From the NCBI RefSeq assembly GCF_002356355.1, contig NZ_AP018052.1, positions 2,790,001-2,854,000 of the forward strand: a DNA stretch of 64,000 nucleotides, written 5' to 3'. The notes under the pieces are model-generated. The model was given only the letters and a program-made list of their open reading frames with translations, was not told the DNA's origin and made no database searches. A program made the translations under genes and the position numbers. Each line of letters starts with the position of its first letter. Within the stretch, counting starts at the first letter, position 1. Source of the stretch: Thiohalobacter thiocyanaticus. GTDB taxonomy: Bacteria > Pseudomonadota > Gammaproteobacteria > Thiohalobacterales > Thiohalobacteraceae. Below are positions 1-64,000 of the stretch, in pieces.

Positions 1-856
1 CGTGCAGGGCCTGGCGGCGAAAGCCCTGCAGCGCGGCGCGCGCCGCCTCACCGGCACCGGCCGGCAGTTTCATCCGCCCGCCATAGACCGGATCACCGAC
101 GATGGGGTGGCGGAGATGCGCCATATGCACCCGGATCTGATGGGTGCGCCCGGTCTCCAGCCGCACCCGCAGCAGGGTGTGACCGCGGAAACGCCGCTCG
201 ACCCGGTAGTGGGTCACGGCCGGCTTGCCGCCGTTGCGGCGCACCGCCATGCGCTTGCGGTCCACCGGGTGGCGGCCGATGTTGGCCTCCACCGTGCCGC
301 CGGCCGTCAGCACGCCCTGCACCAGGGCCAGGTATTCGCGGGTCACGCTGCGCGCCTGCAACTGCGCGACCAGGGCGTGATGGGCCGGCAGGGTACGGGC
401 GACCACCATCAGGCCGCTGGTGTCCTTGTCCAGCCGGTGCACGATACCGGCCCGCGGCAGGTGCGCCAGCGCCGGGTCATGGTGCAGCAGGGCATTCTGC
501 AGGGTACGGTCGGGATTACCGGCGGCCGGGTGCACCACCAGGCCGGGCGGCTTGTTGATCACCAGCAGGGCCGCATCCTCGTGCACGATCTCCAGCGGGA
601 TGGCCTGGGCCTCGACCGGCCCGACCCGGGGCAGCTCGGCAGCGATCTCGACCCGCTCGCCGCCCGCCAGACGCTGGCGCGGCAGCGCGCATACGGCTCC
701 GTCCAGCCGCACCTCGCCGGCACGGATCCACTGCTGGATGCGGCTGCGCGAGTAGTCAGCGAAGACCTCGCTCAGGATCTGGTCCAGGCGCTTGCCGGCC
801 GCCTCCGGCGGCAGGATCGCCTGCAGTTGTATGCGTTCGTTCACCGCTGCTTCCAT
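1..856 (-). CDS. rluD: 23S rRNA pseudouridine synthase RluD (3' end outside window)
   Basis: The gene reads from ATG at 856 toward the window start and is still open at base 1, so about 285 residues are visible. An N-terminal S4 RNA-binding domain (about residues 20-80) is followed by the RsuA/RluA catalytic domain with the motif HRLDKDTSG at 140-148; the Asp of RLD is the family's catalytic residue. A further conserved stretch reads [13 protein letters not shown]. RluD makes the pseudouridines of 23S rRNA helix 69. It is divergent from bamD, the usual gammaproteobacterial arrangement. RluC would be the main alternative, but the bamD neighbour favours RluD. Confidence 0.93.
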
Positions 857-893
857 TTCCCGCCCACGGGCGACGAGGCGATACCGATTCAGT

Positions 894-899
894 TATACT
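894..899 (+). promoter_or_regulatory. possible -10 box of the bamD promoter
   Basis: TATACT lies 39 bp before the bamD start, in the 82-bp gap between divergent rluD and bamD. No good -35 hexamer is visible at the right distance, so this is tentative. Confidence 0.3.
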
Positions 900-938
900 G
901 CCGGTTCGTCACCCAGCAGGCCAGCGAGTCCGACATCC

Positions 939-1691
939 ATGCTGCGAAAAATCCTCTGCCTCCTCGTCCTGATCAGCCTGACGGCCGGCTGCGGCCTGCT
1001 GCCCGACAAGATCGACAAGACCCGGGACTGGTCGGCGCAGAAGCTCTACACCGAGGCCCGGGACTCGCTGCAGAGCAAGAATTACGAGCAGGCCATCGAC
1101 CTGTACGAGAAGCTCGAGGCCCGCTACCCCTTCGGCCGCTACGCCCAGCAGGCGCTGCTGGAGTCGGCCTACGCCTATTACAAGTATGACGAGCCGGACT
1201 CGGCCATCGCCACCCTGGACCGCTTCATCAAGACCTACCCACGCCATCCGCACCTGGATTATGCCTACTATCTGAAGGGACTGGCGAACTTCAACCGCGG
1301 CCGCAACATCATCGACCGGATACTGCCGCAGGACGAATCCGAACGCGACCCGGGCGCGGCGCGGGATTCCTTCTTCGACTTCCAGGAACTGGTCCGGCGC
1401 TTCCCCGACAGCCGCTACGCCGAGGATGCCACCCTGCGCATGCGTCACCTGCGCAACAACCTGGCCCAGCACGAAGTGAATGTGGCCGATTACTACATGC
1501 GCCGGGGGGCCTATGTCGCCGCGGTCAACCGCGCCGAACGGGTGATCAGGAATTTCCAGAACACCCCGGCAATCCCCGGGGCGCTGGAGATCATGGTACG
1601 GGGCTATCGCAAGCTGGGGCTGGACGAACTGGCCGCGGACACCCTGCGCATCTATCGCCTGAACTATCCGGAGCGGGCGGCGGAGCTGTAA
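939..1691 (+). CDS. bamD: outer membrane protein assembly lipoprotein BamD (ComL)
   Basis: A 250-residue lipoprotein. The start at 939 gives a short charged N-terminus, a hydrophobic signal segment and a lipobox LTAGC with the lipidated Cys at residue 18; an upstream in-frame extension would bury this signal. The mature part is TPR-rich (for example AIDLYEKLEARYPFG and AIATLDRFIKTYPRHP) as in the YfiO/BamD family. BamD is the essential lipoprotein of the BAM complex that folds beta-barrel proteins into the outer membrane. It is divergent from rluD, and a repeat element starts 7 bp after its stop. Confidence 0.96.
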   Translation: MLRKILCLLVLISLTAGCGLLPDKIDKTRDWSAQKLYTEARDSLQSKNYEQAIDLYEKLEARYPFGRYAQQALLESAYAYYKYDEPDSAIATLDRFIKTYPRHPHLDYAYYLKGLANFNRGRNIIDRILPQDESERDPGAARDSFFDFQELVRRFPDSRYAEDATLRMRHLRNNLAQHEVNVADYYMRRGAYVAAVNRAERVIRNFQNTPAIPGALEIMVRGYRKLGLDELAADTLRIYRLNYPERAAEL

Positions 1692-1697
1692 AGAGCA

Positions 1698-1880
1698 AGA
1701 GCGCCACGGAATACACGGAAGGCACGGAAGATTTCATGTTGCCCGTTTCGGGACATGTAGGTCGGGTTAGCGCAGCGTAACCCGACAGGCCTGGCAGCTA
1801 CGTCGGGTTACGCCCTTCGGGCTAACCCGACCTACGGATGCATCCTGATCACTTTGTCCGTGTATTCCGTGGCGCTCTTG
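1698..1880. repeat. composite palindromic repeat: type A ends, type B core
   Basis: Left end 1698-1729 (AAGAGCGCCACGGAATACAC and on) and right end 1853-1880 are inverted copies of one sequence (type A). Between them, 1758-1835 is a long inverted repeat made of TAGGTCGGGTTAGC arms (type B). The element fills the gap between convergent bamD and the PII gene, 7 bp and 8 bp from their stop codons. Confidence 0.85.
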
Positions 1881-1888
1881 AACTTCCT

Positions 1889-2230
<342 letters not shown>

Positions 2231-2305
2231 TCATCTCCGGCGGATGCGGGAATCCGGGCACGATACCGCAAAGCGGGTTGCGGGAAAAGCGCCCGGCATA
2301 CAATC

Positions 2306-2511
2306 AAGAGCGCCACGGAATACACGGAAGGCACGGAAAGCACGGACAAATAAAAAAATCATCCACGTCATTGCGAGCGCAGCGTGGCAATCTCGTAATG
2401 AAGCACCAGTCGGCAAGAGATTGCCACGGCGCTGTGCGCCTCGCAATGACGGAGCCAATTTTTATTTTTGTGGGATTTTCCGTGCCTTCCGTGTATTCCG
2501 TGGCGCTCTTG
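2306..2511. repeat. composite palindromic repeat: type A ends, type C core
   Basis: Type A ends at 2306-2350 and 2476-2511 (inverted) enclose a type C core at 2366-2451. The core is an imperfect inverted repeat with arms CGTCATTGCGAG and CTCGCAATGACG. The right end touches the nadE stop codon, which begins at 2512. The element separates nadE from the PII gene. Confidence 0.85.
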
Positions 2512-4164
2512 TCACACATCCTGCTTGTCCTGCAGCTGGGTAGCGAGATAGCCCGAGGTGATGGGATAGCGTCGGTCGCGGCCGAAGGCGCGCCCGGTGA
2601 TGCGCACCCCGGGCGGGGCCTGGCGGCGCTTGTACTCGTTCTTGTCCACCAGCCACACCACCCGGCGCACTATTGCCTCGTCGTAGCCCTCGGCGACGAT
2701 GTCGCCGATGCCCTGGTCGCGCTCGACATAGCGCTCCAGGATGGCATCCAGCACCGGGTAGGGCGGCAGGCTGTCCTGGTCCTGCTGGTCGGGGGCCAGC
2801 TCGGCCGAGGGCGGGCGCACCAGGACCCGGTGCGGAATGATCTCGCGTTCGCGGTTGATGTATTCGGCCAGTTCATAGACCCGGGTCTTGGGCACGTCCT
2901 TGATCGGGGCGAAGCCGCCGGCCATGTCGCCATAGAGGGTGGAATAGCCCACCGCCACCTCGCTCTTGTTGCCGGTGGACAGCAGGATCTTCCCGAACTT
3001 GTTGGAGATAGCCATCAGGATGATGCCGCGGCAGCGGGCCTGGATGTTCTCCTCGGTCACGTCCGGTTCGCGTCCGGCGAACTCCTTTTCCAGCACCCCG
3101 AGGAAGGCGGCAAAGGGCTGCTCGATGGGGATGGTGCGATGGGTCACACCCAGGGTATCGGCCTCGGCGCGGGCGTCCTCGATGCTCATGTCGGCGGTAA
3201 AGCGCGAGGGCATCAGCACCGCCTCGACCTGATCCGGGCCGAGCGCATCCACCGCCACGGCCAGGGTCACGGCCGAGTCGATGCCGCCCGACAGGCCCAG
3301 CACCGCGCCGCGGAAGCTGTTCTTGTGCGCATAGTCGCGCACGCCCAGCACCAGGGTCCTGTAGACGCTCTCGATCACCGAGGGCAGCGGCGTGACCTCG
3401 CCCGGCACCGGCCGCCAGCCCTCGCCCCCGTCGCGCAACTCGACCGGATACAGCCCGGCCGTGCAGGCCGGCGCGCGCTGGGTGATGGTGCCGGCCCCGT
3501 CCATGACGAAGGACTCGCCGTCGAACACCAGTTCGTCCTGGCCGCCGACCAGGTTGGCGTAGACCACCGGCAGACCGGTTTCCCTGACCCGGTCGCGCAC
3601 CACCGCCTCGCGCTCGGCGCTCTTGCCGACATGGAAGGGGGAGGCATTGATGTTGACGATCAGATCCGCGCCCTGCTCCCGGAGTCGGGCGCAGGGGCCG
3701 GGGTTCCAGATGTCCTCGCAGATGGTCACGCCCAGCTTCGCGCCATTGATCCCGACCACGCAGCCGCCCTCGCCCGGGGCGAAGTAGCGCACCTCGTCGA
3801 AGACCAGATAGTTGGGCAGGTGCTGCTTGAAGCAGGTGGCCAGGATGCGCCCGTCACGGATGACCGAAGCCGCGTTGTGCAGCCCGGCCGGGCTCTGCTG
3901 GGGATGGCCGACGATGACATGGATGCCTTCGACCCGCTTCTTTATATACTCCAGCGCCTCCAGCACATGGATGTGCAGCCCCGGGCGCAGCAGCAGATCT
4001 TCGGGCGGATAGCCGGTCAGGGCCAGTTCCGGGAACAGCACCGCATCGGCCTGGAACTCGTCGCGGGCACGCAGGGCGGCGGCGACCACCTCGCGCGCAT
4101 TGCCGTGGACGTCCCCGACCAGGAAGTCCATCTGGGCCATCACCAGACGCAGGCTGCGGCTCAT
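2512..4164 (-). CDS. nadE: glutamine-dependent NAD(+) synthetase
   Basis: 550 residues with two domains. The N-terminal nitrilase-type glutaminase carries the triad Glu46 (FPELALTGYPPEDLL), Lys113 (FKQHLPNY) and Cys149 (GVTICEDIW). The C-terminal synthetase has the PP-loop LSGGIDSA at 291-298. The enzyme amidates nicotinate adenine dinucleotide to NAD using glutamine-derived ammonia and ATP in the cytosol. Length is typical of the two-domain bacterial form, unlike the short ammonia-dependent E. coli NadE. The start at 4164 is 14 bp from sucD. The downstream PII gene may encode a regulator of this enzyme. Confidence 0.96.
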   Translation of the reverse strand: MSRSLRLVMAQMDFLVGDVHGNAREVVAAALRARDEFQADAVLFPELALTGYPPEDLLLRPGLHIHVLEALEYIKKRVEGIHVIVGHPQQSPAGLHNAASVIRDGRILATCFKQHLPNYLVFDEVRYFAPGEGGCVVGINGAKLGVTICEDIWNPGPCARLREQGADLIVNINASPFHVGKSAEREAVVRDRVRETGLPVVYANLVGGQDELVFDGESFVMDGAGTITQRAPACTAGLYPVELRDGGEGWRPVPGEVTPLPSVIESVYRTLVLGVRDYAHKNSFRGAVLGLSGGIDSAVTLAVAVDALGPDQVEAVLMPSRFTADMSIEDARAEADTLGVTHRTIPIEQPFAAFLGVLEKEFAGREPDVTEENIQARCRGIILMAISNKFGKILLSTGNKSEVAVGYSTLYGDMAGGFAPIKDVPKTRVYELAEYINREREIIPHRVLVRPPSAELAPDQQDQDSLPPYPVLDAILERYVERDQGIGDIVAEGYDEAIVRRVVWLVDKNEYKRRQAPPGVRITGRAFGRDRRYPITSGYLATQLQDKQDV

Positions 4165-4177
4165 GGATTGCGTCCCG

Positions 4178-5047
4178 CTAACCGAGCAGACCGGCCATGG
4201 CCTGGCCCATCTGCGCCGGGGAGCGCACCACGGTGACGCCGGCGCCCTCGAGCGCAGCGATCTTGGCCTCGGCCGTGCCGCTGCCGCCGCTGATGATGGC
4301 CCCGGCGTGGCCCATGCGCTTGCCTTTCGGCGCGGTCACACCGGCGATGTAGGCCACCACCGGCTTGCTCACCTGCGCCTGGATGAACTCGGCGGCCTGC
4401 TCCTCGGCGCTGCCGCCGATCTCACCGACCAGGATGATGCCGCGGGTATCGGGGTCGGCCTCGAAACGCTGCAGGCAGTCGATGAACTCCAGCCCGTGGA
4501 CGGGATCGCCGCCGATGCCCACACAGGTGGTCTGGCCCAGCCCGGCCAGGGTGGTCTGGTAGACGGCCTCGTAGGTGAGCGTGCCGGAGCGGGAGACGAT
4601 GCCGATGCCGCCCGGCTTATGGATGAAGCCGGGCATGATGCCGATCTTGCAGGCGCCGGGCGTGATCACGCCGGGGCAGTTCGGACCGATCAGATCCACC
4701 CCGCTACCACGCAGGGCGGCCTTCACCTTCAGCATGTCCTGCACCGGGATGCCTTCGGTGATGCAGACGATCACGCGGATGCCGGCGTCGGCCGCCTCCA
4801 GGATGGCATCGGCGGCGAAGGCCGGCGGCACATAGATCATGCTGGCGTCGGCACCGGTCTCGGCCACGGCCTGGCTGACGGTGTCGAACACCGGCCGGTC
4901 CAGGTGGGTCTGGCCGCCCTTGCCGGGGGTGACGCCGCCGACCAGGTTTGTTCCATAAGCGATGGCCTGTTCGGAGTGAAAGGTCCCCTGCCTGCCGGTG
5001 AAGCCCTGGCAGATGACCCGGGTGTCCTTGTCTACAAGAATGCTCAT
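4178..5047 (-). CDS. sucD: succinyl-CoA synthetase alpha subunit
   Basis: 289 residues. The N-terminal CoA-binding Rossmann domain has [14 protein letters not shown] at 15-28. The ligase domain has the phosphohistidine motif GHAGA with His247. The alpha subunit binds CoA and carries the phosphohistidine that shuttles phosphate to ADP or GDP on SucC in the TCA cycle. The ATG at 5047 is chosen because [18 protein letters not shown] matches the family N-terminus; an upstream reading would translate a repeat element. It is normally co-transcribed with sucC, but here about 210 bp of repeat DNA separates them. Confidence 0.96.
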
Positions 5048-5073
5048 GCGCAACCTTCGATTATCATGTCCAT

Positions 5074-5272
5074 CGTCATTGCGAGGCGCATAGCGCCGCG
5101 GCACTCTCCAACCTGGTACTTCAGCATTACGAGATTGCCGCGCTTCGTTTATGCCCTCTGGGTACTCGCAATGACAGGAATTAAGGAAGCCCGTAGGTCG
5201 GATTAGCCCGAAGGGCGTAATCCGACACCTTGGCCGCACATCGTCGGGTTACGCTGCGCTAACCCGACCTAC
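5074..5272. repeat. tandem type C and type B palindromic repeats between sucC and sucD
   Basis: 5074-5175 is a type C inverted repeat (CGTCATTGCGAG ... CTCGCAATGACA) and 5194-5272 a type B repeat (TAGGTCGGATTAGC ... GCTAACCCGACCTA). No type A ends are present here. The B copy runs 14 bp into sucC and supplies its last codons and stop. Confidence 0.85.
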
Positions 5273-6443
5273 TCGCTTCCCCCCGTGCGGCAGCCGCAAC
5301 GACCTTGTCGGCCGCATCGGTCAGGTGTTCTGCTGTCGTGATATTGAACCCGGACTCGGCCAGCAACTCGCGGCCGCGCTCGACATTGGTGCCCTCCAGC
5401 CGCACCACCACCGGCAGCTGCACATGGACTTCGCGCACCGCCTGAATGATCCCTTCGGCGATGAGATCGCAGCGCACGATGCCGCCGAAGATGTTGACCA
5501 GGATGGCCTCGACCTTGGGGTCGGAGAGGATCAGCTTGAACGCCTCCGCCACCCGCTCGGCTGTGGCACCGCCGCCCACATCCAGGAAATTCGCCGGCTC
5601 GCCGCCGTGCAGCTTGATCAGGTCCATGGTGGCCATGGCCAGGCCGGCGCCATTGACCATGCAGGCGATGTTGCCGTCCAGCGTGATGTAGTTGAGGTCG
5701 TACTCGCGAGCACGCCGCTCCTTCTCGTCTTCCTGAGTGGGGTCATACATCTCGCCCAGCGCCGTCTGCCGGTAGAGGGCGTTGTCGTCGATGTTGATCT
5801 TGGCATCCAGCGCGACCAGTTCGCCGGCCTCGGTGACGATCAGCGGATTGATCTCCACCAGGCTGAGGTCGCGGTCCTGGAACAGCCGCGCCAGGCCCAG
5901 CAGGATCCGGGTGAAGGCGCCGATCTGTTTGCCCTCCAGCCCCAGCGCAAAGGCCAGCTTGCGGCACTGGTAGGGCTGCAGGCCGGCGGCCGGATCGGCG
6001 TGCTCGGTCAGGATGGCGGCGGGGTCGGTGGCGGCGACCTGCTCGATGTCCATGCCGCCGCTGGCCGAGGCCATGACCACCAAACGCTCGGCGGCCCGAT
6101 CGACCAGGGCACCGACATAGAGTTCGCGCGCCACCGCGCTGGGCTGCTCGACCAGCAGGGTCTCGATGGGCAGTCCCCCGGGGCCGGTCTGGTGGGTGGC
6201 CAGCCGACTGCCGAGCAGGGAATCCGCGGCCTCGCCCACCGCCGCCGGGCTGTCGACGATGTGAATCCCGCCGGCCTTGCCGCGGCCGCCGGCATGCACC
6301 TGGGCCTTGACCACCCAGCGGCTGCCGCCGAGCTTGTCCGCGGCCTGGGCGGCCTCGTCGGCGCTGCGCACGATCAACCCCGGCGGCACCGGGATGCCGT
6401 ATTCGGCGAACAGCTGCTTGGCCTGGTATTCGTGCAGATTCAT
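5259..6443 (-). CDS. sucC: succinyl-CoA synthetase beta subunit
   Basis: 394 residues beginning [20 protein letters not shown], with an ATP-grasp domain ([17 protein letters not shown]) and the C-terminal ligase domain ([13 protein letters not shown]). With SucD it forms the heterotetramer that converts succinyl-CoA to succinate with nucleotide phosphorylation. It is first in the order sucC-sucD on the minus strand. The last four residues (SRSG) and the TAG stop are read from a type B repeat, so the ancestral C-terminus was probably a little different; E. coli SucC has 388 residues. Confidence 0.96.
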
Positions 6444-6539
6444 CGCGAGGCGTCCTGACTGTTATTGTGGCGGCTATTCTGGAACATTCCGGCTTCGGGC
6501 GCAAAAGCGACGTCTGCTGGTATACCCTGTCGCCCCCTG

Positions 6540-6604
6540 CTCAATCCTCCCCCGTCAAGGGGGAGGAAGACAGCTTCCCCTCCCCCTCGTGGGAGAGGAT
6601 TGAG
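6540..6604. repeat. imperfect inverted repeat in the sucC upstream region
   Basis: Arms CTCAATCCTC (6540-6549) and GAGGATTGAG (6595-6604) are perfect inverted copies. They enclose a C-rich hairpin (CCCCCGTCAAGGGGG). The element lies between divergent sucC and the small membrane protein gene and belongs to a different family from the A/B/C/D repeats elsewhere in the window. Confidence 0.6.
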
Positions 6605-6670
6605 GGGAAGGGGCGTTTCTGCGCACCACCCACGCTTGCCTGCAACGCCCAGACACGGGAAACTAGCGCA

Positions 6671-6910
6671 ATGGGACTCATTCGCCTCATCATCCTCGGC
6701 ATCGTCGTCTACCTCGTCTGGCAGCTGATCAAGCGCTGGCAGAACAAACCGTCCAGCCGGGTTTCACACACCCGGGACAAGCGCATCGACGGCAGCATGG
6801 CACGCTGTGATTACTGTGGTCTGTTCGTGCCGAAGGACGAGGCCATCGAGGCGAACGGCCGCCACTACTGTTCCGAGGCGCACCGCCTGGCCGACGGCAA
6901 GGATCAATGA
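6671..6910 (+). CDS. small membrane protein with zinc-ribbon tail, PP0621 family
   Basis: 79 residues. One N-terminal membrane helix (about residues 4-19, LIRLIILGIVVYLVWQ) is followed by a basic linker and a C-terminal putative metal site: Cys46, Cys49, Cys67 and His71 (RCDYCGLFVP and HYCSEAH). This matches the PP0621 family, which has no assigned biochemical role. Its stop overlaps the pilS start by four bases (ATGA), so the two are probably translated together, and a role near pilus regulation is possible. The ATG at 6671 is chosen because it directly precedes the membrane helix; upstream in-frame codons run into repeat DNA. Confidence 0.8.
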   Translation: MGLIRLIILGIVVYLVWQLIKRWQNKPSSRVSHTRDKRIDGSMARCDYCGLFVPKDEAIEANGRHYCSEAHRLADGKDQ

Positions 6911-8529
6911 AGCGGACCGGCTACGCCGTCCCCTCCGCCCTGCGCAACGCCGACCGGCAGGATTCGCTGACCTGGAAGCCGCTGCGCTTTCTCACCCTCT
7001 ACCGTCTGGTGCTGGCCGCACTGCTGGTGCTGCTGTTCTTCCTGCTCCCCGGCGCACGCAACCTGGGCAGCGACAATCCCTGGCTCTACGCCGTGGTCAG
7101 CCTGGGCTACTTTCTGTTCGCCCTGGTGGTCGGCTTCAGCACCCGGCTGCGCCGCCCGGGTTTCCAGCTGCAGGTGCTGCTGCAGATCACGGTCGACATC
7201 CTGGCCATCGTGCTGCTGATGTATGCCAGCGGCGGGCTGGACAGCGGACTGGGCATCCTGCTGGTGCTGGCCGTGATCGCCGGCGCCATGCTGATGCCGG
7301 GGCGCATGGCCTTCTTCTTCGCCGCCGTCGCCACCCTGGCCCTGATGGCCGAATTCGCCTACCGCTACCTGACCTATGCCGGCCTGGACTCGTCCCAGTT
7401 CACCCGTGTCGGCCTGCTCGGCATCACCCTGTTCACCGCCGCCAGCCTGGCCTGGCTGCTGGCCAAAAGGATCCGCGAGAGCGAGGCCCTGGCCGAACAG
7501 CGCGGCGTGGACCTGGCCAACCTGGCCCGGCTTAACGAATATATCGTTCAACGGCTGCAGTCCGGCATTGTGGTGGTGGACCACCGCGAACGGATACGGC
7601 TGATCAATGACGCGGCCTGGGTGATGCTGCAGATCCCCACCGAAGCCCGGCCCGAAGGCCTGACCGCCTTGTCACCGGAACTGGCCGGGGCCCTGCGGAC
7701 CTGGCAGCAGAATCCCGGCCGGGAACCGGAGGCCTTCCAGCCGCCGCGCTCGGAGGCGGTGCTGCAGCCGCGCTTCACCCGCCTGGGCAGCGGCGCCGAT
7801 GCGGCCACCCTGATCTATCTGGAGGACACCGCACTCATGGCCCAGCAGGCCCAGCAGATGAAGCTCGCGGCCCTGGGCCGGCTCACCGCCAGCATCGCTC
7901 ACGAGATCCGCAATCCGCTGGGCGCCATCAGCCACGCCGATCAACTCCTGGGCGAGAGCCCGAACCTCGGGGACGCCGACCAGCGGCTGGTCGAGATCAT
8001 TGCCAGTCATGCCGACCGGGTCAACGGTATCGTGGAGAACGTGCTGCAGCTCTCGCGCCGCGGCACTACCCAGCCGCAGCGGCTGCTGCTGGCCGACTGG
8101 CTGAACGAGTTCGTCGACGACATGATCAACTACCAGAACCTGGACAGCGACACCGTCACGGTGGACATCGACCCGGTCGACCTGCAGATCGAATTCGACC
8201 CGGGCCAACTCAATCAACTCACATGCAACCTGATCCAGAATGCGCTCAACCACGGCAGCCGCAGCGGGCAGACACTTGAGGTGAAACTGGTCGGGCGGAT
8301 CTCGGAGTCCGGCGCGCCCTGCCTGGACGTGATCGACAACGGCCCGGGCATCGACAGCGAGACCCTTGGCAGTATCTTCGAGCCCTTCTTCACCACCTCG
8401 GCCAGCGGCACCGGCCTGGGCCTGTACCTGGCGCGCGAACTGGCCGAGATCAACCGCGCCCGACTGAACCATATCGAGCGCGAGGAGGGCGGCAGCTGTT
8501 TCCGCATCACCTTCGCCCGGGTGGATTAG
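6907..8529 (+). CDS. pilS: sensor histidine kinase PilS
   Basis: 540 residues. Six hydrophobic helices lie in residues about 28-186, then a PAS-like linker (LQSGIVVVDHRERIRLINDAA), then the HisKA box with phospho-acceptor His332 (SIAHEIRNPLGAI) and an ATPase domain with N box (NLIQNALNHG), DNGPGID and GTGLGLYLA motifs. PilS phosphorylates PilR to control pilin transcription; in Pseudomonas it senses PilA in the membrane. The N-terminal six-helix architecture and adjacent pilR support the name over NtrB or other kinases. It overlaps the preceding gene by 4 bp. Confidence 0.93.
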   Translation: MKRTGYAVPSALRNADRQDSLTWKPLRFLTLYRLVLAALLVLLFFLLPGARNLGSDNPWLYAVVSLGYFLFALVVGFSTRLRRPGFQLQVLLQITVDILAIVLLMYASGGLDSGLGILLVLAVIAGAMLMPGRMAFFFAAVATLALMAEFAYRYLTYAGLDSSQFTRVGLLGITLFTAASLAWLLAKRIRESEALAEQRGVDLANLARLNEYIVQRLQSGIVVVDHRERIRLINDAAWVMLQIPTEARPEGLTALSPELAGALRTWQQNPGREPEAFQPPRSEAVLQPRFTRLGSGADAATLIYLEDTALMAQQAQQMKLAALGRLTASIAHEIRNPLGAISHADQLLGESPNLGDADQRLVEIIASHADRVNGIVENVLQLSRRGTTQPQRLLLADWLNEFVDDMINYQNLDSDTVTVDIDPVDLQIEFDPGQLNQLTCNLIQNALNHGSRSGQTLEVKLVGRISESGAPCLDVIDNGPGIDSETLGSIFEPFFTTSASGTGLGLYLARELAEINRARLNHIEREEGGSCFRITFARVD

Positions 8530-8536
8530 GTTGCAT

Positions 8537-8795
8537 AAAGAGCGCCACGGAAAACACGGAAAGGATAAAGGTCATGCCACCGGGCGCGCAGCGCCGGCGT
8601 TACACAGCGGATTGAAATATTTTCCACATCACCGAAAAGACCGTCATTCCCGCGCAGGCGGGAATCCATAGACCGCTGCGGCTGCTGGATCCCCGCCTGC
8701 GCGGGGATGACGATGTGGGACTGCAGTCCATGTATTCTGGCTCCTGAGCAATAATGAATTTGTCCGTGTTTTCCGTGTATTCCGTGGCGCTCCTT
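8537..8795. repeat. composite palindromic repeat between pilS and pilR: type A ends, type D core
   Basis: Inverted type A ends at 8537-8566 and 8759-8795 enclose a type D core at 8642-8712. The core arms are CGTCATTCCCGCGCAGGCGG and its complement. This accounts for most of the 306-bp gene-free stretch 8530-8835. The left end starts 7 bp after the pilS stop and the right end is about 40 bp before the pilR start. Confidence 0.85.
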
Positions 8796-8835
8796 GATAT
8801 GATTTTTCCGCGCATTGATCAAAACAGGAACCCGC

Positions 8836-10185
8836 ATGGCCCGCTACCGCGCACTCGTTGTCGATGACGAACCCGACATCCTCGAGCTGATCGAGATCAC
8901 GCTCGGGCGCATGGACATCGACACCACCACCGCCGCCGACCTGGCCGTGGCGCGCAAACAACTCGGCAACGGCGCCCGCTTCGACCTGTGCCTGACCGAC
9001 ATGCGCCTGCCCGACGGCTCCGGCCTGGACCTGGTCGCCGAGATCCAGGCCAGCCGGCCCGACCTGCCGGTGGCCGTGATCACCGCCTACGGCAGCATGG
9101 ACACCGCCGTGCAGGCGCTCAAGGCCGGCGCCTTCGACTTCGTCTCCAAGCCGGTGGACCTGCAGGTGCTGCGCAACCTGGTGGGCACCGCACTGAAACT
9201 CTCCGATACCCGCAGCTTCCCCGCGCGCGACCGTCGCTCCCGCGACGAACTGATCGGCGACTCTGCCCCCATGCAGCGCATCCGCGCCCTGATCGCCAAG
9301 CTGGCCCGCAGTCAGGCCCCGGTCTACATCAGCGGCGAGTCCGGCACCGGCAAGGAACTGGTCGCCCACCTGATCCACGACAAGGGGCCACGCGCCGAGC
9401 AGCCTTTCATCGCGGTCAACTGCGGCGCCATCCCGGCCGAGTTGATGGAAAGCGAGTTCTTCGGCCACAAAAAAGGCAGCTTCACCGGCGCGACCGGCGA
9501 CAAGGAAGGCCTGTTCCAGGCCGCCAGCGGCGGCACCCTGTTCCTGGACGAGGTCGCCGAACTGCCGCTGCACATGCAGGTCAAGCTGCTACGCGCCATT
9601 CAGGAGAAGGCCGTGCGCCCGGTGGGCGAGCAGCGCGAGACGCCGGTGGACGTGCGCGTACTCACCGCCACCCACAAGAACCTGGAGCAGCTGGTGCGCG
9701 ACGGTCACTTCCGCCAGGACCTGTACTTCCGCATCAACGTGATCGAACTGAAGGTGCCGCCCCTGCGCGAGCGGCGCGAAGACATCCCCCGGCTGGTCGA
9801 GCACCTGCTGAGCAAACTCGGCCACGACGCCCGGCACCGGCTGAGCGACACCGCGGTGCAGGCCCTGCAGGCCTACGATTTTCCCGGCAACGTACGTGAA
9901 CTGGAAAACATCCTGGAGCGCGCCGTCACCATGGCCGAAGGTGAAATCATCGAAGCCGAAGACCTGCACCTGCAGACGAACACGGCAAGCGACCAACCGA
10001 CCACGGCCGGCAGTCCTCCGCCGCCCGGCAGCGTCCCGCTGGAGGACTACCTGGGCGAGATCGAGAAACAGGCCATCCTCGACGCCCTCGACCAGACCCA
10101 TCAGAACAAGACCGCCGCCGCCGAACTGCTGGGCCTGAGCTTCCGCGCCCTGCGCTATCGCCTGAAGAAGCTGGGCTTGGACTGA
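8836..10185 (+). CDS. pilR: sigma-54-dependent response regulator PilR
   Basis: 449 residues in three domains. The receiver has Asp10/Asp11 and phospho-acceptor Asp55 (CLTDMRLPDG). The AAA+ domain has Walker A GESGTGKE at 167-174, the sigma-54 loop GSFTGA at 214-219 (Ser in place of the usual Ala) and Walker B GGTLFLDEVAELP. A Fis-type helix-turn-helix lies at the C-terminus (KTAAAELLGLSFRALRYRLK). PilR activates the pilA promoter with RpoN, and a matching promoter and palindrome lie directly downstream. The ATG at 8836 has an AGGAA ribosome site and gives the standard receiver N-terminus. Confidence 0.95.
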   Translation: MARYRALVVDDEPDILELIEITLGRMDIDTTTAADLAVARKQLGNGARFDLCLTDMRLPDGSGLDLVAEIQASRPDLPVAVITAYGSMDTAVQALKAGAFDFVSKPVDLQVLRNLVGTALKLSDTRSFPARDRRSRDELIGDSAPMQRIRALIAKLARSQAPVYISGESGTGKELVAHLIHDKGPRAEQPFIAVNCGAIPAELMESEFFGHKKGSFTGATGDKEGLFQAASGGTLFLDEVAELPLHMQVKLLRAIQEKAVRPVGEQRETPVDVRVLTATHKNLEQLVRDGHFRQDLYFRINVIELKVPPLRERREDIPRLVEHLLSKLGHDARHRLSDTAVQALQAYDFPGNVRELENILERAVTMAEGEIIEAEDLHLQTNTASDQPTTAGSPPPPGSVPLEDYLGEIEKQAILDALDQTHQNKTAAAELLGLSFRALRYRLKKLGLD

Positions 10186-10207
10186 TTCCCGCTGCGCCAA
10201 TCCCCCA

Positions 10208-10245
10208 TCCGTGTTTTCCGTCATCCCCGCGCAGGCGGGGATCCA
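10208..10245. repeat. fragment of type A end fused to half of a type D repeat
   Basis: Thirteen bases of a type A end (TCCGTGTTTTCCG) run straight into one arm of a type D palindrome (CGTCATCCCCGCGCAGGCGG). No partner arm is seen, so this is a decayed or truncated copy. Confidence 0.6.
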
Positions 10246-10313
10246 GAAACCGCCATCACTATAAGGCCACCGGTGCGCCATCCTTCCGAGCAACGACACA
10301 TCACGTCACCCGA

Positions 10314-10330
10314 GTGACAAAAATTGTCAC
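10314..10330. promoter_or_regulatory. perfect palindrome, probable PilR enhancer site for pilA
   Basis: GTGACAA-AAA-TTGTCAC is a perfect 7+3+7 inverted repeat. It lies about 150 bp upstream of the -24/-12 promoter, the distance expected for a sigma-54 activator. Further GTGAC/GTCAC words stand at 10303-10308 and around 10348. PilR-dependent pilA promoters in Pseudomonas use TGTC-type half sites in a comparable position. Confidence 0.65.
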
Positions 10331-10462
10331 ATGCAGCCTTGTGATTTGTGACCAGCCTCACAATCACGAGCCACCAAGAACTCTCTGACAGCAACACAAA
10401 TGAAAGTTATTTATTGATTTTTCTTGTTATTTTATGCCTTTCGGTCACACAGGAGGCAGCCT

Positions 10463-10476
10463 GGCACACCTCATGC
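10463..10476 (+). promoter_or_regulatory. sigma-54 (-24/-12) promoter of pilA
   Basis: TGGCACACCTCATGC carries GG at 10463-10464 and GC at 10475-10476 with exactly 10 bases between, the invariant RpoN spacing. Transcription would begin near 10488, about 60 bp before the pilA ATG. With the upstream palindrome this explains the 364-bp gene-free stretch 10186-10549. Confidence 0.85.
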
Positions 10477-10549
10477 TTCCCTAAGACCACGACCGGCGCC
10501 AGCATGGCCCCGCCGTCGCCACCGACAAATAAATTTTGGGAGATTCACC

Positions 10550-10957
10550 ATGAAGAAGACACAACAGGGTTTTACCCTTATCGAACTCATGATCGTGGTC
10601 GCGATCATCGGCATCCTGGCCGCCATCGCGATCCCGGCCTATCAGGACTACACCAAGCGTGCCAAGGGTTCTGAGTTGCTCAGCATTGCCTCCGGTGCGA
10701 AGGCATCTGTGGGCGAGTACATTGTTACTAGAGGGTCAATGCCGACAGACCAGACAGAAGCCGGCTTCGAGGATCAGTCCACCACCATCGTTGACAGCAT
10801 GGTCTGGAATGGCAGCGCCATCGTCATCACTGGTAACGCAACCGAGGTTGATGGTCTGGTCCTTGAACTCACCCCGACAATCAACGCAGCGGGAGCAGTC
10901 GAGTGGGATTGCGCCGCAACTGCAGCTCAGAACCTTGCTCCTGCAAGCTGCCGTTAA
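10550..10957 (+). CDS. pilA: type IV major pilin PilA
   Basis: 135-residue prepilin. The leader MKKTQQG is cut by PilD before Phe8; the mature N-terminus [14 protein letters not shown] has the conserved Glu5 and a long hydrophobic alpha-1 helix. Cys121 and Cys134 near the C-terminus should form the D-loop disulfide, and Ser133 sits just before the last Cys. It assembles into retractile pili for twitching and adhesion. It lies downstream of pilR and behind a sigma-54 promoter. The ATG at 10550 is set by the leader peptide. The reading frame is AT-richer after the conserved N-terminal third. Confidence 0.95.
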
Positions 10958-10984
10958 TCAAAACCCTTCAATTTACTCACAACA

Positions 10985-11004
10985 GGGCCGCCGCATGGCG
11001 GCCC
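10985..11004 (+). terminator. strong hairpin after pilA (attenuator or terminator)
   Basis: GGGCCGCC-GCAT-GGCGGCCC is a perfect 8-bp stem with a 4-base loop, 27 bp after the pilA stop and 15 bp before the next ATG. There is no T-run, so it may stabilise abundant pilA mRNA and allow partial read-through into the glycosyltransferase gene rather than stop transcription fully. Confidence 0.65.
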
Positions 11005-11019
11005 ACTCAGTTAAAGACA

Positions 11020-13056
11020 ATGAAATTACGTAATCAGGCTGTCGTTTCATCGCTATTCATTGCAGGCCTGCTGCTATGCATCGCGATATACTGGATCGGA
11101 ATTGATGGCACTTTCATTCTCGATGACACTGCCAATATCAATCAGGCGGTAATCAAAGAATCCACCAGCGAGTCCTGGATACACGCCGCCTTCAGTAACG
11201 ACTCCGGCACCCTTGGCCGCCCAATCTCCGCAGCTAGCTTTGCCTTCACCAGCCTGTTTCATGGACTGGATCCGGCTGCATTCAAGTATCACAACCTGCT
11301 CCTGCATCTGATCACAGGAATTCTGCTGTGGCTGCTGGGCCACAGAATACTCATCAGTCTACCTAATCGAATTTCCGAAACCCGTGCCTGGTATATCGCT
11401 GGAGCCGCCGCCATTCTGTGGTTGATACACCCGCTTCTTGTCAGCACAACGCTGTATGCGGTTCAGCGCATGACACAGCTGTCCACACTGTTCATTATCA
11501 TTGCATTGCTCAGCTATGTCGCATTCCGTGCGAGACTACACCAGCGCCCGTTCATGTATGGCGCCGGCATGTTACTGACGGTTGGAATCTCCGGTCTCAT
11601 GGGGGTTTTCAGCAAAGAAAATGCCGCATTACTCCCCCTCTATCTCTTAGCCGTGGAATGCATCGTCTTCCAATGGAAACTTCCACGAACAGAGAAGCCA
11701 AGATCACACGCAGAGAGCACCAGCCGCAAGAATGGCACGAAAGCAGCACGGCACATTCTGATTGCATTTCATGCCATTTTTGTAGTGATACCGCTTAGCG
11801 CCGCTCTTATATACGTCATTATCAATTGGTCAGACCTCACGCATGGCTACACCAATCGTCAGTTCACCTTGCCAGAGCGCCTGCTAACCGAAGCTCATGT
11901 CGTGTGGTTTTACTTGAAAGCAATCATATTCCCCCGCGTAGCGGATATGACCCTGTTTCACGACGCCTATCCAATACAGTCACAGCTCGACATTGCCACC
12001 ACAGCCGCTTTCGCCGGCCATGCCATATCGTTGATAACAATGATATCAATGGCACGTAAAGCGCCTGTGCTTGCCTTAGGAATAAGCGTTTTTTACATTT
12101 CACACGCGCTTGAATCCACCTTTATTCCACTTGAACTGGTGTTCGAGCACAGGAATTATCTGGCAACCTGGGGAATAATGTTCACATTGACGTATTATAT
12201 CGTGGGAACACCCGGGCAAGCAGAAAAATTGAAATTTGCAAGATACACAACCGTCGTCAGCATCATTGCACTTTTCTCATTCATGGCACACACGCGCGCA
12301 CTGACATGGCAAAAAGAAGAACTGATCACCATAGCTGCGCTGGAGAAATACCCGAATTCTGTTCGGGCGCTCAGCCATCTTGCCAACATCAACCTGAAGC
12401 GCGGCTCAGTGGAATACGCTCGCCATTATATCGAATCCGCGGTCGAGGCAGCCCCGGATCAGGCCGGCCCGGCACTTCACCTGCTTTTCACATACTGCAA
12501 GGCCGACTCCTACCCGGAAGAGTTGCATGACAGGATCGTACACACCCTCCGCACAGGAATCGCCACGGTTTATGCCCAAAACGGCGCATACTCGCTAGCC
12601 ATGCTGAAAAACAAAGGCGAATGCATTGCAGTAAAAACCAATGAAGTTGCAAAGTTTCTACTCGCTTTCCTAGAAAATCATCGTATTAACAACGAGATAC
12701 GCTATTACCTTCTTCTCCAATTAGGCCGTGTCTATCTAGCTGACGGACAGGCTGAAGCAGCGCGATCAAGCTTTAACAAAGCGACAAAATACCAATCACA
12801 TGCACCGTACATACATCGTCTAATGGCTTTGGAAGGCTCCGTCCTCAGCAGCATTGAGTTGAAGGATATGAAATCCGCCACCAAATCCCTCTTGGAGATC
12901 AATGCGCTCGCCAGCGACCCCAGACTAAAATCCATATTCAATATCGAGGGAACCATTGAAAATCTCGAGGAAATAGACGATGAAGCGCTGAAACTAAAAG
13001 CTATAAAGATGGCGCCTATAAGCCACAACAAAACGACCCATCATCCAAACTCATAA
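11020..13056 (+). CDS. GT-C type membrane glycosyltransferase with C-terminal TPR repeats
   Basis: 678 residues. The N-terminal half is polytopic. It has the first-loop acidic motif FILDDTANI (Asp35, Asp36), then LGRPISAASFAF and KYHNLLLHLITG, and later FEHRNYLATWG, all features of TMTC-like or polyprenyl-phosphate-sugar-dependent GT-C enzymes. The C-terminal 250 residues hold TPR-like helices (AARSSFNKATKY). It follows pilA by 62 bp in the same direction with a hairpin between. This position suggests transfer of a sugar to pilin, in the way TfpO/TfpW do in Pseudomonas, but the sequence is not recognisably either. Codon use is AT-richer than in neighbours, suggesting transfer. Confidence 0.7.
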   Translation: MKLRNQAVVSSLFIAGLLLCIAIYWIGIDGTFILDDTANINQAVIKESTSESWIHAAFSNDSGTLGRPISAASFAFTSLFHGLDPAAFKYHNLLLHLITGILLWLLGHRILISLPNRISETRAWYIAGAAAILWLIHPLLVSTTLYAVQRMTQLSTLFIIIALLSYVAFRARLHQRPFMYGAGMLLTVGISGLMGVFSKENAALLPLYLLAVECIVFQWKLPRTEKPRSHAESTSRKNGTKAARHILIAFHAIFVVIPLSAALIYVIINWSDLTHGYTNRQFTLPERLLTEAHVVWFYLKAIIFPRVADMTLFHDAYPIQSQLDIATTAAFAGHAISLITMISMARKAPVLALGISVFYISHALESTFIPLELVFEHRNYLATWGIMFTLTYYIVGTPGQAEKLKFARYTTVVSIIALFSFMAHTRALTWQKEELITIAALEKYPNSVRALSHLANINLKRGSVEYARHYIESAVEAAPDQAGPALHLLFTYCKADSYPEELHDRIVHTLRTGIATVYAQNGAYSLAMLKNKGECIAVKTNEVAKFLLAFLENHRINNEIRYYLLLQLGRVYLADGQAEAARSSFNKATKYQSHAPYIHRLMALEGSVLSSIELKDMKSATKSLLEINALASDPRLKSIFNIEGTIENLEEIDDEALKLKAIKMAPISHNKTTHHPNS

Positions 13057-13220
13057 TGACGCTTCACCACTAACCCCATAACACTCATACAACAACGTCG
13101 CCAGACAATAAGCGCGCCACAAATCCTACGCACCTTGCACCCAAGCGCTCGGAAAATAAAACAGCACATCCTCGCGTTAACTTAATAATACAACTGTGAG
13201 GCACCCCGCACCCCGGAAGA
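13057..13220. other. AT-richer gap between convergent genes
   Basis: 164 bp between the convergent glycosyltransferase and LPG-synthase-type genes. No repeat, reading frame or clear terminator hairpin was seen. Confidence 0.4.
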
Positions 13221-14102
13221 TCAATCCTTACTATACAACCGCGACCGGATCAGAAGCCCCGTCAAGAAGACGATAACTTCGACACAGAACGACCAGGCTC
13301 TTGCCATGGAAGCATAGACGAGCGCAGCCCCCGCATCCGGTATCTGTGTCATCAGGTAGCCCGCCCCGGCGGCCTCGCGCACACCCAGACCTGCGGGCGC
13401 AAATGGGACGAGTATTCCGGCAACATTTGCGACCGCCTGACTGAGCATGACGACGGGATCGATATGAACAGAAATTGACCGGAACATCAGCCAGTAGGCC
13501 GCAACCATCAAAAACCAATGCATCGCACATGACAACAGCAGAGGAATACTGTTCGCACCCTCACGCGGCATTGACAAACCCGCACGCGACGAAAATCGCG
13601 CCAATATTCGATGGACACCGCGACTACGCTCACTTGCATAAACGACAAGAATAACCATTAAAAGTGGCACGGGGTAGAGCACCGGGGCCTGTCCCGCAAT
13701 CGCAAGCAGGCCTATTGACCCCACTCCCAAACCCGCAAGGATTATCGCTACCTGATACCAGCCGACACGCGCAACGGAATCGCGAAATCGAAAGTCTTGC
13801 GACTCAAGCAGGGAAGCCATCGACAGAATCGGCCATACCTTACCAGGAATATACTTCGTCAACACAGGAAGAAGTACGCTGGCCGCCGCCCGTCTGAATG
13901 GCATCGATATCCCCGATGAGCGCAGATAACCATGCCAGGTCCATGCTCGATACCAGAAAAATGCATAGAGCAGCACAGTTGAACCCGCCATCAAGCCCCA
14001 ATCGACGCTGACGGAGAGAAATCGCTCCGGCTCAAGCGCCATAAATGCGCCAGCAGCCGCAGCTATGGCAATAATCGGGAGATAGCGCAGGACCGCAATC
14101 AT
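13221..14102 (-). CDS. lysylphosphatidylglycerol synthase-type/AglD-like integral membrane protein
   Basis: 293 residues with about eight hydrophobic helices and the family signatures TKYIPGKVWPI and PAGLGVREAAGAGYL. This UPF0104/LPG_synthase_TM fold includes flippase-like parts of MprF and archaeal AglD proteins; it often sits in glycan-assembly loci. There is no soluble aminoacyl-transferase domain, so it is not MprF. It may move or use a lipid-linked sugar. It lies 50 bp downstream of the sulfotransferase gene on the same strand, likely one transcript with the GT2 gene upstream of both. Exact activity is unknown. Confidence 0.75.
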   Translation of the reverse strand: MIAVLRYLPIIAIAAAAGAFMALEPERFLSVSVDWGLMAGSTVLLYAFFWYRAWTWHGYLRSSGISMPFRRAAASVLLPVLTKYIPGKVWPILSMASLLESQDFRFRDSVARVGWYQVAIILAGLGVGSIGLLAIAGQAPVLYPVPLLMVILVVYASERSRGVHRILARFSSRAGLSMPREGANSIPLLLSCAMHWFLMVAAYWLMFRSISVHIDPVVMLSQAVANVAGILVPFAPAGLGVREAAGAGYLMTQIPDAGAALVYASMARAWSFCVEVIVFLTGLLIRSRLYSKD

Positions 14103-14152
14103 GGCCGCATCAGTAACTTGGCGGGAAGCAGTAGCACCTTGCGCATCAGCGT

Positions 14153-15073
14153 TTACAAGAGATAGCTTGGCCAGTACCGTATGTAGCGATATATAATACG
14201 CACATCGCTGATCCGATCCGCCAGATCCCTCCAGAAAAACCCAAACCCGCGCGATCGACTGGCCATCGGGTCATACCCCAGAGCCGACATCTCTCTGGCG
14301 CATAGCCCCTCAATGGCAGCAATCTCATCATCGCGCAGAATTTTCTGCCAGTCGTTGATTCGCTTAGGGTTTGGTCTAACACCATTTCTGACTGTATTAA
14401 TCTCAAAGCCTGAACGGGAGAAAAAGACCGGCTTTGCCTGACCAAGAAGATTTTCAACCGGGACAGCGGGCAACTGAAGAAACCGGAGTATCTCATTCAT
14501 AGTTTCCTCAAACCGGCAAATCAACTCTTCATATTTCACTAGCAAAACATTCTCCGGACACGACTCCGGGTACTCGATGAACGAGACGATCTCCTGGTTG
14601 TCACGCCTCCAACGTCTGCAGCCGCGGATAACGGAATTGGTGTGCTGCCCCGAACGCTTCATCGAGGCCACAACCGCACGCGGATCCCGGTATACAAGGA
14701 CCCACCTGGCATCCGGAAACGCATACTCAAACAGGGATCGATATCGCACGAACCGTGGCGTCTTCTGCCCCCATATCCGCGCGCCAACAGTTTTTGACAT
14801 ATTCTCATGCAGCCCGGCGACAGTTCGCACAACCGTATCCCCAATCACCTCGGGGCCTTTGTACCAACAAAGCAGTTGCGGCTCGTGATGGAGCAGCCAA
14901 CGGATAAACAATCCCGGCCTGCAGTCGCCCAGGCGCAGATAGTCGACCAGAAAGAGTGATTCCGATGGAATATAAACATCAGGATGCGCATCGACAATCG
15001 TGCGCAACAAAGAGGTACCGGAGCGACCGCAGCCGGCAATAAAAATAGGTCCGCATGCCTTGGAATTGGTCAT
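14153..15073 (-). CDS. PAPS-dependent sulfotransferase family protein
   Basis: 306 residues. The 5'-phosphosulfate loop GCGRSGTSLL lies at 14-23 near the N-terminus and the 3'-phosphate site YRDPRAVVASMKRSG in the middle, both hallmarks of the Sulfotransferase_3 type. No signal peptide or membrane helix is seen, so it should act in the cytosol. The acceptor is not predictable; neighbours suggest a sugar, lipid-linked sugar or surface polymer. ATG 15073 is preferred over a TTG nine codons upstream, whose ribosome site is too close. Codon use is AT-richer than in the flanking pil genes. Confidence 0.8.
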   Translation of the reverse strand: MTNSKACGPIFIAGCGRSGTSLLRTIVDAHPDVYIPSESLFLVDYLRLGDCRPGLFIRWLLHHEPQLLCWYKGPEVIGDTVVRTVAGLHENMSKTVGARIWGQKTPRFVRYRSLFEYAFPDARWVLVYRDPRAVVASMKRSGQHTNSVIRGCRRWRRDNQEIVSFIEYPESCPENVLLVKYEELICRFEETMNEILRFLQLPAVPVENLLGQAKPVFFSRSGFEINTVRNGVRPNPKRINDWQKILRDDEIAAIEGLCAREMSALGYDPMASRSRGFGFFWRDLADRISDVRIIYRYIRYWPSYLL

Positions 15074-15224
15074 AGACCCGGAACCAGGATACTCATTCAA
15101 GCCCCTGAAGCAGGCACAAAATCATGAAGCTCGGTTTCCATAATATGGAAATGGAGTCTGCTTGATTGTCGCACAATGAACAATCCCCGCTGCCATCGAC
15201 GGCCAAGGCATCATTCCTGAGGCA

Positions 15225-16133
15225 TCAATCGCTCCTGCGGCTTCTACGCCGATCCTCATCCGCCCCTTTATAATGCAGTGCCGAGACCTGTTCGGACACA
15301 ATGCCGATCAGAAACGTCAGCAAGGCAGAATTGAACAGCAGGGCGCTCATATTGGTGAACCTCTGCCACTGGATATAGGTATATCCATAGTATGCCAGCC
15401 CGGTCACGAACAGCAGGGCACTGATCGGCAGGAACAACCGCATCGGAGAAAACAGCGCACCAATCTTGATAATGATAATAAAGAAACGCAAACCATCCCG
15501 CAGCACCTTGATATTGCTTTTGCCTTCACGGCGTCCAGCACGGATAGGCACATACGCCACCGGCAGTCCGGAACGGAAGAAGGCCATAGTACTTGTCGTT
15601 GGATAAGAGAAACCGTTTGGCAGCAGATACAGAAACTTCCGGAAATGCCTGCCACGGACAGCACGAAACCCAGAAGTCAGATCCTCGATTCTGTACCCCG
15701 TCATAATGGAGGCCAGTCGGTTATAGAACAGGTTGGCAAGGCGGCGACCCTGCGAAGCATGGGTATCAAGTTGCCGCGCACCCACCACCATCTCGTAGCC
15801 CTCCCCCATTTTCGCCAGGAGCCTGTCGATATCTTCCGGGTCATGCTGCCCGTCGGCATCCATGAAAACGAGAATATCGCCCCTGGCTTCACGCGTCCCG
15901 GTTTTGACTGCGGCGCCATTACCCATCGAATAGGGATGCGAGATGACCCGCACCGAGTTCTCCCTTGCCAGGTCGGGCGTTCTATCGGTTGAACCATCAT
16001 CCACCACCATGATGTCCGCATCGGGATACCGGTCCCTCAACCTGGGCAGCAGAGACTGCAGGCCAGCCGCCTCGTTTTTTGCCGGAAGGATGATCGAAAG
16101 TTCGCAAACTTCTGTATTATTTAGTTCTTCCAT
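15225..16133 (-). CDS. GT2 glycosyltransferase, polyprenyl-phosphate mannose/glucose synthase type
   Basis: 302 residues. The GT-A domain begins LSIILPAKNEAAG, has VVDDGSTD at 43-50 and the metal-binding DAD at 92-94 (FMDADGQHDPED), as in dolichyl-phosphate mannose synthases. Two C-terminal hydrophobic helices (about 225-250 and 262-280) anchor it in the membrane. Such enzymes make the polyprenyl-phosphate sugar used by GT-C transferases, so it may feed the GT-C protein encoded next to pilA. It is first of three minus-strand genes inserted between pilA and pilB. Confidence 0.83.
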   Translation of the reverse strand: MEELNNTEVCELSIILPAKNEAAGLQSLLPRLRDRYPDADIMVVDDGSTDRTPDLARENSVRVISHPYSMGNGAAVKTGTREARGDILVFMDADGQHDPEDIDRLLAKMGEGYEMVVGARQLDTHASQGRRLANLFYNRLASIMTGYRIEDLTSGFRAVRGRHFRKFLYLLPNGFSYPTTSTMAFFRSGLPVAYVPIRAGRREGKSNIKVLRDGLRFFIIIIKIGALFSPMRLFLPISALLFVTGLAYYGYTYIQWQRFTNMSALLFNSALLTFLIGIVSEQVSALHYKGADEDRRRSRRSD

Positions 16134-16394
16134 GCTACCTACTCGAATCTATAGTTGATTTATTTCCCCAAGCACCGCCGCCATGGACAAAAACTTCAGG
16201 TAATATACCGAGGCATCTGCGCCCCGAGGATGCCAGCAACATAAAATTGATTTAACCAGGATAAGAATTATTTATCTTTAAGTAAACCCTACCAGCTGCC
16301 GACAAACTAATGGTATTTTGGCCAGTATCGGCTGAGCCGCTTTTCCAAAAAGTTTCATTGAGTTGCACAGTTTCAGGGAGTGTAGACGGAACTC

Positions 16395-18116
16395 ATGGTA
16401 TCACCGAACCCCAAAATCCAGCTCAGCGGCCTGGCGCGCCGTCTGGTACTGGACGAAATCATCTCCGAACCCGACATGCTCCAGGCCCTGGAGACGGCCA
16501 ACCGCGACAAGCAGCCACTGGTCAAGTATCTGGTCGGCAACAAGATCTGCACCAGCCGGCAGGTGGCCAATGCCGCCTGCACCGAGTTCGGCGTGCCGCT
16601 GTTCGACCTGTCGGTCATGGACATGGAGACGGCCCCGCTCAAGCTGGTGGACGAGAAACTGGTCCGTCAGCACAACGCCCTGCCCCTGTTCAAGCGCGGC
16701 AACCGGCTGTTCGTGGCTGTCTCCGACCCCACCAACCTGGCCGCCCTGGACGAGATCAAGTTCCATACCGGCATCACCACCGAACCCATCCTGGTCGAGG
16801 AGGACAAACTCACCAAGGTCCTGGACTCGGCCATGGATGCGATGGACAGCACTATGTCCGATCTCATGGACGACGATCTGGACAATCTGGATATCCAGTC
16901 AGGCGACGAAGATGACGCCGGCCAGGACGTCGATTCCTCCGAAATCGACGACACCCCGGTGGTGCGCTTCGTCAACAAGATCCTGCTCGACGCCATCAAC
17001 AAGGGGGCCTCGGACATCCACATCGAGCCCTACGAGAAGACCTTCCGGGTGCGCATCCGCCAGGACGGTGTGCTGCACGAAGTGGCCAATCCCCCGGTAA
17101 ACCTGGCCAACAAGATCGCCGCCCGCGTCAAGGTCATGAGCCGCATGGACATCGCCGAGCGCCGCGTCCCCCAGGACGGGCGCATCAAGATGCAGCTCTC
17201 CAAGAACCGCGCCATCGACTTTCGTGTGAATACCTGTCCGACCCTGTTCGGCGAGAAGATCGTACTGCGTATCCTCGACCCCAGCAGCGCCAAACTGGGC
17301 ATCGACGCCCTGGGCTACGAGGAACACCAGAAACAACTCTACATGAAGAACCTGAACAAGCCCTACGGTATGATCCTGGTCACCGGACCGACCGGTTCGG
17401 GTAAGACGGTCTCGCTCTACACCGGCCTGAATATCCTCAACACACCGGATCGCAACATCTCCACCTGCGAGGACCCGGTGGAAATCAATCTGCCGGGCAT
17501 CAACCAGTGCAACATGAACCCCAAGACCGGGTTCACCTTCGCCGAGGCCCTGCGCGCCTTCCTGCGCCAGGACCCGGACATCATCATGGTGGGTGAGATC
17601 CGTGACCTGGAAACCGCCGAGATCGCCATCAAGGCGGCCCAGACCGGTCACATGGTCATGTCCACCCTACACACCAACGATGCGCCCCAGACCCTGGCCC
17701 GCCTGATGAACATGGGGGTGCCGCCCTACAATATCGCCTCGGCCGTGAACCTGATCATCGCGCAGCGCCTGGCCCGGCGCCTGTGCAGCAACTGCAAGCA
17801 GATCGATGATGTACCCGAGGCCGCCCTGCTGGAAGAGGGCTTCAAGCAGGAGGACGTCTCGGGGCTGAAGCTCTACAAGGCCAATCCCGAAGGTTGTGAC
17901 CAGTGCACGGGCGGCTACAAGGGCCGGGTTGGTATATATCAGGTCATGGAGATCTCCGAGGAGATGTCCCGCATCATCATGGACGGCGGCAACGCCCTCC
18001 AGCTCGCCGATCAGGCGAAGAAAGAGGGCATCATGGACCTGCGCGAGTGCGGGCTGGAGAAGGTCAGGCAGGGCATCACCGGCCTGGAAGAGGTCAACCG
18101 CGTGACCAAGGACTAG
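16395..18116 (+). CDS. pilB: type IV pilus assembly ATPase PilB
   Basis: 573 residues. The N-terminal GspE/MshEN domain lies at about 10-150 and is followed by an acidic linker (153-186). The ATPase has the Asp box region, Walker A GPTGSGKT at 331-338, Walker B (IIMVGEIRDLETAE) and the tetracysteine zinc site CSNCKQ ... CDQCTGGYKGR. PilB is the cytoplasmic hexameric motor that powers pilus extension. It starts the pilB-pilC-pilD block. The 261-bp region upstream holds no recognisable sigma-54 promoter, so it is probably controlled separately from pilA. Confidence 0.96.
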   Translation: MVSPNPKIQLSGLARRLVLDEIISEPDMLQALETANRDKQPLVKYLVGNKICTSRQVANAACTEFGVPLFDLSVMDMETAPLKLVDEKLVRQHNALPLFKRGNRLFVAVSDPTNLAALDEIKFHTGITTEPILVEEDKLTKVLDSAMDAMDSTMSDLMDDDLDNLDIQSGDEDDAGQDVDSSEIDDTPVVRFVNKILLDAINKGASDIHIEPYEKTFRVRIRQDGVLHEVANPPVNLANKIAARVKVMSRMDIAERRVPQDGRIKMQLSKNRAIDFRVNTCPTLFGEKIVLRILDPSSAKLGIDALGYEEHQKQLYMKNLNKPYGMILVTGPTGSGKTVSLYTGLNILNTPDRNISTCEDPVEINLPGINQCNMNPKTGFTFAEALRAFLRQDPDIIMVGEIRDLETAEIAIKAAQTGHMVMSTLHTNDAPQTLARLMNMGVPPYNIASAVNLIIAQRLARRLCSNCKQIDDVPEAALLEEGFKQEDVSGLKLYKANPEGCDQCTGGYKGRVGIYQVMEISEEMSRIIMDGGNALQLADQAKKEGIMDLRECGLEKVRQGITGLEEVNRVTKD

Positions 18117-18122
18117 GGGGAA

Positions 18123-18156
18123 TGTCGGGTTACGCTGTTCGCTGACCCGACCTACA
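18123..18156. repeat. type B half repeat between pilB and pilC
   Basis: TGTCGGGTTACGCTG and its inverted arm GACCCGACCTACA form a single stem, one half of the longer type B elements. It starts 6 bp after the pilB stop. Confidence 0.7.
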
Positions 18157-18210
18157 GGGACGACGAAATCAACCCTGTGACGACGAATTAGCTCAAGGGA
18201 CAGAAGGACG

Positions 18211-19431
18211 ATGGCAGAGAAAGCGCTCAAACAGGATATGTTCGTCTGGGAAGGCACGGACCGGCGTGGCAACAAGGTCAAGGGCCAGACCCGCGCCAAT
18301 AACCAGAACCTGATCAAGGCCGACCTGCGCCGTCAGGGCATCACGCCGCTCAAGGTGAAGAAGAAATCCGCCCTGGCCTCGGGCCGCAGAAAGAAAAAGA
18401 TCGAGCCCAAGGACATCGCCATCTTCACCCGCCAGCTGGCCACCATGATGTCGGCCGGCGTACCCCTGGTGCAGGCCTTCGACATCATCGGCCGCGGTCA
18501 TGAGAACCCCTCCATGCAGGAGCTGGTCATGACCATCAAGACCGACGTCGAGGGCGGCAGCAACCTGCGCGACGCCCTGGCCAAGCACCCGCTGTATTTC
18601 GACGAGCTGGTGTGCAACCTGGTCGAGGCCGGCGAGGCCGCAGGTGTGCTGGATACCCTGCTGGACAAGATCGCCACCTACAAGGAAAAGACCGAGGCGC
18701 TGAAGAGCAAGATCAAGAAGGCCCTGTTCTATCCCACCGCCGTGGTGGTGGTGGCCTTCATCGTCACCGCCATCCTGCTGATCTTCGTGGTCCCCCAGTT
18801 CGAGGAACTGTTCGCCGGCTTCGGCGCCGATCTGCCGGCCTTCACCCGCATGGTGATCGACCTGTCCGAGTTCATGCAGTCCTACTGGTGGGCGGTATTC
18901 GGCATCATCGGCGGCCTGATCTATGGTTTCATGCAGGCCAAGCGACGCTCGCCCGCCTTCAACCACACACTGGACAAGATCGTACTCAAGCTGCCCATTG
19001 TCGGCGACATCCTGACCAAGGCCGCCATCGCCCGTTATGCACGCACCCTGTCCACCATGTTCGCCGCCGGCGTGCCTCTGGTCGAGGCGCTGGACTCGGT
19101 GGCGGGTGCGACCGGCAACAGCGTCTATTCCAATGCCGTGCTGCGCATGCGCGACCAGGTCTCCACCGGTCTGCAGCTGCAGCTGGCAATGAACCAGACC
19201 GGCCTGTTCCCCAATATGGTGGTGCAGATGGTCGCCATCGGCGAGGAGGCCGGCTCGCTGGACGCCATGTTGAGCAAGGTCGCCGACTTCTACGAGCAGG
19301 AGGTCGACGACGCCGTCGACGGCCTGAGCAGCCTGCTGGAGCCGTTGATCATGGCGATCCTGGGCGTGCTGGTGGGCGGCCTGGTCATCGCCATGTATCT
19401 GCCGATCTTCAAGATGGGCCAGGTCGTATAA
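18211..19431 (+). CDS. pilC: type IV pilus inner membrane platform protein PilC
   Basis: 406 residues with the two repeated GspF domains (about 70-195 and 275-395) and three membrane segments (FYPTAVVVVAFIVTAILLIF, WWAVFGIIGGLIYGF and the C-terminal LGVLVGGLVIAMYLPIF). PilC is the platform that couples PilB to pilin insertion and extraction at the inner membrane. Motifs AIFTRQLATMMSAGVPLVQA and ARTLSTMFAAGVPLVEAL are typical. It lies 94 bp after pilB, separated by a type B half repeat, and 10 bp before pilD. Confidence 0.96.
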   Translation: MAEKALKQDMFVWEGTDRRGNKVKGQTRANNQNLIKADLRRQGITPLKVKKKSALASGRRKKKIEPKDIAIFTRQLATMMSAGVPLVQAFDIIGRGHENPSMQELVMTIKTDVEGGSNLRDALAKHPLYFDELVCNLVEAGEAAGVLDTLLDKIATYKEKTEALKSKIKKALFYPTAVVVVAFIVTAILLIFVVPQFEELFAGFGADLPAFTRMVIDLSEFMQSYWWAVFGIIGGLIYGFMQAKRRSPAFNHTLDKIVLKLPIVGDILTKAAIARYARTLSTMFAAGVPLVEALDSVAGATGNSVYSNAVLRMRDQVSTGLQLQLAMNQTGLFPNMVVQMVAIGEEAGSLDAMLSKVADFYEQEVDDAVDGLSSLLEPLIMAILGVLVGGLVIAMYLPIFKMGQVV

Positions 19432-19441
19432 ACCTGTACCC

Positions 19442-20317
19442 ATGGAACTGCTGGAACTCATCCGGACCAGTCCGGGCTGGCTGATCGGCGTCTGTGCGCT
19501 GCTGGGCCTGGTGGTCGGCAGCTTTCTCAACGTGGTCGCCCACCGCCTGCCGCTGATGATGCAGCGCGAGTGGGAGTCGCAGTGCCGGGAACTGCTCGCA
19601 GCGCCGACTGCGGACGATACCACTCCGGAACGGTTCAACCTGCTCACCCCGGCCTCGCGCTGTCCCCACTGCGGCCACCGCATCCGCGCCATCGAAAACA
19701 TCCCGGTCCTGAGTTGGCTGTTCCTGCGCGGCCGCTGCGGCGAGTGCCGGACACCCATCTCCGTCAAATACCCGCTGGTCGAGGCCTTCACCGGCCTGAC
19801 CGCGGGGCTGCTGGCCTGGCATTTCGGCTTCGGCTGGCCGCTGGCCGCCGCCCTGGTCTTCACCTGGATGCTGATCGCCCTGAGCGTGATCGACATCGAG
19901 CACCAGCTGCTGCCCGACTCGCTCACCCTGGCCCTGCTCTGGCTGGGCCTGCTGCTGAGTCTGGGCGAGGTCTTCGTCGGTCCGGAACAGGCCATCATCG
20001 GCGCCGCTGCCGGCTATCTCGCACTGTGGACGGTGTACCAGCTGTTCCGGCTGCTCACCGGCAAGGAGGGCATGGGCTTCGGCGACTTCAAACTGCTCGC
20101 CGCCTGCGGCGCCTGGATGGGCTGGAAGCTGCTGCCGCTGATCATCCTGCTCTCCTCGCTCGTCGGCGCCGTGGTCGGTGTGGCGATGATCCTGATTCTC
20201 GGCCGCGACCGCCAGCTGCCCATCCCGTTCGGCCCCTACATCGCTGCCGCCGGCTGGATCGCGCTGCTGTGGGGCGAGGACCTCATCCAGGGTTATCTGC
20301 GCTTCGCCGGGTTATAA
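19442..20317 (+). CDS. pilD: prepilin peptidase / N-methyltransferase PilD
   Basis: 291 residues, polytopic. An N-terminal tetracysteine zinc domain (Cys74, Cys77, Cys99, Cys102) and the two catalytic aspartates, Asp151 (DIEHQLLPD) and Asp215 in GMGFGDFK (the GxGD motif), are present. It cleaves the PilA leader after Gly and methylates Phe1. Length and motifs match the bifunctional form. It lies 10 bp after pilC, likely the same transcript. A composite repeat begins 13 bp past its stop. Confidence 0.96.
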   Translation: MELLELIRTSPGWLIGVCALLGLVVGSFLNVVAHRLPLMMQREWESQCRELLAAPTADDTTPERFNLLTPASRCPHCGHRIRAIENIPVLSWLFLRGRCGECRTPISVKYPLVEAFTGLTAGLLAWHFGFGWPLAAALVFTWMLIALSVIDIEHQLLPDSLTLALLWLGLLLSLGEVFVGPEQAIIGAAAGYLALWTVYQLFRLLTGKEGMGFGDFKLLAACGAWMGWKLLPLIILLSSLVGAVVGVAMILILGRDRQLPIPFGPYIAAAGWIALLWGEDLIQGYLRFAGL

Positions 20318-20330
20318 TCGATCAATCGAT

Positions 20331-20517
20331 AGCCACGGAAGACACGGAAAGCACGGACATGAGATGTAGATGTAGGTCGGGTTAGCCCGAAGGGCGTAAC
20401 CCGACATGACCCGTGGATGCTTGTCGAGTTACGCTGCGCTAACCCGACCTACGCGCTTTACTCAGTCCAACCGACCAGATAATCGTCCGTGCTTTGCGTG
20501 TAGTCCGTGGCGCTTTT
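20331..20517. repeat. composite palindromic repeat: type A ends, type B core
   Basis: Inverted type A ends (20331-20359 and 20484-20517, both somewhat diverged) enclose a type B core at 20373-20452. It lies between pilD and coaE, 13 bp after one and 20 bp before the other. Confidence 0.85.
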
Positions 20518-20537
20518 GATTTTTTGGTGATATCTCC

Positions 20538-21155
20538 ATGCTCAAGATCGGACTCACAGGCGGCATTGCCTGCGGCAAGTCGACCGTGGCGGCGGGCTTT
20601 GCCGAACTCGGCGTGCCGGTGATCGACGCCGACGTGATTGCCCGGGAACTGGTGGAACCGGGTGAGCCGGCGCTGGCCGAGATCGCCCGGGAACTGGGCC
20701 AGGCGTTCATCGCCGCTGACGGCCGACTGGATCGCGTCCGGCTGCGCGACCATGTCTTCCGTGACCCCATGGCGCGCAAGCGGCTGGAGGCCATTCTGCA
20801 CCCGCGCATCGCGGCCGAAATGCAGGCCCGCGCCGATCGGCTCGACACTCCCTATTGTCTGCTGGTGATTCCGCTGCTGCTCGAGGCCGGCCAGCAGTCG
20901 CTGGTCGACCGCATCCTCGTCGTCGACTGCCCGGAGGTACTTCAGCGCGCGCGGCTGGCTGAACGCGATGACGCCGACCCCGAACAGATCTCCGCCATCC
21001 TCGCCAGTCAACTCGAACGCGAGCGCCGGCTGGCCGCAGCCGACGATATCCTCTGCAATGACGGCACGCCGGAACAACTGCGGGACCGCATCGACGGGCT
21101 GCATGCCCGGTATCTGACACTGGCGGAACAAGCAGGAAGCCGCAGGCCGGAATAA
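20538..21155 (+). CDS. coaE: dephospho-CoA kinase
   Basis: 205 residues with the P-loop GGIACGKST at 8-16, followed by DADVIARELVEPG and RHP-type region LEAILHPRI. It phosphorylates the 3'-OH of dephospho-CoA, the last step of CoA synthesis. Position after pilD is the usual one in gammaproteobacteria. The stop codon (21153-21155) is directly followed by the first base of a palindromic element. Confidence 0.96.
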   Translation: MLKIGLTGGIACGKSTVAAGFAELGVPVIDADVIARELVEPGEPALAEIARELGQAFIAADGRLDRVRLRDHVFRDPMARKRLEAILHPRIAAEMQARADRLDTPYCLLVIPLLLEAGQQSLVDRILVVDCPEVLQRARLAERDDADPEQISAILASQLERERRLAAADDILCNDGTPEQLRDRIDGLHARYLTLAEQAGSRRPE

Positions 21156-21314
21156 GGGCCCTGAGGCGAATGGCACTTACTCAAGCCGAGTGCCGCCCGT
21201 CATTGCGAGCAAAGCGTGGCAATCTCGTACTGCAGAACCAACCGGATGGAGATTGCCGCGTCACTTCGTTCCTCGCAATGACGACTCAGTAAGCGTCATT
21301 CGGCCCTAAGGCCC
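21156..21314. repeat. composite palindromic repeat with a different end family and a type C core
   Basis: Ends 21156-21182 (GGGCCCTGAGGCGAATGGCA and on) and 21284-21314 are imperfect inverted copies unrelated to type A. They enclose a type C core at 21198-21283. The left end begins on the base after the coaE stop. The rest of the 319-bp gap to zapD (21315-21474) holds a degenerate type B remnant around 21370-21395 and nothing else recognisable. Confidence 0.75.
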
Positions 21315-21474
21315 GTTTCCTGCATCACGCCGCGCGGGACAACCTCCCGCATGCGCAAATGCCGCGAGCGCTGCGCTTATCCCGACCTACCCATTCTCCC
21401 ATTTGCGGCAACCGGATCAGTGAGTGACAATAGGGCAACGATAATCACCGGCAGCCCGACGCAAGCCCTCTCCA

Positions 21475-22245
21475 GTGGACCATAAAGTCATTTACGAACA
21501 ACCGCTTAATGAGCGTATTCGCTCTTTCCTGCGGCTCGAGTTCCTGTTCCAGCAGATGCGCCATCAGCTGGGCGGGACCTCGCCCTGGGACAGCCGTGCA
21601 GCCGTCAGCACCCTGCTCGAGATCCTGAGTATATTCGGTCGCAGCGACCTCAAGACCGAAGTCATGAAGGAGTTGGAACGGCACACGGCCAACCTGGCAC
21701 GGCTGGAGCAGAGCCCGGACGTGGACCGCGGCCAGCTGGCCAGCCTGCTCGACGAGATCGACACCCTGATCGACGAACTGCATGCCATCAAGGGCCAGGT
21801 CGGGGCCCATCTCAAGGGCAACGAACTGATCGCCAGCATCCAGCAGCGCAGCGCCATCCCCGGCGGCACCTGCGACTTCGACCTGCCGGTCTACCATTTC
21901 TGGCTGCAGCTGCCGGCCGAGGACCGGCTGCACGACCTGGCCGGCTGGCTGGAAGCCTTCGACGTGATCGGCCGGGCGATCCGTCTGATCCTGCGGCTGA
22001 TCCGCAGCAGCCACCTGTTCCAGCCCGCCACCGCTGAGGCCGGCTTCTACCAGAAATCCCTGGATCCGCACCAGCCCTGCCAGATGGTGCGCGTCGCCGT
22101 GCCGGCCGGCTCGACCTTCTATGCCGAGATCAGCGGCGGCAAGCACCGATTCACCGTGCGTTTCATGGAACAGCCCTCGATCAACGACAGGGCAACGCAG
22201 ACCGGCCGGGACATCGAATTCGAAATCGCCTGCTGCACAATCTGA
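21475..22245 (+). CDS. zapD: cell division protein ZapD
   Basis: 256 residues from a GTG start (VIYEQPLNERIRSFLRLEFL). The N-terminal helical domain and C-terminal beta domain (FDLPVYHFWLQLPAEDR ... FMVR-like core) match ZapD/YacF, an FtsZ-bundling protein of the Z ring. It lies between coaE and yacG, as in E. coli. The ribosome site is weak, but the family N-terminus begins at this codon. Confidence 0.93.
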   Translation: MDHKVIYEQPLNERIRSFLRLEFLFQQMRHQLGGTSPWDSRAAVSTLLEILSIFGRSDLKTEVMKELERHTANLARLEQSPDVDRGQLASLLDEIDTLIDELHAIKGQVGAHLKGNELIASIQQRSAIPGGTCDFDLPVYHFWLQLPAEDRLHDLAGWLEAFDVIGRAIRLILRLIRSSHLFQPATAEAGFYQKSLDPHQPCQMVRVAVPAGSTFYAEISGGKHRFTVRFMEQPSINDRATQTGRDIEFEIACCTI

Positions 22246-22259
22246 AACGACAACAAATC

Positions 22260-22290
22260 GATGGGTTGCGCTGCGCTTCACCCATCCTAC
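22260..22290. repeat. small palindrome upstream of yacG
   Basis: GATGGGTTGCGCTG with the inverted arm CACCCATC; a similar palindrome stands at 49806-49834. It sits between zapD and yacG. Confidence 0.5.
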
Positions 22291-22301
22291 ATTAAGGCTT
22301 T

Positions 22302-22502
22302 ATGTCGAAAGCAAAGCAACAGACCACCGTGCCCTGCCCCATCTGCGGCAAACCCAGCCGCTGGGCCGAAGACAATCCCTGGCGGCCCTTCTGCTGCGAA
22401 CGCTGCAAGCTGATCGACCTGGGGGAATGGGTGGCCGAGGAGAAACGCATCCCCGGCCCGCCGCTGGAGGATATCCCCAGCAGCGATGACGGGCAGGATT
22501 GA
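22302..22502 (+). CDS. yacG: DNA gyrase inhibitor / zinc-binding protein YacG
   Basis: 66 residues. Zinc site Cys12-x2-Cys15 and Cys31-x3-Cys35 (PCPICGKP and FCCERC), followed by [11 protein letters not shown], the YacG signature. In E. coli YacG binds GyrB and blocks DNA binding. It follows zapD, in the conserved coaE-zapD-yacG order. A repeat starts 3 bp after its stop. Confidence 0.94.
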
Positions 22503-22505
22503 AAC

Positions 22506-22660
22506 AGCGTCACGGAATACACCGAAATATAAGTAGGTCGGGTTAGCGCAGCGTAGCCCGACAGTTGTGCGGACAGACGTCGGGTTACGCCCTTCGGGCT
22601 GACCCGACCTACGGTTATATTATTGTTGTCCGTGCCTTCCGTGTATTCCGTGGCGCTTTT
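22506..22660. repeat. composite palindromic repeat: type A ends, type B core
   Basis: Type A ends at 22506-22526 and 22627-22660 enclose a type B core at 22534-22612. It fills the gap between convergent yacG and the next gene, 3 bp from each stop codon. Confidence 0.85.
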
Positions 22661-22663
22661 GTA

Positions 22664-23155
22664 TCACTCAGTCTCGAACGGAAACACCGCCCGGTAGCGC
22701 CGGCCGCTGTCGGATTCGACTTCCACCACCGCCTGCCAGTCGCTGCGCCCCATGGTGCAGACCGGCAGCGTGGCCACGCCCTGCCAGACGTGATCCGCGT
22801 CCCGCATCAGGCGGTAACGGTTGCGGCCCATGTCCATATCGACCATCCTGAAGTCCACCTCGATCTGCTGCGGCTGCTCACCCGCAGGCAGGCTGGCCGT
22901 GGCACGGATGGCGAAGGGACGCATGACCGGCACCCCCGGTCCCAGTTCGAAGTTGATGCGGGCCCCCTCGGCGCCGGCGGTACAGGAACCGCGATCCGCC
23001 CGGCAGTCGGCCTGCTGCAGCTGCAGTTCCACCGGCTGCAGCTGCAGAACGGGCTGGGCCGGGCGGCCCAGATAATGATAGGCGAGCAAGCCTCCGGCCA
23101 GCAGTACCAGCAGCCAGCCGGTCCAGGCCATGATCTTCAGACGCGCGGATTTCAT
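22664..23155 (-). CDS. membrane-anchored periplasmic protein of unknown function
   Basis: 163 residues. A single N-terminal membrane helix (about 8-27, IMAWTGWLLVLLAGGLLAYH) and a beta-rich periplasmic part (IEVDFRMVDMDMGRNRYRLM, WQAVVEVESDSGRRYRAVFP). Three Cys residues are visible (two in ADCRADRGSC, one in PVCTMG). I do not recognise the family; a FixH/YtkA-like fold is possible from the beta pattern but unproven. The ATG at 23155 overlaps the stop of the upstream Nudix gene (ATGA), so the two are probably translated together. Confidence 0.7.
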   Translation of the reverse strand: MKSARLKIMAWTGWLLVLLAGGLLAYHYLGRPAQPVLQLQPVELQLQQADCRADRGSCTAGAEGARINFELGPGVPVMRPFAIRATASLPAGEQPQQIEVDFRMVDMDMGRNRYRLMRDADHVWQGVATLPVCTMGRSDWQAVVEVESDSGRRYRAVFPFETE

Positions 23156-24120
23156 CGCTCCTCCTTCTGCACCGCCGCCGGCCACAACCCCCGGATGGCG
23201 GCAATTCCCTGACCGCCATGCTGGCGCGCGGTTTCGGCCTCGTCGCGGTGCATCCCCCCCAGGGCATACACCGGCAGCCGCGCTGCCGCGCAGGCAGCGG
23301 CAAACCCCGCCCATCCCGCCGGGACCGCATCCGGATGGGTGGATGTGGGCTGCACCGGCCCATACACGGCAAAGTCCAGTTCCAGGGCGGCGGCCCGCTC
23401 GAGTTCATCCTGATCGTGGCAGGATGCGCCCACCCACATCTGCGCCGGCAGCGGCCGCTGTTTCAGCCCCTGCAGCTGATCGGCGGTCAGGTGGATGCCG
23501 TCGGCGCCCGGCGGCGGTGTCAGGCTGCCCGTGTTCATGAGGATGCGCGCTCCGTGGCGGTGGACCCGTTCGATTGCGGCCTCGACCAGCCCCGCTGGCG
23601 GCGTGCGCTTGATGCGCAGCTGCACCAGCTTGATACCCTGCTCCAGTGCCTGGTCCAGGGCGGCGAGAAAGGTGTCGGGCTGCTCCGGCTCGGGCGTGAT
23701 CAGATAACGCTCGGGCAGTTGCAGCGCGCGCAGAATGGGGACGTTGGCCGGCGGAAACGCCAGGCCCTCCAGTTCAGTCGTACTCACCCAGCGCAGCGGC
23801 TGACCCTCGCGGCCATACGGCTCACCGGCCCAGTCCCGCACTTCATACACATCCAGCCGCACCTCGCGGTCGGGATAACGGTAGGGGATACGGATCAGGG
23901 GGGTGACGCTACCGGCCCGGATGCCGACTTCCTCCTGAAGTTCCCGCTGCAGGGCGGCGAGGGCGGCTTCGCCCGGTTCGCATTTGCCCCCGGGCAGTTC
24001 CCACAGCCCCCCCTGGTGGGCATGATCGTGGCGGCGGCTGACGAGGATGCGATCCCGCTGATCGCGGATCGCGGCCAGGACGATCGGTTCAGGTACGGTA
24101 TTCGGCGTTGATGCGCACAT
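23152..24120 (-). CDS. Nudix hydrolase (MutT type) fused to a ThiE/TenI-like domain
   Basis: 322 residues. Residues about 10-135 are a MutT domain with the full Nudix box pattern (GGLWELPGGKCEPGE ... RELQEEVGI). The C-terminal half is a TIM barrel like thiamine phosphate synthase (KLVQLRIK, ADGIHLTADQL, GASCHDQDEL, YALGGM). The ThiE Asn-Asp-Arg segment is NTG here, so synthase activity is doubtful. The MutT half should clean oxidised nucleotides such as 8-oxo-dGTP. The ATG at 24120 overlaps argJ by 32 bp; argJ-mutT-secA grouping is known in Pseudomonas. Confidence 0.88.
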   Translation of the reverse strand: MCASTPNTVPEPIVLAAIRDQRDRILVSRRHDHAHQGGLWELPGGKCEPGEAALAALQRELQEEVGIRAGSVTPLIRIPYRYPDREVRLDVYEVRDWAGEPYGREGQPLRWVSTTELEGLAFPPANVPILRALQLPERYLITPEPEQPDTFLAALDQALEQGIKLVQLRIKRTPPAGLVEAAIERVHRHGARILMNTGSLTPPPGADGIHLTADQLQGLKQRPLPAQMWVGASCHDQDELERAAALELDFAVYGPVQPTSTHPDAVPAGWAGFAAACAAARLPVYALGGMHRDEAETARQHGGQGIAAIRGLWPAAVQKEER

Positions 24121-25303
24121 AGTCGTAGGACAAATCCGTGGTCCAGACGTTCTCGCTCGCCTCGCCGCGCCCCAGGTCGATGCGGATCGCAAGCTCCTCC
24201 CGGGCCAGCACCTGCTGCCCGGCAGCCTCGGTGTAGTCCTCGGCGCGGCCGCCGTCGCGCACGATGCAGACATCGTCCAGATGGATGCTCACCCGCTCGA
24301 GCACCAGCGCCTCCAGGCCGGCGCGACCGACCGCGGCCAGGATGCGGCCCCAGTTGGGATCGCTGGCGAACAGGGCCGTCTTGACCAGCGGTGAATGGGC
24401 CACGGTATAGCCCACCTGCAGGCACTCGGCGCTGCTCGCGCCGCCGCTGACCTGCACCCGCACGAACTTGGTCGCCCCCTCGCCGTCGCGCACGATGGCC
24501 TGGGCCAGGAACTGGCACACCTCAGTCAACGCGCCGGCAAAGGCGTCCCATTCCGGCGTGCCGCGTTCGACCTGCACGCCGCTGGCACCGCTGGCCATGA
24601 GCATGAGGGCATCGTTGGTGGAGGTGTCGCCGTCGATGGTGATGCGGTTGAAGGAACGCTCGGCGGCCTGCACCAGCAGACCATGCAGGTCGGGGGCCTC
24701 GATGCCGGCGTCGGTGCCGATGAAGGCCAGCATGGTAGCCATGTCGGGCCGGATCATGCCCGCGCCCTTGGCGATGCCGGTGAGGGTGACTTCACGCCCG
24801 TTCAGTTCGAGCCGGCGCGAAATGCCCTTGGGCACGGTGTCGGTGGTCATGATGCCGGCGGCGGCCGCAAGCCAGCCGTCCTCGTCCAATTCGGCCAGGG
24901 CCCCCGGCAGACCGGCCAGGAGGCGGTCCAGCGGCAGCGGCTCGCCGATCACGCCGGTGGAGAAGGGCAGCACCTCGTCGGGCCTGAGGCCGACCTGCGC
25001 GGCCAGCGCGCGACAGGTATCGGCGGCGGCATCCAGACCGCGCTGGCCGGTGCCGGCGTTGGCATTGCCGGTGTTGATGACCAGGAAGCGCGGCGCGGCT
25101 TCCAGCAGGTGGTGGCGCGCCACCACCACCGGCGCGGCGCAGAAGGCGTTGCGGGTGAACAGGCCGGCGGTGTGGCTGCCCGGGGCCAGTTCGATCACCA
25201 CCAGGTCGCGGCGGCCCGGCTTCCTGATGCCGGCCGCGGTCGTGCCCAGGCGGATACCGGGCACCGGGAGCAGGGATTCGGGAGGGGTCAATCCAACAGC
25301 CAT
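24089..25303 (-). CDS. argJ: bifunctional ornithine acetyltransferase / N-acetylglutamate synthase
   Basis: 404 residues. The autocleavage site lies in the segment KGAGMIRPDMATMLAF, with the nucleophile Thr of ATML; GDTSTNDALMLMASG is also conserved. ArgJ transfers the acetyl group from acetylornithine to glutamate in the cyclic arginine pathway. The C-terminus DLSYDYVRINAEYRT is typical. A composite repeat begins 17 bp upstream of its ATG, so its ribosome site lies in the short space between. Confidence 0.96.
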   Translation of the reverse strand: MAVGLTPPESLLPVPGIRLGTTAAGIRKPGRRDLVVIELAPGSHTAGLFTRNAFCAAPVVVARHHLLEAAPRFLVINTGNANAGTGQRGLDAAADTCRALAAQVGLRPDEVLPFSTGVIGEPLPLDRLLAGLPGALAELDEDGWLAAAAGIMTTDTVPKGISRRLELNGREVTLTGIAKGAGMIRPDMATMLAFIGTDAGIEAPDLHGLLVQAAERSFNRITIDGDTSTNDALMLMASGASGVQVERGTPEWDAFAGALTEVCQFLAQAIVRDGEGATKFVRVQVSGGASSAECLQVGYTVAHSPLVKTALFASDPNWGRILAAVGRAGLEALVLERVSIHLDDVCIVRDGGRAEDYTEAAGQQVLAREELAIRIDLGRGEASENVWTTDLSYDYVRINAEYRT

Positions 25304-25320
25304 GGTCGATTACTCAAGAT

Positions 25321-25496
25321 CAAGAGCGCCACGGAATACACGGAAAGCACGGACAAATATCTGATCATTGAACTTTGTCATCCCCGCGAAGGCGGGGATC
25401 CAGTAACCACAGCGGTATCTGGATTCCCGCCTTCGCGGGAATGACGGGAATCAGTACCTTGCTTTGGTCCGTGCTTTCCGTGTATTCCGTGGCTAA
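25321..25496. repeat. composite palindromic repeat: type A ends, type D core
   Basis: Type A ends at 25321-25358 and 25467-25496 enclose a type D core at 25377-25446 with arms GTCATCCCCGCGAAGGCGG and complement. It lies between secA and argJ, 13 bp after the secA stop on the minus strand. Confidence 0.85.
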
Positions 25497-25509
25497 GCGG
25501 GGTTAATTA

Positions 25510-28242
<2,733 letters not shown>

Positions 28243-28347
28243 GTAGGTACTTTCAATGGGTCCGGTTCCGGGCAGAATGGGCCATGATACCGCATGTAGT
28301 GGTAAAGGTCAGGGGGGCGTGGGAAGGGCGGGAGCGCAGGAACCGAC

Positions 28348-28480
28348 CGTCATCCCGGCGCAGGCCGGACAGAAGCGCGGAGCGTGTTGAACGCCGGTAC
28401 GGCGGTCCTTTATGCCCTTCAGGCTGGCAGGGCGAGCGCAGCGGGTAATCCACTGGATTTCGGCCTGCGCCGGGATGACG
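28348..28480. repeat. long type D palindrome upstream of secA
   Basis: Arms CGTCATCCCGGCGCAGGCCG (28348-28367) and the inverted copy ending at 28480 are separated by a loop of about 90 bp, longer than in other D copies. No type A ends flank it. It lies in the 277-bp gap between secA and the M23 peptidase gene. Confidence 0.7.
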
Positions 28481-28519
28481 CGGAAGGATCCGGCCAGCCT
28501 CCTCACGCCTTGCCGGGAA

Positions 28520-29443
28520 TCACGAGCGCTTGGCCCAGACGAACCGGGCCGGATCGACCGACTTGCCGTGCTTGAGCACTTCGAAGTGGACATGCGGGCC
28601 GGTGGAGCGGCCGCTGGAGCCCATCCTGGCGATCGCCTGGCCGGGCTTGACGTGCTGCCCCACTTCGACCACCAGGTCACGGTTGTGGCCATAGCGGGTC
28701 ACGTAGCCGTTGCCGTGATTGATTTCGACCAGGTTGCCGTAGCCGTAGCGGCTGCCGGACCAGGTCACGACCCCGGCGGCCACCGCCACCACCTCGGTCC
28801 CGGCCTTGCCGGCGAAATCCACGCCGTCGTGCCAGGCCTGCTTGCCGGTGAAGGGGTCGGTGCGCTTGCCGTAGGCGGACGACATCCAGCCGCTGGTCAC
28901 GGGACGGCCGGTGGGCACGCCCTGCTGCTTCAGGGTCCGGGTGCGCACCACGGATTCCAGTGCCAGCAGCTGCTGCTCGCGGTCATCCAGCACCCGGGAC
29001 AGCGTGTCCAGTTCCTCGATGAAGTCGGGCACGGCGTAGCCGGCGGTGGCCTCGGCGGCGGGACCGCCCTGGGGGGGAATCTGTTCGAAGTCGAACTCGC
29101 CCTGGTCGATATCGGCCATCTCCACCAGGCGCTGGCCCAGGCCCTCCAGACGCAGCACCTGGCCCTGCAGCTGGCCCAGACGCATCGCCAGGGCGTCCAG
29201 ATGCGCCTGCGATTCCTGCCGGGCCTGGGCCACGGCGCGCTGCTGCTCGGCCACTTCCAGCCGCCACTGCGGCCCGGCGGCCAGTCCGGGCCCGTCCTGG
29301 ACCTGTCCCAGCTGAAACCCCAGATAGAACAGGCTCGCCGCCAGAAACAGCCCCAGGCTGAGCAGCGGGACGTAGATCCGGGGTCGACTCAGATTGAGAC
29401 TGCCGGGACGTCCGTGTAGATTGGTGAAGAGAATGATGTTCAT
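28520..29443 (-). CDS. M23 family metallopeptidase with N-terminal membrane helix and coiled coil
   Basis: 307 residues. One membrane helix (about 26-45, YVPLLSLGLFLAASLFYLGF), then a coiled coil (about 60-115 and 140-165) and a C-terminal LytM/M23 domain with zinc ligands HxxxD (AWHDGVDFAG) and HxH (GPHVHFE). The active-site residues look intact, so it is probably a peptidoglycan endopeptidase rather than an EnvC-type activator. It sits between secA and dciA/lpxC, as the equivalent gene does in Pseudomonas. It may serve wall remodelling during division. Confidence 0.9.
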   Translation of the reverse strand: MNIILFTNLHGRPGSLNLSRPRIYVPLLSLGLFLAASLFYLGFQLGQVQDGPGLAAGPQWRLEVAEQQRAVAQARQESQAHLDALAMRLGQLQGQVLRLEGLGQRLVEMADIDQGEFDFEQIPPQGGPAAEATAGYAVPDFIEELDTLSRVLDDREQQLLALESVVRTRTLKQQGVPTGRPVTSGWMSSAYGKRTDPFTGKQAWHDGVDFAGKAGTEVVAVAAGVVTWSGSRYGYGNLVEINHGNGYVTRYGHNRDLVVEVGQHVKPGQAIARMGSSGRSTGPHVHFEVLKHGKSVDPARFVWAKRS

Positions 29444-29503
29444 GCGCGTGCGCTACTCTAACGGTTTTTGAGACCTGTTTACAAATTCGATGCCAGTTCG
29501 CCT

Positions 29504-29971
29504 GTGAAAGCCGCCAACATCCAGTCTATCGGCCGTTACCTGCGTGGTATTGAGACCACCGGCGGCGCCTCCCTGCGCCAGGCGCTGGCCGCCCATTCCA
29601 CCCTGGAACAACGGCTGCTGGCACGCCTCCCCGCCCCTCTGCGACCCCATTGCCGACTCGGCCGGATAAGAGATAACACACTGATAGTAATCGTAGATTC
29701 TGCCGCCTGGGCGACCCGCCTGAGGTTCCTGTCGGCCCAGTTAGTCAAGCAGTTCGCGGATGACGATTCCGTGACGGTGACCAAGCTGGAAGTGCGAATC
29801 CAGCCACAGAATCAGCCCGTCGCCAACCCCCCGCCGGCGCGCCCGGTGGCCCGGCTGTCTGCCGAAAATGCGGCCCTGATCACATCCCTGGCCCGCACCG
29901 TAGGCGACGAAAAACTGTCTCGCGCCCTGCAGCGTCTGGCCGGCCGCGGTCGCCGGAGCGATCGAAGCTGA
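29504..29971 (+). CDS. dciA: DUF721/DciA-type protein, predicted DnaB helicase loader
   Basis: About 155 residues from GTG 29504 (KAANIQSIGRYLRG); a TTG 12 codons upstream is an alternative and no strong ribosome site marks either. The DUF721 KH-like domain (LRQALAAHSTLEQRLLARLP ... LIVIVDSAAWATRLRFLSAQ) fits DciA, the ancestral bacterial helicase operator replaced by DnaC in enterics. The C-terminal part is charged and probably flexible. It is divergent from the M23 gene and convergent with lpxC. Confidence 0.85.
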   Translation: MKAANIQSIGRYLRGIETTGGASLRQALAAHSTLEQRLLARLPAPLRPHCRLGRIRDNTLIVIVDSAAWATRLRFLSAQLVKQFADDDSVTVTKLEVRIQPQNQPVANPPPARPVARLSAENAALITSLARTVGDEKLSRALQRLAGRGRRSDRS

Positions 29972-29984
29972 GCCCCGGAAACGC

Positions 29985-30010
29985 AGCAGGCCCGCATACG
30001 CGGGCCTGCT
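29985..30010. terminator. bidirectional hairpin between convergent dciA and lpxC
   Basis: AGCAGGCCCGC-ATAC-GCGGGCCTGCT is a perfect 11-bp stem with a 4-base loop in the 63-bp gap between two convergent genes. No T-run follows on either strand, so termination may be partial. Confidence 0.7.
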
Positions 30011-30034
30011 GGCGTGAGGGAGAACGCAGAGAAG

Positions 30035-30949
30035 TCAGGCCGAAGGCACCGGCCGCAGATAGGCGGCCGGGGCGGCCGCCGCCTCATCCTCGAAGCTGAC
30101 CGTCTCCCAGGCCTCGGCATCGGCCAGCAGGGCCCGCAGCAGGCGGTTGTTCAGGGCGTGTCCTGACTTGTGGCCGTGGAAGGCGCCGATCAGGCCGTGG
30201 CCGAGCAGGTAGAGGTCACCGACCGCGTCCAGGATCTTGTGCTTGACGAACTCGTCCTCGTAGCGCAGCCCGTCCTCGTTCAGCACCCGGTAGTCGTCCA
30301 CCACAATGGCGTTGTCCAGACTGCCGCCCAGCGCCAGCCGGCGCTCGCGCAGCTGCTCGATCTCGCGCATGAAACCGAAGGTGCGGGCGCGGCTGACCTC
30401 GCGCACGAATGAGGTGGTGGAGAAATCGATCTCCACGCACTGGGCATGGCCGTGGAAGACCGGATGATCGAACTCGATGGTGAACCCCACCTTGAAGCCG
30501 TCGAAGGGCTCGAGGCTGGCCCACTTGTCGCCCTCCTCGATCCGCACCGGCCGCTTGATGCGCACAAAGCGCTTGGGCGCGTTCTGCTCCTCGATGCCGG
30601 CCGACTGCACCAGGAACACGAAGGGACCCGCGCTGCCGTCCATGATCGGCACCTCGGGCGCGCTCAGATCCACCCAGGCATTGTCGATCCCCAGCCCGGC
30701 GAAGGCCGACAGCAGATGTTCGACCGTGGAGATGCGTACCCCGGCGCTGACCAGGGAGGTCGACAGGCGGGTATCGCCGACGTTCTCGGTGCTGGCCCTG
30801 ATCTCGACCGGCGGCTCCAGATCGGTACGGCGGAACACGATGCCGGTGTCGGGCGCGGCCGGACGCAGGGTGAGGAACACCTTGTCGCCCGTATGCAGGC
30901 CCACGCCTGTGGCCCGGATGACGTTCTTGAGGGTACGCTGTCGAATCAT
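30035..30949 (-). CDS. lpxC: UDP-3-O-acyl-N-acetylglucosamine deacetylase
   Basis: 304 residues starting [21 protein letters not shown]. The zinc ligands are the His of TVEHLLSA plus the His and Asp of [12 protein letters not shown]; the general base region [14 protein letters not shown] is intact. LpxC makes the committed step of lipid A synthesis. It lies downstream of ftsZ on the same strand, the standard position at the end of the dcw cluster. A ribosome site AAGG is visible 13 bp before the ATG. Confidence 0.97.
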
Positions 30950-31074
30950 GGGCTGTTGTTACCTTAAATAATGCTGTATCACGGCACCTGCGGTGCGAAT
31001 GGATCGGGCGATGCTAACACAGCCCGTCCCTGGCCGGATCTGACTTTGGTCAAGTCGGCCGGTGCCGCGCCGGA

Positions 31075-31124
31075 CCGAACCGCCGCCGGCATTCCCGCTT
31101 CACCAGGGAATCGGGCCGGTTCGG
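31075..31124. other. two-part hairpin in the lpxC upstream region
   Basis: Outer arms CCGAACCG (31075-31082) and CGGTTCGG (31117-31124) and inner arms ATTCCC (31091-31096) and GGGAAT (31106-31111) can fold together. The 322-bp gap 30950-31271 between ftsZ and lpxC contains this structure and the stem-loop after ftsZ, but no reading frame or repeat of the A-D families. Confidence 0.5.
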
Positions 31125-31245
31125 CGCCTTTCACCCGGGGCAGGCCAGCTCCCCCGGACATCATTAAATAAACGGCCGCAACGGACACCCCCGGCTCGAG
31201 GAGACGAAGCCAAGGCCGGCGCCATCCGCCGCGGCCCAACCCTCC

Positions 31246-31261
31246 GGGGTCTTTCGACCCC
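31246..31261 (-). terminator. GNRA-type stem-loop 10 bp after ftsZ
   Basis: On the minus strand GGGGTC-GAAA-GACCCC forms a 6-bp stem with a GAAA tetraloop just after the ftsZ stop. No T-run follows, so it may mark an mRNA 3' end or processing site rather than a full terminator. Confidence 0.5.
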
Positions 31262-31271
31262 CGCGTTCGCC

Positions 31272-32438
<1,167 letters not shown>

Positions 32439-32516
32439 TGCTCGTCTCCTCGATTACACTTGATGGTTAAGTGACACTTCGCTCCCGGACCGACCGGGAA
32501 CCCCGTGACTGCGTAA

Positions 32517-33749
32517 CTAGAAATTTCCCTGGAACCAGCTCTTCATCCGGTCCCAGACCCCGCGAAATCCCCGCCCCTGGATGTCCAGGTTGAGATGGGA
32601 CTGATTCTGATTGCCGAACAGCAGCAGACCCACGCCGGTGGCGTAGATCGGATTGCGCACGACATCCGCCAGGCCGGCGACGTACTGGGGCATACCCAGG
32701 CGCACCGGCATGTGGAACACCTCCTCGGCCAGGTCCACCAGGCCTTCCATCTTGGAACTGCCGCCGGTCAGCACGATGCCGGCGGCGACCAGATCCTCGA
32801 ACCCGCTGCGGCGCAGCTCCGACTGCACCAGGGTGAGCAGTTCCTCGTAGCGCGGCTCGACCACCTCGGCCAGGGTATGGCGCGCCAGCCGCCGCGCCGG
32901 CCGGTCACCGACGCTGGGCACCTCGATGGTGTCGTCGGAACTGGCCAGCTGGGTCAGGGCGCAGGCGTATTTGATCTTGATCTCCTCGGCATGCTGAGTC
33001 GGCGTGCGCAGGGCCACGGCGATATCGTTCGTCACCTGATCGCCGGCGATGGGGATCACCGAGGTATGCCGGATGGAGCCTTCCGTGAACACGGCCATGT
33101 CGGTGGTGCCGCCGCCGACGTCGACCAGACACACGCCCAGCTCCTTCTCGTCCTCGGTCAGCACCGAGTAGCTCGAGGCCAGCTGCTCGAGGATGATGTC
33201 GTCGACCTCCAGCCCGCAGCGGCGCACGCACTTGATGATGTTCTGCGCCGCGCTCACCGCGCCGGTGACCAGATGCACCTTGGCCTCCAGGCGCACGCCG
33301 GACATGCCCACCGGCTCCTTGATGCCCTCCTGGTTATCGATGATGAATTCCTGGGGCAGGATATGCAGGATCTTCTGATCGGCGGGAATCGCCACTGCGC
33401 GCGCGGCGTCGATCACCCGCTCCACATCACCCGGCGTGACCTCCTTGTCGCGGATGGCCACGATGCCGTGCGAATTCAGGCTGCGGATATGGCTGCCGGC
33501 GATGCCGGCATAGACCGAATGGATCTGGCAGCCGGCCATCAACTCGGCCTCCTCGATAGCGCGCTGGATGGAATGCACCGTTGACTCGATGTTCACCACC
33601 ACGCCCTTCTTCATCCCGCGCGAGGGATGCGAGCCGATGCCGATGATCTCGATGCCGCCCTCGGGCAGCACCTCGCCGACAATGGCGACCACCTTGGAGG
33701 TGCCGATATCCAGTCCCACGATCATGTTCTTTTCCGACCTTTTCGTCAT
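32517..33749 (-). CDS. ftsA: cell division actin-like protein FtsA
   Basis: 410 residues with the actin-fold nucleotide motifs (VGLDIGTSKVVAIVG, VDVGGGTTD, VLTGGSSKMEG) and a C-terminal amphipathic tail (GVWDRMKSWFQGNF) for membrane attachment. It tethers FtsZ to the membrane. The start at 33749 has a good AGAGGG ribosome site 5 bp upstream, better placed than one for the inner MIVGLDIG. Confidence 0.97.
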   Translation of the reverse strand: MTKRSEKNMIVGLDIGTSKVVAIVGEVLPEGGIEIIGIGSHPSRGMKKGVVVNIESTVHSIQRAIEEAELMAGCQIHSVYAGIAGSHIRSLNSHGIVAIRDKEVTPGDVERVIDAARAVAIPADQKILHILPQEFIIDNQEGIKEPVGMSGVRLEAKVHLVTGAVSAAQNIIKCVRRCGLEVDDIILEQLASSYSVLTEDEKELGVCLVDVGGGTTDMAVFTEGSIRHTSVIPIAGDQVTNDIAVALRTPTQHAEEIKIKYACALTQLASSDDTIEVPSVGDRPARRLARHTLAEVVEPRYEELLTLVQSELRRSGFEDLVAAGIVLTGGSSKMEGLVDLAEEVFHMPVRLGMPQYVAGLADVVRNPIYATGVGLLLFGNQNQSHLNLDIQGRGFRGVWDRMKSWFQGNF

Positions 33750-33750
33750 A

Positions 33751-36390
<2,640 letters not shown>

Positions 36391-36394
<4 letters not shown>

Positions 36395-36567
36395 GAATGT
36401 TTGTTGCCGCTCCGGCTGCGCTGTGCATAACGCGAGGTCAGGCTCCTGGTGCCGCGCCCCGCTCCGGTCTGCCCGTCTTCCCGGCGGCGTTCACACAGTA
36501 CCTCCAGGCGACTCCTGAGCGCCTCGCCGCACCCCATGTGCAACCGCAGATGTGTCCTGTAACCCAT
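36391..36567 (-). CDS. candidate small basic protein between murC and murB
   Basis: 58 codons from ATG 36567 to TGA 36391-36393 (MGYRTHLRLHMGCGEALRSR ... SGNKHS). It begins 6 bp after the murC stop with a GGAGG ribosome site 9 bp before the ATG. Its stop overlaps the murB start (ATGATG), as for neighbouring dcw genes. The product would be very Arg-rich with two Cys and no membrane helix. No family is recognised. It could instead be an untranslated spacer, since it contains several rare AGG codons. Confidence 0.45.
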
Positions 36568-36573
36568 TGCCGC

Positions 36574-38028
36574 CTACCTCCCCGTCTCCGCGTCTGCGAC
36601 CGGCCACAGCGCTTCCAGACGCGCCGGCACCGTGCCGATATCCCCCGCCCCCAGGGTGAGCACCACATCGCCCGCCGCCAGAACACCGGCCAGCACCTCG
36701 GGCACCAGCTCCACCTGCTCGACAAACACCGGATCGACCTTGCCGCGGGCACGCACCGCACGACACAGGGCCCGGCCGTCGGCGCCGGCAATGGGTGCCT
36801 CGCCAGCGGCATAGACCTCGCACAGCAGCAGCACATCGGCCTGGGACAGGGCCTGGGTGAAGTCCTCGAACAGGTCGCGGGTGCGGGTGTAGCGGTGCGG
36901 CTGGAACACCACCACCAGCCGCCGCTCGGGCCAACCGGCCTTGATCGCGGTCAGGGTGGCGCTGATCTCGCTGGGATGATGGCCGTAGTCGTCGACCAGC
37001 AGCACCGGCCCGGCGGGGCTGCGCAGTTCGCCGTGGTACTGGCTGCGCCGGGCGATGCCGGTGAAATTGCGCAGACCGGCCTGAATGGCCGCATCCGGCA
37101 GCCCCAGCTCGTCGGCCACCATGACCGCTGCCAGCGCGTTGAGCACGTTATGCCGCCCCGGCAGGTTCAGCACCACCGGCAGGCCATCGTCCCGGCCCTT
37201 GCGGTGCAGACTGAAATGCATCTGCAGGCCACGCTGTTCCAGGCCGCGGGTATACAGATCCGCCTCGGCGGAATCGATCGAGTAGGTGCGGAACGGCCGG
37301 GTGACCTCGGGCAGGATGGCGCGCACCCCGGCATCGTCCAGACACAGCACCGCCAGGCCATAGAAGGGCAGGTGATGCAGGAATTCGACGAAGGTCTGAC
37401 GCAGCCGGCTGAAATCGCCGCCATAGGTCTCCAGGTGATCGGCGTCGATATTGGTCACGATACCGATCATCGGCTGCAGATAGAGGAAGGAGGCATCGGA
37501 CTCGTCCGCCTCGGCCACCAGATAGCGGCCGGTACCGAGGCGGGCGTGGCCGTCGGCGCTGTTGAGCTTGCCGCCTATCACATAAGTGGGATCCAGGTCC
37601 CCCTCGGCCAGCAGGCTGGCCACCAGACTGGTGGTGGTGGTCTTGCCGTGGGTGCCGGCCACGGCGATGCCGTAGCGGAAACGCATCAGTTCGGCCAGCA
37701 TCTCCGCACGCGGCACCACCGGGATATGCTGCTCGCGCGCGGCACCGACCTCGGGGTTGGCCTCGGTCACGGCGCTGGAGACCACCAGCACATCCACCCC
37801 GGCCACCTGCGCCGGGTCATGGCCGGCGAAGACGGTCGCTCCCAGCGCCTGCAGCCGCTGGGTCACCGGATTGCTGCGCAGGTCCGAGCCCTGCACCTCG
37901 TAGCCCAGGTTGAGCATCACCTCGGCGATACCGCTCATGCCGGCGCCGCCGATGCCGACGAAATGCACCCGGCGCACCCGGCCCATGCCCTGGGGTTGCC
38001 CTGCGCTCAGGCTGCGCGTATCGATCAT
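36574..38028 (-). CDS. murC: UDP-N-acetylmuramate--L-alanine ligase
   Basis: 484 residues. Mur ligase fold with N-terminal UDP-binding Rossmann motif [20 protein letters not shown]-loop GTHGKTTTT, and the middle and C-terminal domains ([14 protein letters not shown]). It adds L-Ala to UDP-MurNAc. The start overlaps the murG stop. The length is typical. Confidence 0.97.
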
Positions 38029-39131
38029 GCCGCCCTCCCCGCCGCCGGTTCCAGGCAGCTGTCGGCCACCGCGCGCGCGGCGTCCGGCAGGGCCAGGCCG
38101 CGCGCGGCGCGCGCCATGCCCAGCAGTCGTTGACGGTCGTTCAGCAGTTCCTTCAGCAGGGTCTGCAGGCGCTCAGCGCTCAGTTCCGTCTGCTGCACCA
38201 GCACGCCGGCACCGGCCTCGCTGAGGTAGCGCGCATTGCCGGTCTGGTGATCGTCGACCGCGTGCGGATAGGGCACCAGGATCGCGCCCACGCCGGCGGC
38301 GGCCAGTTCGGCCACGGTCAGCGCCCCGGCCCGGCAGATCACCAGATCGGCCCAGGCATAGGCCCGCGCCATATCCTCGATGAAGGGCTGCACCTCGGCC
38401 TCGACGCCGGCCTCGACATAGGCCCGGCGCGCCCCTTCGATATCGCGGCTGCCCGCCTGATGCCGGATCACCGGCCGCGCCTCCGCGGCCATTTCTGCGA
38501 TTGCGGCAGGCACGGTGCGGTTGAGCGCGGCCGCGCCCAGACTGCCGCCGAGCACCAGCAGATGGACAGGTTCGTCGCTGCGCGCGGCAAAGCGCGTCTC
38601 CGGCAGCGGCAGATTCGCGATCGTCTCGCGCACCGGATTGCCCACCTGCCGCACCGACCGCTTCGCACCGAAGCTGTCGGGGAAGGCCACCAGTACCCGT
38701 GCCGCCAGCGGTGCCAGCAGGCGGTTGGTCAGCCCGGCCACGGAATTCTGTTCATGGATGACCAGAGGCCGGCGATTGAGCCAGGCCATCACCCCGCCCG
38801 GCCCGGTGACAAAACCGCCCATGCCCAGCACGGCCCGCGGCCGCACCCGGCGCATCACCCGCCAGGCCTGGTACAGGGCATGCGCCAGCATCAGCGGCGC
38901 AAGCAGCAGTCTGGTCACGCCCTTGCCGCGCAGCCCGCTGACCTCGATCCACTCGACCGGATAGCCGGCCGCCGGCACCACCCGGGCCTCCAGCCCCTTG
39001 CGCGTGCCCAACCACACCACCGGCACCTCGCGGCGGCTCAGTTCGTCGGCCACGGCCAGTGCCGGGTAGACGTGTCCACCGGTACCGCCGGCCATCACCA
39101 GCACGGGCGCCTGTGCCGTCACCGCGTTCAT
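38025..39131 (-). CDS. murG: lipid II synthase glycosyltransferase MurG
   Basis: 368 residues of GT-B fold: N-terminal [26 protein letters not shown], and C-terminal donor site with [15 protein letters not shown]. It adds GlcNAc from UDP-GlcNAc to lipid I on the inner membrane face. It overlaps ftsW upstream and murC downstream by 4 bp each. Confidence 0.97.
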
Positions 39132-40348
39132 GCGCGTCGCTCCCGGCCCGTGCCGCGCCGGCGCGGCCGGCGGCGGTCATTGTTGATGTTGTGCACCGAA
39201 CAGCGGGTCTCGTAGTCGATACGCAGCAGCAGACCGATGGCCACGCACATCACCAGCAGACTGCTGCCGCCGTAGCTCATCAAGGGCAGGGTCAGGCCCT
39301 TGGTCGGCAGCAGCCCCATGTTGACGCCCATGTTGATCAGGGCCTGCAGTCCGATCAGGGTGCCGATGCCATAGGCGAGATAGGCGGCAAACGGTTCGTC
39401 GGCCTGCTGCGCCACGGCGGCGATGGCAAAGGCGCGCCAGACCAGGAAGGCGAAACCGGCCAGCACCAGCAGCACACCGAACATACCCAGTTCCTCGGCC
39501 AGGATGGCGAACAGGAAGTCGGTGTGGGCTTCGGGCAGATAGAACAGTTTCTGCACGCTCGCGCCCAGGCCGACCCCGAACCACTCACCGCGGCCGATGG
39601 CGATCAGCGACTGGGTCAGCTGGTAACCGCTGTTGAAGGGATCGGCGAAGGGGTCGAGGAAGGCGGTCAGGCGCGCCATGCGATAGGGCGAGGACACCGC
39701 CAGCAGGGCGAACGCCCCGCCGGCCAGGGCCACCAGGGCACCGAACTGCCACAACCGCACCCCGGCCAGGAACATCATGGTCAGGGCCGTGACCACCAGC
39801 ACCACCATGGCGCCGAAGTCCGGCTGGGCCAGCAGCAGCGTGGCCACCAGGCCCAGCATCAACATGGGCTTGAAGAAGCCGCTGAACTGCTCGCGCACCT
39901 CCTCGGCCCGACGCACCAGATAGCTGGCCAGGTAGATCAGTACCAGGAGTTTGGCCGGTTCGGACACCTGCAGATTGACCGGCCCGACCCCGATCCAGCG
40001 GGTGCTGCCGTTGACCGTCTTGCCCACACCGGGGATGAGCACCAGCACCAGCAGCCCCAGGGCCAGGAACAGGGCAACCATCCCGAAGCGCGACCACAGA
40101 CTCAGGCGGATGCCGAAGGCGGCCGCGGCGGCGAGCAGACCCACCCCCATGTAGGCGGCCTGGCGCAGCACATAATAGAAGGGCTGCTGCAGTTCCCGGT
40201 CCGCGGGGGTGACGGAGGCCGAAGCCACCATCACCAGTCCCAGCCCCATCAGCGCAGCGGTGACCAGCAGCAGGCCGGGATCCAGGCGCGGACAACGCAG
40301 TCCCTGGCCGTTGCGGACCCAGCCCAGGCGTGCGAGCAGCGCGGTCAT
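39128..40348 (-). CDS. ftsW: septal peptidoglycan polymerase FtsW
   Basis: 406 residues, about ten membrane helices. SEDS signatures include GSTRWIGVGPVNLQVSEPAKL, AQPDFGAMVV and the C-terminal GLTLPLMSYGGSSLL. FtsW polymerises lipid II with FtsI at the septum. The ATG at 40348 overlaps the murD stop; a longer upstream frame is a murD shadow. Confidence 0.96.
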   Translation of the reverse strand: MTALLARLGWVRNGQGLRCPRLDPGLLLVTAALMGLGLVMVASASVTPADRELQQPFYYVLRQAAYMGVGLLAAAAAFGIRLSLWSRFGMVALFLALGLLVLVLIPGVGKTVNGSTRWIGVGPVNLQVSEPAKLLVLIYLASYLVRRAEEVREQFSGFFKPMLMLGLVATLLLAQPDFGAMVVLVVTALTMMFLAGVRLWQFGALVALAGGAFALLAVSSPYRMARLTAFLDPFADPFNSGYQLTQSLIAIGRGEWFGVGLGASVQKLFYLPEAHTDFLFAILAEELGMFGVLLVLAGFAFLVWRAFAIAAVAQQADEPFAAYLAYGIGTLIGLQALINMGVNMGLLPTKGLTLPLMSYGGSSLLVMCVAIGLLLRIDYETRCSVHNINNDRRRPRRRGTGRERRA

Positions 40349-41670
40349 TGCAGCCGCTCCCGCACCGCGGCGCTGAAGCGCTCGCCCCGGTCCTGGTAAT
40401 CGACGAACATATCCTGGCTGGCGCAGGCCGGCGACAGCAGTACGGCATCGCCGGGACGGGCAATGCCGGCGGCGGCGGCCACGGCGGCCTCCATCGATTC
40501 GACCCGGCGCACCGGCACGCAACCGTCCAGCGCGGCCTCGATCTCGCCGGCGGCCTCGCCCAGCAGCACCACGGCGCGGGCGCGCTGGCACAACACCGGA
40601 TGCAGCAGGCTGAAGTCCGCCCCCTTGCCCTGACCACCGGCGATCAGCACCAGCGGCCGGTCGAAGCCGGCAATGGCCGCCAGGGTGGCGCCGATATTGG
40701 TGGCCTTGGAATCGTTGTACCAGTCCACGCCGTCGCGCCCACCCACCCACTGGGTGCGGTGCGCCAGACCGCCGAAGCCGCGCAGCGCTTCCAGCATGGC
40801 AGCCCGCGGCAGATCGATGGCCGCGCCCAGCGCCAACGCGGCCAGGGCGTTGGCCAGATTGTGGCGGCCGACCAGCTTCAACTCGTCGGCCGCCAGCCAG
40901 TCCTCCCCGTCCCGACACAGCCATAACCGGCCGTCGCGCTCGCGCAGGCCGAAGTCCTCCGGCCCCGGGGCATCCAGCGTGAACCCCAACCGCGGCCGGT
41001 TGACGTCGGCCAGGGAACAGGCCACCGGGTCGTCCAGGTTCACCACCTGCATAGCGGCGTTGCGATAGATGCGGGCCTTGGCGGCGGCATAGGCATCCAG
41101 GCCGGAATAACGGTCCAGGTGATCGGGGCTGATGTTGAGCACCGCTGCGGCCGCGGGTGCCAGGCTGTCGACCGATTCGAGCTGGAAGCTGGATAATTCG
41201 AGCACGTACAACTCCGGCTCCGGATCCTCGATCAGGTCCAGCGCCGGGGTGCCCAGGTTGGCGCCGGCCCGCACCCGGCGACCGGCGGCGCGCGCCATCT
41301 CATGCACCAGGGTGGTCACCGTACTCTTGCCATTGGAACCGGTGATGGCGATCACCGGCGCCCGTGCCGCCCGGGCGAACAACTCGATGTCACCGATGAC
41401 TTCCACGCCGCGGCTGCGCGCTTCCGCGATCAGTGGATGCGACAGCGGCACGCCGGGGCTGACCACGATCTGCTCGGCATGGGCGAAGGCGTCGGCATCA
41501 AAGCCGCCGAGGAACAGGGCCACATCCGGCAACTCATCGTGCATGGCCTGCAGGCAGGGCGGTTCGGACCGGGAATCGGTCACCGCCACCTGGCGGCCCT
41601 GGCGCGCCAGGTAACGCGCACAGGACAATCCGGTGCGGCCGCAGCCGACTACCAGCACCTTACCTGCCAT
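40345..41670 (-). CDS. murD: UDP-N-acetylmuramoylalanine--D-glutamate ligase
   Basis: 441 residues from ATG 41670 (MAGKVLVVGCGRTGLSCARY). The ATP site reads ITGSNGKSTVT and the C-terminal domain has NDSKATNIGATLAAI. It adds D-Glu to UDP-MurNAc-L-Ala. Two other in-frame starts lie up to 14 codons upstream; none has a strong ribosome site, so the exact start is open. Confidence 0.95.
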   Translation of the reverse strand: MAGKVLVVGCGRTGLSCARYLARQGRQVAVTDSRSEPPCLQAMHDELPDVALFLGGFDADAFAHAEQIVVSPGVPLSHPLIAEARSRGVEVIGDIELFARAARAPVIAITGSNGKSTVTTLVHEMARAAGRRVRAGANLGTPALDLIEDPEPELYVLELSSFQLESVDSLAPAAAAVLNISPDHLDRYSGLDAYAAAKARIYRNAAMQVVNLDDPVACSLADVNRPRLGFTLDAPGPEDFGLRERDGRLWLCRDGEDWLAADELKLVGRHNLANALAALALGAAIDLPRAAMLEALRGFGGLAHRTQWVGGRDGVDWYNDSKATNIGATLAAIAGFDRPLVLIAGGQGKGADFSLLHPVLCQRARAVVLLGEAAGEIEAALDGCVPVRRVESMEAAVAAAAGIARPGDAVLLSPACASQDMFVDYQDRGERFSAAVRERLQ

Positions 41671-41721
41671 TGCCCGTTCAGCATCCATTGTCATCAGCGC
41701 CAGTGTCATCACCCGTTCGCG

Positions 41722-41796
41722 TCACAGAACCAGCCATAACAGGGACATCAACAGAAAGGTCAGGCCCACGATCTTCATCTGTATGCGCAAATCCAT
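41722..41796 (-). CDS. candidate 24-residue membrane microprotein between mraY and murD
   Basis: 24 codons from ATG 41796 to TGA at 41722-41724: a charged start (MDLRIQMK) then one hydrophobic stretch (IVGLTFLLMSLLWLVL) long enough to span the membrane. A purine-rich ribosome site (GAGGGGGAAAGGG) fills the 11 bp between the mraY stop and this ATG. It fills most of the 137-bp gap before murD in an otherwise tightly packed cluster. No family is recognised. It could also be a leader without protein function. Confidence 0.5.
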   Translation of the reverse strand: MDLRIQMKIVGLTFLLMSLLWLVL

Positions 41797-41807
41797 CCCT
41801 TTCCCCC

Positions 41808-42890
41808 TCAACGGATCTTCAGCGTAGCCAGCCCGATCAGGACCAGGATCACGGTCACGATCCAGAAGCGCACGATCACGCGCGGCTCCGGCCAGCCCTT
41901 CAGTTCGAAATGATGATGCAGCGGCGCCATGCGGAAGATGCGCCGTCCGGTGAGCTTGAACGAGGCCACCTGCAGGATGACGGAGAGGGTCTCCATCACG
42001 AACACGCCCGCCATGACCAGATACACCAGTTCCTGACGCACCAGCACCGCCATCAGCCCCAGCGCGGCTCCGAGCGCCAGGGCGCCCACGTCGCCCATGA
42101 AGACCTGGGCGGGATAGGCGTTGTACCAGAGAAAGCCCAGCCCGGCGCCGACGATGGCGCCGGCGAAGATGATGATCTCGCCCACGTCACGCACGTAGGG
42201 GATGCCGAGGTATTCGGCGAAGCGCACATTGCCGGTCGCGTAGGCGAACACCGCGAGCGCCCCGGCGATCATCACCGTCGGCAGGATGGCCAGGCCGTCC
42301 AGCCCGTCGGTGAGATTCACGGCATTGCTGGATCCGACCACGACGAAATAGACCAGCACGAAGTACAGCGCCCCCAGTTCAATGGCCACCCCCTTGAAGA
42401 AGGGCACGATCAGCTGGGTCTCGACCGGGGCCTGGGCGGTATAGAACAGCACGCCGGCGATGATCAGTGCGAACAGCGACTGCCAGAAGTACTTCCAGCG
42501 CGCCGGCAGACCGCGGGAATTCTTCAGCACCAGCTTCTTGTAGTCATCCACCCAGCCGATGGCGCCGAAGGCAAGCGTACCCAGCAGCACCACCCAGACA
42601 TAGCGGTTGCCGAGATCGGCCCACAGCAAAGTAGCGAAGCTGATGGCGAACAGGATCAGGGCACCGCCCATGGTCGGCGTACCGGCCTTGCTCAGGTGCG
42701 ACTGCGGGCCGTCGTCGCGCACCTGCTGACCGATCTGATACTGGCCCAGGCGCCGGATCATCCAGGGACCGGTGACGAAGCAGAACAGCAGCGCGGTCAG
42801 CACGCCCAGGATGGCGCGCAGCGTCAGGTACTGGAATACATTGAACCCGGTGTGATACCGGGTCAGGAATTCGGCCAGCCAGAGCAGCAT
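41808..42890 (-). CDS. mraY: phospho-N-acetylmuramoyl-pentapeptide transferase
   Basis: 360 residues, ten membrane helices. Active-site motifs include [23 protein letters not shown] and [15 protein letters not shown]. MraY transfers phospho-MurNAc-pentapeptide to undecaprenyl phosphate, making lipid I. The start overlaps the murF stop by 1 bp. Confidence 0.98.
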
Positions 42891-44257
42891 CAGTGACGCC
42901 CTCCCGGCCGTGGCTGCAACCGCACCAGCAGGGCCTGGACCACCCGCTCCATGCGCATGCTGCGCGAACCCTTGACCAGCACCTGCACCCCGGGATGCAG
43001 CTGCGCCTCGAGTGCGGACTGCAGGGACTCGAAATCATCGAAATGCGCCGCCGGTCCGGTGAAGGCCTCGGCGGCGGCGACGGCGTCACCCCCCAGGGTG
43101 AACAGCCGATCGCAGCCGGCCGCCGCCGCCCGGGCACCGATATCCCGGTGCAGCTGGCGGCTCTCGCCGCCCAGTTCACCCATGTCGCCCAGTACCAGCC
43201 AGCGCTCCCCGGACAGCTGCCCGAGCACCGCCAGAGCGGCTTGCACCGAGCCGGGGTTGGCATTGTAGGTGTCGTCGATCACGCCGATGTCATCGGCGCA
43301 GCGGTGGATCTGCAACCGGCCGCCGACCGGACGCAGACTCTGCAGCCCGGACTGCACCGCCGCCAGCGAGGCGCCCGCCCCCAGGGCGGCAGCGACGGCG
43401 GCCAGGGCGTTCATGGCGTTGTGCCGCCCCGGCAGCGCCAGTTCGACCTCGATGCTGCCGGCCGGGGTGCGCAGAACCAGCCGCTGGCCCGATTCATGCG
43501 GCGACACTTCGGCGCTGACATCGGCTTGCATCTCCAGCCCGAAGGTCATGATCCGCCGGCCCTGCAGTCGCATCAGCCAGTAGTCGGCGAAGGCATCGTC
43601 GCGGTTGACCACGGCCAGGCCCTCGGGACCCAGCCTGTCATAGATCTCGGCCTTGGCCCGCGCCACGCCTTCCAGGCTGCCGAACCCCTCCAGATGGGCG
43701 GGTCCGGCATTGGTGATCAGCGCGACCGTCGGCCGGGCCAGGCCGGTGAGGTAAGCGATCTCGCCCGGATGGTTGGCGCCCATTTCGATCACGGCGGCCG
43801 TATGCGCGGCGTCCAGCCGACCCAGGGTCAGGGGCACGCCGATATCGTTGTTGAGGTTGCCGCGGGTGGCCAGCACCTGATGTTCCATGCCCAGGATGGC
43901 GGCCAGCATCTCCTTGACCGTGGTCTTGCCGTTGCTGCCGGTGACCGCCACCAGCGGGATATCGAAACGCGCGCGCCAGGCCGCGGCCAGTCCACCCAGC
44001 GCCAGCCGGGTATCGGTCACCCGGATGCAGGGCAGCAGTTCCGTCACCGCCGTGCTGACCAGCGCGCCCGCAGCACCGCCGGCCGCGGCCTGATCGAGAT
44101 AGTCGTGGCCGTCGAAACGCTCACCCGCCAGCGCCACGAACAGGTTGCCGCGCTCCAGGCCGCGGCTGTCGGTGCTCAGGCCGGCGAAACGCGTATCCGC
44201 GCCCTGCAGCCGTCCCCGCACGACCTGCGCCGCTTCGGACAGCGCCATGGCAATCAT
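42890..44257 (-). CDS. murF: UDP-N-acetylmuramoyl-tripeptide--D-alanyl-D-alanine ligase
   Basis: 455 residues from ATG 44257 ([17 protein letters not shown]). The ATP motif is [14 protein letters not shown] and the C-terminal domain has [15 protein letters not shown]. It adds the D-Ala-D-Ala made by Ddl. The start overlaps the murE stop (ATGA). Confidence 0.96.
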
Positions 44258-45789
44258 GACTGCCTCCCGGACTCGAACCACCTCTGCACGACTTCGCGGT
44301 CACTGAAATGCAGTCTCCGCTCGCCAATGAGTTGATAGTCCTCGTGTCCCTTGCCGGCGATCAGTACCACGTCGTCAGGCCGCGCCAGTTCCAGCACATG
44401 CGCAATGGCACGCGCCCGGTCGGGCTGGATGTAGCAGGCATCCGGATCGGCGGTACCGCCGAGGATATCCACGATGATCTGGGTCGGGTCCTCGTGGCGC
44501 GGGTTGTCGGTGGTCAGCATGACGTAGTCGGCCAGTCGCTCGACCGCCGCACCCATCAGCGGCCGCTTGCCCGGGTCGCGCTCGCCGCCGGCACCGAAGA
44601 TGCACCAGAGGTGCCCGGCACAGTGTTCGCGCAGCGCCAGCAGTACCTGTTCCAGCGCACGCGGGGTATGGGCATAGTCGATCACCACCAGCGGCAGGCC
44701 GCCGCTGCCGCCCAGCGCTTCCATGCGACCGGGGACGGTGGTCACGCCCGCCAGCCGCTGCGCGGCCTCTGCCGGAGACAGGCCGTGGTCCAGCAGCACG
44801 GCCAGAGCGGCCAGCAGGTTGGCCGCGTTGAAACGGCCGAGCAGACCGGAGCGCAGTTCGACCGCGCCCTGGTGGGTGAGGATCTGCAGTTGCAGACCGG
44901 TGCGCGCCGTCTCGACCCGTTCGGCGACCACGAAGCGCTCGCTGCGGCGCGCCAGTTCGGTCGCCTCCAGCGCGTAGGCGCAGACCGGGCAGTCCAGCGC
45001 ATCGGCGGCCAGCAGTTCCCGGCCCAGGTCGTCGTCAGCATTGAGTACGGCCAGACGCAGCGAGGGGAAGCGGAACAGCCGCCGCTTGGCGTCACGGTAG
45101 GCGCCCTCGCTGCCGTGATAATCCAGGTGATCGCGACTGACATGGGTCAGCACGGCTACGTCGAAATGCACCCCGCCGGCACGGGCCTGGTCCAGGGCAT
45201 GCGAGGAGACCTCCATCACCACGGCGCGCGCGCCCTGATCACGCATCCCGGCCAGGATCGCCTGCAGGCTGACCGGATCGGGCGTGGTATGGGTGGCCGG
45301 ATCCAGGGCATCGAACAGGCCGGCGCCGAGGGTGCCGATCAGGCCGCAGGCGCGCCCCGGGCCATGCAGGGCCTGGGCGATGAAATGGGTGCAGGAGGTC
45401 TTGCCGTCGGTGCCGGTCACGCCCACGGTGTAGAGGTCGCGCGAGGGGTGGTTATGGAAACGGCCGGCAATGGCCGAGACCTGCGTCCCCAGACCGGGCA
45501 CGGCCACCACCGGCAGGTTCAGACCCTGCAGTTCGGGGGCAGTCTCGTCGATCTCCTCGTCGGGCTCCCAGCACACGGCCACGGCCCCGCGGCGGCTGGC
45601 CTCGGCCACATGCCGCACCCCGTGCTGATGTACACCGGCCAGGGCGAAGAACAGATCCCCGGGCCGGACCCGGCGGCTGTCCAGCGCCAGCCCGGTCACG
45701 GTCACATCCTGGGCCGGCGCGACCGGCGCCAGACCGGCCAGCAGCCCGGACAGCGACATCCCCGGATGCAGCGCCTCGGCGGCCATCAT
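44254..45789 (-). CDS. murE: UDP-MurNAc-L-Ala-D-Glu:meso-diaminopimelate ligase
   Basis: 511 residues from ATG 45789. The ATP site is GVTGTDGKTSC. The substrate selectivity motif DNPR (TTDNPRHEDP) indicates meso-diaminopimelate, as in other Gram-negative bacteria. The first residues overlap the ftsI stop; a much longer open frame upstream is a shadow of ftsI. Confidence 0.96.
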   Translation of the reverse strand: MMAAEALHPGMSLSGLLAGLAPVAPAQDVTVTGLALDSRRVRPGDLFFALAGVHQHGVRHVAEASRRGAVAVCWEPDEEIDETAPELQGLNLPVVAVPGLGTQVSAIAGRFHNHPSRDLYTVGVTGTDGKTSCTHFIAQALHGPGRACGLIGTLGAGLFDALDPATHTTPDPVSLQAILAGMRDQGARAVVMEVSSHALDQARAGGVHFDVAVLTHVSRDHLDYHGSEGAYRDAKRRLFRFPSLRLAVLNADDDLGRELLAADALDCPVCAYALEATELARRSERFVVAERVETARTGLQLQILTHQGAVELRSGLLGRFNAANLLAALAVLLDHGLSPAEAAQRLAGVTTVPGRMEALGGSGGLPLVVIDYAHTPRALEQVLLALREHCAGHLWCIFGAGGERDPGKRPLMGAAVERLADYVMLTTDNPRHEDPTQIIVDILGGTADPDACYIQPDRARAIAHVLELARPDDVVLIAGKGHEDYQLIGERRLHFSDREVVQRWFESGRQS

Positions 45790-47519
45790 GCCGGACCTCC
45801 CGCCGCGGCCTGGCGCAGCAGCGGCGCCGGCGTCTGCTGCCGCGGCGCCGGTTCGGCATCCGGCGGCAGATTCAGCAAGCGCAGGGCGCCGGACATGACC
45901 CGCGAGAACACCGGTCCGGCCACCTTGCCGCCGAAATAGTCCTCGCCGCGCGGGTCGTTGATCACGACCGCCACCACCAGGCGCGGATCCGAGGCCGGGG
46001 CCATGCCGACGAACAGGGCGTTGTAACGGTCCTCGGCATAGCCGCCGGCCGTGGCCTTGTGCACCGTGCCGGTCTTGCCGGCGACCCGGTAGCCGGGCAC
46101 CCGGGCCAGCGGCGCGGTGCCCTGGTTGCTGACGACCGCCTCCATCATGCGCCGCACCGAGCGCACCACGGCCGGATCCAGCACCGAACGCCCGCGCGGC
46201 AACTCGTCCTGATGCAGGAAACTGACCGGCAGCAGCCTGCCTTCGTTGGCCAGCAGGCCGTAGGCGCGCGCCAGCTGCAGCGGCGTGACCGAGATACCGT
46301 AACCGAAGGCGAGCGTGGCCTGCTCGATCTTCTGCCAACGGTGATGGCTGGCCAGCACGCCGGAGACCTCGCCGGGAAAGCCGGTGCCGACGCTGGTACC
46401 GAAGCCGGCGCCGCTGTAGACCCGCCACAGCTGCTCGGGATCGAGCGACAGGGCAATCTTGCTGGCACCGACATTACTGGACTTGCGGATGATGCCGGCC
46501 AGGTCGAGCCGGCCGTTGTCGTGCTCATCACGCACCGTATTGCTGCCGACCCGGTAATAGCCGGGCGCGGTATTCACCGTACTGCCGATATCATACTGTC
46601 CGCTCTGCAGGGCGGCGGCGATGGTGAAGGGCTTCATGGTCGAGCCCGGCTCGAGCACGTCGGTCACGGCCCGGTTGCGCACCGCGCCGGGCTGGATGGC
46701 ATGACGGTTGTTGGGGTTGAACGAAGGCTGGTTGACCATCGCCAGCACCTCGCCGGTGACGGCATCCAGCACCACCACCGAGCCCGAACTGGCACGGTGA
46801 CGCTGCACCGCGCTCTTCAATTCACGATAGGCCTGATATTGAATGCGCCGATCGATACTCAGACGCAGATCCCGACCGGGACTGGCCGGGCGAATCAACT
46901 CCACGTCGGCAATCACGTGGTGACGGCCGTCCTTGAGCACCCGCTTGGCGCCGTCGGCGCCGCTGAGCCAATCGTCATAGGCCAGCTCCAGCCCTTCCTG
47001 GCCGCGGTCGTCGATATCGGTAAAGCCGATGAGATGCGCCACCACCTCCCCGTCCGGGTAGTAGCGACGGTACTCGCGCTGCAGATAGACACCGGGAGCA
47101 TCCAGCGCCCTGACCTGGGCGGCCGTGGCCGGCGGCACGTGCCGGCGCAGGTAGACGAATTCACGGTCGGCGCGCCGTCCCAGCAGTCGCTGCAGATAGT
47201 CGATGTCCAGTTCCAGGATCTTGGCCAGTGCCTGCAGGTATTCCCGCGCCGGCACCAGCTCCTGGGGATTGGCCCAGACCGAGTCCACCGGGGTGCTGAC
47301 CGCCAGCGGCTCGCCGTTGCGGTCGGTGATCATGCCCCGGTGCGCCGGCAGCGAGACCGTGCGCAGGTGCCGGGCATCGGCCTGCCCCTGCAGGAAGCCG
47401 CGATCGAACCACTGCAGGTCCACCACCCGCCACAGCAGGGCCAGCAGGCCGAAACCGAACGCCGCCAGCACCAGGTAATGGCGGTACTGCTGCCTGTCTG
47501 CAATGCTTGGCGTCGTCAT
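45786..47519 (-). CDS. ftsI: septal transpeptidase FtsI (PBP3)
   Basis: 577 residues. An N-terminal membrane helix (about 15-35), the PBP dimer domain and a transpeptidase with SxxK (GSTMKPF), SSN (KSSNVGASK) and KTGT (AGKTGTVHK) motifs. FtsI cross-links septal peptidoglycan together with FtsW. It overlaps ftsL at its start and murE at its end. Confidence 0.97.
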   Translation of the reverse strand: MTTPSIADRQQYRHYLVLAAFGFGLLALLWRVVDLQWFDRGFLQGQADARHLRTVSLPAHRGMITDRNGEPLAVSTPVDSVWANPQELVPAREYLQALAKILELDIDYLQRLLGRRADREFVYLRRHVPPATAAQVRALDAPGVYLQREYRRYYPDGEVVAHLIGFTDIDDRGQEGLELAYDDWLSGADGAKRVLKDGRHHVIADVELIRPASPGRDLRLSIDRRIQYQAYRELKSAVQRHRASSGSVVVLDAVTGEVLAMVNQPSFNPNNRHAIQPGAVRNRAVTDVLEPGSTMKPFTIAAALQSGQYDIGSTVNTAPGYYRVGSNTVRDEHDNGRLDLAGIIRKSSNVGASKIALSLDPEQLWRVYSGAGFGTSVGTGFPGEVSGVLASHHRWQKIEQATLAFGYGISVTPLQLARAYGLLANEGRLLPVSFLHQDELPRGRSVLDPAVVRSVRRMMEAVVSNQGTAPLARVPGYRVAGKTGTVHKATAGGYAEDRYNALFVGMAPASDPRLVVAVVINDPRGEDYFGGKVAGPVFSRVMSGALRLLNLPPDAEPAPRQQTPAPLLRQAAAGGPA

Positions 47520-47776
47520 GGCTTCACCAGGATGATTTCGTCGTGGGCCGGCACATGCATCTCCAGCCGCTCGGTTGCCAGTCGCTCGATCCGGCCATGG
47601 GTGGCCAGGGTGCTCTGTTCAAGCTGCAGCTGCCCCCATTCGATGTTCAACGCATCCCGTTCGCTCAGCAGTGACTGCAGCTGCACGAACAGGGCCCGGC
47701 TCTGGTGGCGCGCATAGACCACGCCGATACCGGAAGCGATCACGCCAGCCAGCAGCAATGCGAGCAGCAGCTTCAC
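47516..47776 (-). CDS. ftsL: cell division protein FtsL
   Basis: 86 residues: short cytoplasmic start, one membrane helix (about 3-21, [20 protein letters not shown]) and a periplasmic coiled coil ([20 protein letters not shown]). FtsL joins FtsB and FtsQ. Sequence identity in this family is low; the position between rsmH and ftsI and the bitopic layout carry the assignment. Confidence 0.92.
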
Positions 47777-48702
47777 TGCAACCGCTCCGCGACCCGCAGT
47801 ACGGCACTGCGCGCCCGGGGATTGGCCTGCACCTCTGCCTCACCGGCATGGCGCGCCTTGCCGACCAGGCGCAGGCGGCCCTGGCTCGTGCCGGTGACCG
47901 GCAGGTCCAGCGGCAGCTCCTCGCCCTTGCACTCCCTGCGCATGAAGCGTTTGACCAGGCGGTCCTCCAGGGAGTGAAAACTGATCACCGCCAAACGCCC
48001 GCCCGGGGCGAGCAGGTCCACCGCCTGCGGCAGCACCGTCTCCAACTCTTCCAGTTCGCGGTTCACATGGATGCGGATGGCCTGAAAACTGCGGGTGGCC
48101 GGATGCCGGCCGGGCTCGCGCTTGGGCACCGCGGCGGCAATGATTTCGGCCAGGCGGCCGGTGCGGGTGATGGGCGCCTCCTGGCGTGCGGCCAGCACCG
48201 CGCGGGCAATGCGCCGGGCGAAGCGCTCCTCGCCATACACCTTCAACACCCGCACGATCTCCTGCTCGGAGGCCTGATTGAGCCAGTCGGCTGCACTCAG
48301 GCCCTGTTCCGGATCCATGCGCATGTCCAGGGGACCGTCACCGAGGAAACTGAAGCCGCGCCGGGCATCGTCGAGTTGCGGCGAGGAGACCCCGAGGTCG
48401 AGCAGCACACCGCTGACCCTGCCTTCGATCCCCGCTGCCTGTGCCATCGCGCCCAGCATGGCGAATGATCCTCTGGTGATATGAAACCGCCGATCCTGCT
48501 CGAAGCGCTGCGCCGCGGCGATCGCCTCCGGGTCCCGGTCCATGGCATAGAGCCTGCCTTCGGGCCCCAACCGTGCGAGAATGGCCGCGGCGTGTCCGCC
48601 CCGGCCGAAGGTGGCATCGACATAGATGCCATCCGCGCGTACGGCCAGCGCCTCCAGCACTTCCTGCAGCAGCACCGGATGATGAGCGGCACCCGCAGCC
48701 AC
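47773..48702 (-). CDS. rsmH: 16S rRNA (cytosine-1402-N4) methyltransferase RsmH
   Basis: 309 residues from GTG 48702 ([13 protein letters not shown]). SAM-binding motif [14 protein letters not shown], then [18 protein letters not shown] and C-terminal [13 protein letters not shown]. It methylates C1402 of 16S rRNA. The GTG overlaps the mraZ TAG (TAGTG), so translation is coupled. Confidence 0.96.
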
Positions 48703-49154
48703 TAGAGACTCAGATTGTCGAGTGCTTCCGGAACCGACTCCGCTCCGCCGTCGTCGATCCAGTGCCGCAGATTCTCTTCCCAGGCCTCTTCGTTCCAGAT
48801 CTCAAACTTGTTGACCAGCGAGGCAAGCACTACCTTCTTGTCCAGGTTGGCGAACTCGCGCAAGCGCGGCGGCAGGAGGATACGGCCATGACTGTCCATC
48901 TCGACCTCGGTGGCATGACCGAGCAGCATGCGCTGGAGACGGCGGATAGCGGGGTTCTGGTTGGGGAGCCGGATCAGCTTGCGCTCGATCTCTTCCCATT
49001 CCGGGGCAGGGTAAAGCAGCAGGCAGCCGTCGCCGTGGATGGTCAGCACCATCCGGCCTTCACAGCTGTCCGTCAGTTCCTGGCGATAGCGCGTTGGCAG
49101 AGCCAAACGGCCCTTGGCATCCAGGTTGACGGTGTTGCCCCCCGACTTGGCCAA
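48702..49154 (-). CDS. mraZ: transcriptional regulator MraZ
   Basis: 150 residues with two AbrB-like SpoVT domains ([15 protein letters not shown] and [15 protein letters not shown]). The start is TTG at 49154, preceded by a GGGGGAA ribosome site; no ATG fits better. MraZ represses its own dcw promoter by binding direct repeats near the promoter, and three such boxes stand upstream. It opens the dcw cluster. Confidence 0.94.
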
Positions 49155-49180
49155 GAATTCCCCCTGTTATCCCTTTTTTT

Positions 49181-49205
49181 CCACTTTCTACCACTTCTTC
49201 CCACT
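49181..49205 (-). promoter_or_regulatory. MraZ operator, three direct repeats
   Basis: On the minus strand GTGG words start every 10 bp (GTGGG-AAGAA-GTGGT-AGAAA-GTGGA), matching the known TGGG-N5 repeat pattern bound by MraZ. They lie just downstream of the -10 box, so bound MraZ would block the dcw promoter. Confidence 0.85.
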
Positions 49206-49212
49206 TTTCGAC

Positions 49213-49241
49213 ACTATAGGTAGGGAAGCTGAAGGCGTCAA
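49213..49241 (-). promoter_or_regulatory. sigma-70 promoter of the dcw cluster
   Basis: TTGACG (minus strand, 49236-49241) and TATAGT (49213-49218) are separated by exactly 17 bp. This is the best-matching sigma-70 promoter seen in the window and drives mraZ onward. Confidence 0.85.
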
Positions 49242-49535
49242 GCGAATTCAGGAAAAAACGCGAGAAATTCCTCAATATATTTCAATTATTTATGGGCTCA
49301 TCGGGGAAGACAACGATACGATCGGACGTTCCTCATAACAATCAGCTGGTTATATATATAACCTTATAAAACCATTGAGGTTGAGCCAGGTTCAGCCTGA
49401 GAAAACCTTGGGATTCGATAAATCGGGATCGGTGTTCCGGGCGAGGAAAATCCCACCCCGCAGCTGCGCGAGGCTGTCATCCTGCGGTCACATGGGCGGG
49501 CTAGGCTGCAAAAAACGCGACTGGAGAAATGAGAT
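49242..49535. other. AT-rich region upstream of the dcw promoter
   Basis: The gene-free stretch 49155-49535 holds the dcw promoter and operator and then this AT-rich part. It contains a perfect 16-bp palindrome GGTTATATATATAACC at 49348-49363, and no reading frame or A-D family repeat. Confidence 0.5.
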
Positions 49536-49733
49536 ATGAAAGCGACTGCTGCACCGCTCCACCGGCCCTGCCCGCAGGAACTGCGCCTGGAGATCGCCCA
49601 GCTGGAGCGGCGCCTGAGGACCGTGGGACTGGACGGAGACTGCGCCTATGAACGGGCGCTCAGTCAGGCCTACGATGCCCTGCTGCTGCAAAAGCGCCGC
49701 GAACTGGCGGCGATACGGGAGTCGGGATTCTGA
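49536..49733 (+). CDS. small hypothetical protein, helical
   Basis: 65 residues (MKATAAPLHRPCPQELRLEI and on). The central part (EIAQLERRLRTV ... LLLQKRRELAAI) is predicted as amphipathic helix or coiled coil. A GGAGA ribosome site lies 8 bp before the ATG. GC-rich codon use fits the genome. No family is recognised. It stands alone between the divergent dcw promoter and convergent ssb. Confidence 0.55.
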   Translation: MKATAAPLHRPCPQELRLEIAQLERRLRTVGLDGDCAYERALSQAYDALLLQKRRELAAIRESGF

Positions 49734-49805
49734 GACCGAGGCGGCATGGGTGGAGGTGCTGACGCCGCAACCAACCCAGGCCAAAGATCATCGTCATAGC
49801 AGGCA

Positions 49806-49834
49806 GTGATGGGCTGCGTTTGGCGCCACCCATC
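49806..49834. repeat. small palindrome between the hypothetical gene and ssb
   Basis: GTGATGGGCTGCG with the inverted arm CCACCCATC, resembling the palindrome at 22260-22290. It ends about 9 bp from the ssb stop. Confidence 0.4.
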
Positions 49835-49842
49835 CCGTCTGC

Positions 49843-50304
49843 TCAGAACGGGATATCGTCGTCGAAGCCCTCGTCGAAGCCGCCGCTGCTGCCACCGCCC
49901 TGGCTCTCGGCCGCCGCAGGCGCCCGATTGCTGTTGTAGTTGGCGCTGCCGCCACCACCGCCGCCGCCGCGACCGCCCAGCATCTGCATCTCGGAGGCGA
50001 TGATCTCGGTGGTGTAGCGATCATTGCCGTTCTTGTCCTGCCACTTGCGGGTGCGCAGGCTGCCCTCGACATAGACCTGGGAGCCCTTCTTCAGATACTC
50101 GCCGACGATCTCGGCCAGGCGCTGGTAGAAGACCACATTGTGCCATTCGGTGCGCTCGCGCTGCTCGCCGGTCTGCTTGTCCTTCCACTGATCCGAGGTG
50201 GCAAGGGTGACATTGGCCACGGCCCCGCCGCTGGGCATGTACCGGACCTCGGGATCCTTGCCCAGGTTGCCGACCAGAATCACCTTGTTTATGCCGCGCG
50301 CCAT
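49843..50304 (-). CDS. ssb: single-stranded DNA-binding protein
   Basis: 153 residues. OB fold ([54 protein letters not shown]), Gly-rich linker and the acidic tip DDDIPF that recruits repair and replication proteins. SSB coats single-stranded DNA. It lies downstream of the MFS gene and near uvrA, as often in gammaproteobacteria. Confidence 0.97.
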
Positions 50305-50357
50305 GCCGATTTCTCCTGACTGTGCTGAGTTGCCCTGAGGGGTACTGCAAGCTGCCC

Positions 50358-50386
50358 ATCATAGGGGGATTCGCCGGCGCCGGCAA
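50358..50386 (-). promoter_or_regulatory. sigma-70 promoter of ssb inside an inverted repeat
   Basis: TTGCCG (minus strand, 50381-50386) and TATGAT (50358-50363) with 17 bp between. The spacer and -35 lie in the imperfect palindrome GGGGGATT ... AATCCCCC at about 50364-50393, which may also end the MFS transcript. Confidence 0.55.
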
Positions 50387-50407
50387 ATCCCCCCGGCGGC
50401 GTCCGTC

Positions 50408-51778
50408 TCACTGCCCGGCTGGAGCCGGGCGACCGACCAGCGTCTCCAGCGCGGCCTCGTCCAGGGCGCGCGGATCCACCTTCAGATAGGCCGTCTCGTC
50501 CTCGGCGACAACCACCGCCTCGACCACGCCCGGGACCCGTCCGAGTTCCCGGGCCAGCATCCCGGCCTGGGGCGGTGTGAGTCGGCCGACGCCGACCAGC
50601 CGGCTGGCCAGATAGCGCGGACGCTCCATCCCCGCCGCCACGGCCAGCCACACCAGTGCGATCAGGGCGCAGCCCAGGAAGACCCCGGTTGCGCCGAAGC
50701 GGCCGTGCAGGACCCCGCCCAGCGCCCCGCCCAGGAAGGCGCCGAGAAACTGGGAACTGGAATAGAAGCCCATGGCCGTCCCCTTGCTGTCGGCCGGGGC
50801 GGTCTTGGAGATCAGCGACGGCAGGGTCGCCTCCAGGATATTGAAGCCCACGTAGAACACGAACAGCGCCAGCACCACCCCGGCCAGCTGCCCCTGCCAC
50901 TGGACCAGCGCCAGTTCGCCCGCCAGCACCATCACGATGGCGGCGAGGAACACCGGTTTCATGCGCTGCTGCTTCTCGGCCTGGATGATGAAGGGAATCA
51001 TCACCGCCACCGACAGCACCAGCACCGGCAGGTAGAGCCAGGCGTGGCGGTCCGGGGCCAGCCCCAGGCCGTCGCGCAGCACCAGCGGCAGGCTGACGAA
51101 GCTGGCGGTCAGGATCAGATGCAGGGCCAGAATGCCGAAATCCAGCCGCAGCAGGCGGGCGTCGCGCAGCACGGCCAGGAACTGGGCCGGTACCGGCTGG
51201 GCGTCGCGGTGCGGCCGGCTCAGTGCGGGGCTGGGCACGGACCAGCGCAGGATGACCAGGCCGGACAGCGCCAGGACCGCGGTCAGCCAGAAGATGCCGG
51301 ACAGGCCGATCCAGTGGCCCAGCCAGGGGCCCAGCACCAGGGCCAGGGCGAAGGACAGGCCGATGCTCATGCCGATCACGGCCATGGCCTTGGTGCGGTG
51401 CTCCTCCCGGGTCAGGTCCGCCGCCAGGGCCATGACCGCCGCGGCGATCGCCCCCGCGCCCTGCAGGGCGCGGCCCAGGATCACACCCCAGATGCTGTCG
51501 GCCAGCGCGGCCACCAGGCTGCCCAGGGCGAACAGCAGCAGTCCGATGGCGATGATGCGCTTGCGCCCGAAGCGGTCGGACAGCAGCCCGAAGGGGATCT
51601 GCAGCAGGGCCTGGGTGAAGCCGTAGGCGCCGATGGCCAGGCCGATCAGCCCCGGGGTGGCGCCGGTGTAGTCGTCGGCATAGAGGGCGAACACCGGCAG
51701 GATCATGAACAGCCCCAGCATGCGCATGGCGAAGATGCCCGCCAGCGAGACCGCCGCGCGACGCTCGCCGCGGGTCAT
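50408..51778 (-). CDS. MFS transporter, YajR type, with C-terminal ferredoxin-like domain
   Basis: 456 residues from ATG 51778 (MTRGERRAAVSLAGIFAMRM); a GTG 14 codons upstream is an alternative. Twelve membrane helices with the MFS motif A GLLSDRFGRKR. The last 65 residues after the final helix (LVGVGRLTPPQAGMLARELG ... VEAVVVAEDETAYLKVDP) look like the soluble YAM domain of E. coli YajR. The substrate is unknown, though drug efflux is often assumed. It lies between ssb and divergent uvrA. Confidence 0.85.
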   Translation of the reverse strand: MTRGERRAAVSLAGIFAMRMLGLFMILPVFALYADDYTGATPGLIGLAIGAYGFTQALLQIPFGLLSDRFGRKRIIAIGLLLFALGSLVAALADSIWGVILGRALQGAGAIAAAVMALAADLTREEHRTKAMAVIGMSIGLSFALALVLGPWLGHWIGLSGIFWLTAVLALSGLVILRWSVPSPALSRPHRDAQPVPAQFLAVLRDARLLRLDFGILALHLILTASFVSLPLVLRDGLGLAPDRHAWLYLPVLVLSVAVMIPFIIQAEKQQRMKPVFLAAIVMVLAGELALVQWQGQLAGVVLALFVFYVGFNILEATLPSLISKTAPADSKGTAMGFYSSSQFLGAFLGGALGGVLHGRFGATGVFLGCALIALVWLAVAAGMERPRYLASRLVGVGRLTPPQAGMLARELGRVPGVVEAVVVAEDETAYLKVDPRALDEAALETLVGRPAPAGQ

Positions 51779-51823
51779 GTTCGCATGCTGCTCGGGGCCG
51801 TCTGCCACGCGCCGAATCACCTT

Positions 51824-51853
51824 TTGCCGAGGACCGGGGAAGCGACGTATAGT
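51824..51853 (+). promoter_or_regulatory. sigma-70 promoter of uvrA
   Basis: TTGCCG (51824-51829) and TATAGT (51848-51853) with an 18-bp spacer, 29 bp before the ATG. No CTGT-N8-ACAG LexA box is visible in the 104-bp gap between uvrA and the MFS gene. Confidence 0.6.
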
Positions 51854-51882
51854 AACAGGTTCGATTTACGGCGGAAAACGGC

Positions 51883-54726
<2,844 letters not shown>

Positions 54727-54730
54727 CGGA

Positions 54731-54954
54731 AACGCAGAGGACGCAAAGGCGCAGAGACGCAGAGTGTATTAATGATTAGTTCGTTGTGATTGTTTCGTTT
54801 GGTGGGACCATTCCCAGGTAGGGCGGAATCCAGATACCGTCGTGGTTATGGATTCCGGCCTGCGCCGGGATGACGGGAAGGCCTGCCTGAGATTTACATA
54901 ATCCCGACAAGATATTCGACTTTGCGCCTCTGCGGCTTTGCGTCCTCTGCGTTA
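54731..54954. repeat. composite palindromic repeat: type E ends, type D core
   Basis: Ends 54731-54764 (AACGCAGAGGACGCAAAGGC and on) and 54920-54954 are inverted copies unrelated to type A. They enclose a degenerate type D core at 54808-54876. The left end starts 4 bp after the uvrA stop and the right end lies 16 bp from the stop of the next gene. Confidence 0.8.
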
Positions 54955-54970
54955 CTGCCACTTACGTTTG

Positions 54971-55705
54971 CTACAGCCGCCCGCTGAAGTGCACCCGCTC
55001 GCCCAGGCTCAGGCCGAGCCGGGTCGCGGCATGGCCCTGGTTGACCGCGATCTCGACCAGGCCGTTGGCGTTCTCGTACCAGAAGGCCTCACCCGCCGCG
55101 ACGGCACTGAAGGTCTCGGCCCGGCGCAGGCGGTGGACCCCCACCTCCAGTTCCACATCCCCTTCCAGACTGGCCGCACGGATACCGGTCATGGCGTTGC
55201 CGTAATGATCGATATAGATCACCTGCGCCAGTTCCGGCGGCCATCCCGGCTGGATACGCGCCTCGGGAGCAACCGCCACCCCGGGCACCGCTGCCCCGGT
55301 GGCGATCCGGGCCGCCACCGGCGCGAACAGGTCACGACCGTGAAAGCTGGCCGACAGCCGCGCCGGGTGCCAGTCGATATCCCACCATTCCAGGGCCTGC
55401 GCCCGCATGGCGACCACGTTGAACAGACCATTGTCCGGCCCGATGAACCAGCGTCCGTCAGCCCGGACCACACAGGGCCGGCGGTCGCCGCCCACGCCGG
55501 GATCCACCACGGCCAGAAACACTGTGTCGACGGGGAATTCATCAGCGTAGGCCGCCAGCAGATAGGCACCGGCATGGGGGTCGAAGTTCGGCGCCTTGGC
55601 GAACAGGTTGACCTGCGGGACGCCGGGTGCGTCGCGATGGAGCACGGCCTGCATCTGACCGATGTAGGGGTCTTCCAGGCCGAAGTCGGTGAAGAGGATG
55701 ATCAC
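54971..55705 (-). CDS. S-adenosyl-L-methionine hydroxide adenosyltransferase family protein
   Basis: About 244 residues from GTG 55705 (IILFTDFGLEDPYIGQM). Family motifs: TDFGLEDPYIGQMQAV, VVDPGVGGDRRPC, GPDNGLF and YIDHYGNAMTGI. DUF62 enzymes hydrolyse SAM to adenosine and methionine; related fluorinases and chlorinases use halide instead. The hydroxide-type is by far the commonest. An ATG 18 codons upstream adds a low-complexity leader with short repeated words and is less likely. It lies convergent with uvrA. Confidence 0.88.
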   Translation of the reverse strand: MIILFTDFGLEDPYIGQMQAVLHRDAPGVPQVNLFAKAPNFDPHAGAYLLAAYADEFPVDTVFLAVVDPGVGGDRRPCVVRADGRWFIGPDNGLFNVVAMRAQALEWWDIDWHPARLSASFHGRDLFAPVAARIATGAAVPGVAVAPEARIQPGWPPELAQVIYIDHYGNAMTGIRAASLEGDVELEVGVHRLRRAETFSAVAAGEAFWYENANGLVEIAVNQGHAATRLGLSLGERVHFSGRL

Positions 55706-55819
55706 CAGGGTCAAGATACAAGAGGCAGGATACAGGAGACAAGTCTGCATGGAGTGCATGCGGGGAGACGATGCTTTGCCTGCATCCCGTCTCGTTGCTC
55801 ATGCATTTCCTTCAGACGC

Positions 55820-55848
55820 AAAAAAAGCCGGGGCAGGCCCGGCTTTTC
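55820..55848 (-). terminator. intrinsic terminator of the ribosomal protein operon
   Basis: On the minus strand GCCGGGC-CTGC-CCCGGC is followed by a run of seven Ts, 20 bp after the rplQ stop. It ends the alpha operon. Confidence 0.9.
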
Positions 55849-55868
55849 TGTGCACGCAGACGGCAAGG

Positions 55869-56264
55869 CTATTCGGCAGCCTCGGTGCCTTCCTCGGCAG
55901 CGGTCTCGGGACGATCGACCAACTCGACCAGCGCCATGGGCGCGGAGTCGCCGGCCCGGTAGCCCATCTTGAGGATGCGCAGGTAACCGCCGGGACGGGC
56001 CTGGTAACGCGGGCCCAGTTCGTCGAACAGCTTGGTCACCACCTCGCGGTCACGCAGGCGGGAGAAGGCCAGCCGGCGCTGGTGCACCGAATCGTTCTTG
56101 GCCATGGTGATCAGCGGCTCGGCCACCCGGCGCAGTTCCTTGGCCTTGGGCAGGGTGGTGGTGATGACTTCATGGCGCAGCAGCGACGCCGCCATGTTGC
56201 GGAACATGGCCTTGCGATGCGAACTGTTGCGGTTTAACTGGCGTCCACTCTTGCGATGTCGCAT
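55869..56264 (-). CDS. rplQ: 50S ribosomal protein L17
   Basis: 131 residues starting [20 protein letters not shown], with the helical core and an acidic Glu/Ala-rich C-terminal tail ([12 protein letters not shown]). L17 lies near the peptide exit tunnel. It is last in the alpha operon and is followed by a terminator. Confidence 0.97.
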
Positions 56265-56337
56265 TGGTCGTTACCTCAGATCCCGAAAATACGGGCGCGG
56301 CAGTCCGCGCCCGGTCAATAATACAATCGGCACCGCG

Positions 56338-57336
56338 TCAGGCGGTCGCGCGATCCTTGTCCCGCAGCCCCGGCGGCGGCCAGTTGTCCAGGCGCATGCC
56401 CAGGGACAGGCCGTGGGAAGCCAGCACATCCTTGATCTCGGTGAGTGACTTCTTGCCCAGGTTCGGTGCCTTGAGCAGTTCCACCTCGGTCTTCTGGATC
56501 AGATCGCCGATGTAGTAGATGCTCTCGGCCTTCAGGCAGTTGGCCGAACGCACGGTCAGTTCCAGATCGTCAACCGGACGCAGCAGGATCGGATCGATAT
56601 CGGGGGCAACCGACTCCTTCTGCTCCTCTTCCTTGCCCTGCAGGTCCACGAACACCGACAGCTGATCCTGGAGGATGGTCGCGGCGCGGCGGATGGCCTC
56701 TTCCGGATCGATGGTGCCGTTGGTCTCGATGTCGATGATCAGCTTGTCCAGGTCGGTGCGCTGCTCCACGCGGGCGCTGTCGACGGTATAGCTGACCTTG
56801 TTGACCGGACTGAAGCTGGCATCCAGCTGCAGATTGCCGATCGGACGATCCTCGTCCACACCGATGCGGGCATTGGCGGGCACGTAGCCGCGGCCCTTGC
56901 TGACCTTGAGCATCATGTTCAGCTCACCGGACTGGGTCAGGTGGGCGATGACATAATCCGGGTTGACGATCTCGACATCGTGATCAAGCGTGATGTCGCC
57001 GGCCGTCACCGGGCCCGGACCCTTCTTCTTCAGGCTCAGGCTGGCCTCGTCGCGATTGTGCAGACGGATGGCCAGGTTCTTCAGGTTCAACATGATATCG
57101 ATCACGTCTTCCTGCACGCCCTCCATGGTGGAGTACTCATGCAGCACGCCGTCGATCTCGACCTGGGTGACAGCAGCACCCGGCATGGAGGACAACAGGA
57201 TACGACGCAGGGCGTTACCCAGTGTATGTCCAAAACCACGCTCGAGCGGCTCGATCGTGACCTTGGCGCGAAGATCGTTGACCTGCTGGATGTCAACGAT
57301 GCGGGGTTTCAGGAATTCAGTAACACTGCCCTGCAT
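56338..57336 (-). CDS. rpoA: RNA polymerase alpha subunit
   Basis: 332 residues. The N-terminal assembly domain (about 1-230, with [19 protein letters not shown]) and the C-terminal DNA- and activator-binding domain ([18 protein letters not shown] and on) are joined by an acidic linker. It nucleates core polymerase assembly. It lies between rpsD and rplQ. Confidence 0.98.
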
Positions 57337-57358
57337 GGAATTTCCTCTCTCCTATGGA

Positions 57359-57985
57359 TTACTTGGAGTACAGCTCGACGACCAGCTGTTCCTGGATATC
57401 CGACGGCAGTTCGCCACGTTCCGGTGCGGCCTTGAACACGCCTTCCATCTTCTTGGGATCGACATCGATCCAGTCGGCAAATCCACGCTGCTGCGCCAGC
57501 TCGATTGCGGCCTGCACCCGGGACTGTCCGCGCGCCTTCTCCGACAGCCCGATGATGTCATTGGGGCTGATCTGGGCGGAAGGGATGTTCATCTTCCTGC
57601 CATTGACGGTGATGCCGTTGTGGCGCACCAGCTGACGCGCTTCGCTGCGTGAGGCGGCAAAGCCCATACGGTAGACGATGTTGTCGAGCCGCGATTCCAG
57701 CAGCTGCAACAGGTTGTCACCGGTCGAGCCCTTGCGGCGGGCGGCTTCCTTGTAATAGCTGCGGAACTGCTTTTCCAGAACACCGTAGATACGACGCAGC
57801 TTCTGCTTCTCGCGCAGCTGCAGTGCATAATCCGACAGGCGGGTGCGGCGCTGGCCATGCTGGCCGGGCGGGAACGGACGGTTCTCCACCGGGCACTTGC
57901 TGGTGTAGCACTTCTCGCCCTTGAGGAACAGCTTGGTGCCCTCGCGGCGGCACTGGCGGCATTTGGATCCTACGTACTTGGCCAT
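57359..57985 (-). CDS. rpsD: 30S ribosomal protein S4, zinc-binding (C+) form
   Basis: 208 residues. S4 RNA-binding domain at about 98-160 ([20 protein letters not shown]). Unlike E. coli S4 it keeps four N-terminal cysteines (CRQC at 9-12, then two near 26 and 31 in CYTSKC), the zinc-ribbon form. It nucleates 30S assembly and in enterics represses its own operon. Position between rpsK and rpoA is standard. Confidence 0.97.
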
Positions 57986-57998
57986 GTCGACTCCCCGC

Positions 57999-58388
57999 TC
58001 AGACGCGACGTTTCTTGGGCGGACGGCAGCCGTTGTGCGGAATCGGCGTCACGTCCTGAATGTTGGTGATCTTGAATCCCACCCCGTGCAGGGCACGCAC
58101 AGCGGAATCACGTCCCGGGCCCGGGCCCTTGACCATGACATCCAGATTCTTCATCCCGTATTCCAGGGCCACCTTGCCGGCACGCTCGGCCGCCACCTGG
58201 GCGGCGAAGGGTGTGCTCTTGCGCGAGCCGCGGAAGCCGGAACCCCCGGCCGTGGCCCAGCACAGGGCGTTGCCCTGGCGGTCTGAGATGGTCACGATGG
58301 TGTTGTTGAACGAAGCCTGGATGTGGGCGACGCCGTCGACCACATTCTTCTTCACCTTCTTACGGGGGCGTGCTGCCGGTTTAGCCAT
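57999..58388 (-). CDS. rpsK: 30S ribosomal protein S11
   Basis: 129 residues, with [21 protein letters not shown] and the basic C-terminus [11 protein letters not shown]. It forms the platform with S18. It lies between rpsM and rpsD in the alpha operon. Confidence 0.97.
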
Positions 58389-58426
58389 AGCTGTATTTAA
58401 CCCTGGAATTCAGTAACTAACTGATA

Positions 58427-58783
58427 TTAACGACGAATCGGACGGCGCGGACCCTTGCGGGTACGGGCATTGGTCCGGGTGCGCTGACCCCGCAGCGGCA
58501 ACCCGCGCCGATGGCGCAGGCCGCGATAGCAGCCAAGATCCATCAAACGTTTGATATTCATAGAAATTTCACGGCGGAGATCACCCTCGACAGCGAACTT
58601 TCCGACCTCGGCGCGCAGGGCCTCGATCTCGCCGTCGTCCAGATCCCGGATCTTGCGGTCGTGGGCGACGCCCGCGGCGTCGCAGATCTGCCTGGCCCGC
58701 GTCCGGCCCACGCCATAGATCGAGGTCAGCGCTATAACCGCATGTTTCTGCACGGGAATGTTTATGCCTGCAATACGGGCCAT
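58427..58783 (-). CDS. rpsM: 30S ribosomal protein S13
   Basis: 118 residues, starting [20 protein letters not shown], with C-terminal [19 protein letters not shown]. It contacts the P-site tRNA and the head-body bridge. It is the first alpha-operon gene, separated from rpmJ by a hairpin terminator. Confidence 0.97.
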
Positions 58784-58849
58784 CAGCCTCTCCTGCTACA
58801 CGTACTTACGCCCCGGTCACGGGAAACGCGTAAGACTATCTTGCAATGA

Positions 58850-58885
58850 ACAAAAAATCAATCGCCGGACGCGTCTGCGCCCGGC
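58850..58885 (-). terminator. hairpin between rpmJ and rpsM (end of spc operon)
   Basis: On the minus strand GCCGGGCGC-AGAC-GCGTCCGGC (one G-U pair) is followed by GATTGATTTTTTG, a good intrinsic terminator pattern 25 bp after rpmJ. It marks the spc/alpha boundary. Confidence 0.75.
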
Positions 58886-58909
58886 TCCAGTACCGGTCGC
58901 CGTCCCGGC

Positions 58910-59023
58910 TCAGCCCTGGCGCTGCTTGTGCCGGGCGTCGGAGCAGATCACGCGCACCACACCGTTGCGGCGGATGATCTTGCAGTTACGACAGATCTTT
59001 TTCACAGATGCTCTGACTTTCAT
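58910..59023 (-). CDS. rpmJ: 50S ribosomal protein L36, zinc-binding form
   Basis: 37 residues, starting [20 protein letters not shown]. Zinc ligands Cys11, Cys14, Cys27 and His32 are present (C+ form). It follows secY, the usual end of the spc operon. Confidence 0.95.
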
Positions 59024-59071
59024 GACATCACCCAATCAAATGATGGCGATACGGTTCGCCGAATATCCAAA

Positions 59072-60418
59072 CTAGCGCAGCAGTCCGCTGCGACCGTGCC
59101 CCTTGAGGTTGGCCTTCTTCATCAGCCCCTCGTACTGGTGCGACATCAGGTGCGCCTGGACCTGCGCCATGAAGTCCATCACCACGATCACGATGATCAG
59201 CAGGGACGTGCCGCCGAAATAGAAAGGCACGTTCCAGTACAGGATCAGGAACTCGGGCAACAGACACACCAGCGTGATATAGCCCGCGCCCACCAGCGTC
59301 AACCGAGTCATGACATTATCGATGTAACGCGCGGTCTGCTCGCCCGGCCGGATGCCCGGAATGAAGGCGCCCGACTTCTTCAGGTTGTCTGCCGTCTCCC
59401 GCGCATTGAACACCAGCGCGGTATAGAAGAAGCAGAAGAAAATGATCGCCAGCGCATACAGCATGACGTACAGCGGCTGCCCCGGTGACAGGGTCGCGGC
59501 GATATCCGACAGCCAGCGCATGCCTTCGCTCTGTCCGAACCAGCTGCCCAGCGTGGCCGGGAACAGGATGATGCTGGAGGCGAAGATGGGCGGTATGACA
59601 CCGGCCATGTTCAGCTTCAGCGGCAGATGCGTGCTCTGCGCCGCATAGACCTTGCGGCCCTGCTGACGACGCGCATAGTTCACCGTGATCCGACGCTGGC
59701 CCCGTTCCACGAACACGACAAAGGCGGTGACCGCCAGCGCCATGACGAACAGGAACAGGATCGTCAGCACGTTCATCTCACCGGTGCGGGCCAGTTCCAG
59801 CGTACCGCCGATGGCCGCCGGCAGGCCGGCCACGATACCGGCGAAGATGATGATCGATATTCCGTTGCCGATGCCGCGCTCGGTGATCTGCTCACCCAGC
59901 CACATCAGGAACATGGTCCCCGTGACCAGGGTAATCACCGCGGTCATCACGAAGGCCGGCCCGGGATTGATGACCAGCCCTTCCTGGCTGTTCATCAGAC
60001 CGACCGATATGCCGATGGCCTGTACCGTCGCCAGCCCCAGGGTCGCATAGCGCGTGTACTGGGTGATCCTGCGCCGTCCGGCCTCACCTTCCTTCTTGAT
60101 CTTCTCCAGCGCCGGCACCGTGTAGCTCAGCAGCTGGATGATGATCGATGCCGAGATGTAGGGCATGATCCCGAGCGCGAAGATGGTAAAGCGCATCAGG
60201 GCACCGCCTGAGAACATGTTGAACATGTCCAGGATGGTGCCGCTCTGCTGATCGGCCAGCTGCTTCAGGATGACCGGATCGATGCCGGGCACCGGGATAT
60301 GGGCGCCCAGCCGATAGACGATCAGCGCGCCGAGCACGAAGAAGATGCGCTGGCGCAGCTCCCGGAGTTTGCCGATATCTCCCAGCGATCCCGCTAATGT
60401 AGCGCCCGGTGCGGCCAT
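59072..60418 (-). CDS. secY: preprotein translocase subunit SecY
   Basis: 448 residues, ten membrane helices, with the plug-helix region after helix 1 ([18 protein letters not shown]) and the SecA-binding cytoplasmic loops ([20 protein letters not shown]). It forms the protein-conducting channel with SecE and SecG. It lies between rplO and rpmJ. Confidence 0.98.
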
Positions 60419-60455
60419 CAGTGCCTCCGGCTACGAATATTCGTGACCGGCAGCA

Positions 60456-60890
60456 CTAGTCTTCGACCTTCCCGCCGGCAGCCTCGATGGCGGCACGGGC
60501 CCCCTTGGTCACGGCCACGCCCTTCAGCGTCACGGCCTTGTTCAGTTCACCCGACAGGATGACCTTGGCCTTGTCGATCTGCTGGCCAACCACGCTGGCT
60601 GCCTTGAGCACGGCCAGGTCGATGACGTCGGCATCGATTTTGGCCAGTTCGTCCAGGCGCACCTCGGCACGGGTCCGGCCGACGCGGGACTTGAAACCGA
60701 CCTTGGGCAGGCGGCGCTGCAGCGGCATCTGGCCGCCTTCGAAACCGACCTTGTTGTAGCCGCCGGAGCGGGACTTCTGACCCTTGTGGCCACGGCCGCA
60801 GGTCTTGCCCAGACCCGAACCGATGCCGCGACCGACACGCTTTGGAGAGGGCTTGCTGCCCGCGCCGGGCTTGATGGTATTCAGTCGCAT
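60456..60890 (-). CDS. rplO: 50S ribosomal protein L15
   Basis: 144 residues: Gly/Arg-rich N-terminal tail ([20 protein letters not shown]) and a C-terminal globular domain ([20 protein letters not shown]). It starts 1 bp after the rpmD stop. Confidence 0.97.
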
Positions 60891-60891
60891 G

Positions 60892-61077
60892 TCAGGCTTC
60901 CTCGACTTGCAGCAGGTACGAGACCTTGTTGATCATCCCGCGGTTCTCCGGCGTGTCCAGCACTTCGACACTATGCCGGATGCGGCGCAGGCCGAGACCT
61001 GCCACACAGGCCTTGTGTTTCTTGAGTCGACCCGCGACGCTGCGCACCAGGGTGACTTTGAGCTTTTTCTCCGCCAT
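60892..61077 (-). CDS. rpmD: 50S ribosomal protein L30
   Basis: 61 residues ([20 protein letters not shown] ... [15 protein letters not shown]), the short bacterial L30. It follows rpsE by 3 bp. Confidence 0.96.
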
Positions 61078-61080
61078 GAC

Positions 61081-61587
61081 TTACCCCCGGATCTCTTCGA
61101 GTTTCTTGCCGCGCTTGGCTGCGATCTCGTCCGGCGAACTGATGTTGTCCAGGGCATTGAGCGTCGCGCGCACGACATTGATCGGGTTGCGGCTGCCGAC
61201 ACACTTGGACAGGACGTTGCGCACGCCCACCACCTCCAGCACGGCGCGCATGGCGCCGCCGGCGATGATACCGGTACCGTCGGAAGCCGGCTGCATGTAC
61301 ACCTTGGCCGCGCCATGCCGGCCCTTGGCGGCATAGAACAGGGTGCCCTCGTTGAGCGCATAGGACTTCATGTTCTTGCGGGCGTTCTCCATGGCCTTCT
61401 GGATGGCCACCGGAACCTCGCGCGCCTTGCCGGTGCCGAAGCCGACCTTGCCGTTGCCGTCACCGACCACGGTCAATGCGGAGAAGCCGAAGATCCGGCC
61501 GCCCTTGACCACCTTGGCCACGCGGTTGACCGCAATCAGCTTTTCCTGCAGCCCGTCGCCCTGTACTTGTGCGTCTACACTCGCCAT
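61081..61587 (-). CDS. rpsE: 30S ribosomal protein S5
   Basis: 168 residues: a double-stranded RNA-binding N-terminal domain ([20 protein letters not shown]) and a C-terminal fold ([19 protein letters not shown]). It affects decoding fidelity. It lies between rplR and rpmD. Confidence 0.97.
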
Positions 61588-61596
61588 GATTCACCC

Positions 61597-61959
61597 TTAA
61601 AACTCGAGACCGGCTTCCCGCGCGGCATCCGCCAGCGCCTTGACTCGGCCGTGATATTTGTAACCGGAACGGTCGAAAGCAACCCGGGTCACGCCCGCTG
61701 CCCTGGCCTTCTCCGCGATGGCCTTGCCGACGGCGGTGGCCGCGGTGGCATTGCCGGTCTTGGCCAACTCGGCACGCAGGGCCTTGTCCAGGGTCGATGC
61801 GGCGGCGACGACCTTGTCGCCGTCGGGGGCAAAGACCTGTGCGTAGATGTGGCGCGGAGTACGGTAAACGCTCAGGCGGTAATCGCCCAGTTCGCGTATC
61901 TTGGCGCGCGCACGCCGTGCACGACGCAGCCGCGCTGCCTTCTTGTCCAGTGTTGCCAT
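61597..61959 (-). CDS. rplR: 50S ribosomal protein L18
   Basis: 120 residues: a basic N-terminus ([20 protein letters not shown]) followed by the 5S rRNA-binding domain ([20 protein letters not shown] ... [15 protein letters not shown]). Confidence 0.97.
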
Positions 61960-62020
61960 TTCGATAACCTCTCTGCACCAGCGACGATTCCGACCGCCGC
62001 CTTGCCTGTGTCGTTACAAC

Positions 62021-62554
62021 TTATTTCTTCTTGGCTTCCTTGCGGACGATCGTCTCGTCCGCGTACTTCACGCCCTTGCCCTTATAGGGCTCGGGCGGAC
62101 GGAAGCCGCGAATCTCTGCCGCGACCTGACCCACGGCCTGCTTGTCCACGCCCTTGACCACAACCTCGGTCTGACTCGGGGTCTCGATGGTGATCCCCTC
62201 GGGCACCTCGTAGTTGATCGGGTGCGAGAAGCCCAGGGTGAGGTTCAGGACCTTGCCCTGCGCCTGGGCGCGATAACCGACGCCGACCAGTTCCAGCTTG
62301 CGCTCGAAACCGTCCTTCACGCCGACCAGCATGTTGTTGATGTTGGCACGCGTGGTCCCGGCCTGGGCCCAGGCCTGCTTGGATTCCTTGCGCGGCTTGA
62401 AGCTCAGCACATTCTCGTCGCGCGAGACTTCCACATCCTCGTGGACGTTGTAATGCATCTCGCCCTTGGGGCCCTTGATCTTCACGGCCTGGCCGGTCAT
62501 CTCGAACTCGACGCCCGCCGGAAGCTGGATCGGATAATTTGCGATACGTGACAT
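62021..62554 (-). CDS. rplF: 50S ribosomal protein L6
   Basis: 177 residues from ATG 62554 (MSRIANYPIQLPAGVEFEMT). Two L6 domains and the C-terminal motif RPPEPYKGKGVKYADE. A longer upstream frame overlaps rpsH in the wrong frame. It contacts the GTPase-associated region. Confidence 0.97.
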   Translation of the reverse strand: MSRIANYPIQLPAGVEFEMTGQAVKIKGPKGEMHYNVHEDVEVSRDENVLSFKPRKESKQAWAQAGTTRANINNMLVGVKDGFERKLELVGVGYRAQAQGKVLNLTLGFSHPINYEVPEGITIETPSQTEVVVKGVDKQAVGQVAAEIRGFRPPEPYKGKGVKYADETIVRKEAKKK

Positions 62555-62570
62555 AACTGCGCGCCTTAAC

Positions 62571-62966
62571 TTAGCTGACGGTGCAGAGGACTTCGCCGCC
62601 CTGGCCGCTGGCGCGCGCCTCGCGGTCACTCATCACGCCACGCGAGGTGGATATGATGGCAACACCGAGACCACCGTTGACCTGGGGCAGTTCATCCTTG
62701 CCCTTATAGATTCTCAGACCCGGACGACTGACACGCTTGATGTGCATGATCACGGGCCGGCCCTGATAATACTTCAGGCCGATACGCAGCTGCGGCTTCT
62801 TGCCCTCGTCCTCGACGCTGTAGTCGCCGATATAGCCCTCGTCCTTCAACACCTTGGCGATGGCCGCCTTCTGCTTGGACGCAGGCATGACCACCTCCGC
62901 CATCTCGGCGGTCTGGGCGTTGCGGATGCGGGTCAGCATGTCCGCCAGGGGATCCGACATACTCAT
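62571..62966 (-). CDS. rpsH: 30S ribosomal protein S8
   Basis: 131 residues from ATG 62966 ([20 protein letters not shown]), matching the family N-terminus; a TTG two codons earlier is less likely. C-terminal [16 protein letters not shown] and [13 protein letters not shown] are conserved. S8 also acts as translational repressor of the spc operon in enterics. Confidence 0.97.
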
Positions 62967-62992
62967 GTGCAATTATCCTCGCGACTCAATTC

Positions 62993-63298
62993 TTACCAAC
63001 TGGCCTTGACCAGGCCCGGAACCTCGCCTTTCATGGCGTGCTCACGCAGCTTGTTGCGGCACAGGCCGAACTTGCGGTACACGGCATGCGGACGACCGGT
63101 CAGCTGGCAACGGCGCTGCATCCGGGCCGGACTGGCATCGCGCGGCAGCTTGTTCAGCTTGTTCACGGCGTCCATGCGCTCTTCGACGCTGGTCTCCGGG
63201 TTCTTGATAACCGCCTTCAGTTCGGCCCGCTTGGCGGCATACTTCTTCACCGTCTTCAGGCGCTTGGCTTCGCGGGCAATCATGGATTTCTTGGCCAT
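62993..63298 (-). CDS. rpsN: 30S ribosomal protein S14, zinc-free form
   Basis: 101 residues, the long form without the CxxC zinc site ([20 protein letters not shown]). It binds in the 30S head. It lies between rplE and rpsH. Confidence 0.97.
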
Positions 63299-63310
63299 AG
63301 TACCTATTCC

Positions 63311-63850
63311 TTAATTGCGGAAGGGGAAGCTGAAGGCCGACAGCAGGGCCTTGGCTTCCTCGTCCGTCTTGGCGGTGGTGGTAATGGTGATATCCATCCC
63401 ACGCAGTGCATCAACCTTGTCGTAATCGATTTCCGGGAAGATGATCTGTTCCTTCACGCCCATGCTGTAGTTGCCACGGCCATCGAAGGACTTGCCACTC
63501 ACGCCGCGGAAGTCACGCACGCGCGGAATGGCGATATTGATCAGCCGATCCAGGAATTCATACATGCGCTCACGGCGCAGCGTCACCTTGCAGCCGATGG
63601 GCCAGCCCTCGCGGACCTTGAAGCCGGCAACGGACTTGCGCGCCTTGGTCACGATAGCCTTCTGCCCGGCGATCTTCTCCATATCGCCGACGGCGTTTTC
63701 CATGACCTTTCGATCTGCCACGGCCTCGCCCACACCCATATTGAGCGTGATCTTGGTAATCTTGGGGACTTCCATGACGTTGGCGTAACCAAACTGCTCC
63801 TGGAGCTGCTTGATCACGGTGTCCCGATAGTGATCCTGTAACCTTGCCAT
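63311..63850 (-). CDS. rplE: 50S ribosomal protein L5
   Basis: 179 residues from ATG 63850 ([20 protein letters not shown]), with [14 protein letters not shown], and GYKVTLRR-like segment [20 protein letters not shown]5 binds 5S rRNA. Four codons upstream (MVAA) are unlikely to be used. Confidence 0.97.
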
Positions 63851-63873
63851 CGCTGCAACCAACCTGTAATGAA

Positions 63874-64000
63874 TTAAGCGTCTACCACTTCACCGGTGGA
63901 TTTGAACACGCGCACCTTGCGGCCGTCCTCCAGCGTCTTGAAACCAACCCGCTCGCCCTTGCTGGTCTGAGGGTTGAACAGCATCACGTTGGACACCTGA
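63874..64000 (-). CDS. rplX: 50S ribosomal protein L24 (5' end outside window)
   Basis: The last 41 residues are visible, ending in EVVDA, with [20 protein letters not shown] and [13 protein letters not shown]. The stop TAA is at 63874-63876. It starts beyond the window end and belongs to the spc operon upstream of rplE. Confidence 0.93.

Follow-up and report, generated by a model that had tools for sequence, protein, structure and literature searches.

An exchangeable cassette between pilA and pilB of Thiohalobacter thiocyanaticus with a TMTC-like glycosyltransferase, predicted to glycosylate the type IV pilin and possibly to sulfate its glycan

The interval between pilA and pilB of T. thiocyanaticus (assembly GCF_002356355.1), located in the 64,000-nucleotide stretch of DNA that was analysed here (the window; contig NZ_AP018052.1, positions 2,790,001 to 2,854,000), is occupied by an exchangeable, hypervariable pilin-modification cassette like the pilin accessory cassettes of Pseudomonas aeruginosa. 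The products of two of its genes, a GT-C glycosyltransferase and a GT2 sugar synthase, very probably glycosylate PilA, as similar sets would do in many related bacteria. For the complete scheme, in which the pilin glycan also carries sulfate, a probability of about one half is estimated.

Four genes lie between pilA and pilB, as the original prediction had stated. The pilA gene (10550..10957, + strand) encodes the major type IV pilin and presumed acceptor (Pfam Pilin, 1.8e-15, and N_methyl), and is followed on the same strand by the gene of the proposed pilin glycosyltransferase (11020..13056), a TMTC-like GT-C membrane protein with a C-terminal TPR domain identified by an AlphaFold2 model, fold matches and motifs. 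Antisense to this pair is a block encoding the GT2 polyprenyl-phosphate sugar synthase (15225..16133, - strand; PF00535, 5.4e-30), a PAPS-dependent sulfotransferase (14153..15073, - strand, with an ATG at 15073 and an ORF start possibly at 15100; PF13469, 8.1e-25) and an LPG_synthase_TM or flippase-like membrane protein proposed to flip the lipid-linked sugar (13221..14102, - strand; PF03706, 4.6e-13). Because the block is opposite in strand to pilA and the GT-C gene, it needs separate transcription. The predicted AT-richer base use was also recovered: GC content drops to 0.48-0.54, against 0.61-0.70 on both sides, and GC3 ranges from 0.55 to 0.63 in the four genes, compared with 0.65 for pilA and 0.88-0.90 for pilS, pilR, pilB, pilC and pilD.

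Comparison with two congeners indicates that the whole block has been replaced. The site is empty in one (G001) and holds a different gene set at the same exact position in the other (G002), the flanks being ca. 90% identical, which identifies the block as a hypervariable pilin-modification cassette. Nucleotide homology to G001 ends within pilA at 10654 and is back at 16394, while identity to G002 falls from ca. 90% to 66-68% past 10246 and reaches 92% again at 16269; the 3' part of pilA belongs to the exchanged block. PilA is 47% and 74% identical to its counterparts in the two congeners, and PilB, whose gene (16395..18116, + strand) forms the right flank, is 95-96% identical to both. The G002 set includes a gene found by HMM that has a weak Pfam match (E 0.012) and matched no solved structure, and that is therefore counted as sulfotransferase-like only. 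Horizontal transfer, originally proposed from base use, is now backed by composition, by the empty or different congener sites and by the GT2 tree (see below). The accompanying statement that pilA and pilB are usually adjacent or divergent was too strong, since a filled interval is common in the class and the two genes are adjacent in roughly half of the members of the family to which the window belongs. Likewise, what had been described as an inserted four-gene cassette is in part a widespread pilA-GT-C-GT2 module that is not peculiar to this genome, what is unusual being the antisense block of GT2, sulfotransferase and flippase-like genes alone. No second locus with the same four genes, such as a capsule locus with no link to pilA, was seen, and two conserved members of the set adjoin pilA in many families.

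Structure prediction assigns the GT-C/TPR protein, with high confidence, to the GT-C transferases of STT3/PMT fold with TMTC-type active-site motifs. In the AlphaFold2 model (pLDDT 92.4), residues 1-460 match yeast STT3 with a Z of 20.0 (334 residues, 4.4 A), followed by Pmt4 (16.2) and Pmt1 (14.3). Residues D35 D36, R67, K199 E200 and E376 R378 Y380 (DD, RP, KE and ExRxY) are invariant or near-invariant in the family and match TMTC motifs M1, M2, M4 and M7 (PMC7801869); the acidic pair D35 D36 in the first external loop is invariant in 44 sequences, K199 E200 in external loop 3 is also invariant, and loop 5 carries EHRNY, i.e. ExRxY, in place of the ERxxY of TMTC. TPR matches extend over residues 430-660 (TPR_19, 5.8e-07). 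The protein thus resembles TMTC1-4 and the PMT protein O-mannosyltransferases by its fold, motifs, C-terminal TPR and an expected polyprenyl-phosphate-sugar donor, but differs from them in being bacterial, in being encoded beside a pilin gene, in its loop 5 motif and in having no match to DUF1736 (PF08409) at E 0.1, for which reason it is named TMTC-like and not TMTC. Of 369 sampled Gammaproteobacteria genomes, 102 encode a member of the family, mostly just downstream of pilA: among 97 loci, pilA is directly upstream in 68 and a GT2 gene just downstream in 64. For the terms chosen, a literature search found no paper on a pilin GT-C/TPR transferase.

By sequence, the GT2 protein resembles solved polyprenyl-phosphate sugar synthases, the nearest being ArnC (1.8e-16), the dolichol-P-mannose synthase DPMS (1.3e-15) and GtrB (7e-11); it also shows AglJ-like profile kinship, and its GT2 domain is followed by hydrophobic C-terminal segments. 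The membrane protein encoded at the other end of the antisense block scores 49.7 bits against PF03706 (cut-off 33.4) and 29.1 bits against TIGR00374, which is under the cut-off of 43.2. This kinship with TIGR00374 and the linkage to the GT2 gene suggest a putative role in translocating polyprenyl-phosphate sugars from one membrane face to the other, although it is uncertain whether PF03706 proteins in general act as flippases. Of 71 genomes, at least 20 have a PF03706 gene at the pilA/GT-C locus when 0.38 are expected, a ca. 50-fold enrichment; the LPG-type gene of Lysobacter maris was called by the HMM of this analysis, Pfam being silent.

Upstream of pilA by 74 bases, a sigma-54-like promoter (TGGCAC-N6-TGC, exact match; 10462..10476, + strand) is suggested by its position and by the adjoining pilSR; it is the single exact match within the window, for a chance expectation of 1.35. 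Between pilA and the GT-C gene, an 8-bp GC hairpin (10985..11004, + strand; fold z = -3.95) is a probable attenuator. No T run follows it in the window, and intrinsic terminators in the pilA-pilB interval are no more numerous than in shuffled sequences. A stem of at least 8 bp is found 3' of pilA in 58 of 90 pilA/GT-C pairs of relatives, and known pilin accessory cassettes likewise have a hairpin after pilA (PMC11841053).

The sulfotransferase scores 88.8 bits against PF13469 (Sulfotransfer_3; cut-off 27) and has no visible signal sequence. Its AlphaFold model has a pLDDT of 69, so that active-site detail can be read only coarsely. A pattern search of genome contigs detected no close relatives, and none above about a third identity occurs in the 369 sampled genomes (best match 26%). 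At pilA/GT-C loci, PF13469 was found in 5 of 71 cases when 0.93 were expected (P = 0.003, a figure that ignores the clustering of such genes), a weak and modest recurrence that involves very diverse proteins (19-27% identity). The cultured relative Methylohalomonas lacus, for instance, encodes another sulfotransferase at the corresponding position. PAPS could be supplied by an ATP sulfurylase-APS kinase fusion encoded in the genome. This supply, the intact PAPS-type enzyme and the adjacent flippase-like gene make sulfation of the pilin glycan a plausible and coherent prediction. A broader proposal, that TMTC-like GT-C, GT2, flippase-like protein and sulfotransferase together make a sulfated type IV pilin sugar and that sulfotransferases were recruited several times independently into gammaproteobacterial pilin cassettes, is put forward tentatively.

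In the scheme proposed, the GT2 protein would use a nucleotide sugar as donor to glycosylate undecaprenyl phosphate at the cytoplasmic face, where the cytoplasmic, PAPS-using sulfotransferase would sulfate the lipid-linked sugar before the flippase-like protein brings it to the periplasmic side. The sugar would then be transferred to side-chain hydroxyls of PilA, ahead of pilus assembly, by the GT-C/TPR protein, whose gene would be co-transcribed with pilA by read-through of the hairpin. Computation supports what the genes encode, the fold and active-site motifs of the GT-C protein, the conserved linkage to pilA and block replacement between congeners; which sugar is used, in which order the steps occur, that the PF03706 protein acts as a flippase, that PilA is the acceptor and, above all, that its glycan bears sulfate are what we infer. 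The GT-C fold and motifs, GT2 kinship, conserved pilA-GT-C-GT2 synteny and hairpin, the variable site and the recurrence of PF03706 leave pilin glycosylation, a central part of the original prediction, well supported.

It is rather unlikely, but deserves consideration, that the GT-C/GT2 pair glycosylates the pilin with a glycan that lacks sulfate, the sulfotransferase being silent, inactive or directed to another target that happens to lie in a hot spot of recombination. A sulfotransferase is indeed absent from most loci that have this GT-C/GT2 module, its enrichment is weak, and further sulfotransferases and a sulfated-polysaccharide-type locus occur elsewhere in the genome; yet the gene is intact, the GT2 and flippase-like genes flank it within a single antisense cluster, and other, unrelated sulfotransferases are repeatedly present at the same site. 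That the antisense block makes a sulfated lipid or surface polysaccharide with no link to the pilin would agree with its separate transcription and with the presence of LPG_synthase_TM and sulfotransferase families outside pil loci, sometimes as an adjacent pair. This is nonetheless quite unlikely: in the tree, the GT2 falls into a clade (98/98) with GT2s encoded at pilA/GT-C loci of other families, and the genome has no other close one (the next best having 33% identity over half the length), so that without it the GT-C would have no donor synthase at the locus, and the sole PF03706 protein of the genome is encoded here, in a family enriched at such loci.

Direct action on a tyrosine of PilA or of another pilus protein, independent of a glycan and by analogy with RaxST and TPST, is very improbable. 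Among solved structures, human and tick TPST come nearest both in sequence and in fold (Z 20.7), and the PAPS loop GCGRSGTS and an aligned glutamate of TPST are kept. Fold kinship, however, does not set the acceptor, since domains of CurM and olefin synthase, which act on polyketide hydroxyls, match it almost as well (Z 17.9 and 19.1); moreover, PilA has few tyrosines and its globular domain is periplasmic, whereas no signal sequence is visible in the sulfotransferase. Compared with TPST1/2, to which it has ca. 25% identity, the sulfotransferase is an apparently cytoplasmic bacterial enzyme encoded within a glycosylation cluster.

The cassettes of P. aeruginosa (TfpO, TfpW) similarly combine a variable pilin allele with its own modification gene, have a hairpin terminator after pilA and differ between close strains, TfpW being a pilin glycosyltransferase encoded beside pilA. 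In Thiohalobacter, by contrast, the cassette is bounded by pilA and by a pilB of the same direction, its transferase includes a TPR domain, and this one interval also encodes the donor synthase and the modifiers. In the haloarchaeal Agl system, an AglJ-like GT2 likewise builds on polyprenyl phosphate a glycan that is destined for a pilin-like filament subunit, but the linkage is of the N type and made by AglB. A sulfated tetrasaccharide was reported there on archaellin by 35S labelling; a later mass-spectrometry study saw no sulfate and the Agl cluster has no sulfotransferase (PMC6591318). The claim of novelty for a sulfated pilin glycan agrees with our literature search, whose hits concerned archaea or sulfated glycans of hosts and included no report for bacterial pilins, preprints lying outside its scope so that absence is not proven.

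These data indicate that over a quarter of the sampled Gammaproteobacteria encode a TMTC-like, probable pilin transferase, linked to a donor synthase, at a site whose contents vary between close relatives while its flanks are constant. This transferase represents a bacterial counterpart of the eukaryotic TMTC proteins, with its likely natural substrate encoded next door, and sulfated, methylated, further glycosylated or phosphoethanolamine-modified pili are predicted. Glycosylation of the P. aeruginosa pilin shields pili from pilus-specific phages (PMC11841053), and a negatively charged, sulfated pilus, if confirmed, would matter for how a halophile adheres and resists phages.

The window spans positions 2,790,001-2,854,000 of a single 3,233,441-base contig that makes up the whole genome. 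The genes pilS, pilR, pilA (10550-10957) and a GT-C/TPR gene (11020-13056) follow each other on the + strand. Genes for an LPG_synthase_TM (PF03706) flippase-like protein (13221-14102), a sulfotransferase (14153-15073/15100) and a GT2 glycosyltransferase (15225-16133) come next on the - strand, followed by pilB (16395-18116), pilC and pilD on the + strand. The AT-richness initially noted is confirmed: GC drops to 0.48-0.54 across the cassette, with GC3 of 0.55-0.63 in its four genes and 0.65 in pilA versus 0.88-0.90 in pilS, pilR, pilB, pilC and pilD. GC is below that of the flanks in 76% of 58 pilA/GT-C loci (Wilcoxon P 3e-6); this reduction is thus general at such loci, as expected of travelling surface-structure genes. 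Dispersed palindromic repeats were detected at 8535-8601, 8751-8799, 18115-18156 and 20320-20520, with many copies in congener loci, and a resembling sequence lies between pilR and pilA (ca. 10219-10250).

Two congeners with ca. 90% identical flanks provide a natural experiment on cassette exchange. In G001 the site is empty, pilA adjoining pilB with a gap of ca. 230 bases, and homology to the window ends within pilA at 10654 and restarts at 16394. In G002 the interval comprises pilA, GT-C (54% identity), GT2 (57%), GT4 and LPG_synthase_TM genes and an antisense sulfotransferase-like gene; homology is weaker past 10246 and complete again from 16269. PilB of both congeners is 95-96% identical to that of the window while PilA is only 47% and 74% identical which, together with these borders, indicates that the exchanged unit is the variable part of pilA plus the cassette. 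The initial background statement that pilA and pilB are usually adjacent or divergent is too strong: within the window's family the two genes adjoin in G001, G003, G006, G009 and G010, and their interval is filled in G000, G002, G005 and G007. The G005 interval (L085:1785-5613) encodes a phosphoethanolamine transferase of the EptA type (PF00884 8e-37, EptA_B_N) along with a membrane protein resembling spermidine synthase; perhaps pilin is modified there with phosphoethanolamine instead.

The AlphaFold2 model of the GT-C/TPR protein (pLDDT 92.4, 44 related sequences as input) matches STT3 (Z 20), Pmt4 (16) and Pmt1 (14) over residues 1-460 and TPR domains over residues 430-660; Foldseek by itself returned mainly TPR matches, probably an effect of the repeat part being the first to score. 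Residues invariant in the family (D35 D36, R67, K199 E200, E376 R378 Y380) coincide with motifs M1, M2, M4 and M7 described in the eukaryotic TMTC O-mannosyltransferases (PMC7801869); in external loop 5 the sequence is EHRNY, an ExRxY form, where the TMTC motif is ERxxY. Since no DUF1736 match was found in the protein, it was named TMTC-like. From its fold, linkage and likely co-transcription, we infer that it would act as the pilin transferase. A hairpin (GGGCCGCC-GCAU-GGCGGCCC, z -3.95), at which no T run was found, separates pilA from the GT-C gene, and comparable stems occur 3' of pilA in 58 of 90 pilA/GT-C pairs. A hairpin likewise follows pilA in known pilin accessory cassettes of P. aeruginosa and others (PMC11841053).

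The GT-C family is present in 102 of 369 sampled Gammaproteobacteria. Among 97 fetched loci, pilA lies directly upstream of GT-C in 68 and a GT2 gene just downstream on the same strand in 64, many of the others ending at contig borders. Most of 80 additional loci from named records keep this order (Methylohalomonas lacus, Exilibacterium, Undibacterium and Acinetobacter bouvetii among them), and it is rearranged in Lysobacter maris and Sinimarinibacterium. Tandem GT-C copies are common (L125, L126, L132, L133, L146, L175, L180, L186), and one GT-C gene is interrupted by several stops (L068:9358-10959, G044). In G032 (L055:10996-14371), a GT4 and three methyltransferase-type genes between GT2 and the LPG_TM gene suggest a methylated and longer pilin glycan.

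Among solved proteins, the GT2 comes closest to ArnC, dolichol-phosphate mannose synthase and GtrB, and its best NCBIfam profile is AglJ, with a score under the cut-off. A 72-row tree whose bootstrap had not fully settled places it with pilA-locus GT2s that mostly belong to other families (a clade of 21 rows, 98/98), and the congener GT2 pairs with one from a different family (99/95). The window's GT-C, in contrast, is nearest to that of the congener, so that the antisense genes seem to have a history different from that of pilA and GT-C. G174 (L161) resembles the window in having antisense LPG_TM and GT2 genes ahead of pilB. The cassette LPG_synthase_TM, which may move the lipid-linked sugar, is the sole PF03706 protein of the genome; of 71 genomes, at least 20 have such a gene within ca. 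10 kb of the pilA/GT-C locus, versus 0.38 expected from genome-wide counts.

The sulfotransferase (Pfam Sulfotransfer_3, 8.1e-25) is nearest, by sequence and by the fold of a modest-confidence model, to solved tyrosylprotein sulfotransferases, and retains the PAPS loop and a glutamate aligned to theirs. PAPS should be available, since the genome encodes an ATP sulfurylase-APS kinase fusion; this gene lies near two more sulfotransferases and a Wzx-type flippase (L211:5365-17243, 593-605 kb), probably a sulfated polysaccharide locus. Pfam-supported sulfotransferases near pilA/GT-C in 5 of 71 genomes (G094, G149, G211, G214, G330) versus 0.93 expected make a suggestive enrichment (Poisson P 0.003, which ignores clustering of such genes), and weaker candidates occur in G002 and G190. 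Seven sulfotransferases from such loci share 19-27% identity with that of the window, so that recruitment would have been independent. A sulfotransferase gene with an LPG_TM-type gene behind it is conserved in L204:12122-13929 (G127), L203:9119-10913 (G055) and L202:3467-5343 (G173), with 39-57% identity among the three genomes; in G127 this pair stands just ahead of pilB.

No sulfated bacterial pilin was found in the literature searched. The closest published case comes from Halobacterium, whose archaellin glycan was described as sulfated, a finding itself disputed (PMC6591318). Overall, pilin glycosylation via an exchangeable cassette is well supported, and sulfate on the pilin glycan is a plausible, specific and testable extension of this reading.
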